Below, in pieces: positions 1-64,000 of a DNA stretch of 64,000 bases; position 1 is the first letter of the stretch; each line of letters begins with the position of its first letter. The stretch is from Crocinitomicaceae bacterium. Lineage in GTDB: Bacteria; Bacteroidota; Bacteroidia; Flavobacteriales_D; Crocinitomicaceae. Location: positions 62,001 through 126,000 of the forward strand of contig JAQWYK010000018.1 in the NCBI GenBank assembly GCA_029254025.1, written 5' to 3'. The position numbers and the translations under genes are program-made. A model generated the notes under the pieces. That model ran no database searches and was not told where the DNA came from. It saw nothing but the letters and a program-made list of their open reading frames with translations.

Positions 1-223
1 CATATACTTGAGGGTGGTTATGACCTAAAATCAACGGTCCGAAGCTACAACAGAAATCAATGAATTTATTCCCGTCTTCATCCCAAACATAGGCCCCATC
101 CCCTTTTTTGATAAACAAGGGAGAACCTTCCACTGCTTTGAATGCGCGTACAGGTGAATTTACTCCTCCTGGAAAATAATTTAATGCTGTCTTGTAGAGT
201 GCTTCAGATGCTGTCTTGTTCAT
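1..223 (-). CDS. hemL: Glutamate-1-semialdehyde 2,1-aminomutase, N-terminal part (cut by window edge)
   Basis: The complement of the first 223 bases reads 74 codons from an ATG at 223 and runs off the window. The family enzyme converts glutamate-1-semialdehyde to 5-aminolevulinate, the first committed tetrapyrrole precursor in the C5 pathway, using pyridoxamine/pyridoxal phosphate in the cytoplasm. Recognisable family segments are [16 protein letters not shown] near residues 16-31, the [19 protein letters not shown] stretch near 33-51, and [10 protein letters not shown] near 62-71. The full family length is about 430 residues, so about 83% is missing and the catalytic lysine cannot be checked. 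A TATCTTTG box at 242-249 on this strand could be its -7 element. The gene points left, away from the DUF3817 gene. Confidence 0.9.
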
Positions 224-353
224 GCTGTATTTTTTATGCAGCAAAGATAGTGAAAAGACATTAAGGTGTTAAGATGTATGAATTCCATTACGAAAAGATA
301 ATAAAATGTAAGACGTTAGACGTTGCAACATTTTTCGGAAACGAAGGGCAAAC

Positions 354-361
354 TATCTTTG
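354..361 (+). promoter_or_regulatory. Probable -7 box for the DUF3817 gene
   Basis: TATCTTTG matches the Bacteroidota -7 consensus TAnnTTTG and lies 34 bases before the ATG at 396. The -33 region, a T-run near 331-335, is only a weak match. Confidence 0.4.
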
Positions 362-395
362 TCTGATTTTAACTAGTTTTACGGAAATTTATAAA

Positions 396-701
396 ATGAA
401 AGAGAAATATTCCATACTCAAGAAAGTCGGATATGCCGAGGCGGCTTCATACATAATCCTATTATTAATAGCGATGCCATTGAAATACATCTGGGAAATA
501 GATGAGGCGGTAAAATACACTGGTTGGGCTCACGGTATACTTTTCATCGCTTATTTGTTTTTCCTTTTGACAGATGGTATTCAGTATAAATGGAAGTTTT
601 CGTGGTATTTACTAGGATTTATTGCTGCTTTACTGCCATTTGGTCCACTTGTATTCGATAAAAAAATACTCGAAAAAGAGAATGGAACAGAACAATCTTG
701 A
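396..701 (+). CDS. DUF3817 family small integral membrane protein
   Basis: A 101-residue protein with three hydrophobic segments at about 13-31, 43-60 and 68-88 and a charged C-terminal tail. The first helix carries a YAEAASYIILLLIAMPLKY stretch and the second a WAHG...FLLTDG pattern, which I recognise from DUF3817 (YdzA-like) membrane proteins. The length is normal for the family. No biochemical role is established, and the sequence does not suggest one beyond residence in the inner membrane. It stands alone between the leftward hemL and rightward trxA, with a TAnnTTTG box upstream. The family call is fairly secure; the function is unknown. Confidence 0.75.
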   Translation: MKEKYSILKKVGYAEAASYIILLLIAMPLKYIWEIDEAVKYTGWAHGILFIAYLFFLLTDGIQYKWKFSWYLLGFIAALLPFGPLVFDKKILEKENGTEQS

Positions 702-766
702 CAAATGAATGTACAGACGGTATTCCTTTCATGTCAATATGTCAACAGAATCAGTTTGGCAAAAAG

Positions 767-797
767 TTTGACAAAACGGAAATTGAAATTATCTTTA
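767..797 (+). promoter_or_regulatory. Promoter of trxA (TTTG-N19-TATCTTTA)
   Basis: A TTTG at 767-770 and TATCTTTA at 790-797 are 19 bases apart, close to the Bacteroidota pattern of a -33 TTTG and a -7 TAnnTTTG. The -7 box has one mismatch at its last base. The start codon follows at 840. Confidence 0.55.
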
Positions 798-839
798 GCT
801 TTTAATTAGCGAAGAACAGTAAAAAAATAAATAAAAATC

Positions 840-1157
840 ATGGCAGTAGAAATCACAGATGCAAACTTTGACGAAGTAGTATTAAAATCAGATAAGCCAG
901 TTGTAGTGGACTTTTGGGCCGCTTGGTGTGGACCTTGTCGAATGGTAGGACCAATCATTGAGGAAATGGCTGGTGAATATGACGGGAAAGCTGTAATTGG
1001 TAAAGTTGACGTTGATCAAAACCCTGGAGTATCCGCAAAATTTGGAATCCGCAACATTCCTACAATTATTTTTGTGAAGAATGGAGAGATTGTAGACAAA
1101 TCGGTTGGTGCAGTTCCTAAAGCACAATTGACTTCAAAATTAGATGCGATTTTGTAA
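840..1157 (+). CDS. trxA: Thioredoxin
   Basis: A complete 105-residue thioredoxin. It carries the active-site WCGPC at residues 29-33, with redox cysteines C30 and C33, inside the strand VVVDFWAAWCGPCRM, and the cis-proline P74 in RNIPTI opposite the active site. Length and order match classical cytoplasmic thioredoxin 1; there is no signal peptide. The family reduces protein disulfides and donates electrons to ribonucleotide reductase, peroxiredoxins and similar partners, being recharged by thioredoxin reductase. The gene is monocistronic: it has its own promoter at 767-797 and a hairpin terminator immediately after it, and it converges with the lipoprotein gene that follows. Confidence 0.95.
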   Translation: MAVEITDANFDEVVLKSDKPVVVDFWAAWCGPCRMVGPIIEEMAGEYDGKAVIGKVDVDQNPGVSAKFGIRNIPTIIFVKNGEIVDKSVGAVPKAQLTSKLDAIL

Positions 1158-1180
1158 TCAACTAAAGTATTGATAATAAG

Positions 1181-1213
1181 AAAAGTCCTCCAATTCCTTG
1201 CGAGGACTTTTTT
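1181..1213. terminator. Bidirectional intrinsic terminator between trxA and the lipoprotein gene
   Basis: The arms AAAAGTCCTC (1181-1190) and GAGGACTTTT (1202-1211) pair perfectly over 10 bases around an 11-base loop. A T-run follows on the plus strand and an A-run precedes, so it can serve both convergent genes. It reaches into the stop codon of the minus-strand gene. Confidence 0.8.
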
Positions 1214-1814
1214 ATTGCGTTACAAAATACCATTTCATTCCTTTTCTCCTTTGCTGAGAAAATCCGTAAATCCACTTTTCTTCTGGATATAAAAAAGAAA
1301 CCACGCGAGACCGCCAAGTTGTGATATCATAATTTTCTGGACACTCGATATGTATAAGATGAGCGGTGCTAACAGTTGTAAAAACACACTTCTCAGTAAC
1401 ATTCTTGATGTCACCGATTCGAACTTCTGAACAATCTTCTCCGTAGCAATCTAACCAATTATAAAATGCATTTACAGTTGTTAAACTATCCACAAACTGC
1501 CAACTTGTGTACACCAATGTGTCATCACCAGCCCGAATAAATGACTGTTCTCGAGAAATTGAAGTCAACCGATCTGGCAAATATTTTTGTTGCGAAACAC
1601 CCTCTAAGAATACCAATAAACTGTCTGAATATGCAGCTTGTAAAGCATTTCTATATACAGTGTTGGAATCTTTTTCTAAGGGCGATTCAACATCGTTTGT
1701 CTTTGTGTACTCAATAGATTGAGGAAGTATCTCATCTAGGCTGACAGTTTCAACTTCTAGATTATCGCCACATGATATTAGGAACAATACAGTAATGAAT
1801 GTATATCTTTTCAT
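1212..1814 (-). CDS. Hypothetical lipoprotein
   Basis: A 200-residue protein of unknown function. It begins with a short signal peptide and a plausible lipobox, LISC, with the lipidated cysteine at residue 15, so it should be anchored on the periplasmic side of a membrane or at the surface. The mature part is mixed alpha/beta in character. It has four cysteines near residues 123-172, two of them within CYGEDC, and a tryptophan-rich end (TTWRSRV, EKWIYGF, GMKWYFV). I do not recognise a domain. Its ATG overlaps the stop codon of the threonine aldolase gene by one base (TAATG), so it is probably translated by reinitiation from that gene. No functional link to threonine metabolism is evident. Confidence 0.7.
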   Translation of the reverse strand: MKRYTFITVLFLISCGDNLEVETVSLDEILPQSIEYTKTNDVESPLEKDSNTVYRNALQAAYSDSLLVFLEGVSQQKYLPDRLTSISREQSFIRAGDDTLVYTSWQFVDSLTTVNAFYNWLDCYGEDCSEVRIGDIKNVTEKCVFTTVSTAHLIHIECPENYDITTWRSRVVSFLYPEEKWIYGFSQQRRKGMKWYFVTQ

Positions 1815-2845
1815 TAATTCAGTGAATTTATCGCTGTTATAACTTGTTCAAGTTGGACATTATTGACATCAAGGTGAGTTACCATTCGAATGGATTGACC
1901 ACCAAACGGCATAACTAAGATTCCTTTCTGAGCGAGTTGTTCGACTTTATTATCTACTCTTACCTCTGGATTCAAGGTCGCTACCACTATATTGGTTTGG
2001 ACCTCCAACACGGAATCCACCCAAGAGCATGCGTTCAACGTTCGTTCCAATTCTTTTGCTTTTCGATGATCCTCTTTTAATACGCTGATATTATTCTTCA
2101 AAGCATACAGTCCTCCAGCGGCAATAATACCAGCCTGGCGCATTCCACCACCATAAACTTTTCGTACACGGCGAGCACGTTGTATGAAATCTTTATCCCC
2201 AACAAGTACAGAACCAACCGGAGCTCCAAGTCCTTTGGATAAACAAATTGAAATGGAATCGAAATACCCACCATAGGTTCTGTAATCCACACCCGTTTCT
2301 ACTAATGCATTGAATACCCGTGCACCGTCAAGATGCAGGGGTAACCCTTCTGATGTGCAAAGCGCTTTGATTCGTTTAATTTCTTCTGGATTATAAATTG
2401 CTCCTCCCCCTCGATTCATGGTGTCTTCTAGAGCTACAAGTGCTGTAATCGGGTAATGAACGTTATTTGAATCATTAATCGCTCCTTTCACATCCGGCGC
2501 ATTTATTCTGCCGCGATCGGCGTCAAGTAACTTCACAGAAGAACCGCTATTCTTTGCTATTCCTCCCCCTTCATACTTATAAATATGTGCTTCTTTTGAA
2601 CAAATTACTTCATCCCCAGGACGGCAATATACATTAATTGCAATTTGATTGGTTTGTGTTCCTGATGAACAATACAATCCTGCTTCCTTACCGAATAATT
2701 CAGCAGCGTACACCTCTAATTCATTTACTGTAGGGTCTTCTCCAAAAACGTCATCCCCAACTGGGGCACTAAACATATAATCTAGCATTTCTTTCGAAGG
2801 CTTCGTTACAGTGTCCGAACGCAAATCAATCGTATCATTTTTCAT
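1814..2845 (-). CDS. ltaE: Low-specificity L-threonine aldolase
   Basis: A PLP-dependent fold-type I enzyme that cleaves L-threonine or L-allo-threonine to glycine and acetaldehyde. From the ATG at 2845 it has 343 residues, the usual length. The N-terminus IDLRSDTVTKP at residues 6-16 is diagnostic. His86 stacks on the cofactor, HLDGAR at 171-176 supplies the PLP-binding aspartate and arginine, and K204 in LSKGLGAPVGS is the predicted Schiff-base lysine. A longer frame begins at 2872, but its nine extra residues lie before the family N-terminus and overlap a TATTTTTG box at 2870-2877, so the inner start is preferred. It heads a two-gene unit with the lipoprotein gene. Together with kbl near 55 kb it gives two routes linking threonine and glycine. 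Confidence 0.92.
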   Translation of the reverse strand: MKNDTIDLRSDTVTKPSKEMLDYMFSAPVGDDVFGEDPTVNELEVYAAELFGKEAGLYCSSGTQTNQIAINVYCRPGDEVICSKEAHIYKYEGGGIAKNSGSSVKLLDADRGRINAPDVKGAINDSNNVHYPITALVALEDTMNRGGGAIYNPEEIKRIKALCTSEGLPLHLDGARVFNALVETGVDYRTYGGYFDSISICLSKGLGAPVGSVLVGDKDFIQRARRVRKVYGGGMRQAGIIAAGGLYALKNNISVLKEDHRKAKELERTLNACSWVDSVLEVQTNIVVATLNPEVRVDNKVEQLAQKGILVMPFGGQSIRMVTHLDVNNVQLEQVITAINSLN

Positions 2846-3030
2846 AATTATCCATTGAATCAGTAAATGCAAAAATAATATTAATCCGTTGGATAATTCT
2901 GACTACACTGCAATTCAAGTGATGATGATCAATGAACATCGGTAATTCGTTGTATTAAACAACATCTTGGCGATATTTTTCATTTTTGGCAGAAAAATTG
3001 TAAACTTGGTAAGTGGCAAAAACAAGGATT

Positions 3031-3816
3031 ATGAAAAAGTTTCTCTATTTAAGTGCACTCGCAGGTATTGCAATGGCTGCAATGACGAGCTCTACTACCG
3101 TTAAATTTCCTACTGTAAAATCGAAAAGTTTTAAAACTGGTGAAAAGCTACGTTATCGTGTAACCTACGGTTTTGTTGATGCTGGAGAAGCAATTCTTAC
3201 TGTAAAAGAAACCACAAAAAAAGGAGCTGGAAATCGTCCATTATATCACGTAAAAGGTGAAGGACGGACATTGGGAGGATTCAATATGTTTTTCAAAGTA
3301 GAGGATGTCTACGAATCCTATATCGATAAATCTGGTGCCTTCCCTTGGTATTTTGTTCGTCGAGTAGATGAAGGAGGTTTCATAAAGAATCAAGATTACA
3401 CATTTAAGCAAGACAAACAACTCGTAAATAATGGAAAGAAAGACTTCAAAGTTCCTATGGGAATTCAAGACATGATGTCTTCCTTTTACTACGCTCGAAC
3501 ACTCGACTTTGGAAATATGAAGCCGGGAGATGTGACTGAGTTCAAATGCTTCATGGATGATGAAATCTATCCGCTAAAAGTTAAGTTCGTGGGTAAAGAG
3601 GAAATTAAAATTAGAAAAGGAACGTTTGATTGCTTAAAGTTTGTTCCTGTTGTTCAATCTGGACGTTACTTTGAAAAGGAAGATGATGTTGAATTCTGGG
3701 TGACTGACGATAAAAACCGAATCCCAGTATTGGTTAAAGCTAAAATCCCGGTAGGTACAATAAAAATGCACCTCGTTGAATGGGAAGGTTTAGTTGGTGA
3801 AATCGCTAAAAAATAA
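3031..3816 (+). CDS. DUF3108 domain-containing secreted protein
   Basis: From the ATG at 3031 the product has 261 residues with a signal-like start, MKKFLYLSALAGIAMAAMTS; an in-frame ATG at 3013 adds six residues without signal character and was not chosen. The body matches the DUF3108 pattern: FKTGEKLRYRVTYGFVDAGEA near the N-terminus, a beta-rich middle with IQDMMSSFYYAR, and a late FVPVVQSGRYFEKEDDVEFWVTDDKNRIPV segment. DUF3108 proteins are exported, probably beta-barrel-like or lipocalin-like periplasmic proteins of unknown function. The gene converges with the large kinase gene, leaving three bases between the stop codons and no recognisable terminator. Confidence 0.8.
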   Translation: MKKFLYLSALAGIAMAAMTSSTTVKFPTVKSKSFKTGEKLRYRVTYGFVDAGEAILTVKETTKKGAGNRPLYHVKGEGRTLGGFNMFFKVEDVYESYIDKSGAFPWYFVRRVDEGGFIKNQDYTFKQDKQLVNNGKKDFKVPMGIQDMMSSFYYARTLDFGNMKPGDVTEFKCFMDDEIYPLKVKFVGKEEIKIRKGTFDCLKFVPVVQSGRYFEKEDDVEFWVTDDKNRIPVLVKAKIPVGTIKMHLVEWEGLVGEIAKK

Positions 3817-3819
3817 ACA

Positions 3820-6800
3820 CTATTTTACGGGTAATCGAACAAAGAAGGTGGTGCCTTCACCTTCTTTAGTTTCGAACCATATGTCCCCATCGTGATTACT
3901 CACAATTTGCTTCACCATGGCTAACCCAAGTCCTGTCCCCGTGGTCTTAGTAGTAAAATTCGGAATAAAAATTTTCTGTTGCTGATCTTCTGGAATTCCA
4001 ACCCCATTATCTTGAACAGCTACTTCAACCTTTCCGTCGACTTTGTTCAATCGTATTTCAACAAACCCCTGTCGATCTTCTGGAATCGCCTGTAATGCAT
4101 TTTTAATTAAATTATTAAACACGCGTAACATTAAATCTTTATCGGTAAATATTTCAATCATTTCACCTGAAGACACGACTGCAACCCCAGTTTCTTGATT
4201 GCCAAAAATTGCTGCCGCATTTGAAATCAATTCGACGAGATCTAGGTATTCCTCATTTGGTTTTGGCATTTTAGCAAAATTCGAAAATTCATTGGCTATT
4301 GCAGACAGCGCATTAATCTGCTCAACCAGGGATGCCGAAATTCGATCAATTTTAGCCTTAGCATTCGAATCAGACGGATCAAAAGAGCGCTGAAAATGCT
4401 GCAAAGAAAGCTTCATTGGTGTTAAAGGATTCTTAATTTCATGCGCTACCTGTTTTGCCATCTCTCGCCATGCAGATTCGCGTTCGGAACGCGCAAGCTG
4501 CATCGCTTTTATTTCCAATTCTTCTAACTTGTGGTTATATTCTCTTACCAATGCTCCGATTTCATCATTTCCGGAATAATCAATTGGTCGATTCTGTTTC
4601 CCTAACTCAATAGATTGAATACTTGCTTGAATCAGTCGCAAAGGCTGTGTGATCCAATTCGAAATAAATAAGGCTATAATCACAGTTACCACTAGTAACA
4701 AGACCGCTATATTAATAATCGTCACCAAAAATCCACTCAACTGGCTCTCATACGCATTCTGCTTGGCAAAGTGCTGTAAATTAAGGTAACCCAAAACCAC
4801 TCCAGCTTTGTTTTGCAAAGGCAAGTAGGCAGATAAATAATCAAGTTCTCCGATATTCTCCTTGTGCACATATTCGCTGTATAACTCGTAATTTAGACTT
4901 CGATAAGCATCGGGATTCATTTGACGTGACACTATGCCTTTCTCGTATAATTTTGGTTGTGATGTGGACAACAATGCGCCATTGAGGTCATACAAATTAA
5001 TATCTGTTGCAAATACTTTTGAAAACTTTTGCAAAATGTAGTCCATATAATCACCCAGTGCAATTCGACTTAATGTTTTATTTCCTCCAAGCTTTTGGTT
5101 GACCTCAATTTCTACAGAATGAATGCGCTCTTGAATACTTTCGTAGGTAAACGTGTCGTATTGATTCTTTACGAATGAACCCGTTACTGCTCCAAAGAGA
5201 ATGAATGAACACGTTAACAATAAAATAAGAACCCCTTGAACTTTCGAAGAAAGACTCAACGAGGCGAACTTCAAACTCTGATGTTGAAAAAATATCAATT
5301 TAAACACAAGTGTTAGCAAGGAAAAGAATAAAAATAAATACGAGAAATTAGTTAAGTTTTCAAGTTGCGTTTTGACTGGCTTCGAAATTACGATAACATT
5401 CCCTTCATTATCGCTATACACGTAATGGCTAAGTCCATTACGAACTGATACGCGCTGATCAGGCGATAAGTCCTCCTTCAAAGCTGAATAAATCGTTGGG
5501 AAATTGTAAGCCCCAAATCGCATAACCAATTCGTCTTGATAATATCGAGCAATGGAATAAGACTCCAACTCATCCATAACTTGCGCCGAAGAATTAATTA
5601 AAATCCTGGGAAATCCAATTTGCTCGGGAATGCGTTTACTCTGTATTTTAACAAAGAGAAACATCTTCTCTTGTTCAAGAGGGATTTCTATCTTTCCGAG
5701 GTAGCTCAATCGGTCGAAATGATCAACGATCTGATAAAGGTCATGACTGAAGTCACTAGAACGACCATGTTTCTCGATAACGTTCTGGAAATATTCATAA
5801 TTTTCTGTTTGTCCAACTTGACTTATTCCAAAATCGGTATTTGGACCCAATAGAAAAAATCGCATATCGTAGCGCTCCCAGAAATTTGATAAACAACATT
5901 CCAATAGCTGATTATTCATTGTGGAATTAGATACTTCACCACCATTCAAAACTTCTTGAACAACTGCGCTGGTTGCTATATTTTGACTTAATTCAATAAA
6001 CTCAATTTCCGTAGCTGCGTCTCGATCAGAAATCAACTGATGAGCAAAAAGTTCACGCTTTTGATACTCATTAAGTTGGTTGTTTTCATATAAGTTATAA
6101 GCTGCGTAAACCGAGGTTAACGCAATAATCAAAACGATGGATGAAAAAGAAAAAACATGCTTTACGCGGTAATAAAAGTGAAGAATAACTCCAATCAAAA
6201 TCGTTGGCCATAGTGAAGAAAACAACTGCGCATCACCCAAAAAGAGTTCCCACAAGAAAAAAAGAACTCCTGGAACGAACCACAATAACGCTAAATAATT
6301 CAATCTTAAATAGCGCGAATATTCAACTACCTTGTACACTATTAGGATATACAATAACAAGATGAAGCCAATAATAAACAAGGCCACAAAGGAATAAATG
6401 GTTAATGAGAACAACTGATCTACCTCTAACCCTATCGTACTATTCACAATTAAACTTTTGAACACGAAGCTGGCGACACTAGCCAAGGGAAATAGTCCGA
6501 TGAAACTAACAACTATAATTCCTTTTTTGAATAGCCCTTTTTCAGACATATTTCCATCCAGGTACTTATATACCCACCATATGAGCACACCAATTAATGC
6601 TACATTCAATATGAGTTCTCCAAGATTAGGTAAGAGTTCAGAGCTCGCATATAAATTAGGATCAAATAGCTGAAAAGTATCGAACGATCGTGTAGAGTTG
6701 TACAACAATCCAACGCCTCTAAATGGAACCATAACACCAAAAAACAAGACAAACTTCAAATATGTATGCCCGATAAAAAAGTCTAGTAGTAATCCATACC

Positions 6801-7446
6801 CTATTGCAAATGCAACGAATCCAATCAGGTAAAAAAGAAAAATAAATAACTCTTGATTTTCGCTGATATTTTTCTCTCCCTTATGTAACAAATGAAAAAT
6901 AACCTTACCCGACGAATCATAAATTGGATCACCTTCGTCTGATTCGATGTTTACGAACACATCAGAAGGCAAGTAAAGGTCGTTAACAAGTTGATTCTTT
7001 AGATGTCTATTCTCATAAGCATATTTGCTCTTCACCATCAAGCTTGAGAGAATAGTATATGGCCCAAGCGAGGTTGATTTAATGAAATAAAACCCATTAC
7101 TCAATTGATAAAATCCAGAAGGCCAGTTTTGTTCAACAATGGGTCCTACATCAAGTGAGTTATTGGACCAATACATCAACGAATCATCTTGTACAAGGTA
7201 ATGTTCTATTGCATCAGAAGGGTTGGTCTTATTCCAAATTTCCTCCAATGGGGTTTCCTCCACTTCTCCTAAAAATTGATCATGATTGGCTAACAGATTC
7301 CGCTCAACTTTTAAAATACTCTCCTGAAACCGATCGGTTTCAGCTGCGATGTCAGAAACATAAAATACGGAATACAAACTCCAAGAAATAAAAAAACTGA
7401 CGACCGCAACGAATAGCCAAATATTCTTACGGAGTAATTTTTTCAT
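3820..7446 (-). CDS. Large multi-spanning sensor histidine kinase, NtrY-like
   Basis: A 1208-residue membrane kinase. Visible order: TM helix at about 10-30; an extracytoplasmic segment to about 200; a block of roughly seven or eight TM helices at about 203-465; a soluble region to about 690; two further TM helices near 690-760; a second extracytoplasmic segment; a TM helix near 900-925; HAMP at about 927-982; the dimerisation domain with phospho-acceptor H1002 in AHEIKNPLTPMK; and the ATPase domain with NNLIKNALQAI, DNGVGIP and GTGLGLAM. The NPLTP form of the H-box is typical of NtrY-like kinases. The core is intact and should autophosphorylate. No response regulator is adjacent, so the partner is unknown. 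It lies 28 bases downstream of udk and is probably cotranscribed with it. Confidence 0.88.
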   Translation of the reverse strand: MKKLLRKNIWLFVAVVSFFISWSLYSVFYVSDIAAETDRFQESILKVERNLLANHDQFLGEVEETPLEEIWNKTNPSDAIEHYLVQDDSLMYWSNNSLDVGPIVEQNWPSGFYQLSNGFYFIKSTSLGPYTILSSLMVKSKYAYENRHLKNQLVNDLYLPSDVFVNIESDEGDPIYDSSGKVIFHLLHKGEKNISENQELFIFLFYLIGFVAFAIGYGLLLDFFIGHTYLKFVLFFGVMVPFRGVGLLYNSTRSFDTFQLFDPNLYASSELLPNLGELILNVALIGVLIWWVYKYLDGNMSEKGLFKKGIIVVSFIGLFPLASVASFVFKSLIVNSTIGLEVDQLFSLTIYSFVALFIIGFILLLYILIVYKVVEYSRYLRLNYLALLWFVPGVLFFLWELFLGDAQLFSSLWPTILIGVILHFYYRVKHVFSFSSIVLIIALTSVYAAYNLYENNQLNEYQKRELFAHQLISDRDAATEIEFIELSQNIATSAVVQEVLNGGEVSNSTMNNQLLECCLSNFWERYDMRFFLLGPNTDFGISQVGQTENYEYFQNVIEKHGRSSDFSHDLYQIVDHFDRLSYLGKIEIPLEQEKMFLFVKIQSKRIPEQIGFPRILINSSAQVMDELESYSIARYYQDELVMRFGAYNFPTIYSALKEDLSPDQRVSVRNGLSHYVYSDNEGNVIVISKPVKTQLENLTNFSYLFLFFSLLTLVFKLIFFQHQSLKFASLSLSSKVQGVLILLLTCSFILFGAVTGSFVKNQYDTFTYESIQERIHSVEIEVNQKLGGNKTLSRIALGDYMDYILQKFSKVFATDINLYDLNGALLSTSQPKLYEKGIVSRQMNPDAYRSLNYELYSEYVHKENIGELDYLSAYLPLQNKAGVVLGYLNLQHFAKQNAYESQLSGFLVTIINIAVLLLVVTVIIALFISNWITQPLRLIQASIQSIELGKQNRPIDYSGNDEIGALVREYNHKLEELEIKAMQLARSERESAWREMAKQVAHEIKNPLTPMKLSLQHFQRSFDPSDSNAKAKIDRISASLVEQINALSAIANEFSNFAKMPKPNEEYLDLVELISNAAAIFGNQETGVAVVSSGEMIEIFTDKDLMLRVFNNLIKNALQAIPEDRQGFVEIRLNKVDGKVEVAVQDNGVGIPEDQQQKIFIPNFTTKTTGTGLGLAMVKQIVSNHDGDIWFETKEGEGTTFFVRLPVK

Positions 7447-7474
7447 AGCTGTTACGAATTCTTTGAAGGTTAAT

Positions 7475-8098
7475 TTAAGAAATTATCGCTCTTTCCCTCA
7501 TCAATTCCTTCAAATTCTTTAAAAGAAGTGCATAATCATGGTCCGCGCGACTGTCGTTGTGAAATATAAAATCAGCCTTCTGCTCATGGGGCGCAATGTA
7601 CTTAGCGTAACAGGGCTTCACGTGTTGATTCCACTGGTAAAGAACGTCTTCACGAGAGTATCCTCTATTTTCCTGATCGCGGTACAACCTCCTGTCTAAC
7701 TGGACCTGTAAATCTACATCTATAAAAATGCTGTAGTCTAATTCTTTAAAAACCTCTTCGTATTCAAAAACGAAAATACCTTCCACTATAATAAGTTCGG
7801 AAGGCTCTATCGTTATCAAAACATGTCGATTCTTACTTACGTTGAATTGATATTCTACCACGTCAATCGCTTCTCCTGAAACCAATTGAAGAAAATCCTT
7901 TACCAATTTTTCTCTATCCAAAGCGGTAGGCAAGTCAAAATTCACAATTCCTTTTTCATCTTGTTGCTGCAGCTGAATGGGCTTGTAATAATTATCCATC
8001 GAGAAAACAGAAGGCCTGAGCTCTTGAAAGTCTACTGCTAATCTTTTCAAAATGGTTGTTTTACCCGAACCACTTCCTCCACATATTCCTATCACCAT
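7475..8098 (-). CDS. udk: Uridine kinase
   Basis: A 207-residue P-loop kinase that phosphorylates uridine and cytidine to UMP and CMP in pyrimidine salvage. The Walker A motif GGSGSGKT at residues 7-14 directly follows the first strand. The family segment FSMDNYYKP near 32-40 contains the catalytic and substrate-binding aspartate and tyrosines. Later come NFDLPTALD, VEYQFNVSKNRH and IIVEGIFVF. A lid region with the R-rich RRLYRDQENRGYS is present near 132-144. The length matches bacterial Udk (about 210). It lies 15 bases after a secreted-protein gene and 28 bases before the NtrY-like kinase gene, suggesting one leftward transcript whose genes have no obvious common purpose. Confidence 0.93.
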   Translation of the reverse strand: MVIGICGGSGSGKTTILKRLAVDFQELRPSVFSMDNYYKPIQLQQQDEKGIVNFDLPTALDREKLVKDFLQLVSGEAIDVVEYQFNVSKNRHVLITIEPSELIIVEGIFVFEYEEVFKELDYSIFIDVDLQVQLDRRLYRDQENRGYSREDVLYQWNQHVKPCYAKYIAPHEQKADFIFHNDSRADHDYALLLKNLKELMRERAIIS

Positions 8099-8113
8099 GG
8101 TACTGCGTTTCTA

Positions 8114-9334
8114 CTATTCAAAATCCAATGAAGCTGTTTTTCCGATACCGACAAGGCTAGTCGTTAAAAAACCTTCTGTCATAGGGTGAACAAAAATAGT
8201 AGAACTTTTGCCAAATTGAATAATCGATGGATTTTTCATGAATTGAAGGGTTGAGATTCCTGAGGGAAACTGAAATATCGAACTAGTAGATTCTACACGA
8301 GCATGAAAATTTTCTTCATTCACGCCTACTGCAATAAGTAGCGATTTTCGAATTTCCAGCAGCCCTACACTAATGGCATATTTATCTTTTTTATTTTTTG
8401 AAATTGGTTCATAAACCATTGGCTGATGAATGCCTTTCTCGTCAAATCGACTAATAATAAACTTACTTCCTTTCACGTCGAAGGTCAATGTATAAAATTG
8501 ACCCGCTAAAAAATATCCGTAGGCTTTGGCTTTGTAATCCGCGAAACCCGATGAAATATAATAATCACCAGAAAAATGCATCGGGTTTAATGCCATGGAA
8601 ATGGATTGCTGATCACTTAACGTAAATACTTGTGTGAACCCTTCTTCTCCTTTAGCTGAAAAAGGAATAAATTCAATGGTTGATTTACCTGCGCGATCAA
8701 TCAAACGGGAGAAATAAACCTGTTCCTCATCGCTTCCTGCATATTTCAACATCGCTTCAGTATTTTCTTTAACTCCTTCCATGCTAGATGACAGTGTCTT
8801 AACAGCATAAGTTCGATGATTGTGGTGTGTTAGAAAGATGAATACGTTGTCGTACGATTTATCGCTTTTGTTTTCTGCTACAAACTGAAATACAAGAGCC
8901 CCGTTTGTATTTGCAACATCAACAAGTGTCAAATCCGTAGAGGATGAATACCCCAATTTCTTGGCATGTGTAAGTACTTCCAAATACGTTGATTTAACAC
9001 TTCCGCCCATGTTGATTTGATGATAAAAGAGTTTATGGTTCTCGGGGACAAAATTGTCAAGAAAGTAAATGTAATTTGACTTGTGTCCAAGTATAAGCGA
9101 AGGATTGTCATTTTTGGGATAGAATTTCTCTTTCCACTGAGCTTCGCCTAATGTGTTCAACAAAATAACATTATAATCCTTTTGCCGAGAAGAAGGGTCC
9201 TTAGCTAACAATAAACTTCCAACTCCTTGCCATTCCACAGCATCGTGGAACGGATAGCTTTCCGAAGTAACATTTACTTGTCCAAATAATGTAAAAAACT
9301 GAAATACTGCAATTAACGTGAATAGCCGTCTCAT
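8114..9334 (-). CDS. Hypothetical secreted protein
   Basis: From the ATG at 9334 this gives 406 residues beginning with a clear signal peptide, MRRLFTLIAVFQFFTLFGQ, cleaved after about residue 19; an upstream in-frame start at 9376 adds 14 residues and hides the signal, so it was rejected. The mature protein is rich in beta-strand-like segments (GSLLLAKDPSS, NVILLNTLGEAQWKEKF, YIYFLDNFV, NVFIFLTHHNH), in keeping with a propeller- or sandwich-like fold, but I do not recognise a family. There is no T9SS sorting tail and no catalytic signature. It is the first gene of the leftward run with udk and the NtrY-like kinase. Export to the periplasm is the only confident statement. Confidence 0.65.
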   Translation of the reverse strand: MRRLFTLIAVFQFFTLFGQVNVTSESYPFHDAVEWQGVGSLLLAKDPSSRQKDYNVILLNTLGEAQWKEKFYPKNDNPSLILGHKSNYIYFLDNFVPENHKLFYHQINMGGSVKSTYLEVLTHAKKLGYSSSTDLTLVDVANTNGALVFQFVAENKSDKSYDNVFIFLTHHNHRTYAVKTLSSSMEGVKENTEAMLKYAGSDEEQVYFSRLIDRAGKSTIEFIPFSAKGEEGFTQVFTLSDQQSISMALNPMHFSGDYYISSGFADYKAKAYGYFLAGQFYTLTFDVKGSKFIISRFDEKGIHQPMVYEPISKNKKDKYAISVGLLEIRKSLLIAVGVNEENFHARVESTSSIFQFPSGISTLQFMKNPSIIQFGKSSTIFVHPMTEGFLTTSLVGIGKTASLDFE

Positions 9335-9450
9335 AAAAATAAGTTTCTCGTGTGCAATGGAGAGACGAATGTACAATTTTTGTTCCGCAAAATTATCGAT
9401 AGATTTATATTATTCGTACTTTACGCTTCAAAACTCCATAAATTCATCTA

Positions 9451-10077
9451 ATGAAGACTTTTTTATTCATTTTTACGGCGCTGGTAGTCAGCTGCTCACT
9501 GTTTTTTACTTCGGAAATCGAAACCTTAGCCATTGGGGAACATGCTCCGCTTGTCGATTATAAAATGAATTCAACCCTTGGTGAAAAACTTTCGTTATTA
9601 GATATGAAAAAGGAAAATGGTCTTTTAGTTATCTTTTCTTGTAATACTTGCCCTTTCGTTGTTGGAGGAGGAAAGTTTGAAGGATGGGAAAAAGATTACA
9701 ACACTATATCGGAAATGGTCAAGGCGAATAATATAGGAATGGTACTCGTTAATAGCAATGAAGCCAAACGCAAAGCAGGAGATAACATGAAGGACATGCA
9801 AGCAAGGGCAAAGAATCAAGGTTATGTGATGAATTACGTGCTTGACAAAAACCATATACTCGCGGATGCATTCGGTGCACGAACTACCCCTCATGTTTTC
9901 TTATTCGATAGTAGTATGACATTGATTTACACTGGATCCATTGACAATACATGGAACCCAGCAGAAACTGAGAAACAACCTTACCTTGAGAATGCAGTTC
10001 TCGAATATATTTCTAAACAACCACTATCGATTACTACTACTGCACCTAAAGGATGTAGTATTAAACGAAAAAGCTAA
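9451..10077 (+). CDS. Thioredoxin-fold redoxin, envelope-located
   Basis: A 208-residue thioredoxin-superfamily protein of the AhpC/TSA-Redoxin type. The start is hydrophobic, with a possible lipobox VVSC (C15), so it may be a lipoprotein; otherwise it is a cleaved or anchored periplasmic protein. The redox motif is C64-NT-C67 within LLVIFSCNTCPFV. This CNTCPF form is typical of a small peroxiredoxin-like group (PRX-like) and differs from the WCGPC of true thioredoxins. A second family region, FGARTTPHVFLFD near 143-155, contains the cis-proline. It could act as a thiol oxidoreductase or resolve disulfides of exported proteins. It lies 10 bases upstream of the cysteine-containing T9SS protease and is probably cotranscribed with it, which fits a folding role (inference). 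Confidence 0.8.
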   Translation: MKTFLFIFTALVVSCSLFFTSEIETLAIGEHAPLVDYKMNSTLGEKLSLLDMKKENGLLVIFSCNTCPFVVGGGKFEGWEKDYNTISEMVKANNIGMVLVNSNEAKRKAGDNMKDMQARAKNQGYVMNYVLDKNHILADAFGARTTPHVFLFDSSMTLIYTGSIDNTWNPAETEKQPYLENAVLEYISKQPLSITTTAPKGCSIKRKS

Positions 10078-10087
10078 AAACAGACCC

Positions 10088-12403
10088 ATGAAAAAACAAT
10101 TACTCTTCGCAGCTATGCTGCTCGCTTCTGTCGGAAGTGCGTTTGCTCAAACCTTTGATATGGGAGAACCACTATCTTGGAAAGGTAAATTTCCAACAAC
10201 TAAACAATTTCATCAGATGCCTGCTGTTGACGCAGCCTACCAGATGCATGTTGACTCCCTGAACAGAGTGAATGGATTTGACAAAATGTTACGGTTTGGA
10301 TATGAACACCATGTTAACATTAATATACTCGATGAGGGAGTAGCTTTTACAACACCAAAAGGTGATCGAGTAGTACAGTATGCAATATCCTGTCCAAATG
10401 CGGTGTCGGTAAACCTGATTTTTGACGTATTCGAATTAGCCGAAGGAACTACTCTTCATCTATTCGACAAGGATCACCTTCAATACATCGGGGCGCACAC
10501 TTCCAAAAACAACAATGAAAACAGAATGCTTGGAACAGAGTTGATCAAAAGTGACAACATGATTATTGAAATCGTGGAGCCCCAAGCTGTTATTGGTCAA
10601 TCTCAATTGGTATTAGGTACAATAGTTCATGGATACAGAGACCTTGAAGTCATGGCAAAAGCGCTCAATGACTCTGGAGATTGTAACATCGACGTGAACT
10701 GTCCTCAAGGAGCTGGATGGGAATTACAACGGAATTCAGTAGCCATGATGGTTTCTGGAGGTGGGTTCTGCACTGGAAGCTTGGTGCACAATACATCAGG
10801 TACAATTATTCCTTATTTCATCTCTGCGAACCACTGTGGTACAAACCCAGGTGGATGGACCTTCCGTTTTCGTTGGGAAACACCTACTAACGGCGTAAGC
10901 TGTGCTACAACGGCAAACTCTGTAAACGGCCCAACCAACATGAATGTAAACGGTGGAGTCCTTCGTGCTGCCAATTCAAATGCTGACTTCACGTTAACAG
11001 AATTGAATACAGCTCCTAACCCAGCATGGGGGATTTACTACAATGGATGGGATGCCACAGATGCAACAACGAACACCCGAGCCACGGGTATTCATCATCC
11101 AAGTGGGGATATTAAGAAAATTTGCCACTCCGAAATGGCACCAACGAAACAAACAACAAATTTTAACGGAAATCCTAATGCTCAAATGTGGCGCGTTGCT
11201 TCGTGGACAGAAGGGGTTACAGAGCCTGGATCATCAGGATCCCCACTTTTCAATCAAGATGGCCGTGTAATTGGTGTATTATCTGGCGGTGCTGCGGCTT
11301 GTAGTGGAACTTCCAACAATGGCCAATATGACATCTACGGGCGTTTCGGAATTGCTTGGGACGCACTCGCTCCGAGCAACAGTCAACTAAAATTTTGGTT
11401 AGATCCAGGAAACACGGGTAATGAAATTATTGACGGTGTAGATCCAAATCAAGCTTCAGTTCAATATGATGCGAGCATTGGAAACCTACAAAATGCAACA
11501 GGTATCATCTGTGGTGATGGTACACAGCCAGTCGCACGTATTACTAATTCAGGTTCTGAAACATTAATTTCTGCAACAATTGTCTACTCCTATAACGGAA
11601 CGAATACGGCATTAAACTGGACTGGAAGCTTAGCAACGAACCAATTTGAAGATATTCAACTTCCTTGGATGTTTGCAGTAGATGGAAATAATACGGTTTC
11701 TGTGACAGTAAGCAATCCAAATGGTCAATTAGATGAAAATGCAGCAAACAATGTTATCGCGTCAACATATATCGCCGTAATCGAAGGAGAATTTGTTACT
11801 CTAGATCTTACATTGGACTGCTACGCTGAAGAAATTTCATGGAGCATTGAAGATGCCGCTGGTCTATCATGGTATTCTGGGGGAGGATATGCGAATCCTA
11901 ACCCTTTGAATCAGACAACGCTAATTTCAGAATCTATGTGTCTTGCTGATGGTTGTTACGACCTCATACTGAATGATTCTTATGGAGATGGTATGGGGGG
12001 AGCTCAGTGGGCGCCAGACTGTGAGTTTGACGGAACTATGCAGTTATCTAGGAATACAAATGGACAGGTATTAGCTGAACTAACAGCTACAGATGCTGAC
12101 TTCGGAAGTACAATTTCGTTTAATTTCTGTGCACAGAACTTGGCGAACTTAGCCTATGAGACAATGGTGAACAACATTAGTCTTTATCCTAACCCATCGA
12201 AAGGAGCTTTCACTATTCAAATTCCTGGAGTTGAAGGGGAAAAAGTCATTACCTTACTCGATGTAACCGGAAAAGTAATTGGTTCACAAACGACTTCTTC
12301 TGACGTTGTTGAGTTTAACGAAAGTTCATTAAAATCAGGTGTCTACCTTGCTTCTATTCGAACTCTTTTAGGTACGGTAACACGTAAGTTCATCGTAGAA
12401 TAA
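10088..12403 (+). CDS. T9SS-exported trypsin-like serine endopeptidase (lysyl endopeptidase-like)
   Basis: From the ATG at 10088 this is a 771-residue preproprotein; a longer frame from 9941 lies inside the redoxin gene and masks the signal peptide. Order: signal peptide 1-20; propeptide-like region to about 195; chymotrypsin-fold protease at about 200-460 with H249 in FISANHCG, D300 in NSNADFTL and S383 in EPGSSGSPLF as the inferred triad; a beta-sandwich region at about 470-590; a region to about 690 with a calcium-binding-like NDSYGDGMGG; and a C-terminal T9SS type A sorting domain (SLYPNPSKGAF ... SGVYLASI ... KFIVE). C228/C250 probably form a disulfide next to the catalytic histidine. 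The protein should be secreted across the outer membrane, with the tail removed by the sortase. It is followed by a strong terminator. Confidence 0.9.
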   Translation: MKKQLLFAAMLLASVGSAFAQTFDMGEPLSWKGKFPTTKQFHQMPAVDAAYQMHVDSLNRVNGFDKMLRFGYEHHVNINILDEGVAFTTPKGDRVVQYAISCPNAVSVNLIFDVFELAEGTTLHLFDKDHLQYIGAHTSKNNNENRMLGTELIKSDNMIIEIVEPQAVIGQSQLVLGTIVHGYRDLEVMAKALNDSGDCNIDVNCPQGAGWELQRNSVAMMVSGGGFCTGSLVHNTSGTIIPYFISANHCGTNPGGWTFRFRWETPTNGVSCATTANSVNGPTNMNVNGGVLRAANSNADFTLTELNTAPNPAWGIYYNGWDATDATTNTRATGIHHPSGDIKKICHSEMAPTKQTTNFNGNPNAQMWRVASWTEGVTEPGSSGSPLFNQDGRVIGVLSGGAAACSGTSNNGQYDIYGRFGIAWDALAPSNSQLKFWLDPGNTGNEIIDGVDPNQASVQYDASIGNLQNATGIICGDGTQPVARITNSGSETLISATIVYSYNGTNTALNWTGSLATNQFEDIQLPWMFAVDGNNTVSVTVSNPNGQLDENAANNVIASTYIAVIEGEFVTLDLTLDCYAEEISWSIEDAAGLSWYSGGGYANPNPLNQTTLISESMCLADGCYDLILNDSYGDGMGGAQWAPDCEFDGTMQLSRNTNGQVLAELTATDADFGSTISFNFCAQNLANLAYETMVNNISLYPNPSKGAFTIQIPGVEGEKVITLLDVTGKVIGSQTTSSDVVEFNESSLKSGVYLASIRTLLGTVTRKFIVE

Positions 12404-12420
12404 CCATTTCAAGTTCAGAT

Positions 12421-12454
12421 AAAAGGCCGTTCTTTAATTATGACGGCCTTTTTT
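12421..12454 (+). terminator. Intrinsic terminator after the T9SS protease gene
   Basis: The arms AAAAGGCCGT (12421-12430) and ACGGCCTTTT (12443-12452) are perfect inverted repeats with a 12-base loop, followed by more T residues. It starts 17 bases after the protease stop codon. Confidence 0.85.
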
Positions 12455-12778
12455 ATTCATCGTAAATTTTACCTATTGCATTCATAAAACGCGGAAAATA
12501 CTCACTTAACTGAAGCATACTACATCTACCAAATATCATAATAAATGATTACAGCTCCAGAGTTGTGTTACTATGGATCAGTACTTCAAACCGTAGAAAT
12601 GAGTGAACGTGAGGGTAAATTTAGATACTTAAAGCGCGAATCATGCAATGAAACCATTTTGAAATATCGATGAGCTACTCACCCAAAAGAAGAAATACCT
12701 AAAATTCGTAAGACTCAAAATTGAGATATTCGCTTAATAAAGAAAATATTCTAGGAATTCATTTTCATGGGGAATTAA
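12455..12778. other. Intergenic region without a recognised gene
   Basis: These 324 bases separate the protease terminator from the 3' end of the kinase gene. The only coding-like content is a 42-codon plus-strand frame at 12545-12673, with no recognised product, no clear promoter and no family resemblance. I see no RNA gene, repeat or further hairpin with a T-run. It may be decayed sequence. Confidence 0.5.
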
Positions 12779-14596
12779 TCACTCCGTAGACGGTAAAACT
12801 ACGGTGAAAATTGTTTTCTCAGCACTTGATGAAAACTCCATTTTACCGTAATGATCAATAATGATCTTTGACACAATACTAAGTCCTAGACCAGTTCCAT
12901 TGTCTTTTTTAGTTGTAAAATACTTTTTGAATATTTTGTCTTTTACTGCAGTAGGTATCTCAGGGCCATTATTCTCAAAATGAATATAAATTTTTCCTTC
13001 AATTTCTTCACTGTAAATGGCTATTTTTTTCTGTCTAGTTTGATTTTTTACCGTATCCAATGCATCCAATGCATTTTTTAATAAATTGGACCATACTTGA
13101 TAGATTTCAGTTTCTATTCCGTAAATTGAGTGAGATGAATTTATATCAACAGAAAAGATTAAATTATCTTTAAATCGAAATTTAAATAGCGTTTCTAAAA
13201 TACTCATTGACTTACGGAGATTAATCTTTTGTTTATCGTCATCAATATTTTGCTTTATAAACTTATTTAGATTGGAAATTACTGAAGTAGATTGTGTGAC
13301 AGCCTGATTTATTCCACTAATTAATTCCATTGCAACCAGGTAATCCCCAACTAATGGAATTAATTTGCCAACATTAGGCAAATCTAACAATTGATAAATA
13401 ATTTCTTTTTGCGCTACACCCATGCCTATTGAGGCTATATCTTTCGCCAGAGGAATATATTGTTCTAATCGCTGTTCACTCAGAGCTTCCTCAATTTTCT
13501 TTGTCTCATAATTTACCCAAGAATTACGTGGAAATGGGTTTACTCGTTCCGTTAAATTCAAAATTTCAGAAAGGACAACAGAGACTTCTTTGGTTAAATA
13601 TTGCGATTGAGCATTTATTTGAAATAATAATTCTCTAACACTATCGTTGGACGCTTTAATAGATCCGAGTGGAGTGTTTAAATCATGGGCTATACCTGAT
13701 GAAATCTCACCAAGCAGCACAAGCTTTTCCTGACCAATTAATGAATTGGACATCTCTAAGTTGGATTTTGTCTTATCGAGCACTTTCTTCTCGAGATCTT
13801 CATTCAAACGAATCAGTTCACTATTTTTATTTTTAATCTCACCCGAAATTTGATCAATTTTTTCTTCAAGACGATTTTTATATTCATTGTTTTCCTTCTG
13901 CAAATTTTGTAATTTATTCTTGAGCGAAAAAAGTGCATTGTTAAGTTCATCTAACTCAGTTTTACCGGAAACTAAGGTGATATCTACGGAATAATTCTGA
14001 TTCTCTAATTCTTGAGCGATACTAACAGCGCGATAAATGGGTTTAGTCAAAAACCTTAATGATAATGCAAACAAAATAATAGTTGCTATAATGGAAACAA
14101 CGATCAAATATCTGAAAGGTGCATTAAGATTAGACAAGATAATTTCATCATTTGAAGCAGAGGTGGTTATAATTATACGACCAGAAATTAATTCTGAATT
14201 AAATTGGGATTCACTGTAGATTAAAGAATCTGACCTTTCCAATGCAATAGGAAAAAAGAAGTCTGGATAACAAGCAAATACCGCAGAAGAATCTGTTCCC
14301 TCATTCGTAGCATTCAAATCCTCGACAATAGCAATATATTCAAATCCACTTTTCATGGATATAGTAGAAACCAAATACTCAACGAGTGCAAAATCTTCAT
14401 TAATGATGGCTTGTTGAATAACTGCGGAAGCAACCCAAGCGCTATTTTCAAACTCCTCTCTTGTATGATCTTGAAGTAAACTGCGTTGTTCAGAATTGAA
14501 GTAGTAACCTAAGGGAATAGAAATTAGTAGCCCGATAAATCCAAAAAGAATCCAAACCTTAAACGCCGCAGAGTTCCAAATTCTATTCCTTTTCAA
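12779..14596 (-). CDS. Two-TM sensor histidine kinase of the porin/binding-protein operon
   Basis: A 605-residue kinase: TM1 at about 12-32, an extracytoplasmic sensor segment at 33-160, TM2 at about 163-181, a HAMP-like linker to about 235, a long coiled coil at 220-292, H304 in SGIAHDLNTPLGSIKAS as phospho-acceptor, and an ATPase domain with N-box SNLLKNALDAL (503-513), ENNGPEIP and GTGLGLS (567-573). About 130 mostly helical residues (315-445) separate the H-box from the ATPase domain, far more than the usual dimerisation hairpin. The 5' end overlaps the PstS-like gene by 14 bases, so the kinase is coupled to it. The likely logic is that the periplasmic protein reports ligand to the kinase, which signals to the receiver at the head of the operon (inference). 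Confidence 0.88.
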   Translation of the reverse strand: MKRNRIWNSAAFKVWILFGFIGLLISIPLGYYFNSEQRSLLQDHTREEFENSAWVASAVIQQAIINEDFALVEYLVSTISMKSGFEYIAIVEDLNATNEGTDSSAVFACYPDFFFPIALERSDSLIYSESQFNSELISGRIIITTSASNDEIILSNLNAPFRYLIVVSIIATIILFALSLRFLTKPIYRAVSIAQELENQNYSVDITLVSGKTELDELNNALFSLKNKLQNLQKENNEYKNRLEEKIDQISGEIKNKNSELIRLNEDLEKKVLDKTKSNLEMSNSLIGQEKLVLLGEISSGIAHDLNTPLGSIKASNDSVRELLFQINAQSQYLTKEVSVVLSEILNLTERVNPFPRNSWVNYETKKIEEALSEQRLEQYIPLAKDIASIGMGVAQKEIIYQLLDLPNVGKLIPLVGDYLVAMELISGINQAVTQSTSVISNLNKFIKQNIDDDKQKINLRKSMSILETLFKFRFKDNLIFSVDINSSHSIYGIETEIYQVWSNLLKNALDALDTVKNQTRQKKIAIYSEEIEGKIYIHFENNGPEIPTAVKDKIFKKYFTTKKDNGTGLGLSIVSKIIIDHYGKMEFSSSAEKTIFTVVLPSTE

Positions 14597-15029
14597 AACT
14601 ATTTATTTGAATCGTGGTAATATTCTGTGATCCTGTATAATCATACAAAATAGCAATTGAACTAGGATTTTCTCGAACAAAATCAATCATCATCTGGTTC
14701 GAATTAAAATAAATTGGTGGGTTTGCTCTTCCTTGAAATACAATACTCAACCAATACCGCCGGAATGAGTTTAACGAAGATCCTGAAATAAGACGGGCGA
14801 CCTCTTCTGCACCCTGAAAATCAGTTGTGGGAAGTACGACAACTATGGTATTATTACTTGGATCAACCTGTTTCTCCCCTAAAAAAATATCCTTTAATTC
14901 ACTTAAACTCATGGCGTTCATTGTTATTGAATTCCCGATTACCGTAAATTTTTCTGAACTTGATTGTGAAATTCCTGATATGGAAACAAACAAAATTACA
15001 ATCATCAAAAGAAAACTTCTAGATAGCAT
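14583..15029 (-). CDS. Small PstS-like periplasmic substrate-binding protein
   Basis: From the ATG at 15029 it has 148 residues: signal peptide MLSRSFLLMIVILFVSISGISQ, then a single-lobe domain. Family marks are the LSELKDIFLGEK segment near 42-53, NNTIVVVLPTTDF, a FRRYWLSIVFQGRANPP segment near 94-110, and the late YDYTG. These occur in short phosphate-ABC-transporter-binding-like proteins that are only half the length of PstS (about 320) and usually lack ABC transporter partners; none is present here. The longer frame from 15104 extends far into the barrel gene, so the inner start is preferred; even so it overlaps that gene by 11 bases and the kinase gene by 14. The ligand is unknown; phosphate should not be assumed. 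Confidence 0.8.
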   Translation of the reverse strand: MLSRSFLLMIVILFVSISGISQSSSEKFTVIGNSITMNAMSLSELKDIFLGEKQVDPSNNTIVVVLPTTDFQGAEEVARLISGSSLNSFRRYWLSIVFQGRANPPIYFNSNQMMIDFVRENPSSIAILYDYTGSQNITTIQINSFEKE

Positions 15030-16089
15030 AAGATAATTGCATTTTAAGTTCATACTTTTCTTGCAACTTTGGAATATTATCGAATCCTTCGAATAACCCA
15101 CCATATCTTTCGAACTGCACTTTTAAATTCAATTTATCGCTAAATTCCCAACGAAATCCTAAAGAATATTTCAATGCATTCGTTCGTTGAGTATGGAGTT
15201 CTTTATCAGAAGTAATTAATGCATCAAGCATTACATATGGGATGTATTTCTCTTTAATCCTATAACCAGCGTAAATATAGTTGGTATAATTGATGGATAG
15301 ACCCAATGAATCTGTCCTTGATCCAATGATTGCAAATTCATTTAATAATTCAAACTTGGTTTGAAAACGGGCAACTGAAACATAAAATTGATTCAACGAA
15401 ACTGCTCCTTTGTACATATGATTGTGAAAGGGTCCTGAATGGGCATGTGGACCATTTGTATTAGTGGGAAGAAAATCATTATTAAATCCAGCCATGATTC
15501 GTGTTCCGAATTTCGGTTTAATATGAACAGATGCATTGTAGGAGAAATTAAATCCACTACTCGAAATATCTGAACTTTCCATTCCGTTGGCAACTTGAAA
15601 ATCATAACCAAATTTATATTTTCCAATGTCTTGTCCTTGCAGACGTATTCCTAATGAGTGAATGGGTACGAAAAAACTAAAATTTAAAGGCCGATCAATT
15701 GTTGGAAAGAAAATTCTTCCATGGTGAAAAACATCATTCCAATAATTTAGTGCTGTATGCATTTTTCCAACAAGTAAATAATGTTTCTTGTGATAGTTGT
15801 ACCGTATACGAGCACGCTCGATACTTGCGAGAAAACCGGATGATGACGAGGCACTTCCTTTAAACACAAATTCACCCAAAAAAGAAACCTTATCTGATAA
15901 TTTCCCTGTAACAAACAAGTCATGCTCACCTAAAGTAAAACTTCCGAAATCATCTTGACCTGTTGAATCATTTGGGTAAAAATTATTTTCATACCCCAAG
16001 TGTCCAAAACCATTTACTTGTATCTGGCGCTGAGCGATTAGCGTTGAAAAACTAATAATAGAAATAGAAACAAATAAATAAACTTTCAT
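15019..16089 (-). CDS. Outer-membrane porin-like beta-barrel protein
   Basis: From the ATG at 16089 it has 356 residues with signal peptide MKVYLFVSISIISFSTLIAQ. The rest alternates short amphipathic strands, with a porin-like sequence early on (GEHDLFVTGKLSDKVSFLGEFVF, then ERARIRYNY and LLVGKMHTALNYW), and ends in the aromatic/hydrophobic LKMQLSYAI, which fits an outer-membrane barrel. One predicted loop is histidine-rich (GPHAHSGPFHNHMY at about 222-235). Its ATG overlaps the receiver stop codon (ATGA) and its 3' end overlaps the PstS-like gene. A plausible role is to admit, or hold at the surface, the ligand seen by the downstream binding protein and kinase. An upstream start at 16155 would lie inside the receiver gene and hide the signal peptide. 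Confidence 0.8.
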   Translation of the reverse strand: MKVYLFVSISIISFSTLIAQRQIQVNGFGHLGYENNFYPNDSTGQDDFGSFTLGEHDLFVTGKLSDKVSFLGEFVFKGSASSSSGFLASIERARIRYNYHKKHYLLVGKMHTALNYWNDVFHHGRIFFPTIDRPLNFSFFVPIHSLGIRLQGQDIGKYKFGYDFQVANGMESSDISSSGFNFSYNASVHIKPKFGTRIMAGFNNDFLPTNTNGPHAHSGPFHNHMYKGAVSLNQFYVSVARFQTKFELLNEFAIIGSRTDSLGLSINYTNYIYAGYRIKEKYIPYVMLDALITSDKELHTQRTNALKYSLGFRWEFSDKLNLKVQFERYGGLFEGFDNIPKLQEKYELKMQLSYAI

Positions 16090-16499
16090 AAACTTAATTT
16101 TGCTGGAATAGGGAGACAATGATTGATTTTTTCTAATAAATCCAATTTTTCCCAAGGTTTACTAATGTAATATTCCAAAAGGTTATCCTCAACTAAATCT
16201 GAGACTAGTGACGCCGAGGAATTTCCTGAGAGCATGATGCACCTACAAGCCGGAAAATGTTGTTTTAAGGTGCGAATAAATTGATCGCCTTGCATTTTCG
16301 GCATTTGAAAATCGACAAGGCAAAAGCTTATATCAATGTTATCTCGAGCATAATTCTTGAGTTCATGCATGGCCTCCAAAGGATCATCAAAACTCTCGAC
16401 AACATGCACGCCTTTGTTCGCAACGGAATTGATCTGGAATTTTGCAACAGTGTTAATTATGTTGTCATCATCAATACAAAAAATCCCATATTTCTTCAT
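16086..16499 (-). CDS. Stand-alone response regulator receiver
   Basis: A 137-residue single receiver domain without an output domain. The acidic pocket is D10-D11-D12 in FCIDDDNII, the phospho-acceptor is D63 in CLVDFQMPKMQG, S91 replaces the usual threonine in IMLSGNS, and K114 in YISKPW is the conserved lysine. The KPW form is common in RpfG/Rcp-like receivers. With no DNA-binding or enzymatic domain it must act by protein contact, as CheY or a phosphorelay intermediate does. It is the first gene of the four-gene operon and presumably accepts phosphate from the kinase encoded at its end. A promoter-like pair of boxes lies just upstream (16519-16547), giving a leader of only about 14 bases. 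Confidence 0.9.
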   Translation of the reverse strand: MKKYGIFCIDDDNIINTVAKFQINSVANKGVHVVESFDDPLEAMHELKNYARDNIDISFCLVDFQMPKMQGDQFIRTLKQHFPACRCIMLSGNSSASLVSDLVEDNLLEYYISKPWEKLDLLEKINHCLPIPAKLSL

Positions 16500-16518
16500 T
16501 TTTTTAATTTGGTAGTGT

Positions 16519-16547
16519 CAAATATAAAAAAATAACGATAACCACAA
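16519..16547 (-). promoter_or_regulatory. Promoter of the receiver-barrel-binding protein-kinase operon
   Basis: On the minus strand a TTG at 16547-16545 is followed after 18 bases by TATATTTG at 16526-16519, matching the Bacteroidota -33/-7 pattern. The first ATG of the operon is 20 bases downstream of the -7 box. Confidence 0.6.
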
Positions 16548-16757
16548 GGTTCTGGGAAATTTTATTTTAACAGTATTATGTCTTCTTTATTGAGTTTCGT
16601 ACGTATAGAAGCAACAATTAAAACCTAAATTCCTTACATTTATGTAATCTAGTGAGATGATACCCTTAACACTCAAAATATAAAGACATTATCGATTACT
16701 TACTTCTGATTTAGACGGCATCGAATGAGCTAAAAAGTTCTTTACAAATACAGTAGA

Positions 16758-18560
16758 TTATTTAATTTGATTAAAATATGCGAAGAGTAACTCTGCTTTA
16801 GAACGTCCAACTACTGACTCAATTTCTTTAAAAGTAGCATTCTTTATGGATTTAAAAGTCTTAAAATGGAGCATCAATTCCTCCTCTGTTTTCGGACCAA
16901 TTCCTTTTACTTGAGATAACTCAGAAACAAAAGCTGACTTGCTACGCTTATTTCGATGGTGCCTTATCCCAAAGCGATGGGCCTCATTGCGCATGTACTG
17001 AATAACCTTCAAGCTTTCACTCTTTTTATCTAAATAAATTGGCAAACTGTCTCCCGGAAAAAATATTTCTTCAAGTCGCTTCGCAATTCCAATAATGGGT
17101 ATTTTACCATACAAACCTAATGATCGCAGTGCATCGATCCCTGCGCTGAGCTGACCTTTCCCTCCATCAACAATTAACAATTGGGGCAAGTCTCCCCCAC
17201 CTTCAAGCATACGTTTATATCTTCTATAAATTGCTTCCCTCATTGAGGCGAAATCATCCGGACCCTCCACGGTTTTAATGTTGAAATGGCGATAATCCTT
17301 TTTACTCGGCTTTCCATTTTTGAAAACAACACAGGCAGAAACTGCATTCGTTCCTTGAAAATTAGAATTGTCGAAACACTCCATGTGAATCGGTAATTCT
17401 TGTAAACGAAAATCCTTTCGAATTTTCTGTAATATCCGTTCAGTATGCACCTCCGGATTTTTTAAACGCTCTTGCTTGTGTTTTTCGAGTTTATAAAATT
17501 TTGCATTTCTTTTGGACAAATCCAATAAATGTTTCTTATCTCCCCGTTGAGGAGCAAAAAAGTGGACGCCATCCATTTCAAGTTCATCCAAACTTTCAAC
17601 AAGCACTTCTTTAGATTGACTATCAAATTGAAGACGCATCTCTGTTAGAACAAATGCAATTATTTCAGATCGAGATTCCGACAACTTCTTCTTGACCTCC
17701 ACAGTATGGCCATGAATAATTGCTCCGTTACTAATTTTTAGGTAATTTACAAAAGCTCGATTTTCGTCGTCCTCCAATGTAATCACCTCTACTTCGTGAA
17801 TAGTTGGAGAAACTACTGTTGACTTCGCTCGATACTTCTCCAGTGTTGTAATCTTGTTCTTAATTAATTCAGCTTCTTCAAATTCGTAATTTTGAGCTGC
17901 CAACTGCATGCGTTCTTTCAGCAGGCGAAGCACTGAAGCAATATTCCCCTTTACAATATGTTCAATCTGTGTAATGTATTCATCATAGTTTGCTTTTGCT
18001 TCCGCACCTACACAAGGCCCTTTGCAATTTCCAATGTGGTATTCCAAACATACTTTAAACCTTCCTTCTCTTATTTTGGTAGGCTGTAGGTCCAACGAGC
18101 ACGTCCTCAATGGAAATAAATCCTTCATTAGCTCCAATAAAGTGTTCACAACCTTAACAGAAGGGTACGGACCGAAATATTTAGATCCATCACGAACGAC
18201 TTTTCGTGTGGTAAAAACACGCGAAAAAGGTTCATTCTTAATACAAATCCAGGGGTATGTTTTATCGTCCTTTAGCTGAATATTATAACGGGGCTTATAT
18301 TTTTTGATTAGGCTATTTTCGAGTAACAATGCATCTGTCTCCGTATCCACAACGATGTAGTGAATATCCACAATTTTGCGCACCAAAACACGTGTTTTCG
18401 CGATATCATGATGCTTTGTAAAATAGGAGGCAACCCGTTTCTTAAGGTTCTTTGCTTTTCCCACATAAATAATGGTGCCCCCTTTGTCAAAATATTGATA
18501 GACCCCTGGTTTTTCAGGAAGAGATTTTAGTTTTTCCGACAGTGGGTTATTGTTCTCCAT
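16758..18560 (-). CDS. uvrC: UvrABC excinuclease subunit C
   Basis: A 600-residue nucleotide-excision-repair nuclease. Order: GIY-YIG endonuclease (PGVYQYF...IIYVGKAKNLKKRV, about 16-45) for the 3' incision; the cysteine-bearing segment with CLEYHIGNCKGPC near 168-180; a UVR motif near 200-240 (RMQLAAQNYEFEEAELIKNKI) for UvrB contact; an RNase H-like endonuclease (CFDNSNFQGTNAV, VDGGKGQL) for the 5' incision; and a C-terminal helix-hairpin-helix (VKGIGPKTEEELMLHF). The length is normal. A start at 18593 adds 11 residues, but a TAACTTTG box sits at 18576-18569, between the two ATGs, so transcripts from it would carry only the inner ATG at 18560. It is divergent from sucA. Confidence 0.96.
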   Translation of the reverse strand: MENNNPLSEKLKSLPEKPGVYQYFDKGGTIIYVGKAKNLKKRVASYFTKHHDIAKTRVLVRKIVDIHYIVVDTETDALLLENSLIKKYKPRYNIQLKDDKTYPWICIKNEPFSRVFTTRKVVRDGSKYFGPYPSVKVVNTLLELMKDLFPLRTCSLDLQPTKIREGRFKVCLEYHIGNCKGPCVGAEAKANYDEYITQIEHIVKGNIASVLRLLKERMQLAAQNYEFEEAELIKNKITTLEKYRAKSTVVSPTIHEVEVITLEDDENRAFVNYLKISNGAIIHGHTVEVKKKLSESRSEIIAFVLTEMRLQFDSQSKEVLVESLDELEMDGVHFFAPQRGDKKHLLDLSKRNAKFYKLEKHKQERLKNPEVHTERILQKIRKDFRLQELPIHMECFDNSNFQGTNAVSACVVFKNGKPSKKDYRHFNIKTVEGPDDFASMREAIYRRYKRMLEGGGDLPQLLIVDGGKGQLSAGIDALRSLGLYGKIPIIGIAKRLEEIFFPGDSLPIYLDKKSESLKVIQYMRNEAHRFGIRHHRNKRSKSAFVSELSQVKGIGPKTEEELMLHFKTFKSIKNATFKEIESVVGRSKAELLFAYFNQIK

Positions 18561-18568
18561 CTTATTCA

Positions 18569-18576
18569 CAAAGTTA
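18569..18576 (-). promoter_or_regulatory. Probable -7 box for uvrC
   Basis: TAACTTTG on the minus strand fits TAnnTTTG and lies 8 bases upstream of the ATG at 18560, implying a very short leader. The -33 element is poor. The box helps decide the start of uvrC. Confidence 0.4.
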
Positions 18577-18724
18577 ACCAAACATTTATTCAATCCGAAG
18601 TTGTGAAAAGATTAAACAAAAGTCTTCTTCAAATGCAAAATGTGGCAATATTTTTATCGGCTACGAATCTGAAAAGTCAACAAAAATTAAATCCTTTTTT
18701 TACGAAGTAACTCATAGAAAATTG

Positions 18725-18732
18725 TAGTTTTG
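18725..18732 (+). promoter_or_regulatory. Probable -7 box for sucA-sucB
   Basis: TAGTTTTG fits TAnnTTTG and lies 24 bases before the ATG at 18757. A T-rich -33 region (about 18693-18701) is only a loose match. The box overlaps the upstream extension of the longest frame and so supports the inner start. Confidence 0.4.
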
Positions 18733-18756
18733 TTCTTCCGAAATTGTACAATTGAT

Positions 18757-21477
18757 ATGGATAAAGTATCGTATATAGGTAACGCAGATGTGAATGCGAT
18801 TGATGAGTTATACAACTCTTTCAAGAAAGACCCTGAAAGTGTAGACATTGGATGGAAAAAGTTCTTCGAAGGTTTTGAATTTGCTCAAACAAACTACGAG
18901 GGAGGTGGTGTACCTGAAAACTTCCAAAAAGAATTTAAAGTAATTAACCTCATAGAGGGTTATCGTTCTCGCGGTCATCTGTTTACGAAAACTAACCCGG
19001 TACGTGAACGCAGAAAATATTCGCCAACGCTAGCAATTGAAAACTTTGGTCTTTCAGAAGAAGATTGGAACACTGAATTTGAAGCTGGAAATGAGATTGG
19101 TATTGGCCGAGCGACACTTCGCGCGATTGTTGACCACCTAGAGGAAGCATATTGCGAAAGTATCGGAATAGAATTCCACTACATTCGTGACCCAGAGCGT
19201 AAGGCATGGTTCATGAACAAAATTGAACTCGACAATCGTCCAAAATTTTCGATCGACGACAAAAAAGACATCTACCAAAAATTAAGTGAAGCGACCTTGT
19301 TCGAACAGTTCCTGCAACGTAAATTCGTAGGTCAAAAAAGGTTCTCTGTGGAAGGTGGAGAAGCCCTTATCGCTGGTCTTGATCGCCTAGTACGCAAAGG
19401 TGCGTCACTGGGTGTTGAAGAATTCGTAATGGGTATGGCCCATCGTGGTCGTTTGAACACACTAGTAAATATCTTCGACAAGGATGTTGAAGAATTATTC
19501 GGTGAATTCGAAGGAAAAGAATTTGATGACGACGATTCATTTGATGGGGATGTAAAATACCATTTAGGTCAAACCAGACACATTGAGGTAGATGGTAAAA
19601 AAGTACAATTAACACTAGCTCCCAACCCCTCACATTTGGAAGCTGTTGATCCAGTAGTGGAAGGAATTGTACGTGCCAAAATTGATGATTACCTGAAAGA
19701 CGAAAATAAAATAGTACCCATTCTCGTGCATGGTGATGCTGCCATTGCCGCGCAAGGTGTTGTATATGAAGTGATCCAAATGGCACAATTGCAGGGATAC
19801 CGAACTGGTGGAACAATACATATTGTAGTGAACAACCAAGTTGGTTTTACAACAAATTATTTGGATGCACGTTCTAGTACGTATTGTACGGATATCGGAA
19901 AAACGACGTTATCTCCAGTCTTCCATGTCAATGGAGATGATGTAGAAGCTGTTGCTCAAACGTTTTTAATTGCCTTAGAGTACAGGCAACAGTTTAATCG
20001 TGATATTTTCATCGACCTACTGTGTTATAGAAAATATGGTCACAATGAAGGAGATGAACCAAAATTCACGCAACCTAAATTGTACAAAGCAATTGCAACT
20101 CACCCTAATCCGCGGGAGATTTATGAAGCTAAGTTAATTCAACAAGGAACTATCGATCAAGCGCATGCTGATGCAGTTTCTACGAACTTAAATACACGCC
20201 TTGAAACTTATTTTGAAGCTGCAAAAAAACAGGAAAAAGTAAATGTCACGAATTTCTTGGGCGACTTATGGAAAGATTTCTCCAGAGGGAAAGAAGAAGA
20301 TTTCGAATATTCTCCAGTAACTGGAGTGCCTGAAAAACGATTGTTAGAATTAGGGAAAAAGTTAGCGACACTTCCCGACGATAAAAAGATTTTCAGAAAA
20401 GTACAGAAGTTATTTCAAGACCGGTTGAACATGTTAGAACATGACAACTTGGATTGGGGAATGGCCGAAATGCTTGCTTATGCAACCTTATTAGTAGAAG
20501 GTCACCCAGTTCGTATTTCTGGACAAGACGTGGAACGCGGAACTTTCTCTCACCGTCACGCTGTGGTTAAGACGGAAGATGATGAAGAAGAAATCATCAC
20601 GTTGAATTTATTGGAAAAAGAACAAGCTGAACTTTCTATTTACAATTCGCTACTTTCTGAGTACGGCGTTTTAGGATTTGACTACGGATATTCGTTGGCA
20701 CAGCCCAATGGACTAACGATTTGGGAAGCTCAGTTCGGTGATTTCATGAACGGTGCTCAGATTATGATTGACCAGTTTATCTCCGCTGGTGAGGACAAAT
20801 GGAATATTCCGTCTGGGTTAGTGATGCTACTTCCGCATGGATATGAAGGACAAGGGGCCGAACACTCTTCTGCACGTTTAGAGCGTTACCTGCAATCGTG
20901 CGGTGATTTAAACATGCAAATTGTTAACGCTACAACTCCTGGGAACCACTTCCATGCGTTGAGAAGACAAGTAAAAAGAAATTTCAGAAAACCACTCGTT
21001 GTTTTCTCACCAAAAATGATACTACGTTATCCAAAAGCGGTTTCTTCGCTGAAGGAATTAGCTGAAGGCGGATTTCAAGAAGTGATTGATGACCCTAAAG
21101 GACTGCACAAAACTGCAACAACGGTTGTGTTGTGTTCCGGAAAGGCATACTACGACTTCATGGAGGAGGCAGAGTCGAGGGGAGTTGATAATATGGCGTT
21201 CGTACGTGTTGAACAACTCTACCCGTTGCCTAAAAATCAGATTGATGCTATATTGGCAAAATATAAAAAAGCTGAAAACATTGTTTGGGCACAAGAAGAG
21301 CCAGAGAACATGGGTGCTTGGACGTTCATGGCAATGAACATGCGCCACATCGACTTAAAATGTGTTTCCATTCCTGCCTCCGCGGCACCGGCAGCTGGAG
21401 CGAAAGAAATACACCTCCGTCGTGTGAAAAAATTATATGAGAACTTATTTCAATATGCAGGTGAGCCTGCTAAATAA
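18757..21477 (+). CDS. sucA: 2-oxoglutarate dehydrogenase E1 component
   Basis: A 906-residue thiamine-diphosphate enzyme that decarboxylates 2-oxoglutarate and passes the succinyl group to E2 in the TCA cycle. Visible family marks: the N-terminal E2-binding segment ([23 protein letters not shown]), [29 protein letters not shown], the cofactor region [14 protein letters not shown] through [23 protein letters not shown], and in the transketolase C-part [15 protein letters not shown] and [15 protein letters not shown]. The length equals that of typical E1o (about 900-930). A longer frame begins at 18730, but a -7 box at 18725-18732 argues for the ATG at 18757. sucB follows after 20 bases in the same transcript; E3 is not nearby. 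Confidence 0.97.
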
Positions 21478-21497
21478 CTTTAATTAAAACAGAGATC

Positions 21498-22766
21498 ATG
21501 TCAGTTTTAGAAATGAAGGTACCGAGTCCGGGGGAATCTATCTCGGAAGTAGAGATTGCTCAATGGTTGGTATCGGATGGCGATTACGTGGAGAAAGACC
21601 AAACAATTGCCGAAGTTGATTCAGATAAAGCAACATTAGAGCTTCCTGCAGAAGCCGCTGGTATCATTACACTCAAAGCAGAAGAAGGCGATGCAGTCGC
21701 AGTCGGACAAGTTGTTTGTTTAATTGACACCGCTGCGGAACGCCCGGCTGGTGCTGCCGCTCCAAAAGCAGAAAGCAAACCTGCTGAAGTGAAAGAAGTA
21801 GCTGAAGAAGCTCCTAAGAAAGAAGAAGTAAAACCAGATCCTGCACCAACTCCGAAAACGGAATCGTATGCAACTGGAACGGCTTCTCCTGCTGCTGCTA
21901 AAATTATGGCAGAAAACGGGGTAAAAGCCAACCAAATAAAAGGAACTGGTCGCGACGGCCGCATCACAAAGCACGATGTTGTTTCTGCGATGGCTGCTGG
22001 ATTTGCTACAGAAAGTACTGCTGGATGGGGTGGAACGCGCGATAAAGAAGCTAAACGTATGTCCATGCTTCGTCGTAAAGTAGCAGAGCGCTTAGTTTCT
22101 GTAAAAAATGAAACGGCTATGTTAACTACTTTCAACGAGGTAGACATGAAGCCCATCATGGACTTAAGAAATAAATACAAAAAACAATTTGCTGAACACC
22201 ATGATGTAAACCTTGGGTTTATGTCCTTCTTCACGAAAGCGTGTACGGAAGCATTGAACTTATTCCCTGCAGTCAATGCACAGATTGATGGAGATGATAT
22301 GATTATGCATAATTACGCAGATATAGGTATTGCTGTTTCTTCTCCAAAAGGATTAATGGTTCCGGTTGTGCGCAACGCGGAGCAAATGTCTCTTGCGGAA
22401 ATTGAAGCGGAAATTAAGCGTTTGGCAATTAAAGCACGTGATGGAAAAATCACTCCAGATGAAATGACAGGGGGAACCTTCACGATTACGAATGGAGGTG
22501 TTTTTGGATCGATGATGTCGACTCCAATCATCAACCCGCCACAATCTGCCATCCTTGGTATGCACAACATCGTTGAGCGTCCAGTAGCAATTGATGGAAA
22601 AGTGGAAATCCGTCCAATGATGTACTTAGCATTATCTTACGACCATAGAATCATCGATGGTAAAGAATCAGTAAGCTTCCTCGTGAAAGTAAAAGAAATG
22701 TTAGAAAACCCAGAAAGAATGATCTTCGGCGGTAAAGACCCGTATGAAGTATTGTTGGGATTGTAG
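21498..22766 (+). CDS. sucB: Dihydrolipoyllysine-residue succinyltransferase (E2 of 2-oxoglutarate dehydrogenase)
   Basis: A 422-residue E2. It has a lipoyl domain at about 1-77 with the lipoylated K44 in [14 protein letters not shown], an alanine/proline/glutamate-rich linker at about 80-128, the peripheral subunit-binding domain at about 129-168 ([26 protein letters not shown]), and the catalytic acyltransferase domain ending with H383 and D387 in [10 protein letters not shown]. The order and length match the succinyltransferase rather than the longer pyruvate E2. It transfers succinyl groups from E1 to CoA and scaffolds the complex. It is cotranscribed with sucA and followed by a perfect long hairpin terminator shared with convergent hflX. 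Confidence 0.96.
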
Positions 22767-22795
22767 AAGATCCTTTGTAACAAACATAGATTATT

Positions 22796-22841
22796 AAAAA
22801 AACCGTAGGGGCGAAAAATATTTCGCCCCTACGGTTTTTTT
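22796..22841. terminator. Long perfect bidirectional terminator between sucB and hflX
   Basis: The left arm (22796-22816) and right arm (22821-22841) are perfectly complementary over 21 bases around an AATA loop. The stem core is CCGTAGGGGCGAAA, flanked by seven A on the left and seven T on the right, so it can end transcription from both convergent genes. Confidence 0.92.
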
Positions 22842-22857
22842 CGTTTCCTGAATTCCC

Positions 22858-24057
22858 CTAATACAAAAAGTTATGATAAGGATACCGCTCCTGAAAAATG
22901 GATTTTACCTCTTCATAAAGAACAGACTTAAACTCCTCAATATTCTCCTTATGCTCCGCTGAAATGAAAACTACCTTGGTATTGTTCATACGGGCCATCC
23001 ATTGTTTTTGAAGTTCTTCTAAGCTGTAATTCGCTGAGGTTTTTTCTTGAATATCGTCTTCTTCTAATGGAGTGTATGTATAGGCATCAATTTTATTGAA
23101 TACCAAAATTGTTGGTTTATCAGTTTTGTCTATTTCTGCTAATGTCTCATTGACTACCCGATAATGATCTTCAAAGTTCGGATGCGAGATGTCTAAAACA
23201 TGTACCAACACATCTGACTCTCTCACCTCATCTAAGGTGGACTTAAACGACTCTACCAATTGATGCGGTAGTTTGCGAATAAATCCAACCGTATCGGAAA
23301 GTAGAAAAGGTAAATTTTCAATCACTACTTTGCGCACAGTTGTATCAAGGGTAGCAAATAATTTATTCTCCGCAAATACTTCAGATTTACTGATCATGTT
23401 CATGATGGTGCTCTTTCCGACATTGGTATACCCAACAAGTGCCACACGAACCAGCTGACCGCGATTTCCACGTTGAATCGCTTTTTGCTTGTCGATATCT
23501 TCCAGTTTCTTTTTGAGTAAACTGATTTTTTGCTTGATAATACGACGGTCGGTCTCAATCTGAGTTTCCCCAGGCCCACGCATACCGATTCCACCCTTTT
23601 GACGTTCCAAGTGGGTCCACATTCGCGTTAAACGCGGTAACAAATATTCGCATTGTGCTAATTCAACTTGGGTTTTGGCGTGTGATGTACGCGCCCTAGA
23701 TGCAAAAATATCGAGAATCAAATTACTTCTATCCAAGATTTTCATTTCTAGGATACGCTCAATATTACGCAGCTGTGAAGGTGTTAAATCATCGTCAAAA
23801 ATGACCATATCGATCTCATTCTCCACCACAAATTGGCGAACCTCCTCTATCTTACCTGTTCCCAAAAAGGTTTTTGGATGCGGTGTTGGGAGCTTTTGTA
23901 AAAACTTTTTAATGGTTACTGCTCCGGCAGTTTCAGCCAAAAACTCCAACTCATCAATATACTCAAACGCCTGCTGCTCTGTAATATCTTGCGTAATCAC
24001 ACCAACCAGCACAGCGCGCTCTCCAGTCACCCCTTCTGCTATCTTCCCTACTTCCAT
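22858..24057 (-). CDS. hflX: Ribosome-associated GTPase HflX
   Basis: A 399-residue GTPase that binds the 50S subunit and splits or rescues stalled ribosomes in characterised bacteria. The N-terminal HflX domain includes TPHPKTFLGTGKIEE near residues 57-71, which contacts the ribosomal A site, and the coiled linker with GGIGMRGPGETQIETDRR near 155-172. The G domain has G1 GYTNVGKST, G3 DTVGF, G4 NKID and a C-terminal extension. The length is typical for Bacteroidota. Its ATG overlaps the stop of the cytochrome c gene (TAATG), indicating coupling to the two upstream respiratory-type genes, an odd partnership. Confidence 0.95.
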   Translation of the reverse strand: MEVGKIAEGVTGERAVLVGVITQDITEQQAFEYIDELEFLAETAGAVTIKKFLQKLPTPHPKTFLGTGKIEEVRQFVVENEIDMVIFDDDLTPSQLRNIERILEMKILDRSNLILDIFASRARTSHAKTQVELAQCEYLLPRLTRMWTHLERQKGGIGMRGPGETQIETDRRIIKQKISLLKKKLEDIDKQKAIQRGNRGQLVRVALVGYTNVGKSTIMNMISKSEVFAENKLFATLDTTVRKVVIENLPFLLSDTVGFIRKLPHQLVESFKSTLDEVRESDVLVHVLDISHPNFEDHYRVVNETLAEIDKTDKPTILVFNKIDAYTYTPLEEDDIQEKTSANYSLEELQKQWMARMNNTKVVFISAEHKENIEEFKSVLYEEVKSIFQERYPYHNFLY

Positions 24058-24380
24058 TAATTGCGCAATGATTTTACATATTCTACTAGTGCAGGCAACT
24101 CTTCCTCACTAATCAGCGATTGATAGGCAGCCATTCCTTTGTCTGAGCCATAAAGAATCATCTTCCGTATGGCGTCATCTTCTATACTACTTTTCGTTAA
24201 ATCAGGTGCTTGTCCCACCATTCGATCCCCTTTTGGGCCGTGGCAACTTGTGCAATAATATTGAAATACCTTTTCACCGTTGACCTCCCCCGTTTCAGGA
24301 TTAACCATAGACGGTTGCTCACATGAACCAAGTGCTATTAGTCCAGAAACAACAACGAAGAAGACTCCTGCTTTCTTCAT
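24057..24380 (-). CDS. Monohaem cytochrome c lipoprotein
   Basis: A 107-residue class I cytochrome c. The signal peptide ends in a lipobox-like ALGSC (C20), so it should be membrane-tethered on the periplasmic side. The haem site is C43-TS-C46-H47 in YYCTSCHGPKGDRM, and the probable distal ligand is M83 in GSDKGMAAYQ. The GDRMVGQAPDLT stretch is typical of small electron-transfer cytochromes of this type. It lies 12 bases after the four-helix membrane protein gene and overlaps hflX by one base. With its neighbour it may form an electron-transfer pair, but the donor and acceptor cannot be told from the sequence. Confidence 0.9.
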   Translation of the reverse strand: MKKAGVFFVVVSGLIALGSCEQPSMVNPETGEVNGEKVFQYYCTSCHGPKGDRMVGQAPDLTKSSIEDDAIRKMILYGSDKGMAAYQSLISEEELPALVEYVKSLRN

Positions 24381-24392
24381 TTCATGCTCCGA

Positions 24393-24836
24393 TTAGAAAT
24401 ACCCTAAGCCGAGTTCTGGATAGATAAATGGCCAAGGAATAGCAATGAAAATCAAGATCAATCCTAATCCATAATACCGTACAATCAATTTGTGTTTGTA
24501 GCTATCCATGGCGTGATTCTCCGCTTTCTTTCTTCCGGCAGTAATAAACACAATCGCCAACAACATCATTAAGATGTGTTCTACAGCGAAGAAATGATGC
24601 GGAGCTGTTCCTCCTCCGACCCAATCCGAAAAACCTACTTTATCGCCAAAAAAGTACAACACCAATCCAATCAAAAGTTGAATATGCAAGGTCACCATAG
24701 CAAAAAGGTTAATCATTTTATCCTTTTTAGCATATTTACCTGATTTCATATTGGAAAATGCATTCACCAAAGCAATTACTAATAAAAGTAACGCGATGTA
24801 TCTCAATCCTGAATGCGCATGTACTAATCCTGTCAT
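24393..24836 (-). CDS. Four-helix membrane protein with conserved-looking histidines (cytochrome b-like)
   Basis: A 147-residue integral membrane protein with four hydrophobic segments at about 9-27, 45-63, 78-98 and 119-138. Histidines sit at or near helix ends: H6 and H8 in LVHAHSGLRY, H51 in TLHIQLL, and HHFFAVEH at about 79-86. Such a pattern could bind haem, and proteins like this are sometimes called cytochrome B in Bacteroidota annotation, but I cannot verify ligation. It heads the unit with the cytochrome c lipoprotein and hflX. A TAATTTTG box at 24858-24851 on this strand may be the -7 element. The function is not established. Confidence 0.7.
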   Translation of the reverse strand: MTGLVHAHSGLRYIALLLLVIALVNAFSNMKSGKYAKKDKMINLFAMVTLHIQLLIGLVLYFFGDKVGFSDWVGGGTAPHHFFAVEHILMMLLAIVFITAGRKKAENHAMDSYKHKLIVRYYGLGLILIFIAIPWPFIYPELGLGYF

Positions 24837-25007
24837 AATTCAATTTTTCCCAAAATTAGCTTTTTTTTCTTCATCTAGTTTGAAAATTGAATATTAAGCC
24901 TAATCATCCCCCGAATTTTTCAGCAGGTGGTGAAAGACTTTTGACGTTCCGACTTAACAACTATCAACTAAATTCATTACTTTCGACCTCATAAATACGC
25001 TCGACAC

Positions 25008-28000
25008 ATGCATACATCTAGGTCCCTTACAGTCGTTTTTACATTCTTCACGCTCGTTTCCTTTGGCCAATTACCTGTTCCAACAAATGGAGTCAAGGAT
25101 TCCAAAGCTGAAATTATCGCCTTAAAAAATGCGCGAATCATTGTTTCCTCAGAGAAAATCATTGAAAATGGAACTTTAATTATTCAAAAAGGACGAATTA
25201 CGCAAGTTGGCGCGCTCGTCACGATTCCAAAAGGAGCAGTTGTAATTGACATGACGAATAAAACCATTGTTCCAGCGTTCATTGAAAGCTACTCAAACAT
25301 TGGGTTGCAGGACCCACAAAAAGCCCCTTACAACCCACGGCCTCAGTTGGAATCGAATAAAAATGGCCCATTTTATTGGAATGAATCTATTCAACCAGAA
25401 GTAAATGCTGCTGAATTATTTAAAGTGGATGCCAAATCTGCCAAAAAAATGCAGGAAATGGGATTTGGAATTGCCATAACGCATGTTCAAAATGGTATTA
25501 TGCGAGGTACAGGAGCAGCAGTCGCGTTAGGAAATATTCTCGATCATCAAGCTGTAGTGAGTAATGAAGTCGGTGCGTTTTTCTCTTTTAAAACAGGGAA
25601 TTCTCGTCAAACGTATCCGAGTTCTCAAATGGGTTCGATTGCTTTATTCCGCCAAGCTATGTATGACGCCGAATGGTATAAAAACCATGCAAAGGGCGCA
25701 GTGAATCTATCTTTAGAGGCGATTAATAAACAAAAAGAGGGATACCTCGTTTTTGAAGTAGATGATCAGCTCGAGGCACTTCGCGTGAGCAAGTTGGCGG
25801 ACGAATTTAACGTGCAGTTCACAGTAGTTGGAGCCGGAAATGAATACGAGCGTATCAATAAATTTAAAGACAAAAAAATAACGTTCGTTATTCCTATTGA
25901 TTTCCCAGAAGCGTATGACGTAAAAGATCCTTTTGTTTCACGTCAAATTCCGTTGAGTGATTTAAAGCATTGGGAATTAGCTCCGTCTAATCCATATTTC
26001 TTAGCAAAGAATGACATGGAGTTTGCAATTACTTCGAAAGGCCATCAAAAAGCCAGTGATTTCTGGAAACACCTACATTTGGCCATAGCTAGAGGACTAG
26101 CTCCAGAACAAGCCCTAAAAGGGTTAACCGAAACTCCTGCTCAATTATTCGGGCTCGAAGATTTCGGTACCCTTGAAGAAGGAAAATGTGCAAGCTTCTC
26201 CGTATTCGACAAACATCCTTTCCTGCATACGGATGCTACAATCCTTGAATCTTGGACATTGGGCGAACAACTCATTTTGAACAAACAAATGGTAATGGAT
26301 ATTCGTGGCCGTTACAACCTAAATATCGACGGTGACATCTATTCCATTAAAATTGAAGGATCGAAAAGCAAACCGTCAGGTACCATTCAATTTATTGGTA
26401 AGAAATTAGATTCTGTGACCAATACACTGAAAAACGATACCGTCAATGGAAAAGCATTCATTGCTATTGATGGACATGATGTAAGCATTCACTTTAACCT
26501 GCACACTGAAAAACAAAATGGAGCATTCACGCTTCATGGAAAGTTCACAGAAAAACTAGGGGTTTTTGAAGGACAAGGTCAACTTCCGAATGGAAAATGG
26601 GCACGTTGGTCAGGTATCAAAAATGAAAAGCCAGATACGTCAAAGGATAAAGATGCTAAAATAGTACTAGACACATTGTCACAGCGTATGATTTGGTACC
26701 CGAATATGGCGTTCGGAGATACAATTCTTCCTGCAAAGCAAACTTATGTTTTGCGCAACGCTACTGTGTGGACCAATGAAAAAGAAGGAATCCTTAAAGA
26801 TGCTAACGTGATCATTAAAGACGGAAAAATCGATTATGTTGGAAGCGCTAATTTTAGTATACCAGCTGGAGCGATTGAAATTAATGCGAAAGGTATGCAT
26901 ATCACCTCTGGAATCATCGACGAACATTCCCACATCGCCATCAGTAAAGGTGTGAATGAAGGTGGTCAATCCAATTCCGCGGAAGTAAGTATTGGACATG
27001 TGGTTCGAGATAACGACATTAATATTTACAGACAATTAAGTGGTGGAGTAACAGCTGCACAATTATTGCATGGATCAGCAAACGCGATTGGTGGGCAATC
27101 TGCTCTGATTAAATTAAAATGGGGATCTGCTCCAGAAGATATGTTAATCCCAGACGCTCCCAAATTCGTGAAATTTGCCCTAGGTGAAAATGTGAAACAG
27201 GCCAACTGGGGAGATTACAATACTGTTCGTTTTCCACAAACACGAATGGGAGTTGAGCAAGTATTCTATGATGCATTTATTCGTGCCAGAGAGTACGAGA
27301 AACGCTGGAAAGAATACGAGTCGTTATCTCCCAAACAACGTGAAAAACAAAATATTTGCCCACCAGCGCGGGACCTCGAATTGGAAGCCATGTTAGAAAT
27401 TGCTAACAGTGAGCGTTTTATTTCGTGTCACAGTTATGTGCAAAGTGAAATCAATATGTTGATGCATGTTGCGGATTCCATGGGATTTACAGTGAATACT
27501 TTTACACACATCTTAGAAGGCTATAAGCTTGCAGATAAAATGGCAAAACATGGAGCTGGAGGAAGTACGTTCTCCGACTGGTGGGCCTACAAATACGAAG
27601 TGAATGATGCTATTCCACACAATGCATCACTCATGCATGAACAAGGCGTCGTAGTTGCCATCAATTCAGACGATGCAGAAATGGCGCGTCGCTTGAATCA
27701 AGAGGCTGCAAAAGCAGTGAAGTATGGTGGTGTATCTGAGGAGGAGGCATGGAAAATGGTTACTCTTAATCCTGCAAAACTATTGCACCTCGACGACCGC
27801 ATGGGAAGTATAAAAGTGGGGAAAGATGCCGATATCGTGATTTGGACAGATAACCCATTGACCTTGAACGCTAGAGCAGTACGCGTATTTATTGATGGTG
27901 AATCCATTTACGATTATCAAACGGATGAAATTCGTCGCCACCTCAACCGAGAGGAGCGCGCGCGCATCATTAATAAAATGTTGGACGATAACCAAAAAGG

Positions 28001-28076
28001 TAATCCAACTAAAACATTTGTAAAACAAAAGGTAAAGCACTGGCATTGCGATACCGTTGGAGAAACAGCAGAATAA
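25008..28076 (+). CDS. Exported double-domain amidohydrolase-superfamily protein
   Basis: A 1022-residue protein with a signal peptide (about 1-20, ending SFGQ). It holds two amidohydrolase-like halves. The N-half (about 30-430) has the family frame, with VIDMTNKTIVPAFIESYSNIGL where PGxIDxHxH would stand, so the first metal-binding histidines are absent. The C-half (about 565-1005) reads TSGIIDEHSHIAI with the HxH intact, then SCHSY, THILEGY and AINSDDAEM, supplying the remaining likely ligands and catalytic aspartate, and ends GKDADIVIWTDNPL. Only the C-half looks catalytic; the substrate (cyclic amide, isoaspartyl or dipeptide bond) is unknown. A second amidohydrolase-like gene follows one base after its stop. 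Confidence 0.82.
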   Translation: MHTSRSLTVVFTFFTLVSFGQLPVPTNGVKDSKAEIIALKNARIIVSSEKIIENGTLIIQKGRITQVGALVTIPKGAVVIDMTNKTIVPAFIESYSNIGLQDPQKAPYNPRPQLESNKNGPFYWNESIQPEVNAAELFKVDAKSAKKMQEMGFGIAITHVQNGIMRGTGAAVALGNILDHQAVVSNEVGAFFSFKTGNSRQTYPSSQMGSIALFRQAMYDAEWYKNHAKGAVNLSLEAINKQKEGYLVFEVDDQLEALRVSKLADEFNVQFTVVGAGNEYERINKFKDKKITFVIPIDFPEAYDVKDPFVSRQIPLSDLKHWELAPSNPYFLAKNDMEFAITSKGHQKASDFWKHLHLAIARGLAPEQALKGLTETPAQLFGLEDFGTLEEGKCASFSVFDKHPFLHTDATILESWTLGEQLILNKQMVMDIRGRYNLNIDGDIYSIKIEGSKSKPSGTIQFIGKKLDSVTNTLKNDTVNGKAFIAIDGHDVSIHFNLHTEKQNGAFTLHGKFTEKLGVFEGQGQLPNGKWARWSGIKNEKPDTSKDKDAKIVLDTLSQRMIWYPNMAFGDTILPAKQTYVLRNATVWTNEKEGILKDANVIIKDGKIDYVGSANFSIPAGAIEINAKGMHITSGIIDEHSHIAISKGVNEGGQSNSAEVSIGHVVRDNDINIYRQLSGGVTAAQLLHGSANAIGGQSALIKLKWGSAPEDMLIPDAPKFVKFALGENVKQANWGDYNTVRFPQTRMGVEQVFYDAFIRAREYEKRWKEYESLSPKQREKQNICPPARDLELEAMLEIANSERFISCHSYVQSEINMLMHVADSMGFTVNTFTHILEGYKLADKMAKHGAGGSTFSDWWAYKYEVNDAIPHNASLMHEQGVVVAINSDDAEMARRLNQEAAKAVKYGGVSEEEAWKMVTLNPAKLLHLDDRMGSIKVGKDADIVIWTDNPLTLNARAVRVFIDGESIYDYQTDEIRRHLNREERARIINKMLDDNQKGNPTKTFVKQKVKHWHCDTVGETAE

Positions 28077-28077
28077 T

Positions 28078-29361
28078 ATGAACAAGATACTATTTACCGC
28101 GCTATTTGTCGCTATTTCACTTGTTGGATTGACTCAGAATAAAATTCTTCTCGTTGGTCCGAAAGTACATATCGGAACAGGAGAAGTGATCGAACAAGGA
28201 CTAGTAGGAATCGAGAATGGAATCATAACATTAGTGAAGAATTCCTTGACATTCCCCTATAAAAAAGAAGAATGGGATACAATCATTGAGGCCAAAGGTC
28301 AACAACTGTACCCTGGATTTATTGCTCCGAACTCAACACTTGGTTTGACAGAGGTAGATGCCATTCGCGCTACGCTTGACTACGATGAAGTTGGTCAGTT
28401 CAATCCTCATGTTCGTTCCTTAATTGCGTTTAATGCAGAGTCACGGGTAATTGCAACCGTGCGCACAAATGGTGTACTCTTCGCTCAGGCAACCCCGAGA
28501 GGAAATGATATTACAGGCGCTTCTTCATTGATGCACTTGGACGGATACAACTGGGAGGATGCAGTTCTTAAAGTGGATGATGGAATTCACCTGAACTGGC
28601 CAAGAACACTAGCTGGCGGAGGTTGGTGGGCGTCGTCGTCTCAAATTAAAGCAAACGACAAATACACGGATCAACTGAAAGAAATCACTGACTTTATCCA
28701 GGCAGCAAAAGCATACGCAGAAGTAGGTAAATCACGGAAATTCGACCAACGTTTTCAAGCCATGCACGATATTTTTAAAGGCACTAAACGGCTTTACATC
28801 CATGCTAATGAGTTGAAACAACTGCTCGACATTATCGAATTTTGTCAATCCATGAAAATCCCTTATCCCGTTATTATTGGTGGTTATGACAGCTACATGG
28901 TGACTGAACAGCTACATGATGCAAAGATTCCTGTCATGTTACCTCGCCTACACGGATTACCTGATAATGAAGATGACCCAATTGATCTAGTTTATCGCCT
29001 CCCAAAACTCTTAAAAGACGGTGGCGTTCAATTCTGCTTACAAAATGAAGGAGACATGGAAGCGATGAATGCACGAAACATCCCCTTTTTAGCTGGTACA
29101 GCCCGCGCATATGGATTGACTGAAGAAGAAGCGATTCAATCCATTACGCTGAATGCAGCTCAAATCATGGGAGTTGATGATTTAATTGGTAGCGTTGAGC
29201 CAGGGAAAGTAGCCACGCTTTTCATTAGTAAAGGAGACGCCTTAGAACCTAAAACAAATCAAGTGACAACTGCACTTGTTGGCGGTGATTTTGTCAAGCT
29301 CACGAATCATCAGATTGAGTTATACAAAAAATATAAAGCTAAGTACTCTGAAGAGGAATAA
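28078..29361 (+). CDS. Exported amidohydrolase-fold protein, probably catalytically inactive
   Basis: From the ATG at 28078 it has 427 residues with a signal peptide (MNKILFTALFVAISLVGLTQ); a frame from 28057 starts inside the previous gene. The fold is recognisable from LVGPKVHIGTGEVIEQGLVGIENG at the start, the mid-protein TIM-barrel-like strands, and GLTEEEAIQSITLNAAQIMGVDD...GSVEPGKVATLFI at the end. The metal-binding HxH is replaced by YPGFIAPNSTLGL, and the usual GSD near the end is GTAR. It resembles the degenerate N-half of the preceding protein. A structural or regulatory partner of that enzyme is the simplest reading (inference). The genes are one base apart, hence coupled. Confidence 0.78.
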   Translation: MNKILFTALFVAISLVGLTQNKILLVGPKVHIGTGEVIEQGLVGIENGIITLVKNSLTFPYKKEEWDTIIEAKGQQLYPGFIAPNSTLGLTEVDAIRATLDYDEVGQFNPHVRSLIAFNAESRVIATVRTNGVLFAQATPRGNDITGASSLMHLDGYNWEDAVLKVDDGIHLNWPRTLAGGGWWASSSQIKANDKYTDQLKEITDFIQAAKAYAEVGKSRKFDQRFQAMHDIFKGTKRLYIHANELKQLLDIIEFCQSMKIPYPVIIGGYDSYMVTEQLHDAKIPVMLPRLHGLPDNEDDPIDLVYRLPKLLKDGGVQFCLQNEGDMEAMNARNIPFLAGTARAYGLTEEEAIQSITLNAAQIMGVDDLIGSVEPGKVATLFISKGDALEPKTNQVTTALVGGDFVKLTNHQIELYKKYKAKYSEEE

Positions 29362-29443
29362 AAACAATTTGTACATCAGGTCAAAATAGTCTAAATTTCA
29401 TTAGCACATAAAATATGTGAATACCCATCGAAAAATTGCGAAA

Positions 29444-29465
29444 AGTAGCAGCAACAAATGCTACT
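29444..29465 (-). terminator. Possible weak terminator downstream of the receiver gene
   Basis: On the minus strand AGTAGCA and TGCTACT pair over 7 bases around an 8-base loop and are followed by a short TTTT. It lies 41 bases past the receiver stop codon. The stem is short, so this is tentative. Confidence 0.3.
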
Positions 29466-29505
29466 CGAACTGGAGTAATGTTAAAAAAAGAGGAGGGTTA
29501 AATTA

Positions 29506-29871
29506 TTATAAGAACTCATCAAATAATTCAATAATCTTTTCCTTCCGCAGTGGTTTTTGAACAACACACTTGAACTCGTCTACATCTTCGAGAACAGACT
29601 CAGGAACTGAAGAAACATCTCCTGTAACAAATACGATAGGGGTTGAATACACAGCGAGTCCCTTCTTTGCGAGTTCTACTCCACTCATTGAAATACCGAG
29701 CTGAACATCCATTAAAACTAAGTCAATCATTTTCGAAGCTAATTGATTCATATAATCATCATAATCAGAAACAATGACTGTGCGATATTCCCCAAGAGAT
29801 TGAATTTGTTTTGAATGTAGAAAACCGATTATTTCCTCATCCTCAACTAATAATATATTTTTTAATGCCAC
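29506..29871 (-). CDS. Stand-alone response regulator receiver next to a SpoIIE phosphatase
   Basis: A 121-residue single receiver domain. It has the acidic pocket in LLVEDEE (residues 7-13), phospho-acceptor D55 in LVLMDVQLG, threonine in FVTGD, and the conserved lysine in CVVQKPLRKEK near 109. No output domain is present. It follows the SpoIIE-type phosphatase gene by 18 bases and is probably made from the same transcript, so phosphorylation of this protein may control the phosphatase, or the phosphatase may act on its partners (inference). No histidine kinase is adjacent. Confidence 0.88.
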   Translation of the reverse strand: MALKNILLVEDEEIIGFLHSKQIQSLGEYRTVIVSDYDDYMNQLASKMIDLVLMDVQLGISMSGVELAKKGLAVYSTPIVFVTGDVSSVPESVLEDVDEFKCVVQKPLRKEKIIELFDEFL

Positions 29872-29889
29872 TTTTTTTATTTTTTAAGT

Positions 29890-31248
29890 TTATTGCATGC
29901 GTATTCCGGCAACGATTATGTCATCTGTTTGCTCGTTTTCGCCTTTCCAATCATAAATCATATTGGACAAATTTGTTTTTTGAGCATCACACGAAAGAGA
30001 TCCATTTGAAGACAAAAATCGTTTAAATCTACTCTTCATTAATTTCTTCTGTTTCGGGCCTCCGAATTGATCAATTACTCCATCCGAATACATATAAATC
30101 ATATCCTCAGAACTCAAATGTAGATATGTTGAATTTATATTTAATTTTTCTAAAGCGTTTCCCAAAAACAATTTATCACCTTTAATCTCTTGTATATTTT
30201 CAAATTGATCTTCTTTTTTTAGAATATAAACCGTTGAATTTACTGCACTAACTTCAACCGTTTTTTCACGTTTATTAAAAATACAAATGGAGCAATCTAA
30301 ACTATCCTTAACGGACTGTTGAGCGTAATTTGAACCAAAGTTCTTAAAAAGGCCATCGTTTAGTTTTTGTAATACTAATTCTGTATTTATATTTTCATCA
30401 TCAGTAGTTATTTGATTCAAAAGTGTAATCGAAATCATGGTTAAAAATCCTCCCGGGATACCATGACCTGTGCAATCACCAACCAACAATACAAATCTGT
30501 CTTCACCTAATGTCTTACACCAGAAAAAATCTCCCCCAACCTTATCTTTAGGCTTATAAAACAGGAAATAATCTGCTTGCTCATTTAAAGAATCAATAGA
30601 ATCTAATAAAAGATTATATTGTATTAATCTGGCATAGTCAACACTTTCTTTGAGTTCTCTTGTACTCTCTATGGCTCGAACTTCTGAAATTTTCGCGTTT
30701 TTGATTTCAGCTTCTAAATTCTGTTTAAACCCCTTTTCATCAAGGTTGATTTTAATATAAAATAGAATTATCCACACAAACAGATAAGCTCCATTGATAA
30801 CATCAAACATTCGAGAAAGCTCCTTAGGGTAAGGGCTTCCCAAATTAAAAACTCCCAGCCATTTTATTAGAAATACTATTAACGTTGCTCCTAAAAAGAG
30901 AAATGAATATAACGTTGAATGTTGTTCATTTTTAGAAAAGAATAGAACAGGGAAAACACAAATAAAAATTACTCCTAAAAAACTAAAGCTATTTTGAAAA
31001 AGCAATGCAACAACAACAATTGATAAACTAATTGAAGCAAAAATGAGATTAGAAAGTACTTCGTTCTTCTTTATTTGCTTTATAAATTGTAGAAAGAATA
31101 CACTCAACGAAAGTAAAGGGAAAATTGAAATAATTATTTGTTTATAGAGGTCTGAATTCAGAAAATAACTGAAAACCCAAATCATCGTAGTAGCTATTGC
31201 TGCAATAGTTTTAAAAACTGAATAATTTAGATGTAATTTGTTTTGCAA
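29890..31248 (-). CDS. Membrane PP2C-type (SpoIIE) serine/threonine phosphatase
   Basis: A 452-residue protein with about six TM helices (roughly 12-30, 38-57, 66-84, 90-104, 112-130, 152-167), a charged helical linker at about 168-215, and a cytoplasmic SpoIIE-type phosphatase domain at about 225-450. Metal-binding motifs are visible: VGGDFFW (237-243), VGDCTGHGIPGG (256-267) and MYSDGVIDQFGG (386-397). Members of the family dephosphorylate anti-sigma-factor antagonists or similar STAS proteins; no such gene is in the window. The membrane part probably senses something, though it resembles no sensor I recognise. The promoter region carries two inverted repeats. Confidence 0.88.
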   Translation of the reverse strand: MQNKLHLNYSVFKTIAAIATTMIWVFSYFLNSDLYKQIIISIFPLLSLSVFFLQFIKQIKKNEVLSNLIFASISLSIVVVALLFQNSFSFLGVIFICVFPVLFFSKNEQHSTLYSFLFLGATLIVFLIKWLGVFNLGSPYPKELSRMFDVINGAYLFVWIILFYIKINLDEKGFKQNLEAEIKNAKISEVRAIESTRELKESVDYARLIQYNLLLDSIDSLNEQADYFLFYKPKDKVGGDFFWCKTLGEDRFVLLVGDCTGHGIPGGFLTMISITLLNQITTDDENINTELVLQKLNDGLFKNFGSNYAQQSVKDSLDCSICIFNKREKTVEVSAVNSTVYILKKEDQFENIQEIKGDKLFLGNALEKLNINSTYLHLSSEDMIYMYSDGVIDQFGGPKQKKLMKSRFKRFLSSNGSLSCDAQKTNLSNMIYDWKGENEQTDDIIVAGIRMQ

Positions 31249-31260
31249 AACAATAAAGTT

Positions 31261-31296
31261 ATACTACAAATATAGTATATGTTCGATGATTCGAAC
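31261..31296 (-). promoter_or_regulatory. Promoter with two inverted repeats upstream of the SpoIIE gene
   Basis: The -7-like TATATTTG (31274-31267) lies within ATACTA-N6-TAGTAT (31261-31278). Immediately upstream is a second perfect repeat, GTTCGA-N4-TCGAAC (31281-31296), at the -33 position. These are candidate operator sites. Confidence 0.4.
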
Positions 31297-31425
31297 TAAA
31301 ATAAGCGAACAATTACTTTGTCTATTTTATATTTCTCATTATTTGTATAAACAACAAATTTGGATAAATGTCATTCGCATTATGAATTCATGAATTATGT
31401 TCAACTACATTTCTTTTTGATCTCA

Positions 31426-32475
31426 CTATCCCGCAGCATCACTAAAATGATTCCATCCCTGCGCTTTCAGTGGAAAAGCCGCACCTTGTTTATCTACTAA
31501 GTATTTTCCAGCAGAGGCATCGGTCATGTGTCCAATGACAGTCATGTGTGGGTTGCCCTTGATTTTGTCGAAATCTTGCTGATAAACAGTGAATAATAAT
31601 TCGTAATCTTCTCCACCGTTTAATGCGCATGTTACTGGACTAATATTGAAGTCTATAGCAGTGGTAGAAACTATTGTATCGATAGGAATTTTTTCATCGT
31701 AGAGATTACACCCGACATTACTTTGCTTACACAAATGAAATATTTCAGAAGCGAGTCCATCCGAAATGTCAATCATAGAAGTCGGTTTTACGCCCAATTC
31801 CTGTAAATAACCGATTACATCCTTGCGAGCTTCAGGCTTTAACTGGCGCTCCAACAAGTAATCATATCCATCTAGATCCGGTTGAATGTCTGGATTTGCC
31901 TTGTACACCTCTTTTTCGCGTTCTAATATTTGGAGTCCCATATACGCAGCACCCAAATCTCCTGTCACCACTAATAAATCGTTTTCCTTCGCACCGCTGC
32001 GGTAAACCACATCTTCGTTCTTCGCGCGGCCAATTGCTGTAACGCTAATCATTAATCCAGAAAGGGAGGAAGTGGTGTCACCACCGACTAAATCCACTTT
32101 ATAAAAATCGCATGCTCTTTTGATTCCTTCGTACAATTCTTCCAACGCTTCTTTTGGAAAACGATTGGAAACAGCAATAGAAACAGTAATTTGTTCAGGC
32201 GTTCCGTTCATCGCACAGATATCCGAGATATTCACCACAACTGCTTTATATCCTAAGTGCTTCAGCGGTGTGTACATCAAATTAAAATGAACACCTTCAA
32301 CCAACATATCCGTAGAAACTAATAACGATTCTTCATCATTCGAACGAATAACCGCTGCATCATCTCCAACCCCAAAAATGGAAGAAGCGTTGACATTTTT
32401 AAACTCTTTCGTGAGCGTATCAATTAGTCCAAATTCTCCCAATTGACTCAACTCTGTACGTCTATCTTCACTCAT
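31426..32475 (-). CDS. thiL: Thiamine-monophosphate kinase
   Basis: A 349-residue ATP-dependent enzyme converting thiamine monophosphate to thiamine diphosphate, the last step of the cofactor pathway and relevant to SucA. It has the PurM/AIR-synthetase-like fold marks GVGDDAAV (35-42), STDMLVEGVHF (54-64), VGGDTTSS near 133-140 and MIDISDGL near 225. The length is normal for the family (about 320-350). It lies 8 bases after the polysaccharide deacetylase gene, so it is the last gene of a leftward unit led by the DUF2723 gene; no shared function is apparent. Confidence 0.94.
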   Translation of the reverse strand: MSEDRRTELSQLGEFGLIDTLTKEFKNVNASSIFGVGDDAAVIRSNDEESLLVSTDMLVEGVHFNLMYTPLKHLGYKAVVVNISDICAMNGTPEQITVSIAVSNRFPKEALEELYEGIKRACDFYKVDLVGGDTTSSLSGLMISVTAIGRAKNEDVVYRSGAKENDLLVVTGDLGAAYMGLQILEREKEVYKANPDIQPDLDGYDYLLERQLKPEARKDVIGYLQELGVKPTSMIDISDGLASEIFHLCKQSNVGCNLYDEKIPIDTIVSTTAIDFNISPVTCALNGGEDYELLFTVYQQDFDKIKGNPHMTVIGHMTDASAGKYLVDKQGAAFPLKAQGWNHFSDAAG

Positions 32476-32483
32476 AACTTTTC

Positions 32484-33101
32484 TTATTTCGGAAACGTTT
32501 TAAACGCAACTCCTTTTTTTTTTATCACTTCAACAACTCTCGGCAGCAAGGTCTCCAATCGATTCGCAGTGTGCTCATTTTCATGAAAAACTAAAATGTC
32601 TCCATTCCTTAATTGTTTTTCTAACTTATTCACAATCACAGCACCCGGTACTTCCAAGTCAAAATCGTAACTCAACCACGACCACATGGCCAACTTCGAT
32701 GTCTCCCCAATTCTTTTTGCCATAGAACGATTTAACCTCCCGTATGGCGGGCGAAAATAATTGATGGTTTGAAAATGTTGACCCTTTCGATAGTTTACAA
32801 AGTACTCCTCATCTGTTACCTCTCCAAAGCGCAAATGTTCATGGCCGTGATTTCCAATATCATGACCAGCAGCGCAAATTGCTTCTACTAGATGGGGATA
32901 CTTCTCTACATGCTTGCCCAACAAAAAGAACGTCGCTACAATGTTCTCGGATTTCAAATAATCCAGCAACCACGGTGTAAGCTCAGGGTGAGGACCATCA
33001 TCAAATGTGAGATAAGCACCCCCATGCTTTTCGAATGACCAAATTTGCTCCGGATAGAACCATTTCACAAACCTGGGAACACTGAACAATCTAGTTGTCA
33101 C
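32484..33101 (-). CDS. NodB-type polysaccharide deacetylase
   Basis: A 205-residue carbohydrate esterase family 4 domain with little else. The metal and catalytic motifs are all present: TFDDGPHP (32-39) with D34/D35, HDIGNHGHEH (80-89) with H85 and H89 as metal ligands, FRPPYGR near 117-123, and late VFHENEH. No signal peptide is evident; the N-terminus is amphipathic with FVKWFYPEQIWSF, so the enzyme may be cytoplasmic or peripherally bound. Family members deacetylate N-acetylated sugars such as peptidoglycan or lipid-linked intermediates; the substrate here is unknown. It overlaps the upstream DUF2723 gene by 11 bases, consistent with a joint role in glycan handling (inference). Confidence 0.9.
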   Translation of the reverse strand: MTTRLFSVPRFVKWFYPEQIWSFEKHGGAYLTFDDGPHPELTPWLLDYLKSENIVATFFLLGKHVEKYPHLVEAICAAGHDIGNHGHEHLRFGEVTDEEYFVNYRKGQHFQTINYFRPPYGRLNRSMAKRIGETSKLAMWSWLSYDFDLEVPGAVIVNKLEKQLRNGDILVFHENEHTANRLETLLPRVVEVIKKKGVAFKTFPK

Positions 33102-36100
33102 CTTCAGCTGCCTCCATTAATCCATTTTCCATCAACAACGCTTCGAACAAGGCTAAAAACTCCTGTGCTTCGCGCTCCATCTTACGGGTTACTGTGCGAT
33201 TACTTTTAACCTCGGCTGTGGTTTCATCACTTATCGCCTGTGCAATTTGAGGAACTATACGATTTGATAAGCGTTGTTCCATTGCAACCACTCTATCCGC
33301 CAACGGACCTTCAGTACTAGAGGAAAGCACATCGCGGTAAACGCTCATAAAGTTCATACAGAATGCTATAAAATCCTCTTGGTTCTTATACACCAACAAA
33401 GGTCTACTGAATTCTTGCCAGTTCATAATGGTTTCCAACTGATCCAAGTACTCGTCCGCCAATTTATTCCCTGCCTCTACTTTATCCACTTGGTACAAAA
33501 TTGATACAAAATCAGCCAATCGACCATCCGTATAAACTTGTTGTCCATTTGACAGTCGCTTGCCAACCGGGCGCGGTTCACCCATATCTAAAACACGTTC
33601 CATAGGAAGTTCTTTCATTCCATAACGAATGATTTCTTCAACCTTATCTGCAATCTCTTTACTCGGATTCGTTCGGTAATCTTGCGCATACATTGCGGCT
33701 AATTCAATAAAGTTAGAACGGTACTGAGCCGTATGGCGACGTACGTAGTAATCCACCAATACGCCTTCTTTCTTCAAATTACCATAATCGTACTTATTCA
33801 TAATATTATCATATGAATGGCGCTTCGAATTTTCTGTAGCATACTGTAACTTTAATGGAGTCAAGACAGATGTTTGTCCATATGACAACAACCTTCCATC
33901 ACCGTAGAGCGATTTTGCAACACTTGACCCACCAGGGCTCGAAAAGTAAATCCCACGCTTCCATTCGAAGTTGGCAAGGATATCTAGCATCATTACTTCT
34001 TCACGACTTAAACCGTTTACATCACTGCTAAACATTCGACCTTTGGCGAAGCTGAAACGAATTTCTTTCTCACACAGGTTACGCTCCTCTTCGTTAATAA
34101 CACCAGATGCTAACGCATTTTCAGGATTAACTTGAAGAATAAATCCTTTCGAAGGGAAGAAACGTAAATCTCTACCACTTGGCGATTTCAGCATGTTATC
34201 ATCGTCACGCACGAACTCCATGGCCACATCTATTGGTAAGTAATCCCAATCCTTTGTCCAACGCATAGCCGCATCTTGAATCTGCTTAGCGACCTCTTGG
34301 TTGACCTCTAGTTTACTGCCGTTGATCCATTGAAAAATCAATTGAACCAGTTTCTCCGTATTCTCATAATCCACATAACCTGGGTTTTCTTTTGGAGAAG
34401 CCAAGTATTCCTTCACACGTTCCACATCGGGACTTATATTAGGATCCTTAATTGCCATTACACCGAAAGCGCCTAACATACCTTGATGGAATTGCATCAA
34501 GGCCCGATTAAACTGAGATAAGTTACTGGAAATCTTGAGATCCATTAATTGACGTGCTTTTTCGGGTCCAACGGAGTTTTTGTACATTTCATAATCAACA
34601 AAAAGCACATAATCCGTATTTCCAGCTCCCATCAATATTTGATCTTCTCTAAATTTAATAGGCAACGGGTCTGAATCATATGCCTTCATGGTCATTTGCT
34701 CTGTATACCAATCTGTCTGCATAAGCGAAAGGTTGGCTACACGAACATCTGTACGAATTCCTTCTACCTCTTGCAAGTACCACAATGGGAAGGTGTCATT
34801 ATCACCATTCGTATATAAAATAGAGTTTGGAGCACAACTTTCTAAATAATTAATGGCTAAAGCACGCGCCGTAGAACGATCACTCCGGTCGTGGTCATCC
34901 CATCCTTGAACACCTAGAATAACAGGCGCTACTACACCAAGTAATCCAGCAACAGAAGCAACTGCCGTTCCGTTTAGTTTGGCTTGACGAAGTCCAGTCA
35001 TCAACGCCATAGCTCCTCCACCGATTGCACCAATAACAAGAGCAGACTTAGCAGCCGTATAAGTTGCATCTCCCGACCAATCGAAAATAAGACACAGTAC
35101 AAAAATACCTGAATAGCTTATTCCGAGCTTTTTGTATTCTTCCGCACCATAAGAACGGAAGGCTTCATACAAACCATATACGCCAAGACCTATCCAAATT
35201 GCAAATGCATAAAAAGACGCCGCAAATGCATAATCTCGCTCGCGAGGTTCGAATGGTTTTTGATTCAGATACACAACAATTGCCACCCCTGTAAACAAGA
35301 ATAAAAGCAGCACTACAAAGGAATCTCTCGGAGCCTTTATGAAGTGAAAAAACATTCCAATCAGCCCAAGAATTAGTGGAATAAAATAAAAACGATTATT
35401 GGATGGATTGTGTTGCGTAAAATACGGTGCGTTTTCGCCTTGCGCCCCCAATCTTGGTCGATCAATCATCTCAAATCCTGACTGCCAATTTCCGCGCATG
35501 GCATCTCCGTGTCCTTGAATATCGTTCTGACGCCCTGCATAATTCCACATTAAATAACGCCAATACATCCAATTCACTTGATAATTCACAAAAAACTGAA
35601 TGTTATTCCCGAAAGTTGGTAAAGGCTTTCCATCTTCCCCAATTTGGTCACGTTTTACTTTCCGGTATTGGTCGTATCCAGACCAACTTTTATACGCTTG
35701 CGTTCGGTTTGCATCTCCTCTAAAGAACATTCTCGGAAAGATTGTCTTTTGTGCATAGTCCGGAACTTGCTTTTCACGGGTGTTTTTATTGGTTTCAAAG
35801 TATTTGTGAACGATGGTATATTTCTTTCCAGAGTTGGCCACGTAATTATCTGCCACTTCTTTATCCCTGAAGGCGACTACTTCTGTCCCAGTTGACGTAG
35901 TAACCACATAGCGCTTATCATAAAACGGCGATCGATCTCCCCACTCTTTCTGGTCTTTTTGTTTGGAATTAAACCACTCTCCATAGAGCAACGGCCAACT
36001 TCCGTATTGTTCACGTTTTAAGTAGGCATGCAGCGTTACTAAATTCTCCGGATTATTTTCATCCAACGGAGGATTGGCATTTGAGCGAATAACAATCGTT

Positions 36101-37047
36101 GCGAAAGAACCATATCCAATAAACAACATCACAAAACCAAGAATAACCGTATTGGCAATCGGCATGTTTTTACGACGTGTTACGATTAATCCCACAATCA
36201 GCAATGAAATAAGAACCGTGAAAAAGAAAATCGCCCCTGAAACAAACGGAAGTCCAAGCGAGTTTCTAAAGAAAATCTCCATGTTTGAAGCCAATGCAAT
36301 CGTTCCTGGAATGATTCCTTCTTGAACAAATGCCAAAACAAAAACACCTAAAATTCCCGTAAGAAAAAACAATTTTGCAGATACTTCCTTACCTTGACGG
36401 TAATTGAACATCACAACGTATGCAATACACGGCAACACCAAAAGCCCTAATAAATGGACCCCGATTGCTAAACCGAATAAAAACATAATTAATATCATCC
36501 AACGCAACGGACGCCCCTCTGGCTGAATCAAACCCTGGCGAATTAAGGTATTCTCTTCGTCCCATTTCAAAGTTGCCCAGAAGATAACCGCTGTAAATAA
36601 AGAAGACATGGCATATACCTCACCTTCCACTGCAGAGAACCAAAAAGACTCTGTAAATGTATAGGCCATTGCCCCAACAAAACCACTGGATAGAATAGCA
36701 ACTTGCTGTGCTCTAGTTATTTCAATCCCATCCTTCAACGCGATTTTCTTTCCGAGTAATGTGATCGTCCAAAACAAAAACAAAATAGACAATGAGCTGG
36801 ATAAAGCCGACATTCTATTGATCCAAACGCCAACCATATCCGGTTCAGCAAAAAATGAAAACAATCTCCCAAGAAGCATAAACAAAGGGGCTCCAGGAGG
36901 GTGACCTACCTCCAATTTGTAGGCAGCTGTGATATACTCACCACAATCCCAGAGGGATGCTGTATCTTCTACTGTCAGAAAGTAAACAATCGTAGCAATT
37001 AAAAATGCCAGCCAACCTAAAGATATATTCAGTTTTTTATAATTCAT
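33091..37047 (-). CDS. DUF2723 giant membrane protein (O-mannosyltransferase-like)
   Basis: A 1318-residue protein. The N-terminal half has a dozen or so TM helices and the diagnostic DUF2723 segment near 25-65 (DTASLWDCGEYITAAYKLEVGHPPGAPLF), containing the acidic residue expected of GT-C enzymes and the HPPG turn. A soluble C-part starts near residue 745 with YTNGDNDTFPLWYLQEV. DUF2723 includes TMEM260-like O-mannosyltransferases, so transfer of mannose from a polyprenol carrier to exported proteins is plausible; a candidate polyprenol-phosphate mannose synthase is encoded at 60.1-60.8 kb. This is inference, as no activity can be read from the sequence. It is the first gene of a unit with the deacetylase and thiL. 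Confidence 0.85.
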   Translation of the reverse strand: MNYKKLNISLGWLAFLIATIVYFLTVEDTASLWDCGEYITAAYKLEVGHPPGAPLFMLLGRLFSFFAEPDMVGVWINRMSALSSSLSILFLFWTITLLGKKIALKDGIEITRAQQVAILSSGFVGAMAYTFTESFWFSAVEGEVYAMSSLFTAVIFWATLKWDEENTLIRQGLIQPEGRPLRWMILIMFLFGLAIGVHLLGLLVLPCIAYVVMFNYRQGKEVSAKLFFLTGILGVFVLAFVQEGIIPGTIALASNMEIFFRNSLGLPFVSGAIFFFTVLISLLIVGLIVTRRKNMPIANTVILGFVMLFIGYGSFATIVIRSNANPPLDENNPENLVTLHAYLKREQYGSWPLLYGEWFNSKQKDQKEWGDRSPFYDKRYVVTTSTGTEVVAFRDKEVADNYVANSGKKYTIVHKYFETNKNTREKQVPDYAQKTIFPRMFFRGDANRTQAYKSWSGYDQYRKVKRDQIGEDGKPLPTFGNNIQFFVNYQVNWMYWRYLMWNYAGRQNDIQGHGDAMRGNWQSGFEMIDRPRLGAQGENAPYFTQHNPSNNRFYFIPLILGLIGMFFHFIKAPRDSFVVLLLFLFTGVAIVVYLNQKPFEPRERDYAFAASFYAFAIWIGLGVYGLYEAFRSYGAEEYKKLGISYSGIFVLCLIFDWSGDATYTAAKSALVIGAIGGGAMALMTGLRQAKLNGTAVASVAGLLGVVAPVILGVQGWDDHDRSDRSTARALAINYLESCAPNSILYTNGDNDTFPLWYLQEVEGIRTDVRVANLSLMQTDWYTEQMTMKAYDSDPLPIKFREDQILMGAGNTDYVLFVDYEMYKNSVGPEKARQLMDLKISSNLSQFNRALMQFHQGMLGAFGVMAIKDPNISPDVERVKEYLASPKENPGYVDYENTEKLVQLIFQWINGSKLEVNQEVAKQIQDAAMRWTKDWDYLPIDVAMEFVRDDDNMLKSPSGRDLRFFPSKGFILQVNPENALASGVINEEERNLCEKEIRFSFAKGRMFSSDVNGLSREEVMMLDILANFEWKRGIYFSSPGGSSVAKSLYGDGRLLSYGQTSVLTPLKLQYATENSKRHSYDNIMNKYDYGNLKKEGVLVDYYVRRHTAQYRSNFIELAAMYAQDYRTNPSKEIADKVEEIIRYGMKELPMERVLDMGEPRPVGKRLSNGQQVYTDGRLADFVSILYQVDKVEAGNKLADEYLDQLETIMNWQEFSRPLLVYKNQEDFIAFCMNFMSVYRDVLSSSTEGPLADRVVAMEQRLSNRIVPQIAQAISDETTAEVKSNRTVTRKMEREAQEFLALFEALLMENGLMEAAEGDN

Positions 37048-37310
37048 AGAATCAAGTTAAGACCTGCGAAGTTAAAAATATTAGGCGAGTGTGGAAATTC
37101 AAGGTTTAAAAAATGTGAAAAATTACAAATGGGCGTTTTTCTAAAGCCTAAAACCCCTATTTGCCTAATAAAAAAGAAACACTCTCCTCACAGCGTCAAA
37201 AAACTTAAAAAGAAGTAGATAACTCAAGAAAAAAGCGGTAAACTTGTCCTCTTCATTAGGAATTCTGCTAAAAAAAATCAATTTCGCTTCCATGCGATAA
37301 AAAAAAAGTA

Positions 37311-37318
37311 TAAATTTG
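37311..37318 (+). promoter_or_regulatory. -7 box for tRNA-Gln
   Basis: TAAATTTG fits TAnnTTTG exactly and ends 10 bases before the mature 5' end of the tRNA, as expected for a start site close to the gene. The -33 part is weak. Confidence 0.5.
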
Positions 37319-37328
37319 CAACCGCAAT

Positions 37329-37401
37329 TGACCCATGGTGTAACTGGCAACACGTCTGGTTTTGGTCCAGAAGAGTCTAGGTTCGAGCCCTAGTGGGTCA
37401 A
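37329..37401 (+). tRNA. tRNA-Gln (UUG anticodon)
   Basis: A 73-base cloverleaf without an encoded CCA. The acceptor arms TGACCCA (37329-37335) and TGGGTCA (37394-37400) pair fully, and the discriminator base is A at 37401. The anticodon arm is TCTGG-TTTTGGT-CCAGA with anticodon TTG, decoding CAA. The T arm CTAGG-TTCGAGC-CCTAG is intact. It is an isolated single tRNA with its own -7 box and terminator. Confidence 0.96.
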
Positions 37402-37412
37402 CTGAGTAAAGA

Positions 37413-37446
37413 GCGCGAGTCTTGATTTAAGGCTCGCGTTTTTTTG
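37413..37446 (+). terminator. Terminator after tRNA-Gln
   Basis: CGCGAGTCTT (from 37414) pairs with AAGGCTCGCG (to 37438) with one mismatched pair in the stem, followed by a run of seven or more T residues. Confidence 0.8.
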
Positions 37447-37553
37447 CTATGATCTTCCGCATGTATTCGCCTTATTCGCGTATGTTAATTCCTTCTTAAT
37501 TTCTGTTGTTCGAAAAAGAATTTGGTTATCTTCAAAGCCTTAAATAAAAAATC

Positions 37554-38654
37554 ATGAAATACACGAAAATTCTACTAGTTACTTCAGCGCTGTTTTGCGG
37601 AGCACTAGTCTTTTCGCAAGAAGACGAAGTGCAGATGGTTGTGGCCGACGGAGTTCAAATAGACTCTACGCTAATTAGCCCAGAAGCTGAAGCAGCCTAC
37701 AACTCTGGAGTGGCCGCATTTCAGAAAGATCAATTTGCAGAAGCTGTACAATTATTTTCTCAAGCCATTGAATTACATGCAAACTTTGAAAAGGCATACT
37801 CCAACCGAGCATATTGTTATCTATCCCTTAACGAGACTGAAAAAGCGAGTGCGGACTTTTTAATGCTCACAGAAATGGGAGAGAAAAAAGACAATGCATT
37901 CTTCGAATTGGGCGCCATACAATCTGAAGCTGGAAACAGTGAGAAAGCAATTGAATATTATGAAAAGGCCATTGAGTATAATTCCACGGTAGCCAAATAT
38001 CATTATCAAAACGGGCTCGAAAACTTTAAATTGGAGAAGTATGAAGCCGCAAAAGATGACTTTACTGGTGCCATCGTTTTGGACAAAAAGTTTGCACATG
38101 CATACAACGATCGCGGAAGTGCAAATCGTATGTTAGAGAAGCTGAACGATGCCATCATGGATTATAAAGCTGCTACAATGCATGACAACACTTTGTTGAT
38201 TGCGTTCAATAATCTGGGCAGTGCCTACCGAGAAAAAGGAGAGTACGACAGCGCTATCAAAGCATATACAGACGCTATAAACAAAGATAAAAACGCTTAC
38301 ATTTCGATAAACAATAGAGGGTATGCCAAATTTGAAAAAGGGGACTACAAGGGAGCTATTGAAGACTTTAAATTGGCCTTATCTGTGAACAAAGAATATG
38401 CTTTTGCTTACAACAACATGGCTGGGGCTCACATCAAATTGGAGCAATTTAAAGAAGCTGTTGATGCCGCTACGAAAGCAATTCAGATTGATAAAGAATT
38501 CGGTTATGCATACTACAATCGAGGAGTAGCACAAGAAATGCTGCGCAACGAAATCCAAGCGTGTGAAGATTGGGTAACTGCGTCCTCGTTAGGCGTAAAT
38601 CTTGCAGAAACATATTACCAAAATAACAGTTGTTCATCTCTAATCTCAGAATAA
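37554..38654 (+). CDS. Secreted tetratricopeptide-repeat protein
   Basis: A 366-residue protein with a signal peptide (MKYTKILLVTSALFCGALVFSQ) followed by about nine TPR units from about 48 to 345, recognisable by repeated patterns such as AYSNRAYCYLSLNETEKASAD, AYNDRGSANRMLEKLNDAI and AYYNRGVAQEML. It should be a periplasmic solenoid serving as a protein-protein scaffold. Its stop overlaps the start of the PorE-like OmpA gene (TAATG), so the two proteins are probably made in balance and may form a complex at the peptidoglycan/outer-membrane interface (inference). Its cysteines are all in the C-terminal third (EIQACEDW, NNSCSS), apart from one each in the signal peptide and first TPR. Confidence 0.85.
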   Translation: MKYTKILLVTSALFCGALVFSQEDEVQMVVADGVQIDSTLISPEAEAAYNSGVAAFQKDQFAEAVQLFSQAIELHANFEKAYSNRAYCYLSLNETEKASADFLMLTEMGEKKDNAFFELGAIQSEAGNSEKAIEYYEKAIEYNSTVAKYHYQNGLENFKLEKYEAAKDDFTGAIVLDKKFAHAYNDRGSANRMLEKLNDAIMDYKAATMHDNTLLIAFNNLGSAYREKGEYDSAIKAYTDAINKDKNAYISINNRGYAKFEKGDYKGAIEDFKLALSVNKEYAFAYNNMAGAHIKLEQFKEAVDAATKAIQIDKEFGYAYYNRGVAQEMLRNEIQACEDWVTASSLGVNLAETYYQNNSCSSLISE

Positions 38655-40759
38655 TGAAAAAGATATTACTCATCATACTCTCGATAATTCTTGTTTCTGA
38701 CGCATTCGCTCAAAATGTAGAGTTTGATAAAAAGAATTTCAAGGAAGATAAAGACGGGTATAAGGAGGCCATGAAAAGCATGGAGGAAGGCGATAAATTA
38801 ATGGCCAGCATACCGACTCCAAAATTTAAGCAGGCTCTGCCATTTTACGAATCTGCTCAAAAATTCAACCCGAACAATGACTATTTAAACTTTCAAATAG
38901 GTTTATGCCACCTGTACACTAACTTTAAATTCAAGGCTTTGCAATACTTTGAAAAGTCCTACCAACTGAATCCAAACTTGCGAACGGATATACATTACTA
39001 CATTGGTAAAGGGCATCATTTACAAGCGAACTGGAATAAAGCCATTCAACATTATGAACTTCATAAAAAACGACTCGATCAAAATAGTCAGCTTACGGAA
39101 ATTATGGAGATGAATAAGTACATTTTTGAATGTAATTCTGGAAAAGAGTTAGTCAAGAAGCCTGTGCGCGTTTGGATTGATAACCTGGGTAAATCAATCA
39201 ACTCTGATGCACCTGAATACGGTATGATTATTACAGCGGATGCTTCTGTAGTTTACTTCACTTCTCGTCGCCCGAACACAACAGGCGGAAATAAAGATGA
39301 GTTTATAAATGAATGGTTTGAGGATATTTATATTTCGCAGCAAACAGAAAAAGATAAATGGTCCTCTTCCACAAATGTAGGGGAACCTATTAACACAAAA
39401 GGTCATGATGCTGCTGTGGCATTGAGTCCAGATGGATCGAAAATGATCATCTATATCGACGACAAAGGAGACGGTAACTTGTATGAAAGCACACGAAAAG
39501 GAGAAGAATGGTCGAAACCTAAGAAAATGAGTGATGATATTTGTTCGCCTTACCACGAGCCTTCGGCTTGGTATTCCTCAGATATGAAGTTACTTTATTT
39601 TGTGAGTGACCGCCCTGTTTCAGGAAAAGGAGCAGCAAAAGACAAGGATATTTATTTGGCCTCTTGGGATGAGAAAAAAGAGGAATGGACGAACGTTCAA
39701 CCATTACCAGCAACCGTCAATTCGAAGTTTGATGAAGATGGGATTTACTTGCACCCGGACAATAAAACACTTTATTTTTCTTCCAAAGGACATAATTCGA
39801 TGGGAGGATATGACGTATTCCGCACGGTTCGAAATGATGATGGTACTTGGACTACGCCAGAAAACATCGGATACCCTGTTAATACTGTCGACGATGATGT
39901 GTTTTTCGTTGTAGCGGCAAACGGTCGAGATGCTTACATGACCTCTTTCCGGGAACAAGGATTTGGAGATAAGGACTTGTATAAAGTTACGTTCCTTGGA
40001 CCCGAAAAACAACCATTGTTAAATACAGAAGATGTTTTGCTTGCAGGGTCTAGTGTGCCGATGCGCTCAAAAGTAATAGAACCAGCTGTAGAAATCACTC
40101 GAAGTCAAGTAGCAATACTAAAAGGAATCGTTCGTGACGATAAAACAAAAGAACCACTTGAGTCCAATATTGAATTGATTGACAACGAACTCAATAAAGT
40201 TATTGCAGAGTTTAAGTCAGATGCAAAAACGGGAAAATTCTTAGTCTCTTTACCAGGTGGTAAGAACTATGGTATCGCTGTGAAAGCAGATGGATACCTC
40301 TTCCATTCAGAAAACTTTGATGTACAACAAGATTCTGACTACAAAGAGGTAGAGAAAATCATCGACCTAAAGAAAGTAAGTGTAGGACAAGTGATCGTTT
40401 TACGCAACATTTTCTTTGATTTGAATAAATTCTCGTTGCGTCCAGAATCTCAAAACGAGTTAGATCGATTGACGAAACTATTGACGGATAATCCGACCAT
40501 TCGTATCGAAATAAGTGGTCACACAGACACACGAGGGTCTGACACCTACAACAAAGAGCTTTCACACAATAGAGCGAAAGCCGTGGTGGACTACCTTATT
40601 GAAAAAGGAATCAAAAAAGATCGACTAGAATACATGGGGTATGGTGAAGAAAAAACAATAGTATCAGATTCCGAAATCGCGAAATTGAGAAGCTCCACTG
40701 CAAAAGAGGATGCACATCAAGAAAACCGTAGAACAGAATTTAAAATTCTTTCGAATTAA
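38654..40759 (+). CDS. PorE-like OmpA-family protein (TPR, propeller, CRD, OmpA)
   Basis: From the ATG at 38654 it has 701 residues with a signal peptide (MKKILLIILSIILVSDAFAQ). Order: TPR-like helices at about 30-150; a beta-propeller of PD40/WD40-like repeats at about 170-430, with units such as VYFTSRRPNTTGG, ALSPDGSKMI, LYFVSDRP and LYFSSKGHNSMGGYDVF; a carboxypeptidase-regulatory-like domain at about 488-560 (KGIVRDDKTKEPL); and an OmpA peptidoglycan-binding domain at about 585-701 with FFDLNKFSLRPES, SGHTDTRGS and LSHNRAKAVVDYL. This four-domain order is that of PorE, the T9SS subunit that anchors the trans-envelope complex to peptidoglycan. Paralogues with the same order exist, so PorE identity is likely but not certain. 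Confidence 0.85.
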   Translation: MKKILLIILSIILVSDAFAQNVEFDKKNFKEDKDGYKEAMKSMEEGDKLMASIPTPKFKQALPFYESAQKFNPNNDYLNFQIGLCHLYTNFKFKALQYFEKSYQLNPNLRTDIHYYIGKGHHLQANWNKAIQHYELHKKRLDQNSQLTEIMEMNKYIFECNSGKELVKKPVRVWIDNLGKSINSDAPEYGMIITADASVVYFTSRRPNTTGGNKDEFINEWFEDIYISQQTEKDKWSSSTNVGEPINTKGHDAAVALSPDGSKMIIYIDDKGDGNLYESTRKGEEWSKPKKMSDDICSPYHEPSAWYSSDMKLLYFVSDRPVSGKGAAKDKDIYLASWDEKKEEWTNVQPLPATVNSKFDEDGIYLHPDNKTLYFSSKGHNSMGGYDVFRTVRNDDGTWTTPENIGYPVNTVDDDVFFVVAANGRDAYMTSFREQGFGDKDLYKVTFLGPEKQPLLNTEDVLLAGSSVPMRSKVIEPAVEITRSQVAILKGIVRDDKTKEPLESNIELIDNELNKVIAEFKSDAKTGKFLVSLPGGKNYGIAVKADGYLFHSENFDVQQDSDYKEVEKIIDLKKVSVGQVIVLRNIFFDLNKFSLRPESQNELDRLTKLLTDNPTIRIEISGHTDTRGSDTYNKELSHNRAKAVVDYLIEKGIKKDRLEYMGYGEEKTIVSDSEIAKLRSSTAKEDAHQENRRTEFKILSN

Positions 40760-40787
40760 TTCTGACCATGGAACATAATAACGGATC

Positions 40788-40820
40788 GGGAGCGAAAATC
40801 TTTTCGCTCCCTTTTTGTTT
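40788..40820 (+). terminator. Terminator after the PorE-like gene
   Basis: GGGAGCGAAAA (40788-40798) and TTTTCGCTCCC (40801-40811) form a perfect 11-base stem with a two-base spacer (a few stem bases will open as the loop), then TTTTTGTTTT. Confidence 0.88.
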
Positions 40821-40847
40821 TCTTATGAATGATATTTTTCTCATCCT

Positions 40848-40879
40848 TTTGTCCTGTTAAAAAATATTTGATACATTTG
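40848..40879 (+). promoter_or_regulatory. Promoter of the saccharopine dehydrogenase-family gene (TTTG-N20-TACATTTG)
   Basis: A TTTG at 40848-40851 and TACATTTG at 40872-40879, separated by 20 bases, match both Bacteroidota promoter elements. The ATG follows at 40918. Confidence 0.6.
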
Positions 40880-40917
40880 ATAAACTGTGAAAAATCACAC
40901 AATACAACTTTAGTGCA

Positions 40918-42291
40918 ATGAAAACAATTCTTGTTCTGGGAGCCGGGCTCTCTTCTTCTTCATTGATTCGTTATTTAATTCAACATGCTGAAATAGAAAA
41001 CTGGCATATCAATGTAGTTGACCAAGATATTGAGATCGCCAAAAAGAAAATAAATGGTTCCTCCAGAGCCACGGCGTTATCATTTAACGCACTCGACCCG
41101 GAAGTTAGTAGGCTTGAGATAGAAAAAGCAGATTTGGTAATTAGTATGTTACCGGCGCGTTTTCATCCAGAGGTAGCGTTGGACTGTATCGATTTAAAAA
41201 CGCACCTAATTACCCCATCCTACGTGTCTCCAGAAATAAAAGCACTAAATGAAAAAGCAAAAGAAGCAGGAATTCTTATAATGAATGAAATAGGTGTTGA
41301 CCCCGGAATTGATCACATGAGTGCTATGCGTGTCATTGATGAAATCCGTGAAAAGGGAGGCAAAATGCATATATTTGAGTCGTTCACAGGAGGATTAGTA
41401 GCTCCTGAAAGCGATGACAATCCTTGGAACTACAAGTTCACTTGGAACCCCAGAAATGTAGTACTTGCTGGACAAGGGAGTGCCGCTCAATTCATTCAAG
41501 AAGGCAAATACAAATACATCCCATACAACAAATTATTCCGAAGAACAGAAATTATTGACATTGAAGGATACGGAAAGTTTGAAGGTTACGCGAACCGAAA
41601 CTCTCTATCGTATAGAGATGTTTATGGACTTCAAGAAATCCCAACTATCTATCGTGGAACCCTAAGGAGAAAAGGATTTTGCAGAGCATGGGACGTTTTT
41701 GTACAACTTGGAGCAACGGATGATACCTATGTATTGGAAGGAAGTGAAAACATGACAAAACGCGATTTTATCAATTCCTTCTTACCTTATAACGAACATG
41801 ACTCCGTAGAGCTTAAATTGAGGCATTATCTTAAAATCGACTTAGACGACAACCTGTGGGACAAGTTGGAATGGTTAGGGATTTTTGATAATACCAAGAA
41901 AATTGGATTGAAGAAGGCAACACCCGCTCAGATCTTACAGCAAATTTTAGTCGAAAAATGGTCATTAAAACCAGCGGACAAAGACATGATTGTGATGTAT
42001 CATAAATTTGTTTATGTCAAAGACGACGCCTATCATGAAGTTACCTCAGAAATGGTGAACATTGGTGAAGACCAAACGTACACGTCGATGTCTAATACTG
42101 TTGGTTTGCCCATAGCTATCTGCGCAAAATTCATGTTGCAAGGAAAGATCAACCTCACTGGAGTTCATGTTCCCATTCTTCCAGAAATCTACAACCCTAT
42201 TTTGGATGAATTAGAAGAATTCAAAATTGTATTTAAGGAAAAAGAAATAGTCCCACCGCGACTTTATACTGAAGAGTACACGTGGCGTTGA
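40918..42291 (+). CDS. Saccharopine dehydrogenase-family oxidoreductase
   Basis: A 457-residue protein starting with a Rossmann nucleotide-binding fold, ILVLGAGLSSSSLIRYL, then VVDQDIEIAKKKI and ADLVISMLPARFHPEVALDCI. After these comes MNEIGVDPGIDHMSAMRVIDEI near 121-142 and the catalytic-domain region with FTGGLVAPESDDNPWNYKFTWNP, the signature of the glutamate-forming saccharopine dehydrogenase (Lys9-like). That enzyme splits saccharopine to 2-aminoadipate semialdehyde and glutamate with NAD(P). The partner reductase domain is not adjacent, so the direction (lysine degradation or another condensation product) is open. It is monocistronic, with a good promoter upstream; I see no terminator before the convergent gene. 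Confidence 0.85.
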   Translation: MKTILVLGAGLSSSSLIRYLIQHAEIENWHINVVDQDIEIAKKKINGSSRATALSFNALDPEVSRLEIEKADLVISMLPARFHPEVALDCIDLKTHLITPSYVSPEIKALNEKAKEAGILIMNEIGVDPGIDHMSAMRVIDEIREKGGKMHIFESFTGGLVAPESDDNPWNYKFTWNPRNVVLAGQGSAAQFIQEGKYKYIPYNKLFRRTEIIDIEGYGKFEGYANRNSLSYRDVYGLQEIPTIYRGTLRRKGFCRAWDVFVQLGATDDTYVLEGSENMTKRDFINSFLPYNEHDSVELKLRHYLKIDLDDNLWDKLEWLGIFDNTKKIGLKKATPAQILQQILVEKWSLKPADKDMIVMYHKFVYVKDDAYHEVTSEMVNIGEDQTYTSMSNTVGLPIAICAKFMLQGKINLTGVHVPILPEIYNPILDELEEFKIVFKEKEIVPPRLYTEEYTWR

Positions 42292-42319
42292 TTTTTTTTT
42301 AGACATTAGACTTAATATC

Positions 42320-44020
42320 TCATCTAATCTTACCAATAATAGTGGCTTTGAAATCATTGAGACTTTCCATCTTTACCTCTATAAAAGTTGTTTGAGAAGG
42401 AATACTAACATGATTTTGATACGTCACATCTTCCCCATGTTCATACTTAGGAAGCGCTAATCTAAACTTCTTTTCTTTGATTATGGAGTCGTTTTCAAAA
42501 CAACGCACTACATAAAAACTCTGCGCTAAACCCCTTTCAGCGTTCAATGTGAAGCTTGAAAACAACCAATCCCATTCTACATTTTCGTAGGCTGCTAACA
42601 ATTTACCCTCCCATGGACTCAAAGTAATCGTACTAATCGAATCGCTAATAACCACCGTTTCATAAGAACTATTCACAGGCATAACCTCATCCGTGTCCAA
42701 CAAACTATAATCCAACGGAGAAGGAGAAGGATCGAGGTAAATGGCTCTATAATAGTTAAAATTCATATCGTTGTAATGGAGTATCAACGCATTGTATTGC
42801 CAAATTTGAAAGAGGTTCACAACAATGAAATATCCACTTACGAGTAGAACAGGCAATTTCCATTTTTGCACAAAAATTCGTTCTAAAACAGCCGCCAAGG
42901 CTAAGGCAAAAACCGGATAACTTTGCGTTAATGCACGTGTTGAGTAGCTAGCGCCGTAGCGCCAATCTGACCATGATATGATAATCCAAATGTTGAGTAA
43001 ACAAAACGTAAGAACCGCTTTACGAAAAGGCTTTCCTTTCATTAAGAACAATCCAACCACAAAGAAAATTGCGATAGGTGTATAGATAAACCAACCCTTT
43101 TCAAATCCAAAAAGTACGCGCCACCAAGGATTCAGAAAAAACCACTTACTTCCTACATCAAACACCCACGTTCCGGCTGCATGTTTCCAATACAGTAATT
43201 GCGGTAATACACCCAGGAATCCACCGAGCGTGCCGTACACCAAATGAATTTTGTTGGTCAAAACCACCTTCCATTTTTCTACAAAATTTGCCTTTTCGTT
43301 TATCCCCCACAACAAAGGGATGAAAATCATAATGAGTTCGGTAGGGCGAGAAATTGTGGCTATTCCAATCACCAAACCTATTAAAAACAGGTAAGCTCTT
43401 TTTGGTTGTTCGTGCCATTTAATGGTGAAATACAGGAGCAATGCATACAGTGGGAAAATAAACGAATGACTCATTGCTCCGTCAACGCTGACGTATTGAA
43501 TCAAGTTACTTGCACCAACCACCAATAACATAGTGAGTGCCGTAATTCCATCCGTAAAATAACGCCGTAACACCCACTTCAATACCCAAAGTCCGAAAAG
43601 AAACCACAACACGGCTCCCCAAATAATCGCATATTGATAAGGAGCAGAAAATCCGTCAGCTGGATAGTCTGTTGCCAACGCGACTACATGACCGATTAGA
43701 AAAAAAGGCAATTCAAGAATTGCAACACCACCCAAATACTTAAAAACGTGGTCACCATCATCTAATTCAACAGCTTGATAAAATTGTCCGCCTGACACAT
43801 TATAGATGCTGTCAATATCATCAAACCAATCGAGTTTTTTTACGTCCTCGTAAATGATGAATCCAGGGAGATAAATGTAATAGCCAAGTGCATCCCAAGA
43901 CGTTGCATTATAACCGTTCGTAGAATTATTAGAGTGATAACTGAATCGAACTACTGAAGCAAGAAGAACCGCGGCTAACAAAACCACTTGACTTGCTGAA
44001 AACCTTCGTAATCGACTCAT
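42320..44020 (-). CDS. GT-C-like multi-spanning membrane protein, putative glycosyltransferase
   Basis: A 566-residue protein with roughly ten or eleven TM helices in the first 420 residues and a soluble beta-rich C-terminal region of about 140 residues. The first extracytoplasmic loop holds TSWDALGYYIYLPGF, with the acidic residue expected in GT-C enzymes using lipid-linked sugars, and a later loop reads SRPTELIMIFIP. I do not recognise a named family with certainty; glycosyltransferase family 39-like is the best guess. It lies 6 bases after glyS and is probably cotranscribed with it, without obvious functional connection. Donor and acceptor are unknown. Confidence 0.68.
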   Translation of the reverse strand: MSRLRRFSASQVVLLAAVLLASVVRFSYHSNNSTNGYNATSWDALGYYIYLPGFIIYEDVKKLDWFDDIDSIYNVSGGQFYQAVELDDGDHVFKYLGGVAILELPFFLIGHVVALATDYPADGFSAPYQYAIIWGAVLWFLFGLWVLKWVLRRYFTDGITALTMLLVVGASNLIQYVSVDGAMSHSFIFPLYALLLYFTIKWHEQPKRAYLFLIGLVIGIATISRPTELIMIFIPLLWGINEKANFVEKWKVVLTNKIHLVYGTLGGFLGVLPQLLYWKHAAGTWVFDVGSKWFFLNPWWRVLFGFEKGWFIYTPIAIFFVVGLFLMKGKPFRKAVLTFCLLNIWIIISWSDWRYGASYSTRALTQSYPVFALALAAVLERIFVQKWKLPVLLVSGYFIVVNLFQIWQYNALILHYNDMNFNYYRAIYLDPSPSPLDYSLLDTDEVMPVNSSYETVVISDSISTITLSPWEGKLLAAYENVEWDWLFSSFTLNAERGLAQSFYVVRCFENDSIIKEKKFRLALPKYEHGEDVTYQNHVSIPSQTTFIEVKMESLNDFKATIIGKIR

Positions 44021-44026
44021 TCAAAT

Positions 44027-45568
44027 TTACCCTAACTTCAGTAAGTTCTTCAAACTTACCTTTCCCTCTATTATCGAATGCAATTCATCTACTTTTACGC
44101 GGTCTTGCAACATTGTATCACGGTCACGAATAGTCACGGTATTGTCTTCAAGTGTTTGATGATCAACCATTACGCAATAAGGAGTTCCAATCGCATCTTG
44201 ACGACGGTAACGTTTTCCGGGAGAATCCTTTTCGTCGTATTGACAATTGAACTCAAATTTTAACTCGTTCATTATCTCACGTGCCTTTTCTGGAAGTCCA
44301 TCTTTACGCGTTAATGGCATCACTGCCACTTTGTATGGAGCAAGCGCAGGAGGTAAAGAAAGAACCGAACGTTCCGAACCGTCTTCTAATGTTTCATTTT
44401 TCAACGAAGCACTTAAAACTGCTAAGAACATTCTATCCAATCCAACAGATGTTTCAATCACGTAAGGAATATAGTTCTTATTCAACTCAGGGTCAAAAAA
44501 CTGCATTTTCTTTCCGGAAAACTCTTCATGCTTGCGTAAATCAAAATCCGTTCTAGAATGAATGCCTTCTAATTCTTTGAATCCCATTGGAAAATCAAAT
44601 TCAATGTCCGCAGCGGCATTCGCGTAATGCGCTAACTTAATATGATCATGGTAACGATAATATTCTTCACCTAATCCAAGTGCTTTATGCCATTTGATGC
44701 GCTTATCCTTCCAGTATCCATACCACGTTAATTCCTCACCTGGACGAACGAAGTACTGCATTTCCATTTGTTCAAATTCGCGCATTCGGAAAATAAACTG
44801 ACGCGCAACAATTTCGTTCCGAAATGCTTTTCCAATTTGTGCAATTCCAAAAGGAATTTTCATCCTCCCTGACTTCTGCACATTCAAGAAGTTCACAAAA
44901 ATACCTTGCGCTGTTTCAGGACGTAGATAAATCGTAGATGCATCACCTGCAACGGAACCTAATTCCGTCGCGAACATCAAGTTGAATTGACGCACATCCG
45001 TCCAATTACTCGTTCCAGAAATCGGACAAACAATATTCAATTCCTCAATCATCGCCTTCAAACCTTCTAGATTATCCGCTCCGAGGATTTTACTTAACCT
45101 ATCCTCTAAGTCATCAATCTTCTCTTGACTGCGCTTCACATTCGGATTCGTTGCTAAAAATTGTACTTCGTCAAAATCAGCACCAAAACGCTTGCGTCCT
45201 TTTTCAACTTCCTTTTTTATTTTATCCCGATATTTTTCGATGAATTCCTCCACCAAAACATCCGCTCTATATCGTTTTTTAGAATCTTTGTTGTCAATTA
45301 ACGGATCGTTGAACGCGTCAACGTGACCAGAAGCTTTCCATGTTTTTGGATGCATGAAAATCGCCGCATCAATTCCAACAATCTCCTCGTGCATTTGCAC
45401 CATGGCCGTCCACCAGTAATCTTTGATGTTTTTCTTTAATTCGGCACCTAATTGACCATAATCATAGGTTGCTGCTAAACCGTCATAAATCTCTGAAGAA
45501 GGAAATACATATCCATATTCCTTTGCATGCGAGATAACTTCTTTGAGTTTATCTTCTCTTTTTTCCAT
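44027..45568 (-). CDS. glyS: Glycyl-tRNA synthetase, homodimeric class II type
   Basis: A 513-residue synthetase that charges tRNA-Gly. It belongs to the alpha2 (eukaryote/archaea-like) type, not the alpha2beta2 enzyme. Visible class II motifs: YGQLGAELKKNIKDYWW and EIVGIDAAIFMHPKTWKASGHV in motif 1; YLRPETAQGIFVNF, then KIPFGIAQIGKAFRNEI and FRMREFEQMEMQYF in motif 2; IPYVIETSVGLDRMFLAVL in motif 3; and a C-terminal anticodon-binding domain (YKVAVMPLTRKDGLPEKA). The length is normal. A TATCTTTG box at 45581-45574 lies 5 bases upstream of the ATG, suggesting a leaderless or nearly leaderless message. The GT-C-like gene follows closely. Confidence 0.96.
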   Translation of the reverse strand: MEKREDKLKEVISHAKEYGYVFPSSEIYDGLAATYDYGQLGAELKKNIKDYWWTAMVQMHEEIVGIDAAIFMHPKTWKASGHVDAFNDPLIDNKDSKKRYRADVLVEEFIEKYRDKIKKEVEKGRKRFGADFDEVQFLATNPNVKRSQEKIDDLEDRLSKILGADNLEGLKAMIEELNIVCPISGTSNWTDVRQFNLMFATELGSVAGDASTIYLRPETAQGIFVNFLNVQKSGRMKIPFGIAQIGKAFRNEIVARQFIFRMREFEQMEMQYFVRPGEELTWYGYWKDKRIKWHKALGLGEEYYRYHDHIKLAHYANAAADIEFDFPMGFKELEGIHSRTDFDLRKHEEFSGKKMQFFDPELNKNYIPYVIETSVGLDRMFLAVLSASLKNETLEDGSERSVLSLPPALAPYKVAVMPLTRKDGLPEKAREIMNELKFEFNCQYDEKDSPGKRYRRQDAIGTPYCVMVDHQTLEDNTVTIRDRDTMLQDRVKVDELHSIIEGKVSLKNLLKLG

Positions 45569-45573
45569 GCTGA

Positions 45574-45581
45574 CAAAGATA
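45574..45581 (-). promoter_or_regulatory. -7 box abutting the glyS start codon
   Basis: TATCTTTG on the minus strand ends 5 bases upstream of the ATG (45568-45566). The start site would fall at or within a base or two of the ATG, implying leaderless translation. The -33 match is poor. Confidence 0.45.
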
Positions 45582-45641
45582 AAGGATATTGTTTAACCTA
45601 TTAACTTTTGATTAAAGTTCTGTTTGTGAGTATTGAATGAA

Positions 45642-47606
45642 TCAATCTATCAATATTCTGCGATAGAAAGTACCGTCTGTAGCCTTTAGAATAACCGAAT
45701 AAACACCTCTATTCAACTCAGATACACTGAAATTATTATCATGCTTCAACATTGTATTGAAAACTTTCAAAACTCTACCCATTTCATCAACAATTGATAA
45801 ATTGTAGGTTGAGTTCAAATGATCACCGCTATACTCAATTGAAAATTCATTAATTACTGGATTAGGAAAAATTGTTCCAAATGGGTCAAAATTTGTATTT
45901 GAAACTACAATTGGTTCTGAAATTTTTTCTAACCCATTAAAATCAGTTTGTTTTATGCGATAGTAACGCAGGCCATTTATATTTTCAGTATCTAAGAATC
46001 GATATGAATTTTGAACTGAACTATTACCCGCACCATCAACGGTTCCTATCGAGCTCCATAGAGTACCATTTGTTGACTTTTGAAGTGTAAAAAAATCATT
46101 GTGTACCTCTTGTTCTGTTGTCCAAGATATTAAATTCGTCTGTTCAATCGCTTTTCCATAAATATTAGTGTATTCAACAGGCAACACAACCGGAGGCTCA
46201 GTTATACTACAATCCATTGTTGCCCCTCCTATAAAATTTAAATCAAAGGCTCCACCAGCAGTAGAGTATCTATCAACCATTAAAATATAAATATCCCCTT
46301 GTTGCACATTATCTAACCAATAGGTGTAACCATTACCCGAAGGGGATGAATTTTCAGAAAGATCGGTATCAGAGGCATTCATTCCCATTGCCACCTCACT
46401 TTTACCAGTTTGAGAAGCATATGAACAACGTATTGGGGTACCTAAATTTGTACATGGAAAACTCGTAATTGTTGGGTCTCCAGTTGCTTCCCATAATGCC
46501 CAATCATATTCAATACCATTTGAACCCACATCAAATACCCCGTCAAAACCCCAAGTACCATCTCCTGGATCATCTATCATAATATAGAACCAACTTGTGT
46601 TATGTTCCCCTGCTAAACATCCATCGTTTGAGGAATTTAAATCCGCAACACAGCCTTGGCCACTAGCTAAATCTGAAACCGGGGAATTACTGCACAACGG
46701 CATGGCACCCTGGCAGTCATTTGTAGTAGGATTCGAACAATCTTGGGAGGTATTGAAAGTAGCACATACTTCAAAATTTCCATATTGATCTCCGCCATAA
46801 TCCCATAATCGAATCCAAAGAGTATCTCCCGGATTCTGGCTAGTGACAGATATTGCAGGCATTAAACCAGAACCATCATCATCATTACAACTAATTTCAG
46901 TAAAAGTTCCATTACAAGTTCCATCAGATGACGAATATACTGCCGCTGCCGCATCGGTAATTGTTCCTTGTGAAAATGTTAAGTCGAAACTTCCATCTGA
47001 AGGAACTACGATACTATACCAAACATCATTCTCAGGATACAACGACCCTCCCCCACAAGACGGCTCCGACATGACAGTTTGCGTGGAATAATCATTATCG
47101 ACAGATATGTAATTACAAGTCGAAAAGCCAGACAACTGAAGGGCGCCGCAAGGATCATCATTCGGTACATTATTAATACAATCGATAATTGCAGAGAAAT
47201 TGTAACTGTTAGTATTGCCATTCTGAGTAAAACGGATATTTAAACACGTACCAATATCAGATTGAATATATCCAGTTGCACCATCAGGTAATTCATAATA
47301 AGTTGCACCATCTATAGAGTATTCAAAGTTATCTTGATGACTTGGATTCCCCCCGTCATTATAAGAAATTAAAGAGAATGTTACTCTTACGTAGCTATCT
47401 GCACTTGGAGGACAAATAGTTATGGTATTTGATGCAGAACCAGAAGTTGCAGAACCACCTTCATCATAAAAACTTGCTCCACAGTCAGCATCAGTTTGTA
47501 GTGTCACTGTTCCTGTTTGCATACTAACAGTTGTCTGAGCAATTGAGTCGAACTCAATTATAAGAAACAGAAAGATGACTATAAAATATTTGACTCTGAG
47601 TTTCAT
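45642..47606 (-). CDS. T9SS-exported CUB-like surface or secreted protein
   Basis: A 654-residue protein with a signal peptide (about 1-24, ending SIAQ). The first domain (about 27-140) looks CUB-like (DADCGASFYDEGG ... YVRVTFSLISYNDGG ... CLNIRFTQNG). A second, beta-rich domain (about 150-285) starts NDPCGALQLSGFSTCNYI and contains NDVWYSIVVPSDGSFDLTF, like pre-peptidase C-terminal sandwiches. A third region (about 290-470) has DWALWEATGDP and ends CSITEPP. The last about 80 residues (GTIFPNPVINEFSIEY ... RGVYSVILKATDG ... RRILID) are a T9SS type A sorting domain. No catalytic motif is visible; adhesion or matrix binding is plausible. A TACCTTTG box lies right before the ATG. The many cysteines suggest disulfide stabilisation. 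Confidence 0.85.
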   Translation of the reverse strand: MKLRVKYFIVIFLFLIIEFDSIAQTTVSMQTGTVTLQTDADCGASFYDEGGSATSGSASNTITICPPSADSYVRVTFSLISYNDGGNPSHQDNFEYSIDGATYYELPDGATGYIQSDIGTCLNIRFTQNGNTNSYNFSAIIDCINNVPNDDPCGALQLSGFSTCNYISVDNDYSTQTVMSEPSCGGGSLYPENDVWYSIVVPSDGSFDLTFSQGTITDAAAAVYSSSDGTCNGTFTEISCNDDDGSGLMPAISVTSQNPGDTLWIRLWDYGGDQYGNFEVCATFNTSQDCSNPTTNDCQGAMPLCSNSPVSDLASGQGCVADLNSSNDGCLAGEHNTSWFYIMIDDPGDGTWGFDGVFDVGSNGIEYDWALWEATGDPTITSFPCTNLGTPIRCSYASQTGKSEVAMGMNASDTDLSENSSPSGNGYTYWLDNVQQGDIYILMVDRYSTAGGAFDLNFIGGATMDCSITEPPVVLPVEYTNIYGKAIEQTNLISWTTEQEVHNDFFTLQKSTNGTLWSSIGTVDGAGNSSVQNSYRFLDTENINGLRYYRIKQTDFNGLEKISEPIVVSNTNFDPFGTIFPNPVINEFSIEYSGDHLNSTYNLSIVDEMGRVLKVFNTMLKHDNNFSVSELNRGVYSVILKATDGTFYRRILID

Positions 47607-47610
47607 AAGA

Positions 47611-47618
47611 CAAAGGTA
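47611..47618 (-). promoter_or_regulatory. -7 box abutting the start of the T9SS CUB-like gene
   Basis: TACCTTTG on the minus strand ends 4 bases upstream of the ATG at 47606. As at glyS, the message would be nearly leaderless if this box is used. Confidence 0.4.
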
Positions 47619-47711
47619 GCTTAATTCGAGAACTTTTAAAAAAAATCAATTAAATATGACAAAAATCATTTTTTATACTTAAGAATATATCCAATGCCGT
47701 TGATGCGTGAC

Positions 47712-49070
47712 CTATCTTATGAGTAACTTCCCTTCGAGATAATCCATCATCGCATATTTCACTCCTTCCCTTCCAAATCCTGAGTCCTTAACACCTCCAT
47801 AAGGCATTTCATCCACACGGAAAGTAGTAGAAAGGTTATGAATAACACCCCCAACTTCTAACTCGTCGAATGCTTGATTCAATTGAATGATACTATCCGT
47901 AAATATCGATGCTTGCAATCCCCAACGGGAATCATTTACTTCCTCGATTGCTTCCTGAAGGCTTTCAAACGACTCCACAATCACCACCGGACCAAACACT
48001 TCTTCATTGCGCACTTTCGCCTCCTTTGGGACATTTGTTAAAATCGTAGGTGAATAATATGCTCCTTCGCGGTTCCCTCCTAATAGCAATTGAGCACCGG
48101 CAGCTGTTGCTTCATTCACCCACGATTCAATACGTTTCGCATTTTGTTCATCAATCATAACACTAAAATTGGTAGAAGGACTCGACGGGTCTCCAACGGT
48201 CAATTGTTGAGCGCGTGAAACGAAGTCCTTTTTAAATTGATCTACTAATTCTTGGTGCAAATAAATCCGTTGTGTGTGAATACACACTTGACCTGAATAG
48301 GCAAAAGCTCCAACTGTGAGCTCGTCCAAGGCTAAACCGTAGTTGGCATCTTTACAAACAATAGCCGCCGCATTTCCACCTAATTCCAGTACTACTTTCT
48401 TCTTTCCAGCCTTCGCTTTCATTTCCCAACCGATAGTTGGTGAGCCTGTGAACGATAATACATTGATATCGGGATGCTGAATAATTTCATTCCCTACTTC
48501 CCTCGAACAATGCAGCAGGGTAAATCCCCCTTCAGGCAAATCTGATTCTGCAATAACCGAATTTAATAACTCCATCGTAAGCGGAGTTTTAGAGGATGGC
48601 TTTAAAACAATCGGGCAACCCGCAGCAATGGCTGGCGCAATTTTATGTACCGCTAAGTTTAAGGGGAAATTAAAGGGTGAAATACCAAAGACCACACCTG
48701 CTGGGAAATAACGATATTCTCCTCTTCTGCCCTTCCCTCTTGCAGAAGCATCTAAGTCGAATGATTCATGAGGAATGCGTTTACACTCTTCCGCAGCAAT
48801 GGTAAATGTTTCGATGGCGCGCTGAACTTCGCCTTTTGCATATAGATATGGTTTTCCACTTTCTCGAGCTATGGTCAACACGAATTCTTCGAAGCGTTTA
48901 TTTATTCCGTCCACTATTTGGTTCAAAATGGTTGACTTTTGAAAAGCAGACAGTTTGCGCATGGCTGGCTCTGCATTTTTAGCGGATTTCACTTTATTAA
49001 GAGCTCCAGAGAGATCAACAAGCTCGACACTTCCAAGTTCCTTTTTGTTGTATGGATTGATTATTTTCAT
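47712..49070 (-). CDS. NAD(P)-dependent aldehyde dehydrogenase
   Basis: From the ATG at 49070 this is a 452-residue member of the aldehyde dehydrogenase superfamily. Catalytic cysteine C263 lies in YSGQVCIHTQRIY and general-base E229 in VVLELGGN. The cofactor region includes ISPFNFPLNLAVHKIAPAIAAGCPIVLKPS and SFTGSPTIGW. The CIHTQR form of the catalytic loop recalls lactaldehyde/glyceraldehyde-3-phosphate-type members, but the substrate cannot be fixed. A start at 49130 adds 20 residues that run into the divergent intergenic region and does not fit the family N-terminus (MKIINPYNKKELG). The gene is divergent from gldA. Confidence 0.9.
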   Translation of the reverse strand: MKIINPYNKKELGSVELVDLSGALNKVKSAKNAEPAMRKLSAFQKSTILNQIVDGINKRFEEFVLTIARESGKPYLYAKGEVQRAIETFTIAAEECKRIPHESFDLDASARGKGRRGEYRYFPAGVVFGISPFNFPLNLAVHKIAPAIAAGCPIVLKPSSKTPLTMELLNSVIAESDLPEGGFTLLHCSREVGNEIIQHPDINVLSFTGSPTIGWEMKAKAGKKKVVLELGGNAAAIVCKDANYGLALDELTVGAFAYSGQVCIHTQRIYLHQELVDQFKKDFVSRAQQLTVGDPSSPSTNFSVMIDEQNAKRIESWVNEATAAGAQLLLGGNREGAYYSPTILTNVPKEAKVRNEEVFGPVVIVESFESLQEAIEEVNDSRWGLQASIFTDSIIQLNQAFDELEVGGVIHNLSTTFRVDEMPYGGVKDSGFGREGVKYAMMDYLEGKLLIR

Positions 49071-49175
49071 AAGTATAAAGATACAAAAAATGCTCTTCAC
49101 GTTTTTCGCTGCCGTTGCGCTTTTAGACAACTTACATTAGACAAAAAACCTTATATTCGTGGTAAAATTTTTAAC

Positions 49176-50078
49176 ATGTCGATTTCGGTTAAACACCTCA
49201 CAAAATATTATGGCGATCAAGCAGCGGTAGATAATATTTCTTTCGAAGCAAAAAAAGGTGAAATCCTCGGGTTTTTAGGTCCAAATGGGGCTGGAAAATC
49301 TACGACGATGAAAATCATTACGGGATTTATTCCAGCAACAGAAGGTGTTGTTGAGGTGTGTGGTCACAATATTTTGGAGGTCCCAATGAAAGTGCGTCAA
49401 CTCGTTGGCTATTTACCCGAGCACAATCCATTGTACTTAGACATGTATGTAAAAGAGTACCTGGACTTTGTAGGTAAAGTATATAAAATCGATAATAGAA
49501 AGGAGCGAATCGATGAGATGATTGAAATAGTGGGATTGCAACGCGAGCAACATAAGCAAATAGGAGCGCTTTCCAAAGGTTACCGACAGCGCGTTGGTAT
49601 AGCGCAGGCCATGATTCACAATCCAGAAGTATTAATTTTGGATGAGCCGACTTCTGGTTTAGACCCTAATCAATTAGAAGACATTCGAGCGTTAATCAAA
49701 AAGATTGGTAAAGAAAAAACTGTGATGCTTTCCACGCACATCATGCAGGAAGTGGAAGCTGTTTGCGATAGAGTAATTATTATTAAAACCGGAACACTCG
49801 TAGCCAACGAAATTGCGAGCACATTGCAACAAAACTCATCTACACAAGTCGTCTATGTAGAATTTGAAGGAAGCGTTTCGCGCAATCAATTGTCAAAAAT
49901 ACCTACCATTCGAAAGGTAGAGGAAGTAGGGACAAATTCATTTTTATTAGAAGCTAACCTAGATAAGGATATTCGAAAAGTTATCGCGCAATACGCAAAA
50001 GAGAAAGATCTCCTAATCCTTACCCTCCGTAAAGAGGAGAAATCGCTAGAAGAAGTGTTCAAAGAGCTTACGAAATAA
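49176..50078 (+). CDS. gldA: ABC transporter ATP-binding protein, GldA-type
   Basis: From the ATG at 49176 it has 301 residues; the longest frame starts inside the aldehyde dehydrogenase gene and is spurious. Walker A is GPNGAGKST near 39-47, the signature is LSKGYRQRVG near 133-142, Walker B is VLILDEPTSGLDPNQ, and the H-loop is STHIMQE. The segment VGYLPEHNPLYLDMYVKEYLDFVGKVYK is close to my memory of Flavobacterium GldA, the ATPase of the GldAFG transporter needed for gliding motility. The membrane partners GldF and GldG are not adjacent, which is common for this group. Gliding cannot be asserted from this gene alone. Confidence 0.85.
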   Translation: MSISVKHLTKYYGDQAAVDNISFEAKKGEILGFLGPNGAGKSTTMKIITGFIPATEGVVEVCGHNILEVPMKVRQLVGYLPEHNPLYLDMYVKEYLDFVGKVYKIDNRKERIDEMIEIVGLQREQHKQIGALSKGYRQRVGIAQAMIHNPEVLILDEPTSGLDPNQLEDIRALIKKIGKEKTVMLSTHIMQEVEAVCDRVIIIKTGTLVANEIASTLQQNSSTQVVYVEFEGSVSRNQLSKIPTIRKVEEVGTNSFLLEANLDKDIRKVIAQYAKEKDLLILTLRKEEKSLEEVFKELTK

Positions 50079-50190
50079 TTGGATATATTGATTTCCCTCT
50101 AAAAAGGATTGCAGAAACCACCCAGAATTAGTCAGTTTTTCAATTCAAAACATTTCCTTAATTTTACCCAATAACGCAGAAAAGACAGAT

Positions 50191-50583
50191 ATGAGCTTTG
50201 GAACTTTGATTATTCTTATTCTAATCGGATTATTCGGCGGAATAATGAGCGGTTTTATTGGCATTGGTGGCGGAGTCATTATCGTTCCAGCACTCATTTA
50301 TGTGATTGGGTTTCCTCAACACATGGCCCAAGGCACTTCCCTATTTCTTATGCTTCCTCCAATTGGAATTTTAGCATTTATGAATTATTACAAAGCTGGA
50401 CAAGTCAACCTTGCTTATGGCGCTGTAATCGCTGTAGCGTTTATCCTTGGTGGATATTTCGGCTCGAAACTTTCACTCAAGTTGTCCCCTGCTATTGTTA
50501 AATCCATCTTTGGGTTGGTGATGGCTTATGTAGCCATTCGCATGATTTATTCAGGGATTATTGAACTGCGCCATGATACTTAA
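50191..50583 (+). CDS. Half-size TauE/SafE-family membrane protein
   Basis: A 130-residue protein with four hydrophobic helices (about 4-20, 25-45, 50-70, 72-124 in two parts) and the family hallmark GGIMSGFIGIGGGVIIVPAL near 17-36, followed by FPQHMAQGTSL. Full-length TauE/SafE anion exporters have about 250 residues made of two such repeats; this is one repeat and probably dimerises. The substrate may be a sulfonate or another anion, unknown. A TAATTTTA box at 50159-50166 with a T-rich -33 region 19 bases before it may drive it. The downstream M20 amidohydrolase gene overlaps its end by 11 bases. Confidence 0.82.
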   Translation: MSFGTLIILILIGLFGGIMSGFIGIGGGVIIVPALIYVIGFPQHMAQGTSLFLMLPPIGILAFMNYYKAGQVNLAYGAVIAVAFILGGYFGSKLSLKLSPAIVKSIFGLVMAYVAIRMIYSGIIELRHDT

Positions 50584-51754
50584 CCAAACCATCAAAGAAG
50601 CAACAGAACGACTCTTTGAAAAAGTAGTCGGCTATAGGGAATATTTGCATAAACATCCAGAACTTTCCTACCAAGAAAATGCCACAATGCGCTATATTTC
50701 AGAGCAATTGAAAAGTATTGGCATACCTCATCAAAAGGGGGTTGCAGACACTGGTATCGTAGGGATGATTCGTGGAGATCATCACAGTGAAACAATGCCT
50801 TGCATTGGTTTACGCGCGGATATGGACGCACTTCCGATTCATGAGGAAAATGATGTTCCCTATAAGTCACAAAACGAAGGGGTAATGCACGCGTGCGGTC
50901 ATGACGTGCATTCAGCTATATTACTGGGCGCAGCAGAAATTTTGTGGAACAAAAGAAATGAGTTAAACCAACCTGTTAAACTTATTTTCCAGCCGGGAGA
51001 GGAAAAGAATCCGGGTGGTGCAAGCCTAATGATTGCCGCAGGATGCCTACAAAACCCCTCTGTTGAGAAAATGTACGCCTTGCATGTATTCCCGGATTTA
51101 GAAACAGGGAAAACAGGGTTTAAAGAAGGGCTATACATGGCTTCGTGCGACGAAATTTATATAACCGTCAACGGGAAAGGTGGACATGGAGCTACTCCGC
51201 ATCAAGCGATTGATAGCATTTTAATCGGCGCTGAAATTGTTACCTCGCTGCAGCAGATTGTGAGTAGACAATGTGACCCTAAAATACCATGTGTGCTTTC
51301 TTTTGGACATTTCGAAGCACTAGGAGCTACGAACATCATTCCTCCAAAAGCATATTTAAAGGGAACGTTTAGAACGATGGATGAAGCTTGGAGAGCGGAA
51401 GCGTTAAAACGTATCAAGCGTCAAGCAGAATATATCGGTTTGGCTCATGGAGCAACCGTTGATGTGGAAATAAGCAAAGGATATCCATTTCTTGAAAATG
51501 ATCCAGTCCTCACGCAAGAACTTCGAGCGAAAGCGATAGAACAGTTAGGTGTCGCGAATGTCGTAGAGCTGCCTATTCGTTTGACTGCAGAAGATTTTTC
51601 ATTCTATTCACAAACGATTCCCACCTGTTTTTTTAGGATAGGTGTTCGCAATGAGGAAAAAGGTATAACATATGGTGTCCATCACCCCAGATTTGACATT
51701 GATCCTAACGCGTTAAAAGTGGGTATGGAAATGATGGTTTTGGCGTGTTTATAA
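50573..51754 (+). CDS. M20-family amidohydrolase (N-acyl/hippurate-type metallopeptidase)
   Basis: From the ATG at 50573 it has 393 residues. The family marks are YLHKHPELSYQE near 24-35, GLRADMDALP near 79-88, HACGHDVHSAILLGAA near 106-121 with C108 and H110 as metal ligands, FQPGEEKNPGGA near 140-151 with the catalytic glutamate pair, and GGHGATPHQAIDSI in the dimerisation region. A late RLTAEDFSFYSQTIPTCFFRIG is also typical. Such enzymes remove acyl groups from amino acids or cleave indole-acetyl or hippuryl amides. The substrate is unknown. It overlaps the TauE/SafE-like gene by 11 bases, so export or import of a related compound is possible (inference). There is no signal peptide, so it is cytoplasmic. 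Confidence 0.92.
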   Translation: MILNQTIKEATERLFEKVVGYREYLHKHPELSYQENATMRYISEQLKSIGIPHQKGVADTGIVGMIRGDHHSETMPCIGLRADMDALPIHEENDVPYKSQNEGVMHACGHDVHSAILLGAAEILWNKRNELNQPVKLIFQPGEEKNPGGASLMIAAGCLQNPSVEKMYALHVFPDLETGKTGFKEGLYMASCDEIYITVNGKGGHGATPHQAIDSILIGAEIVTSLQQIVSRQCDPKIPCVLSFGHFEALGATNIIPPKAYLKGTFRTMDEAWRAEALKRIKRQAEYIGLAHGATVDVEISKGYPFLENDPVLTQELRAKAIEQLGVANVVELPIRLTAEDFSFYSQTIPTCFFRIGVRNEEKGITYGVHHPRFDIDPNALKVGMEMMVLACL

Positions 51755-51783
51755 GATAGATTTAAGAAGAGAGAATTTAGAGG

Positions 51784-52458
51784 ATGGCGAAAATACTACA
51801 TATTGAAACAGCTACAAAGGCTTGTTCGGTTGGGGTTTCAGAAAATGGGAAGTTGGTCGCTATTAAAGAAGAATTATCCGCCGACTTCACGCATGCCGAA
51901 AACATCACCTTATTCATTGATGAAGTTGTACATAAAGCAGGGTGGGCAATGAAAGACCTTGATGCTGTTGCAGTTACTTCTGGTCCAGGTTCTTATACTG
52001 GACTAAGAATAGGTGCCTCCACAGCGAAAGGATTGTGTTATGCGCTAAATATACCGTTAATCGCGGTGGATGCCCTCATCAGTCTTGCCACTCAAGCACA
52101 GCAAAAATATCCTGGAAAAACACTCTGCGCAGCCATTGACGCGCGTCGCATGGAAATTTTCTCAAGTATTTACACCGAACACCTCCAACTTCTAAAGCCT
52201 ATTTCTGCCGATGTGATAGACGCAAAGAGCTATGAAGATTTTGAACCTTTTATAATTTGTGGAGACGGAGCTGAAAAACTAAAGACCATTTGGGAGCATC
52301 GAAATATTCTCTTTGATGCTGAAATCTACTCTTCCATTCAAGGGCAAAGTGCACTTGCGCACGACAAACTGAAAGCTGGAGAGGTTGAGAATGTCGCTTA
52401 TTTCGAACCTTACTACCTAAAAGATTTTGTAGGGACGCAGCCGAAAAAAAGAGATTAA
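51784..52458 (+). CDS. tsaB: tRNA threonylcarbamoyladenosine biosynthesis protein TsaB
   Basis: A 224-residue ASKHA-fold protein, needed with TsaC, TsaD and TsaE to make t6A37 in tRNAs that read ANN codons. The N-terminal strand ILHIETATKACSVGVSENGKLV and the central VTSGPGSYTGLRIGASTAKGLCYAL are characteristic. The length matches TsaB (about 220-230) rather than TsaD (about 335). It lies 29 bases after the M20 gene and is probably the last gene of the rightward gldA-to-tsaB run. It converges with the two-component operon, leaving 22 bases between the stop codons. Confidence 0.95.
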   Translation: MAKILHIETATKACSVGVSENGKLVAIKEELSADFTHAENITLFIDEVVHKAGWAMKDLDAVAVTSGPGSYTGLRIGASTAKGLCYALNIPLIAVDALISLATQAQQKYPGKTLCAAIDARRMEIFSSIYTEHLQLLKPISADVIDAKSYEDFEPFIICGDGAEKLKTIWEHRNILFDAEIYSSIQGQSALAHDKLKAGEVENVAYFEPYYLKDFVGTQPKKRD

Positions 52459-52480
52459 TTCGTTGCTTGCAGCACTATTC

Positions 52481-53173
52481 TTAGCCCTTCACCTCTAGCT
52501 TAAAGCCAATACCATGAATGTTTTGAATCGCTACGTTTTCGTCGTGAGAGAGGTACTTCCGTAGCTTCGTAATGAACACATCCAAGCTTCTTCCTACAAA
52601 ATAATCATCTTGTCCCCAAACACCATTTAACACAATTTCTCGCGGGAGGACTTGATTCTTGAATTTACACAACATCACTAGTATTTGCGCTTCCTTTTTG
52701 GTTAGTTTTTTTTCAAATTCTGGATGGGTAAGTATGAAATTCGCGGTATCAAAGACATAAGTACCAATTTTTATAAGCTTATCATCTTGGTCATCTTCCA
52801 CTATATTCACCCTTCTTAACAATGCTTTTACACGTAACAACAACTCCTCAGAACTAAATGGTTTGGTGAGGTAATCGTCACCGCCCGCATTAAATCCTTC
52901 CACCTTATCAGCTGTCATTGATTTGGCTGTTAAGAACAAAATTGGAATTTCTGCATTCATTTGTCGAATCTCTCTAGCCAGTGTGAATCCATCTTTTTTA
53001 GGCATCATCACATCGAAAATACACATGTGAAAAAGTTCATCATTGAACCGCTTAAACCCTTCCATTCCATCCGAACAGAGAGTAACATGGTAGCCAATAG
53101 ACTTCAATTGATCAGAAATAATGAATCCCAGACTTGTATCGTCTTCCACTAATAGTATTTTCGGTGCTTTCAT
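52481..53173 (-). CDS. OmpR-family response regulator
   Basis: From the ATG at 53173 this is a 230-residue regulator with a receiver domain at 1-120 (acidic pocket ILLVEDDTS, phospho-acceptor D54 in CIFDVMMPKKDG, T-containing FLTAKS, lysine in YLTKPFSSEELLL) and an OmpR/PhoB winged-helix DNA-binding domain at about 132-230 (LTKKEAQILVMLC ... RSLDVFITKLRKYLS ... GIGFKLEV). It resembles the Bacteroidota RprY-type regulators. The longer frame from 53203 would overlap the kinase gene; the chosen start follows the kinase stop by 11 bases. It is the obvious partner of that kinase; its regulon is unknown. Confidence 0.93.
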   Translation of the reverse strand: MKAPKILLVEDDTSLGFIISDQLKSIGYHVTLCSDGMEGFKRFNDELFHMCIFDVMMPKKDGFTLAREIRQMNAEIPILFLTAKSMTADKVEGFNAGGDDYLTKPFSSEELLLRVKALLRRVNIVEDDQDDKLIKIGTYVFDTANFILTHPEFEKKLTKKEAQILVMLCKFKNQVLPREIVLNGVWGQDDYFVGRSLDVFITKLRKYLSHDENVAIQNIHGIGFKLEVKG

Positions 53174-53184
53174 CGTGTTTGTAT

Positions 53185-54531
53185 TTATTTGCGTGGCAAC
53201 CAAAGTGTGAATGTAGTTCCTTCGCCAGGCTGGCTTTTTACATGAATTGTGCCACCGTGAGCATCAACCACTAATTTCACATAATATAATCCTAACCCAA
53301 AGCCTTTCACATCGTGCACATTACCGGTTGATACACGATAGAACTTATCGAATATTAATTTTAAATCTTCTTTTCGAATTCCAATCCCTTTATCTGAAAA
53401 GGTGAGTAGAACACCTCTCTTGTCATTTATTGAGGATACGGACACTTCTGGTTTATCCTTCGAGTATTTCACAGCATTGTCAATCAAGTTAAAAATCACA
53501 TTCGTGATATGCACCTGATCTCCACTTATATCGTCAGGATCTGCTTCCAGGTTCAATCGAATTTCACCACCAGACTGCAACTGATTAAAACGAAAGCTAT
53601 CCGCTGCCTCTTCAATCAATTCGTGCAAATGAAGTGGCGTTTTCTTTAAACTCAATTCATTCTTATTAAGCTTGGCGATATTGAGAACTCGTTCTACTTG
53701 ATGCTCTAAGCGTTTATTCTCCTTATAAATTAATCCAGCATAACGTTTTAAACGCTCTGCATCATTCGAAAAATCCTCGCGCAACAACATTTCACTCGAC
53801 AAACCGATCGTGGAAATTGGAGTTTTCAGCTCATGGGTCATATTATTAATGAAATCCGTCTTAACTTCTGAAAGCCGCTTTTGACGAATAATAATTGAAA
53901 CTGTAAATGCAAAAAACGCTAAAATCAGTCCTACAATAATCATTAAGTAAATCCAGGGAGACTCCTGCTTGCTGCTGCTTGCCTCGTGAGGCTGCGCTGA
54001 AATATCTGGAAAAAAAACAGTAAAGTAGTGACCATCTTTTTTCCAAGCCAACCCTGGTGAAGTGATACCCGTTACGGTGTCTGAGATAGGATTGTACAAC
54101 GAATCTCTAGAATACCGAATAATATTCCCATACACTATGCTGTCGTTATAGCAATCATATATCCCGTATTGAAAGTTACTAGATATCCCATGGTCGTAAA
54201 AGTTACGCTTGAGGAGTTGTTCTAAATAATAAGGGTGTAAATCTTCGTTTACATCAACCAAAAAATAGTTAGATCTTTGCTGTTTCACTGCGCCATACAA
54301 GTCACTACTATCGGCCTGATGTGTACTAATTTCCTCAACCACATTACGCAAAGCCACGCGCACCTGCTCTTCAAATTGCTTCAAATTCAAACTATCTTGG
54401 CGATCTTGAATTTGAATAGCTTTTTTTTGCGTATCAATGGTTTGATTGATCCAAAAAATCTGTATCACCAAGATGCTGAGTATCGAAAGAACTCCGATAA
54501 TCACCACAGCGTTGATGGTACTTCTATTCAT
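53185..54531 (-). CDS. Sensor histidine kinase paired with the OmpR-type regulator
   Basis: A 448-residue two-TM kinase: TM1 at about 8-28, a periplasmic sensor of about 160 residues, TM2 at about 193-215, then directly the dimerisation domain with H233 in DFINNMTHELKTPIST and the ATPase domain with NVIFNLIDNAVKYS, FSDKGIGIRKEDL and GFGLGLYYVK. No HAMP is evident between TM2 and the H-box. The order resembles the RprX-type kinases of Bacteroidota. It lies upstream of its regulator gene and 21 bases downstream of kbl, so kbl may share its transcript. The sensed signal is unknown; the periplasmic domain has no recognised motif. Confidence 0.92.
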   Translation of the reverse strand: MNRSTINAVVIIGVLSILSILVIQIFWINQTIDTQKKAIQIQDRQDSLNLKQFEEQVRVALRNVVEEISTHQADSSDLYGAVKQQRSNYFLVDVNEDLHPYYLEQLLKRNFYDHGISSNFQYGIYDCYNDSIVYGNIIRYSRDSLYNPISDTVTGITSPGLAWKKDGHYFTVFFPDISAQPHEASSSKQESPWIYLMIIVGLILAFFAFTVSIIIRQKRLSEVKTDFINNMTHELKTPISTIGLSSEMLLREDFSNDAERLKRYAGLIYKENKRLEHQVERVLNIAKLNKNELSLKKTPLHLHELIEEAADSFRFNQLQSGGEIRLNLEADPDDISGDQVHITNVIFNLIDNAVKYSKDKPEVSVSSINDKRGVLLTFSDKGIGIRKEDLKLIFDKFYRVSTGNVHDVKGFGLGLYYVKLVVDAHGGTIHVKSQPGEGTTFTLWLPRK

Positions 54532-54552
54532 TTAGGTTCATTTAACCAGTGA

Positions 54553-55743
54553 TTAGTTAATCACATCCAACTCTTTACCAACCTTAATAAAAGCCTCAAT
54601 CGCTTTATCCAAATGCGCCTTAGTATGTGCCGCGGATATTTGTGTGCGAATACGTGCTTTTCCTTTAGGAACCACTGGGTAAAAGAAACCAATAGCATAG
54701 ACTCCTTCTTGCAATAATCGATCTGCAAATTTTTGTGATAAGGCCGCATCATAGAGCATGATCGGTACAATTGGTGAGTCTCCTTTCACGATATCAAAAC
54801 CAGCTTCAACGATGGCTTTTTTGAAATAAATGGTGTTTTCTTCTAATCTATCACGCAATTCTGTGCTCGATCCTAAAATATCAAATACTTTATTTGCAGC
54901 TCCAACAATAGAAGGAGCTAATGAATTCGAGAATAAATATGGCCGTGAGCGCTGGCGCAACATTTCAATAATTTCCTTTTTTCCGGTAGTGTATCCACCC
55001 ATTGCTCCACCAAGAGCCTTTCCTAGTGTTCCTGTAATGATGTCTACTCGGTTTGAAACACCACAATACTCGGGAACTCCACGACCAGTTTTCCCAATAA
55101 ATCCAGCAGAGTGACATTCGTCGGTCATCACTAACGCATCATACTTATCTGCTAAATCACAAATTTGATCCATTTTGGCAATATCCCCGTCCATTGAGAA
55201 AACACCATCTGTTACAATAATTCGGAAACGTTGGGCTTGAGCCTTTTTCAACTGCTCTTCCAAGTCTGCCATATCACTGTGCTTATAGCGATAACGTTCT
55301 GCTTTACACAAACGAATACCATCAATGATAGATGCATGGTTCAATTCATCTGAAATAATCGCATCTTCAGGTCCAAACAATGGTTCAAACACACCACCAT
55401 TTGCATCAAATGCTGCGGCGTAGAGGATTGTATCCTCCGTACCATAAAAGTTCGCAATTTTTTGCTCCAATGTCTTATGGATATCTTGTGTACCACAAAT
55501 AAACCGAACAGAGGACATCCCAAAACCGTGGGTGTCCAAGGTCTCCTTCGCTGCCTGGATCACTTCAGGGTGCGAGGACAATCCTAGATAATTGTTGGCA
55601 CACATAATCACGACATCCTCTCCAGTGCTCACATGTACTTCTGCTCCTTGAGGTGTTGTAATTACGCGTTCTTGCTTAAAAACCCCGTCGTTTTTAATGT
55701 TGGTTAATTCTTCCGCTAAATGTTCTTTTATTTTGCCGTACAT
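54553..55743 (-). CDS. kbl: Glycine C-acetyltransferase (2-amino-3-ketobutyrate CoA ligase)
   Basis: A 396-residue PLP enzyme of the alpha-oxoamine synthase family that interconverts 2-amino-3-oxobutyrate plus CoA with glycine plus acetyl-CoA, the second step of threonine breakdown. The Schiff-base lysine is K242 in [13 protein letters not shown]. Other marks are [14 protein letters not shown] at 48-61, [16 protein letters not shown] near 78-93, and [16 protein letters not shown] near 207-222. The length is normal (E. coli Kbl 398). Threonine dehydrogenase is not adjacent. It has a convincing promoter (55764-55793) and precedes the two-component genes. Confidence 0.94.
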
Positions 55744-55763
55744 ACCCGTAATATTGATTTTAA

Positions 55764-55793
55764 CAAATGTAATAAATTATTGGATGAGGCCAA
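55764..55793 (-). promoter_or_regulatory. Promoter of kbl (TTG-N19-TACATTTG)
   Basis: On the minus strand TTG at 55793-55791 is followed after 19 bases by TACATTTG at 55771-55764, fitting the Bacteroidota pattern. The ATG of kbl lies 20 bases downstream of the -7 box. Confidence 0.6.
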
Positions 55794-55858
55794 TAAACTA
55801 GGCATAAGATGATTGTATTTGATACTCCCTAGCTTTGAAGAAAAAACTTTTCCGTAAA

Positions 55859-56245
55859 TTATTGAATAACCACTGAGTCACCAGGAGCGATCAGTTTATT
55901 AACAGACCAGAGCGTAATACTATCTTGAACCACTTGATACATTTCTTTTAGTATTTCTTGGTGGTGGCTGTAGTAATCCATTGAATTTGCGTACTGCGCG
56001 CTATCTACCCCATATTTATCAAAGATAGGCAAGGCAGATTTCAACATGATTTGATGAAAATCGTGCACGTTACTGTGCTTCGTCTTAACAAACCCTTCAA
56101 GCAACATCATATCCAATAATACCAATTGAAAAGAATCTCGCGAAATCAAATTCTCTGGGGGGTCTACTTCTTTCAGTTGGTAAGAGCAGCCTCCCAAGAT
56201 TATCCAAACTGATAGAATAAATATTACAGACGACAATGCCTTCAT
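55859..56245 (-). CDS. DUF4296 lipoprotein
   Basis: A 128-residue lipoprotein: signal peptide with a lipobox ILGGC (C20), then a short alpha-helical domain recognisable as DUF4296 (LISRDSFQLVLLDMMLLEGFVK near 33-54; the IFDKYGVDSAQYANSMDYYSHH stretch near 74-95). The length is normal. The function is unknown. In Flavobacteriales the gene commonly sits near dihydroorotase and the polyprenol mannosyltransferase, as it does here, but with a metalloprotease gene in between. It follows that gene by 3 bases and ends the leftward operon. Confidence 0.85.
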   Translation of the reverse strand: MKALSSVIFILSVWIILGGCSYQLKEVDPPENLISRDSFQLVLLDMMLLEGFVKTKHSNVHDFHQIMLKSALPIFDKYGVDSAQYANSMDYYSHHQEILKEMYQVVQDSITLWSVNKLIAPGDSVVIQ

Positions 56246-56248
56246 ACC

Positions 56249-58798
56249 CTATTTCGGATCCAAAAAGGAATTAATACGATTCTCCAAGTCTTGCAGATGC
56301 AGTTTTGTCATCATATCGCGAGCTCCGCTGATTTTCTTTTTTACATCAGCATTCAATTGCTCCATTAAGTACCGGGTTACTGCTGGAACATCTGTTTGAT
56401 TGATGTTTACCATTTTTCGGTCAAAACCGTATGTTACTCCTACTGGAATAGCTATTACAAAAGCTTTGTCACTCGTCAATAATTTTCCTAACTCATCCAC
56501 ATATACACGTTGTAAGTTTCTGCGGTGAACATCTATTGTCCCTCCTGATCTCAACTCAGCACAAATTCCATTATGAACATCCATCATGAATTCTTCCAAT
56601 TGATAGTTATCCTCAGACATAGCCCCTGTTTCTATCAATCGCACCAATCGATCTCCTGACAATAACCCTTTCAAAATTGACGCTTGCATTGCGGTAATAG
56701 ACTCAACACCCGATTCCGGCTTTATCTTATTCAGTATATTTTCGTCCATCAACCAAGTTGGGGGCTCAAACAAGTTTTTATGTAAAAAAGCTACTGCTTC
56801 TTTTTGCCGAGATTTGGGCACCACAACAAACTGATTTTGATTCATGTCATATGTTACAGGCGTGTCATAAATCCCTCCTACATTTTTGGTGACATGACCC
56901 ATGTATCGGCGATACTGTCCAACAACACTTTTATATAACTCATCTAATTCTCGGTAACTTTCTCCGTCCACTTTAGACCACTCTGGGAGGTTGGGGAGAA
57001 TTCGCTTCAAGTTTTTTATACCGTAATCTGAAGCCAACATAGCATTATCTCCTAAATCCTCATTTTGATAACGTGGATCGTACGGACTAATTTCTGTTCC
57101 AAATAGCAATCGCGGATTTTTGTACGCCTCTTTCGTCCACTCGTTAAGAATACTTTTCTCGTCCTGGGCAGATTTAGCATCAGCAAAATAACTATATCCC
57201 CATTTAATTGCCCAAATGTCATAATCATTTACGCGCGGAAATAAATCTGTCACTCCGTCCTCTGGTTGAGCAACATAATTGAATCGAGCATAATCCATAA
57301 TTGAAGAAGTGTGACCATATTTATCCGTAAATTCTTTATTACGTAGCATTTCAACTGGTGTGGCTGAACTCGAAGCAAAATTATGCCGCAATCCTATGGT
57401 ATGTCCTACTTCATGCGAAGCCACAAAACGAATAAGTTCACCCATCAAGTCATCATCAAACTCTACACTTCGCGCACGAGGATCAACTGCCGCAGCCTGC
57501 ACTAAATACCAATTACGCAACAAACGCATTACGTTGTGGTACCAACCAATATGACTTTCAATTATTTCTCCAGAGCGTGGATCATGTACATTTGGACCAT
57601 AGGCATTTTGGATGTCAGACGCGAAATATCGAATTACTGAAAAGCGAGCATCTTCTAGGCTCATTGTTGAATCACCCTCTGGCCAATACTCTCCTCGAAT
57701 AGCATTTTTCCAACCTGCAGCTTCAAATGCTACGTTCCAGTCATCAACCCCTAATTTCAAGTATTTCTTCCATTTGTCTGGAGTGGCAGGATCAATGTAA
57801 TAAATTATTGGTTTTTTCGGCTCTATAAGCTCCCCTCTTTGCTGACGCTGTGCATCTTCCGCATTTTTAGGTTCCAACCTCCAACGCACTGCAAAAACCT
57901 CTTCATCAGCGCGTTGTGATCCTTCCTCAAAGAGTACATGTTGATTGGCAAAATACCCAACACGAGCATCAAAATAACGCTTACGCATAGGAGTTTTAGG
58001 AAGTAATACAATGGAAGTGTTCAGTTGAATGGTTACTACACCAGCATCCAAACCAGCCGGAAAATACGTGCCAATCGAGGGATTCGGAGATCGAGTAATC
58101 ATTGGTGGCTTCACCTTAAACGTTTTCACGGTATGTACCTCAGTATTTATTGGATAAGAAGAGATGCGATCAATAAAAGACTTGTCCTTCTCTAAAGATG
58201 TTAAATTAAAACGTTGTTTTTCGAAAGAATTCAATGAGAATATCTGCTCATCTCCCTCAAAAATAGATGTTACGTCAATTACATATGCCTTTTCCCCTCC
58301 TTTTTCACGAATCGCTTTAATATCGAATGACGCAACTATTGGTGCAGCATTTGAGTTGTCCACTGACTTATAAATTGGAGAAGTGCTGTCATTACTCACC
58401 GCAAAATAGGTAATCGAACGCATGAATAACTTATCATTCTTTGCCAGCTCAAACTTAATGACTTGTCGGTTTACTTCTTCCCCACCATATTTACCTCCAC
58501 CTGCTGGTGTTTGTTTGTAGCGGGTAATTGTCATAATCTCTCGCCCTATTAATGTGTCATCGATTTCAAACATCCATTTTTCATCGATATTATGAACCGT
58601 AATCATACCCTGTTGCGTCTTCGCTTTTCCGCTAATCACTTTTTCATAGGGCTGGACCCCTCCTTTGCTTTCTGGCGACTTTTGAGGCGTTTCTGTTTGG
58701 CCCTTTTTCTTCTTCTTTTTCCCGCTTTGAGCAGAGGCATCTGGTGCGAAACCAATCAAAGTGCACGCCAGTACGAAGTATGTTAATTTTTTAATCAT
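56249..58798 (-). CDS. Exported zinc metalloprotease (metzincin-like, DUF5117/DUF4953 type)
   Basis: An 849-residue protein with a signal peptide (about 1-23), then a lysine-rich stretch (GKKKKKKG at about 26-33). The N-terminal DUF5117-like domain is beta-rich (about 50-290). The catalytic domain has H462-EVG-H466-TIGLR-H472, the extended zinc motif HExxHxxGxxH, with a downstream SSIMDYARFNYVA whose M501 is a plausible Met-turn. The C-terminal domain reaches residue 849. The length fits this Bacteroidota family (about 800-870). It is probably periplasmic or surface-associated; it has no T9SS tail. Its ATG overlaps the dihydroorotase stop codon (ATGA), so the two genes are coupled. The substrate is unknown. 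Confidence 0.9.
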   Translation of the reverse strand: MIKKLTYFVLACTLIGFAPDASAQSGKKKKKKGQTETPQKSPESKGGVQPYEKVISGKAKTQQGMITVHNIDEKWMFEIDDTLIGREIMTITRYKQTPAGGGKYGGEEVNRQVIKFELAKNDKLFMRSITYFAVSNDSTSPIYKSVDNSNAAPIVASFDIKAIREKGGEKAYVIDVTSIFEGDEQIFSLNSFEKQRFNLTSLEKDKSFIDRISSYPINTEVHTVKTFKVKPPMITRSPNPSIGTYFPAGLDAGVVTIQLNTSIVLLPKTPMRKRYFDARVGYFANQHVLFEEGSQRADEEVFAVRWRLEPKNAEDAQRQQRGELIEPKKPIIYYIDPATPDKWKKYLKLGVDDWNVAFEAAGWKNAIRGEYWPEGDSTMSLEDARFSVIRYFASDIQNAYGPNVHDPRSGEIIESHIGWYHNVMRLLRNWYLVQAAAVDPRARSVEFDDDLMGELIRFVASHEVGHTIGLRHNFASSSATPVEMLRNKEFTDKYGHTSSIMDYARFNYVAQPEDGVTDLFPRVNDYDIWAIKWGYSYFADAKSAQDEKSILNEWTKEAYKNPRLLFGTEISPYDPRYQNEDLGDNAMLASDYGIKNLKRILPNLPEWSKVDGESYRELDELYKSVVGQYRRYMGHVTKNVGGIYDTPVTYDMNQNQFVVVPKSRQKEAVAFLHKNLFEPPTWLMDENILNKIKPESGVESITAMQASILKGLLSGDRLVRLIETGAMSEDNYQLEEFMMDVHNGICAELRSGGTIDVHRRNLQRVYVDELGKLLTSDKAFVIAIPVGVTYGFDRKMVNINQTDVPAVTRYLMEQLNADVKKKISGARDMMTKLHLQDLENRINSFLDPK

Positions 58799-60126
58799 CT
58801 ATTAAATCTTAGTCGTTGTCCGTTTCTACCTTCAATTATTTTACCATCTGAGTATACAAGTTGACCACTTACGAAGGTTTTATCAATGGAATGAGAAAAC
58901 TCAACTCCTTCAAAAGGAGACCATCCGCACTTATATAGTATATTCGATTTTTCAACACGTCTTTTCTTAAACGGATTGACCAAAACGATATCCGCAAAAT
59001 ATCCCTCACGAATAAAACCACGCTTTTCTATATCAAATAAAATAGCAGGTGCATGAGCAGTTTTTTCAATTACTTTTTCAATTGAAATAACCCCATCTTT
59101 TGCTTTTTCGAACAAAGCAATCAATGCTTCTTGAACTAAAGGTCCTCCGGATGGTGCTTTGAAATAAGTATTCCTTTTTTCATCCAGTGTGTGTGGAGCA
59201 TGATCAGTAGCCAACACATCAATACGATTATCGAGCACTGCTTGCCATATCGCAGCGCGATCGGTGGCCTTTTTAACGGCAGGATTCCATTTAATAAATG
59301 TCCCCTTCTGCTTATAGTCCTCCTCGCTGAACCAAAGATGATGTAAACAAGCTTCGGCCGTTATGCGCTTTTGTTCTAAGGGTATGTCATTTCTGAAAAG
59401 GGACAATTCTTTCTCGGTAGAAATATGCAAAATATGCAGACGAGCATTGTGCTTCTTTGCGAGGTCAACCGCCATTGAGGAAGAAAGATAACATGCTTCT
59501 TCACTGCGAATCAATGGATGCATTTCGATGGGTACGTCCTCTCCATATTTCGCCTTAAAATCGCCTGTATTTTTCCGAATCGTTGCCTCATCTTCGCAAT
59601 GTGTAGCAATCAGCATAGGCACTTCGCCAAATATTTTGTTCAATGTATCAGGAGCATCTACGAGCATGTTTCCTGTGCTGGAACCCATGAAGACTTTTAC
59701 ACCACAAACTTCTAGTGGATTTGTTTTAAGCACCTCTTCAATATTATCATTGGAAGCACCCATAAAAAAACTATAATTCGCGATACTCACTTGAGCGGCT
59801 CGATCATATTTATCTTGCAATAGTTCTTGCGTCAATGCATTTGGAACCGTGTTCGGCATTTCCATAAAGGAGGTGATACCTCCAGCTACTGCCGCCCGAC
59901 TCTCCGTGTACAAATCTCCCTTGTGGGTCAATCCAGGCTCACGAAAGTGAACTTGGTCATCTATACTTCCTGGAACAATATACATGCCTTCTGCAATTAC
60001 TTCTATCGCCGAAGAATCAGCTAGTCCATTACCGATTTTTTCAATCCATTGCCCATTAACAAGAACGTCTGCATGAAGTAGTCTCCCTTCATTCACAATT
60101 GTTCCTCCTTTGATCAAGTATTTCAT
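58795..60126 (-). CDS. pyrC: Dihydroorotase (class I type)
   Basis: A 443-residue amidohydrolase that cyclises carbamoyl-aspartate to dihydroorotate, the third step of pyrimidine synthesis. Visible marks: DDQVHFREPGLTHKGD near 56-71, AVAGGITSFMEMPNT, VKVFMGSSTGNML with the likely carboxylated lysine, ATHCEDE, LHILHISTEKEL and ATDHAPHT. The first metal-binding histidine of HxH is a glutamine here (Q58-V-H60), while the other ligands are present. Length and order fit class I dihydroorotases. The glycosyltransferase gene ends 7 bases upstream, and the metalloprotease gene overlaps its end by four bases. Confidence 0.9.
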   Translation of the reverse strand: MKYLIKGGTIVNEGRLLHADVLVNGQWIEKIGNGLADSSAIEVIAEGMYIVPGSIDDQVHFREPGLTHKGDLYTESRAAVAGGITSFMEMPNTVPNALTQELLQDKYDRAAQVSIANYSFFMGASNDNIEEVLKTNPLEVCGVKVFMGSSTGNMLVDAPDTLNKIFGEVPMLIATHCEDEATIRKNTGDFKAKYGEDVPIEMHPLIRSEEACYLSSSMAVDLAKKHNARLHILHISTEKELSLFRNDIPLEQKRITAEACLHHLWFSEEDYKQKGTFIKWNPAVKKATDRAAIWQAVLDNRIDVLATDHAPHTLDEKRNTYFKAPSGGPLVQEALIALFEKAKDGVISIEKVIEKTAHAPAILFDIEKRGFIREGYFADIVLVNPFKKRRVEKSNILYKCGWSPFEGVEFSHSIDKTFVSGQLVYSDGKIIEGRNGQRLRFNR

Positions 60127-60133
60127 ACTGCTA

Positions 60134-60847
60134 TTAAAGTTTCATTCCGCGCATTTTCCATACCCCAAAAATGGCTTCTTTGAAAATTCCGGTGCTCATT
60201 TTTGACTCTCCATACTGGCGGTCAATAAAGGTAATTGGTACTTCAATGATTTTCAATCGGTGTTTGCGCACGCCATATTTCATACAAATCTGGAAAGCAT
60301 ACCCTTTGAAAGGTATGTCTGAATAATTCACTTTCTCCAAGGCTTCTGCGGTATAACATTTGAACCCTGCGGTGGTATCCTTAATTCCAATCCACAGTAT
60401 CATACGTACATAAATTGAGGCAAAGTACGACATTAACACGCGGGATACAGGCCAATTCTTGATTTTACCTCCCTTACAATAACGCGAACCAATGGCTAAT
60501 TTCGCACCACCTCCGGCGCATGCGTCATACAACCGAATAAGATCGTCTGGATTATGTGAAAAATCACAGTCCATTTCAAAAATATACTTGTACTTATGCT
60601 CGAGCGACCAATCGAAACCACGAATATAAGCAGTTCCTAAGCCTAATTTCCCTTCCCGCTGAATAAGGTGGAGCTTTCCAGGATAAGTCACTTGAAGTTC
60701 TTTTACTTTTTCAGCAGTACCATCAGGCGAGTTATCATCTACCACCAACAAATGAAATTCTTTTTCATACGAAAAGACTTGATGAACCATCTTTTCAATG
60801 TTCTCCATTTCATTATAGGTAGGGATAATTACAACGCTGTCCGACAC
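60134..60847 (-). CDS. Polyprenol-phosphate mannosyltransferase-like GT2 glycosyltransferase
   Basis: A 237-residue GT-A family 2 enzyme. It begins VVIIPTYNEMENIEKMV, continues with LLVVDDNSPDGTAEKV, then GLGTAYIRGFDWSLEH and the DXD-like EMDCDFSHNPDDL near 94-106. The C-terminal part holds DTTAGFKCYTAEAL and VPITFIDRQYGESKMS. These are the marks of Dpm1-like polyprenol monophosphomannose synthases, which load GDP-mannose onto a polyprenol carrier at the inner membrane; no TM helix is obvious, as in the bacterial catalytic-domain-only form. Such a product is the donor used by GT-C enzymes; the DUF2723 and GT-C-like proteins encoded elsewhere in the window are candidate users (inference). Confidence 0.9.
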   Translation of the reverse strand: MSDSVVIIPTYNEMENIEKMVHQVFSYEKEFHLLVVDDNSPDGTAEKVKELQVTYPGKLHLIQREGKLGLGTAYIRGFDWSLEHKYKYIFEMDCDFSHNPDDLIRLYDACAGGGAKLAIGSRYCKGGKIKNWPVSRVLMSYFASIYVRMILWIGIKDTTAGFKCYTAEALEKVNYSDIPFKGYAFQICMKYGVRKHRLKIIEVPITFIDRQYGESKMSTGIFKEAIFGVWKMRGMKL

Positions 60848-60946
60848 TAGATTTATTCTTAAGATTGCTAATTTACTTAAATTGTGTTTATGGGAAGTAG
60901 CAAAGTGAATATTTTGTATTTTTTTTAGAATAGCTTCATATACTTT

Positions 60947-61933
60947 CTATTCCTTCATTAAAATCACCTCTCCTTTATTAAAAAAAGTATAATTGTCTAG
61001 GCTCAAAATGGTAATGTAGTTGGTTGATATTTCACGAGTAAGAATGTAATTCAGGAGTGTTGTTTCGCGGTGATAAATCACTTGAAATTCCGTAGTATGT
61101 AACCCATTTTTATAATACTGTTGACTCATTAAATTCCCAAAATTATCATATTCATAGGTGAACAGTCTGGATAAACTTCCAGTTTGATTTGAGGTTATTA
61201 AAAGACTATCTAACAACCCTTTCTCATTATAAAAATAGTTCGTTTTTTTAATCCCAGAAGTACGTTTTAACCTGTCCATCTTTTCTATCAGAAAACCGTC
61301 TTCATCGAAATAACTAATTTCTTCTTTATAAGGTTGGTCATAGCTATTGTAAACAATGCGTTTTTCTTGACCTGGAAAAGTTTCATAACGAGAGGTTTCA
61401 TAGGATACTACAAACTCATCTCCCAACTCAAAACCAATACTACTCTTATTCTGGTTGAGGTTTCGCCGAAATTCTTCACGCACAACGCGTTTCAGGGAAT
61501 CATACGAGTAATGTGTTGCATAAAACCCGTATTGATCGGCGGTACGGATTACAGAAACGTTACCGAGTTCATCATACTCCCAATAGGTAACGATAGTATC
61601 TCGTCCTTTTTCGGCTTGTATCGTCTCATATGTCTTAATTATTCGACCTTCAGGATCAAAATAATACTTCCGCTCTAAATCAGTAGTACGTAAAATATCA
61701 TTAACCTTCTTAACTGTAAATTTTCCAGAAATTGTTTGAATCTTATTTTGCTTGATGACCTGGGCATTGAAAAAGGGTCGATCAGTAAATGCTTCTCCAG
61801 TCTTGTTGTTCAAGATTTGGGTTATACCCTGCAGATGAACCAAGAATAGGGTTATGAAAAGCAAAAAGTTGGTTGCCTTATCTGCAACCAACTTTCTACT
61901 TTCAGAATAGTAATAATCGATTCTCTTTCTCAT
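60947..61933 (-). CDS. Hypothetical YD-repeat-like protein
   Basis: A 328-residue protein with an N-terminal basic stretch and a hydrophobic segment at about 21-40 (ATNFLLFITLFLVHLQGITQ), probably a signal peptide or anchor. The body has tandem tyrosine/aspartate-rich units such as YYFDPEGRIIKTYE, YWEYDELGNVSVI, HYSYDSLKRVVREEF, YFDEDGFLIEKMD and FTYEYDNFGNLMSQQYY, which resemble RHS/YD repeats. It lacks the large size and toxin end of Rhs proteins. Its ATG overlaps the yqeY stop (TAATG), so it is coupled to a housekeeping operon. The function is unknown; an exported beta-structured protein is the likely form. Confidence 0.7.
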   Translation of the reverse strand: MRKRIDYYYSESRKLVADKATNFLLFITLFLVHLQGITQILNNKTGEAFTDRPFFNAQVIKQNKIQTISGKFTVKKVNDILRTTDLERKYYFDPEGRIIKTYETIQAEKGRDTIVTYWEYDELGNVSVIRTADQYGFYATHYSYDSLKRVVREEFRRNLNQNKSSIGFELGDEFVVSYETSRYETFPGQEKRIVYNSYDQPYKEEISYFDEDGFLIEKMDRLKRTSGIKKTNYFYNEKGLLDSLLITSNQTGSLSRLFTYEYDNFGNLMSQQYYKNGLHTTEFQVIYHRETTLLNYILTREISTNYITILSLDNYTFFNKGEVILMKE

Positions 61934-62382
61934 TAATTGTTTAGCAATGCTTTCACCATATCTGCTAGGGTTTTTCCATCCGCTTTTCCAGCCAATTTTT
62001 TGGTGACAGTTCCCATTACCTTCCCCATATCCTGAGGACCAGAAGCACCAACCGCGGCAATGACAGCTTCCACTGCAGCCTTCACTTCCTCCTCAGACAG
62101 CATTTTCGGCATGTATGCCTCAATGATCTGCGCTTGGAACAACTCGTCTTTCGCTAAGTCCTCTCTTCCTTGGTCTACATAAATCGCGTATGCATCCATA
62201 CGTTGTTTGTGCATTTTCAAGATGATTTTATTTTCGGTTGCTTCCGAAATCTCCTCTCCTGAGCCAGAAGTCGCCTCCAAAAGAAGCTTTGACTTAATAT
62301 CACGAAGTGCTTCTAACTTTTCTTTTTCACGGGCCTTCATGGCCTCTTTAATGTCGTTATTAATTTGTTCTGTTAGTGCCAT
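61933..62382 (-). CDS. yqeY: GatB/YqeY domain protein
   Basis: A 149-residue helical protein with the YqeY family sequence: LTEQINNDIKEAMKAREKEKLEALRDIKS at the start and ATENKIILKMHKQRMDAYAIY in the middle, then QAQIIEAYMPKMLSEEEVKAAV and a C-terminal domain like the GatB tail (GPQDMGKVMGTVTKKLAGKADGKTLADMV). The tail domain binds tRNA in GatB; the free-standing protein has no settled function. It starts one base after the ftsZ stop, an arrangement I recall from other Bacteroidota, and the YD-repeat-like gene overlaps its stop. Confidence 0.93.
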   Translation of the reverse strand: MALTEQINNDIKEAMKAREKEKLEALRDIKSKLLLEATSGSGEEISEATENKIILKMHKQRMDAYAIYVDQGREDLAKDELFQAQIIEAYMPKMLSEEEVKAAVEAVIAAVGASGPQDMGKVMGTVTKKLAGKADGKTLADMVKALLNN

Positions 62383-62383
62383 A

Positions 62384-64000
62384 TTAATCTACATTATCAT
62401 GTAAGAAAGAGTTGGTACCTCTCAACGTTGTATTGTTGTCTTTATCTCCAGAAATTTCAAAGCGTGAAATGTTCTCGTCTGAAGAATGAGGTGCATCATC
62501 CAATTGAATTTTACGTCGTTTGAATGCCGGTTCACGCTCTAATTCATCAATACCATCAGCACGCTTTAAATGAGATGTATACTCATGAATACGCTCCATT
62601 CGTTCCTGAGCGCGACGTTGTTGCTCTTCAGGCGTCAATACTGTTTTTGCAGTAACATCCTCTAAACTCGCTTCTGCCTCCATGTCATCCTCCAAGAAAT
62701 AACGCTTCACCTCTTTTTCCTCTGTTTCTGTTGATGTTTCGGCTTTCGCTGGTTCTTCAGATACAGATGACTCAAATAAATCGGATACTTGGGTAGATTC
62801 CTCTACCTCGTCAACAACCGTTCTGATTTCCCAATTGAACGTAGCATCCTCTTCTTTATGCTCTTCATTTACAGTCAGTTCCGATTCCGCAGAAGGTTCA
62901 ACGTCAACGGACTTTATGTATGGCTCCTCTACTTTAGCTTCATAAGTATTCGTAGATGTTGGCTTATCCAATTGGGTTACTATTTCCTTTTTTTGCTCAT
63001 CTTCCAACACTTGAACCTTTCGCTCTGGTGCTTTTTCAAAACCAGTTATTGGCGATTGTTGAAAACCCGTCGCAATCAAGGTAACGCTCAGCGCATCCCC
63101 GAGCGCTTCATCATATCCATGACCCCAAATAACGTCGGCTGTAGATCCAGCTTCATCCTGAATGTAGTCTGTAATATCAGAGATTTCATCCATCAACACC
63201 TCTTGATCACCATAAGTGATATTCAGTAGAACGTATTTGGCACCAGCGATGTCATTGTCATTTAATAATGGTGATGTCAACGCCTCTTGAACAGCTTTGA
63301 TTGCTCTATTTTCACCAGAAGCACTTGCAGACCCCATAATTGCAACACCAGAATCTTTCATTACAGTATTTACATCATTAAAGTCCACGTTGATCGCACC
63401 TGTCACTGAAATCACTTCTGCAATTCCTTTCGCTGCAGTAGTAAGTACATCATCCGCTTGAGCAAAAGCGTTCCCCAATGTTAAATTACCCGAGATTTCA
63501 CGCAAACGTTCATTATTGATAACCAACAATGTATCAACGCTTTCACGCATGTTCTCAAGTCCTTCTTCTGCCTGCTGACGGCGCTTGCGACCCTCAAAAC
63601 TAAATGGAACCGTAACGATACCAACGGTCAAAATCCCCAATTCGCGTGCGATTTTTGCTATTACAGGAGCTGCTCCCGTCCCCGTTCCACCACCCATTCC
63701 GGCAGTAACGAAAATCATTTTCGCGTTTTTCGATAAAATCTCACGGATTTCTTCTATATTTTCAACCGCAGCGTTCATACCAATTTCAGGAATAGAACCA
63801 GCTCCACGGCCTTCTGTCAATGATGGTCCTAACTGAATTTTGAAAGGTACCGGAGAAATATCCAATGCTTGACGGTCAGTGTTACAAACGATAAAATCAA
63901 CCCCTTTTATCCCTTGGTTATACATGTGATTAACGGCGTTGCTTCCTCCTCCTCCTACACCAATTACCTTAATAATTGAAGTTTGGTCTTTTGGCAAATC
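62384..64000 (-). CDS. ftsZ: Cell division protein FtsZ (5' end cut by window edge)
   Basis: The tubulin-like GTPase that builds the division ring. The reading frame is open to the last base of the window: an apparent start at TTG 63997 is an internal leucine codon, since the residues before and after it (DLPKDQTSIIKVIGVGGGGSN) are family sequence and the true start lies beyond 64000. Visible are GVGGGGSNAVNH, the signature GMGGGTGTGAAP, the SFEGRKRRQQAEEG segment, NFDDVNTVM-type NVDFNDVNTVMKDSG, and AGSTADVIWGHGYDEAL. After the core of about 320 residues comes an acidic, low-complexity linker (glutamate-rich, about 340-460) and a conserved tail ending NSFLHDNVD. It leads the yqeY unit. Confidence 0.96.
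   Translation of the reverse strand, partial: DLPKDQTSIIKVIGVGGGGSNAVNHMYNQGIKGVDFIVCNTDRQALDISPVPFKIQLGPSLTEGRGAGSIPEIGMNAAVENIEEIREILSKNAKMIFVTAGMGGGTGTGAAPVIAKIARELGILTVGIVTVPFSFEGRKRRQQAEEGLENMRESVDTLLVINNERLREISGNLTLGNAFAQADDVLTTAAKGIAEVISVTGAINVDFNDVNTVMKDSGVAIMGSASASGENRAIKAVQEALTSPLLNDNDIAGAKYVLLNITYGDQEVLMDEISDITDYIQDEAGSTADVIWGHGYDEALGDALSVTLIATGFQQSPITGFEKAPERKVQVLEDEQKKEIVTQLDKPTSTNTYEAKVEEPYIKSVDVEPSAESELTVNEEHKEEDATFNWEIRTVVDEVEESTQVSDLFESSVSEEPAKAETSTETEEKEVKRYFLEDDMEAEASLEDVTAKTVLTPEEQQRRAQERMERIHEYTSHLKRADGIDELEREPAFKRRKIQLDDAPHSSDENISRFEISGDKDNNTTLRGTNSFLHDNVD

Follow-up and report, generated by a model that had tools for sequence, protein, structure and literature searches.

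A candidate trans-envelope sensory relay built from a porin-like barrel, a single-lobe PstS homologue and a sensor kinase in a Crocinitomicaceae genome

We analyzed a 64,000-nucleotide stretch of the genome of a Crocinitomicaceae bacterium (hereafter the window), which carries on its minus strand a quartet of genes coding for a receiver, an outer-membrane barrel, a PstS-like protein (PBP) and a sensor histidine kinase. The coordinates of these leftward genes and their overlaps of 4, 11 and 14 bases agree with an earlier note on this DNA, as does its statement that the operon includes no ABC transporter, none being found among the four genes. The single promoter that it proposed was borne out in part. 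A Bacteroidota-type promoter-like site, TTG-N18-TATATTTG, is present on the minus strand at 16519..16547 (TTG at 16547-16545, TATATTTG at 16526-16519, spacer of 18) and ends 19 bases upstream of the start codon of the receiver gene, but this motif, which we take to be the Bacteroidota promoter consensus, is no more frequent than expected by chance (10 sites in the window on both strands versus about 4.3 expected per strand). A sigma-70 scan was also at chance level (19 sites versus a mean of 25.4 in shuffles). The layout of the quartet is identical in a relative of the same genus (L012), and the same gene order, with intergenic gaps of about zero or slightly negative, was observed at L013 and L014.

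The receiver gene (16086..16499, minus strand) encodes a stand-alone protein of 137 residues (Response_reg, 2.5e-16 in Pfam), for which Pfam shows no second domain. Its CheY-like residue set is complete, comprising the D10/D11 acidic pair, the phospho-acceptor D63, the serine of MLSGN and K114 in a KPW motif; D10, D11, D63, K114 and P115 are invariant across eight aligned receivers. A motility output of chemotaxis type, as envisaged in the earlier note, was judged unlikely in the source genome because CheW has no match there at E≤0.001, the control search being positive in 7 of 14 genomes. Nor does the lone receiver belong to a conserved core: the quartet that includes it occurs in only 4 of 149 related genomes, the source genome counted, and other cassettes have other outputs (receiver-cyclase, receiver-HisKA_2, MCP or SpoIIE). 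Co-conservation holds for part of the quartet, the full set being rare and the barrel-PBP pair with a membrane sensor being common.

The kinase gene (12779..14596, minus strand) starts with TTG and codes for 605 residues with a weak HAMP domain and two transmembrane helices predicted at 11-29 and 152-170. Histidine kinases carry an H box, an N box, a G1 box, usually DxGxG, and a G2 box. Here H304 (in AHDLNTP) and N508 are conserved and GTGLGL is present; the G1 box reads NNGPE, without the usual Asp, and autokinase activity is thus not assured. In Pfam, HATPase_c scores 65.6 bits, above its cut-off, and HisKA 23.1, below its cut-off of 26.9, the HisKA match ending at residue 329 and HATPase beginning at 495. 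An insertion of about 110 residues in the dimerization/phosphotransfer region (13277..13609, minus strand, limits set by eye on the alignment) is common to L013, L014, L067 and L082. The periplasmic sensor domain (14144..14509, minus strand; pLDDT 80.7) is predicted to be PAS/Cache-like and belongs to a family common to MCP- and SpoIIE-type cassette sensors. WalK and a LapD-type periplasmic domain, both of which sense other proteins, are among its fold matches (Z 11). Comparable scores were reached by a citrate sensor (9mrh, Z 10.3) and by Mlp24, a chemoreceptor for amino acids (10.2), so the domain may also bind small molecules directly. A search of PDB sequences with the sensor-domain profile gave CitA as the best match (E 0.05).

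The barrel gene (15019..16089, minus strand, 356 residues) codes for a divergent Porin_O_P-like outer-membrane beta-barrel. Its Pfam match to Porin_O_P/DUF3187 is sub-threshold (17.5 bits for Porin_O_P, against a curated cut-off of 20.9), and 6 of 44 family barrels match Porin_O_P at E≤0.01. Profile comparison makes the assignment firmer, as the family profile finds Porin O in the PDB (4rjx, 1.2e-5) and group profiles match the cassette barrels to one another and to gammaproteobacterial porins at 97.9-99.6%. The envelope locations assigned in the earlier note are thus supported by profile comparison for the barrel and by predicted helices for the kinase, the signal peptides having been judged by eye only. 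Residues H111, H123 and H144 of the barrel are nearly invariant in 13 aligned rows, and may hint at a ligand.

The remaining gene (14583..15029, minus strand) encodes a predicted secreted protein of 148 residues. As a single sequence it matched no Pfam family at E≤1 and nothing in NCBIfam, a phmmer search of the PDB returned only a de novo protein (E 1.5), and a scan of viral contigs gave no relative. The family profile, on the contrary, matches PstS 1twy at 2.7e-11 and aligns to residues 105-218 of this 290-residue chain. Foldseek with the AlphaFold model of the window protein (pLDDT 88.4) also finds PstS (4exl/1twy), the top ten PstS chains giving TM-scores of 0.52-0.61 by query length and 0.32-0.38 by target length. 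The description of this protein as PstS-like is therefore clear from family profile and fold, and invisible in Pfam for the single protein. SGT, presumably the motif of the PstS phosphate-binding loop, is visible in 1twy in the profile alignment and was found in 0 of 42 PBP rows in the 20 aligned columns around that loop (this set, A2, leaves out L065, L072, L075, L079, L083, L085 and L088, which have uncertain starts or are fragments). Judged by its sequence family and its model, the PBP is one PstS lobe, the second lobe and the SGT loop being absent. With half a PstS and no phosphate loop, it is probably not a phosphate clamshell, and the term binding protein is doubtful in that sense. As to membership of a PstSCAB transporter, the four genes include no transporter gene, and a search of the source genome for PF12849 (PBP_like_2) gave no match at E≤0.001.

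These features bear directly on the idea that the operon senses phosphate or another oxyanion, in which a phosphate-type porin would admit the anion and the small protein would bind it and present it to the kinase, by analogy with PstS-CtpL. The Porin_O_P and Porin O matches of the barrel family are compatible with this idea, as are the matches of 25 of 42 PBPs to PF12849 (PBP_like_2) at E≤0.01 and the binding of Pi-loaded PstS to CtpL described in the available part of a P. aeruginosa study (PMC4926252). However, the window protein taken alone does not match PF12849, and the single lobe and missing loop make a plain phosphate sensor less likely; we consider such a role distinctly unlikely.

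Far from being a one-off, the cassette has relatives across Bacteroidota and Gammaproteobacteria. The PBP profile has matches in at least 31 of 395 Bacteroidota genomes, our genome-search counts being lower bounds with at most 9 or at most 11 candidates scored per genome, depending on the search; L017 (which nearly duplicates L016 within one genome) and L021 (a weak match with stops and no PBP ORF) were dropped before counting. An ORF of 250-460 residues lies immediately upstream on the same strand for 43 of 48 PBP ORFs, the window not counted (the exceptions are L069, L079, L080, L088 and L090, the barrel ORF of L079 being interrupted by a stop and scored as absent). Downstream of the PBP, 33 of 37 genes, the window included, have two transmembrane helices in their first 230 residues, and Pfam domains among 34 of these genes comprise HAMP (24), HATPase (18), MCPsignal (12) and SpoIIE (2). 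Single linkage places 25 of 33 periplasmic domains, including that of the window, in one family, behind which kinase, chemoreceptor and SpoIIE outputs are swapped (L054, L075 and L088 were left out of set A4, and L080 out of the sensor-domain set, A5). No homology among the three sensor-domain groups of the phylum was detected by hhalign. The window's sensor family is found within 6 kb at 21 of 41 PBP places of the phylum, among the matches listed, which counts against the relay favored below.

A similar association was observed in Gammaproteobacteria, where a porin lies within 400 bases of the PBP at 78 of the best 80 of at least 547 loci, which are mostly from Pseudoalteromonas. Within 2.5 kb of the PBP, 48 of these best 80 loci have an MCP, 6 a kinase and 26 neither MCP nor histidine kinase. 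For the MCP sensor domains at these loci, hhalign gave no relation to the main sensor group that includes the window's domain, and their match to f35 is weak (26.6%). Taken together, the barrel and PBP are kept together in both groups and mostly stand beside a transmembrane sensor, which fits a path from barrel to periplasmic reporter to sensor and supports the view of the earlier note that the four genes form a unit. The same data speak to the suggestion that these are chance neighbors or a decayed chemosensory operon with no joint function. Most cassettes lack the lone receiver, the promoter motif is no commoner than chance predicts and the kinase G1 box is degenerate, all of which such decay would accommodate; yet the gene order is retained in relatives at other genomic sites, the barrel-PBP adjacency recurs in Bacteroidota and Gammaproteobacteria in a manner indicating more than vertical inheritance, and the receiver catalytic residues are intact. 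Given the conserved order and adjacency, we judge this explanation very improbable.

A stronger competitor is that the half-PstS works mainly with the porin, which it would gate, plug or help to assemble from the periplasm, that the kinase itself detects a small ligand, and that co-transcription merely keeps uptake and sensing together. Barrel and PBP form the tightest pair in Mantel tests on trees, which were run without species control (n=22; r 0.88 for PBP-barrel, 0.57 for PBP-sensor and 0.48 for barrel-sensor; main-family sensors with a barrel only, L012 dropped as a genus duplicate), as they do in the gammaproteobacterial porin counts. Barrel-PBP pairs without an adjacent sensor exist, e.g. 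L057, L061, L062 and L063, so that barrel and PBP may have an independent function; the sensor families differ between cassettes, and in the fold comparison small-molecule sensors score on a par with the protein-reading ones. Against a mere gate or plug, one sensor family keeps company with the PBP: among the matches listed, the 395 genomes contain 27 strong places of this family, and 22 of them have a PBP within 6 kb. The figure is partly circular, as A5 was trained on sensors beside PBPs and 17 of the 27 places belong to the training rows; of the other 10, 5 are near a PBP. In the 149 relatives the nine full-length strong places comprise eight training rows and the L017 copy; what counts as evidence there is only that no strong sensor-domain place was found away from a PBP. 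Five of the 27 strong places have no nearby PBP among the matches listed; one of them has a full-length binding protein, and the other four have no recognized small partner in Pfam scans covering a minority of neighbors. Our analysis covered the regions of 20 of the 31 sensor places that lack a PBP within 6 kb: 13 showed no recognized partner, again with a minority of neighbors scanned, which favors the gate, and six have a YfiR/HmsC-like neighbor, so that the same sensor family also adjoins another small periplasmic protein, which argues against it, the sensor-domain matches of these six being weaker (E 2e-10 to 1e-5). On balance, we regard a mainly porin-directed role of the half-PstS as unlikely.

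We favor, with a probability of roughly 55%, a trans-envelope sensory relay running from the barrel through the half-PstS adaptor and the PAS/Cache-like sensor to H304 of the kinase and D63 of the lone receiver. The Porin_O_P-like barrel and the soluble single-lobe PstS derivative would constitute a sensing pair, in which the latter would be the conserved adaptor or reporter of the cassette. Depending on the cargo or state of the barrel, the half-PstS may dock on, or leave, the PAS/Cache-like periplasmic domain of the kinase, whose HAMP and dimerization helices would then shift the balance of kinase and phosphatase activity. H304 would thereby control phosphorylation of D63, and the receiver, having no output domain, would act by contact with another protein. 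The contacts, the direction of signaling, the nature of the ligand, the phosphotransfer and the target of the receiver are all put forward here as parts of this model.

Such a relay probably represents an under-recognised route of information from pore to cell interior. Information transfer from the outer membrane to an inner-membrane sensor is known for few systems, such as YfiBNR and FecA-FecR, and the cassette offers a compact, modular test system for it, including in culturable Pseudoalteromonas. Were the relay confirmed, numerous genes annotated as phosphate ABC transporter substrate-binding protein would prove to encode misnamed signaling adaptors, and the porins beside them would be receptors as well as pores. 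A broader and more tentative proposal, which we consider possible though doubtful, is that single-lobe PstS descendants are a general periplasmic adaptor linking a porin receptor to the adjacent sensor, be it a kinase, a chemoreceptor, a phosphatase or possibly a c-di-GMP enzyme, and thus form a porin-to-cytoplasm module in at least Bacteroidota and Proteobacteria, with YfiR-like proteins in the same slot beside TonB receptors at some loci.

No description of the cassette was found among the literature titles and abstract openings listed, most subscription papers being out of reach; the nearest known systems share parts of its design. The arsenite system AioXSR co-encodes, like the window, a periplasmic binding protein (AioX), a sensor kinase (AioS) and a receiver protein (AioR). 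AioX binds As(III) directly and AioR activates aioBA transcription, and the available part of the source mentions no outer-membrane barrel (PMC7533571). AioR is described there as a Sigma54-family transcription regulator, unlike the single-domain receiver of the window. In phosphate chemotaxis of P. aeruginosa, as in our proposal, a PstS-family protein signals by contact with the periplasmic part of CtpL, a receptor in the inner membrane; there PstS is a transporter component that binds phosphate, and no barrel is mentioned in the part of the source available (PMC4926252). YfiBNR of P. aeruginosa resembles the cassette in combining an outer-membrane protein, a small periplasmic protein and an inner-membrane enzyme: according to the accessible parts of two reports, YfiB is a lipoprotein that binds peptidoglycan (PMC4655355) and YfiN is a diguanylate cyclase (PMC4887326). 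YfiR/HmsC-like proteins hold the place of the half-PstS beside related sensors at the six loci mentioned above, whereas the window PBP is not YfiR-like and belongs by profile to the PstS family. Further counterparts are plasmid-borne short proteins annotated as phosphate ABC transporter substrate-binding protein beside a porin (in Pseudoalteromonas, a P. aeruginosa river isolate and others), in which PBP and porin are homologous to those of the cassette and show the same adjacency; any sensor linked to them is an MCP or, in Caballeronia, an EAL protein, in place of the kinase of the window.

Four overlapping minus-strand genes (12779-16499), with overlaps of 4, 11 and 14 bases, are confirmed as described in the earlier note. 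They encode a stand-alone receiver (137 aa), a barrel (356 aa, 15019-16089), a secreted small protein (148 aa, 14583-15029) and a histidine kinase (605 aa), and are flanked by a minus-strand gene that is uvrC-like by eye (16758-18593) and, on the other side, by a plus-strand gene that converges on them and ends at 12403. The promoter-like site is indeed present upstream of the quartet, but its motif occurs in the window at the frequency expected by chance. The receiver retains the full catalytic set (D10, D11, D63, the S of MLSGN and K114), and a Pfam scan revealed no second domain in it. The kinase has two predicted transmembrane helices, a HATPase match, HisKA and HAMP matches under their Pfam cut-offs, and, within the dimerisation region, some 110 inserted residues that alignment also places in the kinases of L013, L014, L067 and L082. 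In its G1 box the kinase carries NNGPE, where the quartet relatives L013 and L014 have NNGPT and NNGPM, so it cannot be assumed to be an active autokinase. The barrel matches Porin_O_P under the Pfam cut-off, and its family profile matches Porin O in the PDB (1.2e-5). A His-rich loop of the barrel, GPHAHSGPFHNH, is partly retained in close relatives and might bind metal.

As a single query, the small protein matched nothing in Pfam, NCBIfam or PDB sequences. PBP_like_2 is matched by 25 of the 42 family members, and the family profile aligns with PstS 1twy only over residues 105-218. Its AlphaFold model is a confident single lobe (pLDDT 88.4) whose ten best PDB fold matches in Foldseek are all PstS chains, with TM-scores of 0.52-0.61 by the length of the small protein and 0.32-0.38 by that of the PstS chain. 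The SGT of the PstS phosphate loop is found in none of the 42 aligned rows. By sequence profile and predicted fold, the protein is half a PstS, and it is very probably not a phosphate clamshell.

Half-PstS matches were found in 10 of 149 related genomes, the window's own included; the weakest (in G012) carries stops, as does the copy in G102. A profile search of the phylum, assumed to be Bacteroidota on the strength of gene content and the earlier note, in which at most nine candidates were scored per genome so that counts are lower bounds, yielded at least 41 places in at least 31 of 395 genomes. Among 48 half-PstS ORFs from both genome sets, window excluded, 43 have an ORF of 250-460 aa directly upstream on the same strand and 36 an ORF of 300 aa or more close downstream. 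Barrels in three groups match one another and the gammaproteobacterial porin profile at 97.9-99.6%, and the third genes scanned (n=34, window included) encode HAMP (24), HATPase (18), MCPsignal (12) and SpoIIE (2) domains. A search for co-conservation of the whole quartet, proposed in the earlier note, recovered quartets with a lone receiver in four of the 149 genomes: the window's own, L013, L014 and L012, where the contig stops within the kinase. Several loci vary this arrangement. In L059 (5636-11101) two tandem barrel–half-PstS pairs precede a single gene that matches the L055 chemoreceptor in its N-terminal region. Flanking a barrel–half-PstS–kinase triad in L015 (1592-12466) are a multi-PAS kinase, an H-NOX (haem-NO-binding) protein and receivers whose outputs are LytTR, SpoIIE and AraC; L016-L018 resemble it by eye. 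L016 and L017, which lie on separate contigs of genome G124, are near-identical copies of this H-NOX-type cassette region, from either a duplication or an assembly artefact. In L018 (7000-9364) the kinase has a second, partial sensor-domain copy behind the first, and the half-PstS has two TAA stops in the homologous stretch, with an open ORF devoid of signal peptide.

Outputs also differ. L085 reproduces the window order except that its receiver carries an output domain (receiver-cyclase, barrel, half-PstS, kinase); this receiver shows a weak likeness to the window's (1.9e-4), with KPI instead of KPW, and the sensor domain of the L085 kinase belongs to another group. A receiver-cyclase lies downstream in L073 and a receiver-HisKA_2 in L067, whose receiver aligns with the one adjacent in L082. 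The window genome has 22 receiver matches and two class III cyclase matches, one of the latter in a frame of 581 aa, and a frame of equal length a few hundred bases off contains a receiver match; a profile search of this genome gave no CheW match. Elsewhere in the window (29506-31248, leftward), an output-less receiver (121 aa) adjoins a SpoIIE-type phosphatase (452 aa) with several hydrophobic stretches by eye, a further signalling pair without DNA-binding domain.

Beyond the phylum, tblastn with a relative as query returned 19 plasmid records, ten of whose neighbourhoods were examined, two of them unannotated. The short protein lies beside an annotated porin in L092, L093 and L096 and beside a porin-sized ORF in L091, L094, L095 and L099; the linked sensor is an MCP in L093, L096 and L099 and an EAL protein in L095, and no sensor is adjacent in L091, L092 and L094. 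In L100 no porin adjoins the short protein, and an MCP lies about 760 bases off on the opposite strand. On the Alteromonas plasmid L091 (5932-12336), the short protein and porin-sized ORF adjoin type IV CRISPR csf genes. In a genome-collection scan, 78 of the best 80 of 547 gammaproteobacterial loci match the porin profile no more than 400 bases away; within 2.5 kb, 48 of these 80 have an MCP, 6 a kinase and 26 neither, and the sensor domains of 48 MCPs show no relation to the window's family. Barrel and half-PstS are thus the constant core, beside which sensors are exchanged.

The observed gene order, families, conservation and output swapping favour, with a probability of roughly 0.55, a relay whose contacts, direction, ligand and phosphotransfer are all proposed here: cargo or state of the barrel would be conveyed by the half-PstS to the PAS/Cache-like domain of the kinase, which would set the phosphorylation of a stand-alone receiver acting through contact. 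By single linkage, 25 of 33 periplasmic domains, that of the window among them, belong to one family covering kinases, chemoreceptors and SpoIIE phosphatases; the other eight fall in groups of 5 and 3. The window domain is modelled as PAS/Cache-like (pLDDT 80.7). No Foldseek match reached 1e-3, the top one (E 1.3e-3) being 4u64, a periplasmic domain of LapD type. VIA-align scores (WalK 11.1, 4u64 11.0, citrate sensor 10.3, Mlp24 10.2, CitA 9.8) are tied among the first four, so the fold cannot separate a protein-reading from a ligand-reading domain.

Across the 395 genomes this domain occurs in at least 53 places, and 22 of the 27 at E<=1e-13 lie within 6 kb of a half-PstS; cassette sensors served to train the model, 17 of these 27 places are training rows, and five of the ten outside training are near a half-PstS. 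In the 149 relatives, all nine full-length strong places adjoin half-PstS genes, as does a tenth, partial place in the same gene as one of the nine; eight of the nine being training rows, what carries information here is the absence of strong places away from a half-PstS. One weak place (4.4e-4, G080) has no half-PstS match. Regions were read for 20 of the 31 places without nearby half-PstS in the phylum. In six, where the sensor scores E 2e-10 to 1e-5, a YfiR/HmsC-like protein of 175-190 aa is the neighbour, all six matching PF13689 at E<=0.01 and five over the Pfam cut-off. These loci (L106, L107, L110, L118, L119 and L120) combine the related sensor and YfiR/HmsC-like protein with an ORF of 650-890 aa, the three scanned being TonB receptors (L106, L110) or bearing a TonB plug domain (L119), and make up a parallel cassette within this phylum. 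At L105, a strong place, a full periplasmic binding protein lies about 50 bases off. Different small periplasmic proteins can thus fill the sensor slot, which is indirect evidence, weaker than we first judged, that the domain reads a protein. The small partner is often not visible: none was recognised in 13 of the 20 regions, four of the five strong places among them, in neighbours taken without a Pfam scan. These 13 sensors and the fold's tie with small-molecule sensors lower the odds of the relay and speak for another reading, which we consider rather improbable, that the half-PstS serves the porin as periplasmic gate, plug or assembly partner and the kinase senses a small ligand directly.

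Tree distances in 22 cassettes of the main sensor family correlate at 0.88 for half-PstS and barrel, 0.57 for half-PstS and sensor and 0.48 for barrel and sensor (each p 2e-4, 5000 permutations), values that, lacking a species-tree control, indicate co-inheritance rather than contact. More tentatively than the relay itself, the single-lobe PstS could be a general periplasmic adaptor from porin to whichever sensor adjoins. The literature searched, mostly titles and the starts of abstracts, held no description of a cassette of porin, short PstS and sensor. What appears undescribed in that literature is the combination with porin and half-PstS, and its breadth; each part is known already, as is the idea that a sensor takes its signal from a periplasmic protein. 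PstS docking on CtpL (PMC4926252), AioX feeding AioS (PMC7533571) and the YfiB-YfiR-YfiN relay (PMC4887326) are precedents for the relay proposed in the window.
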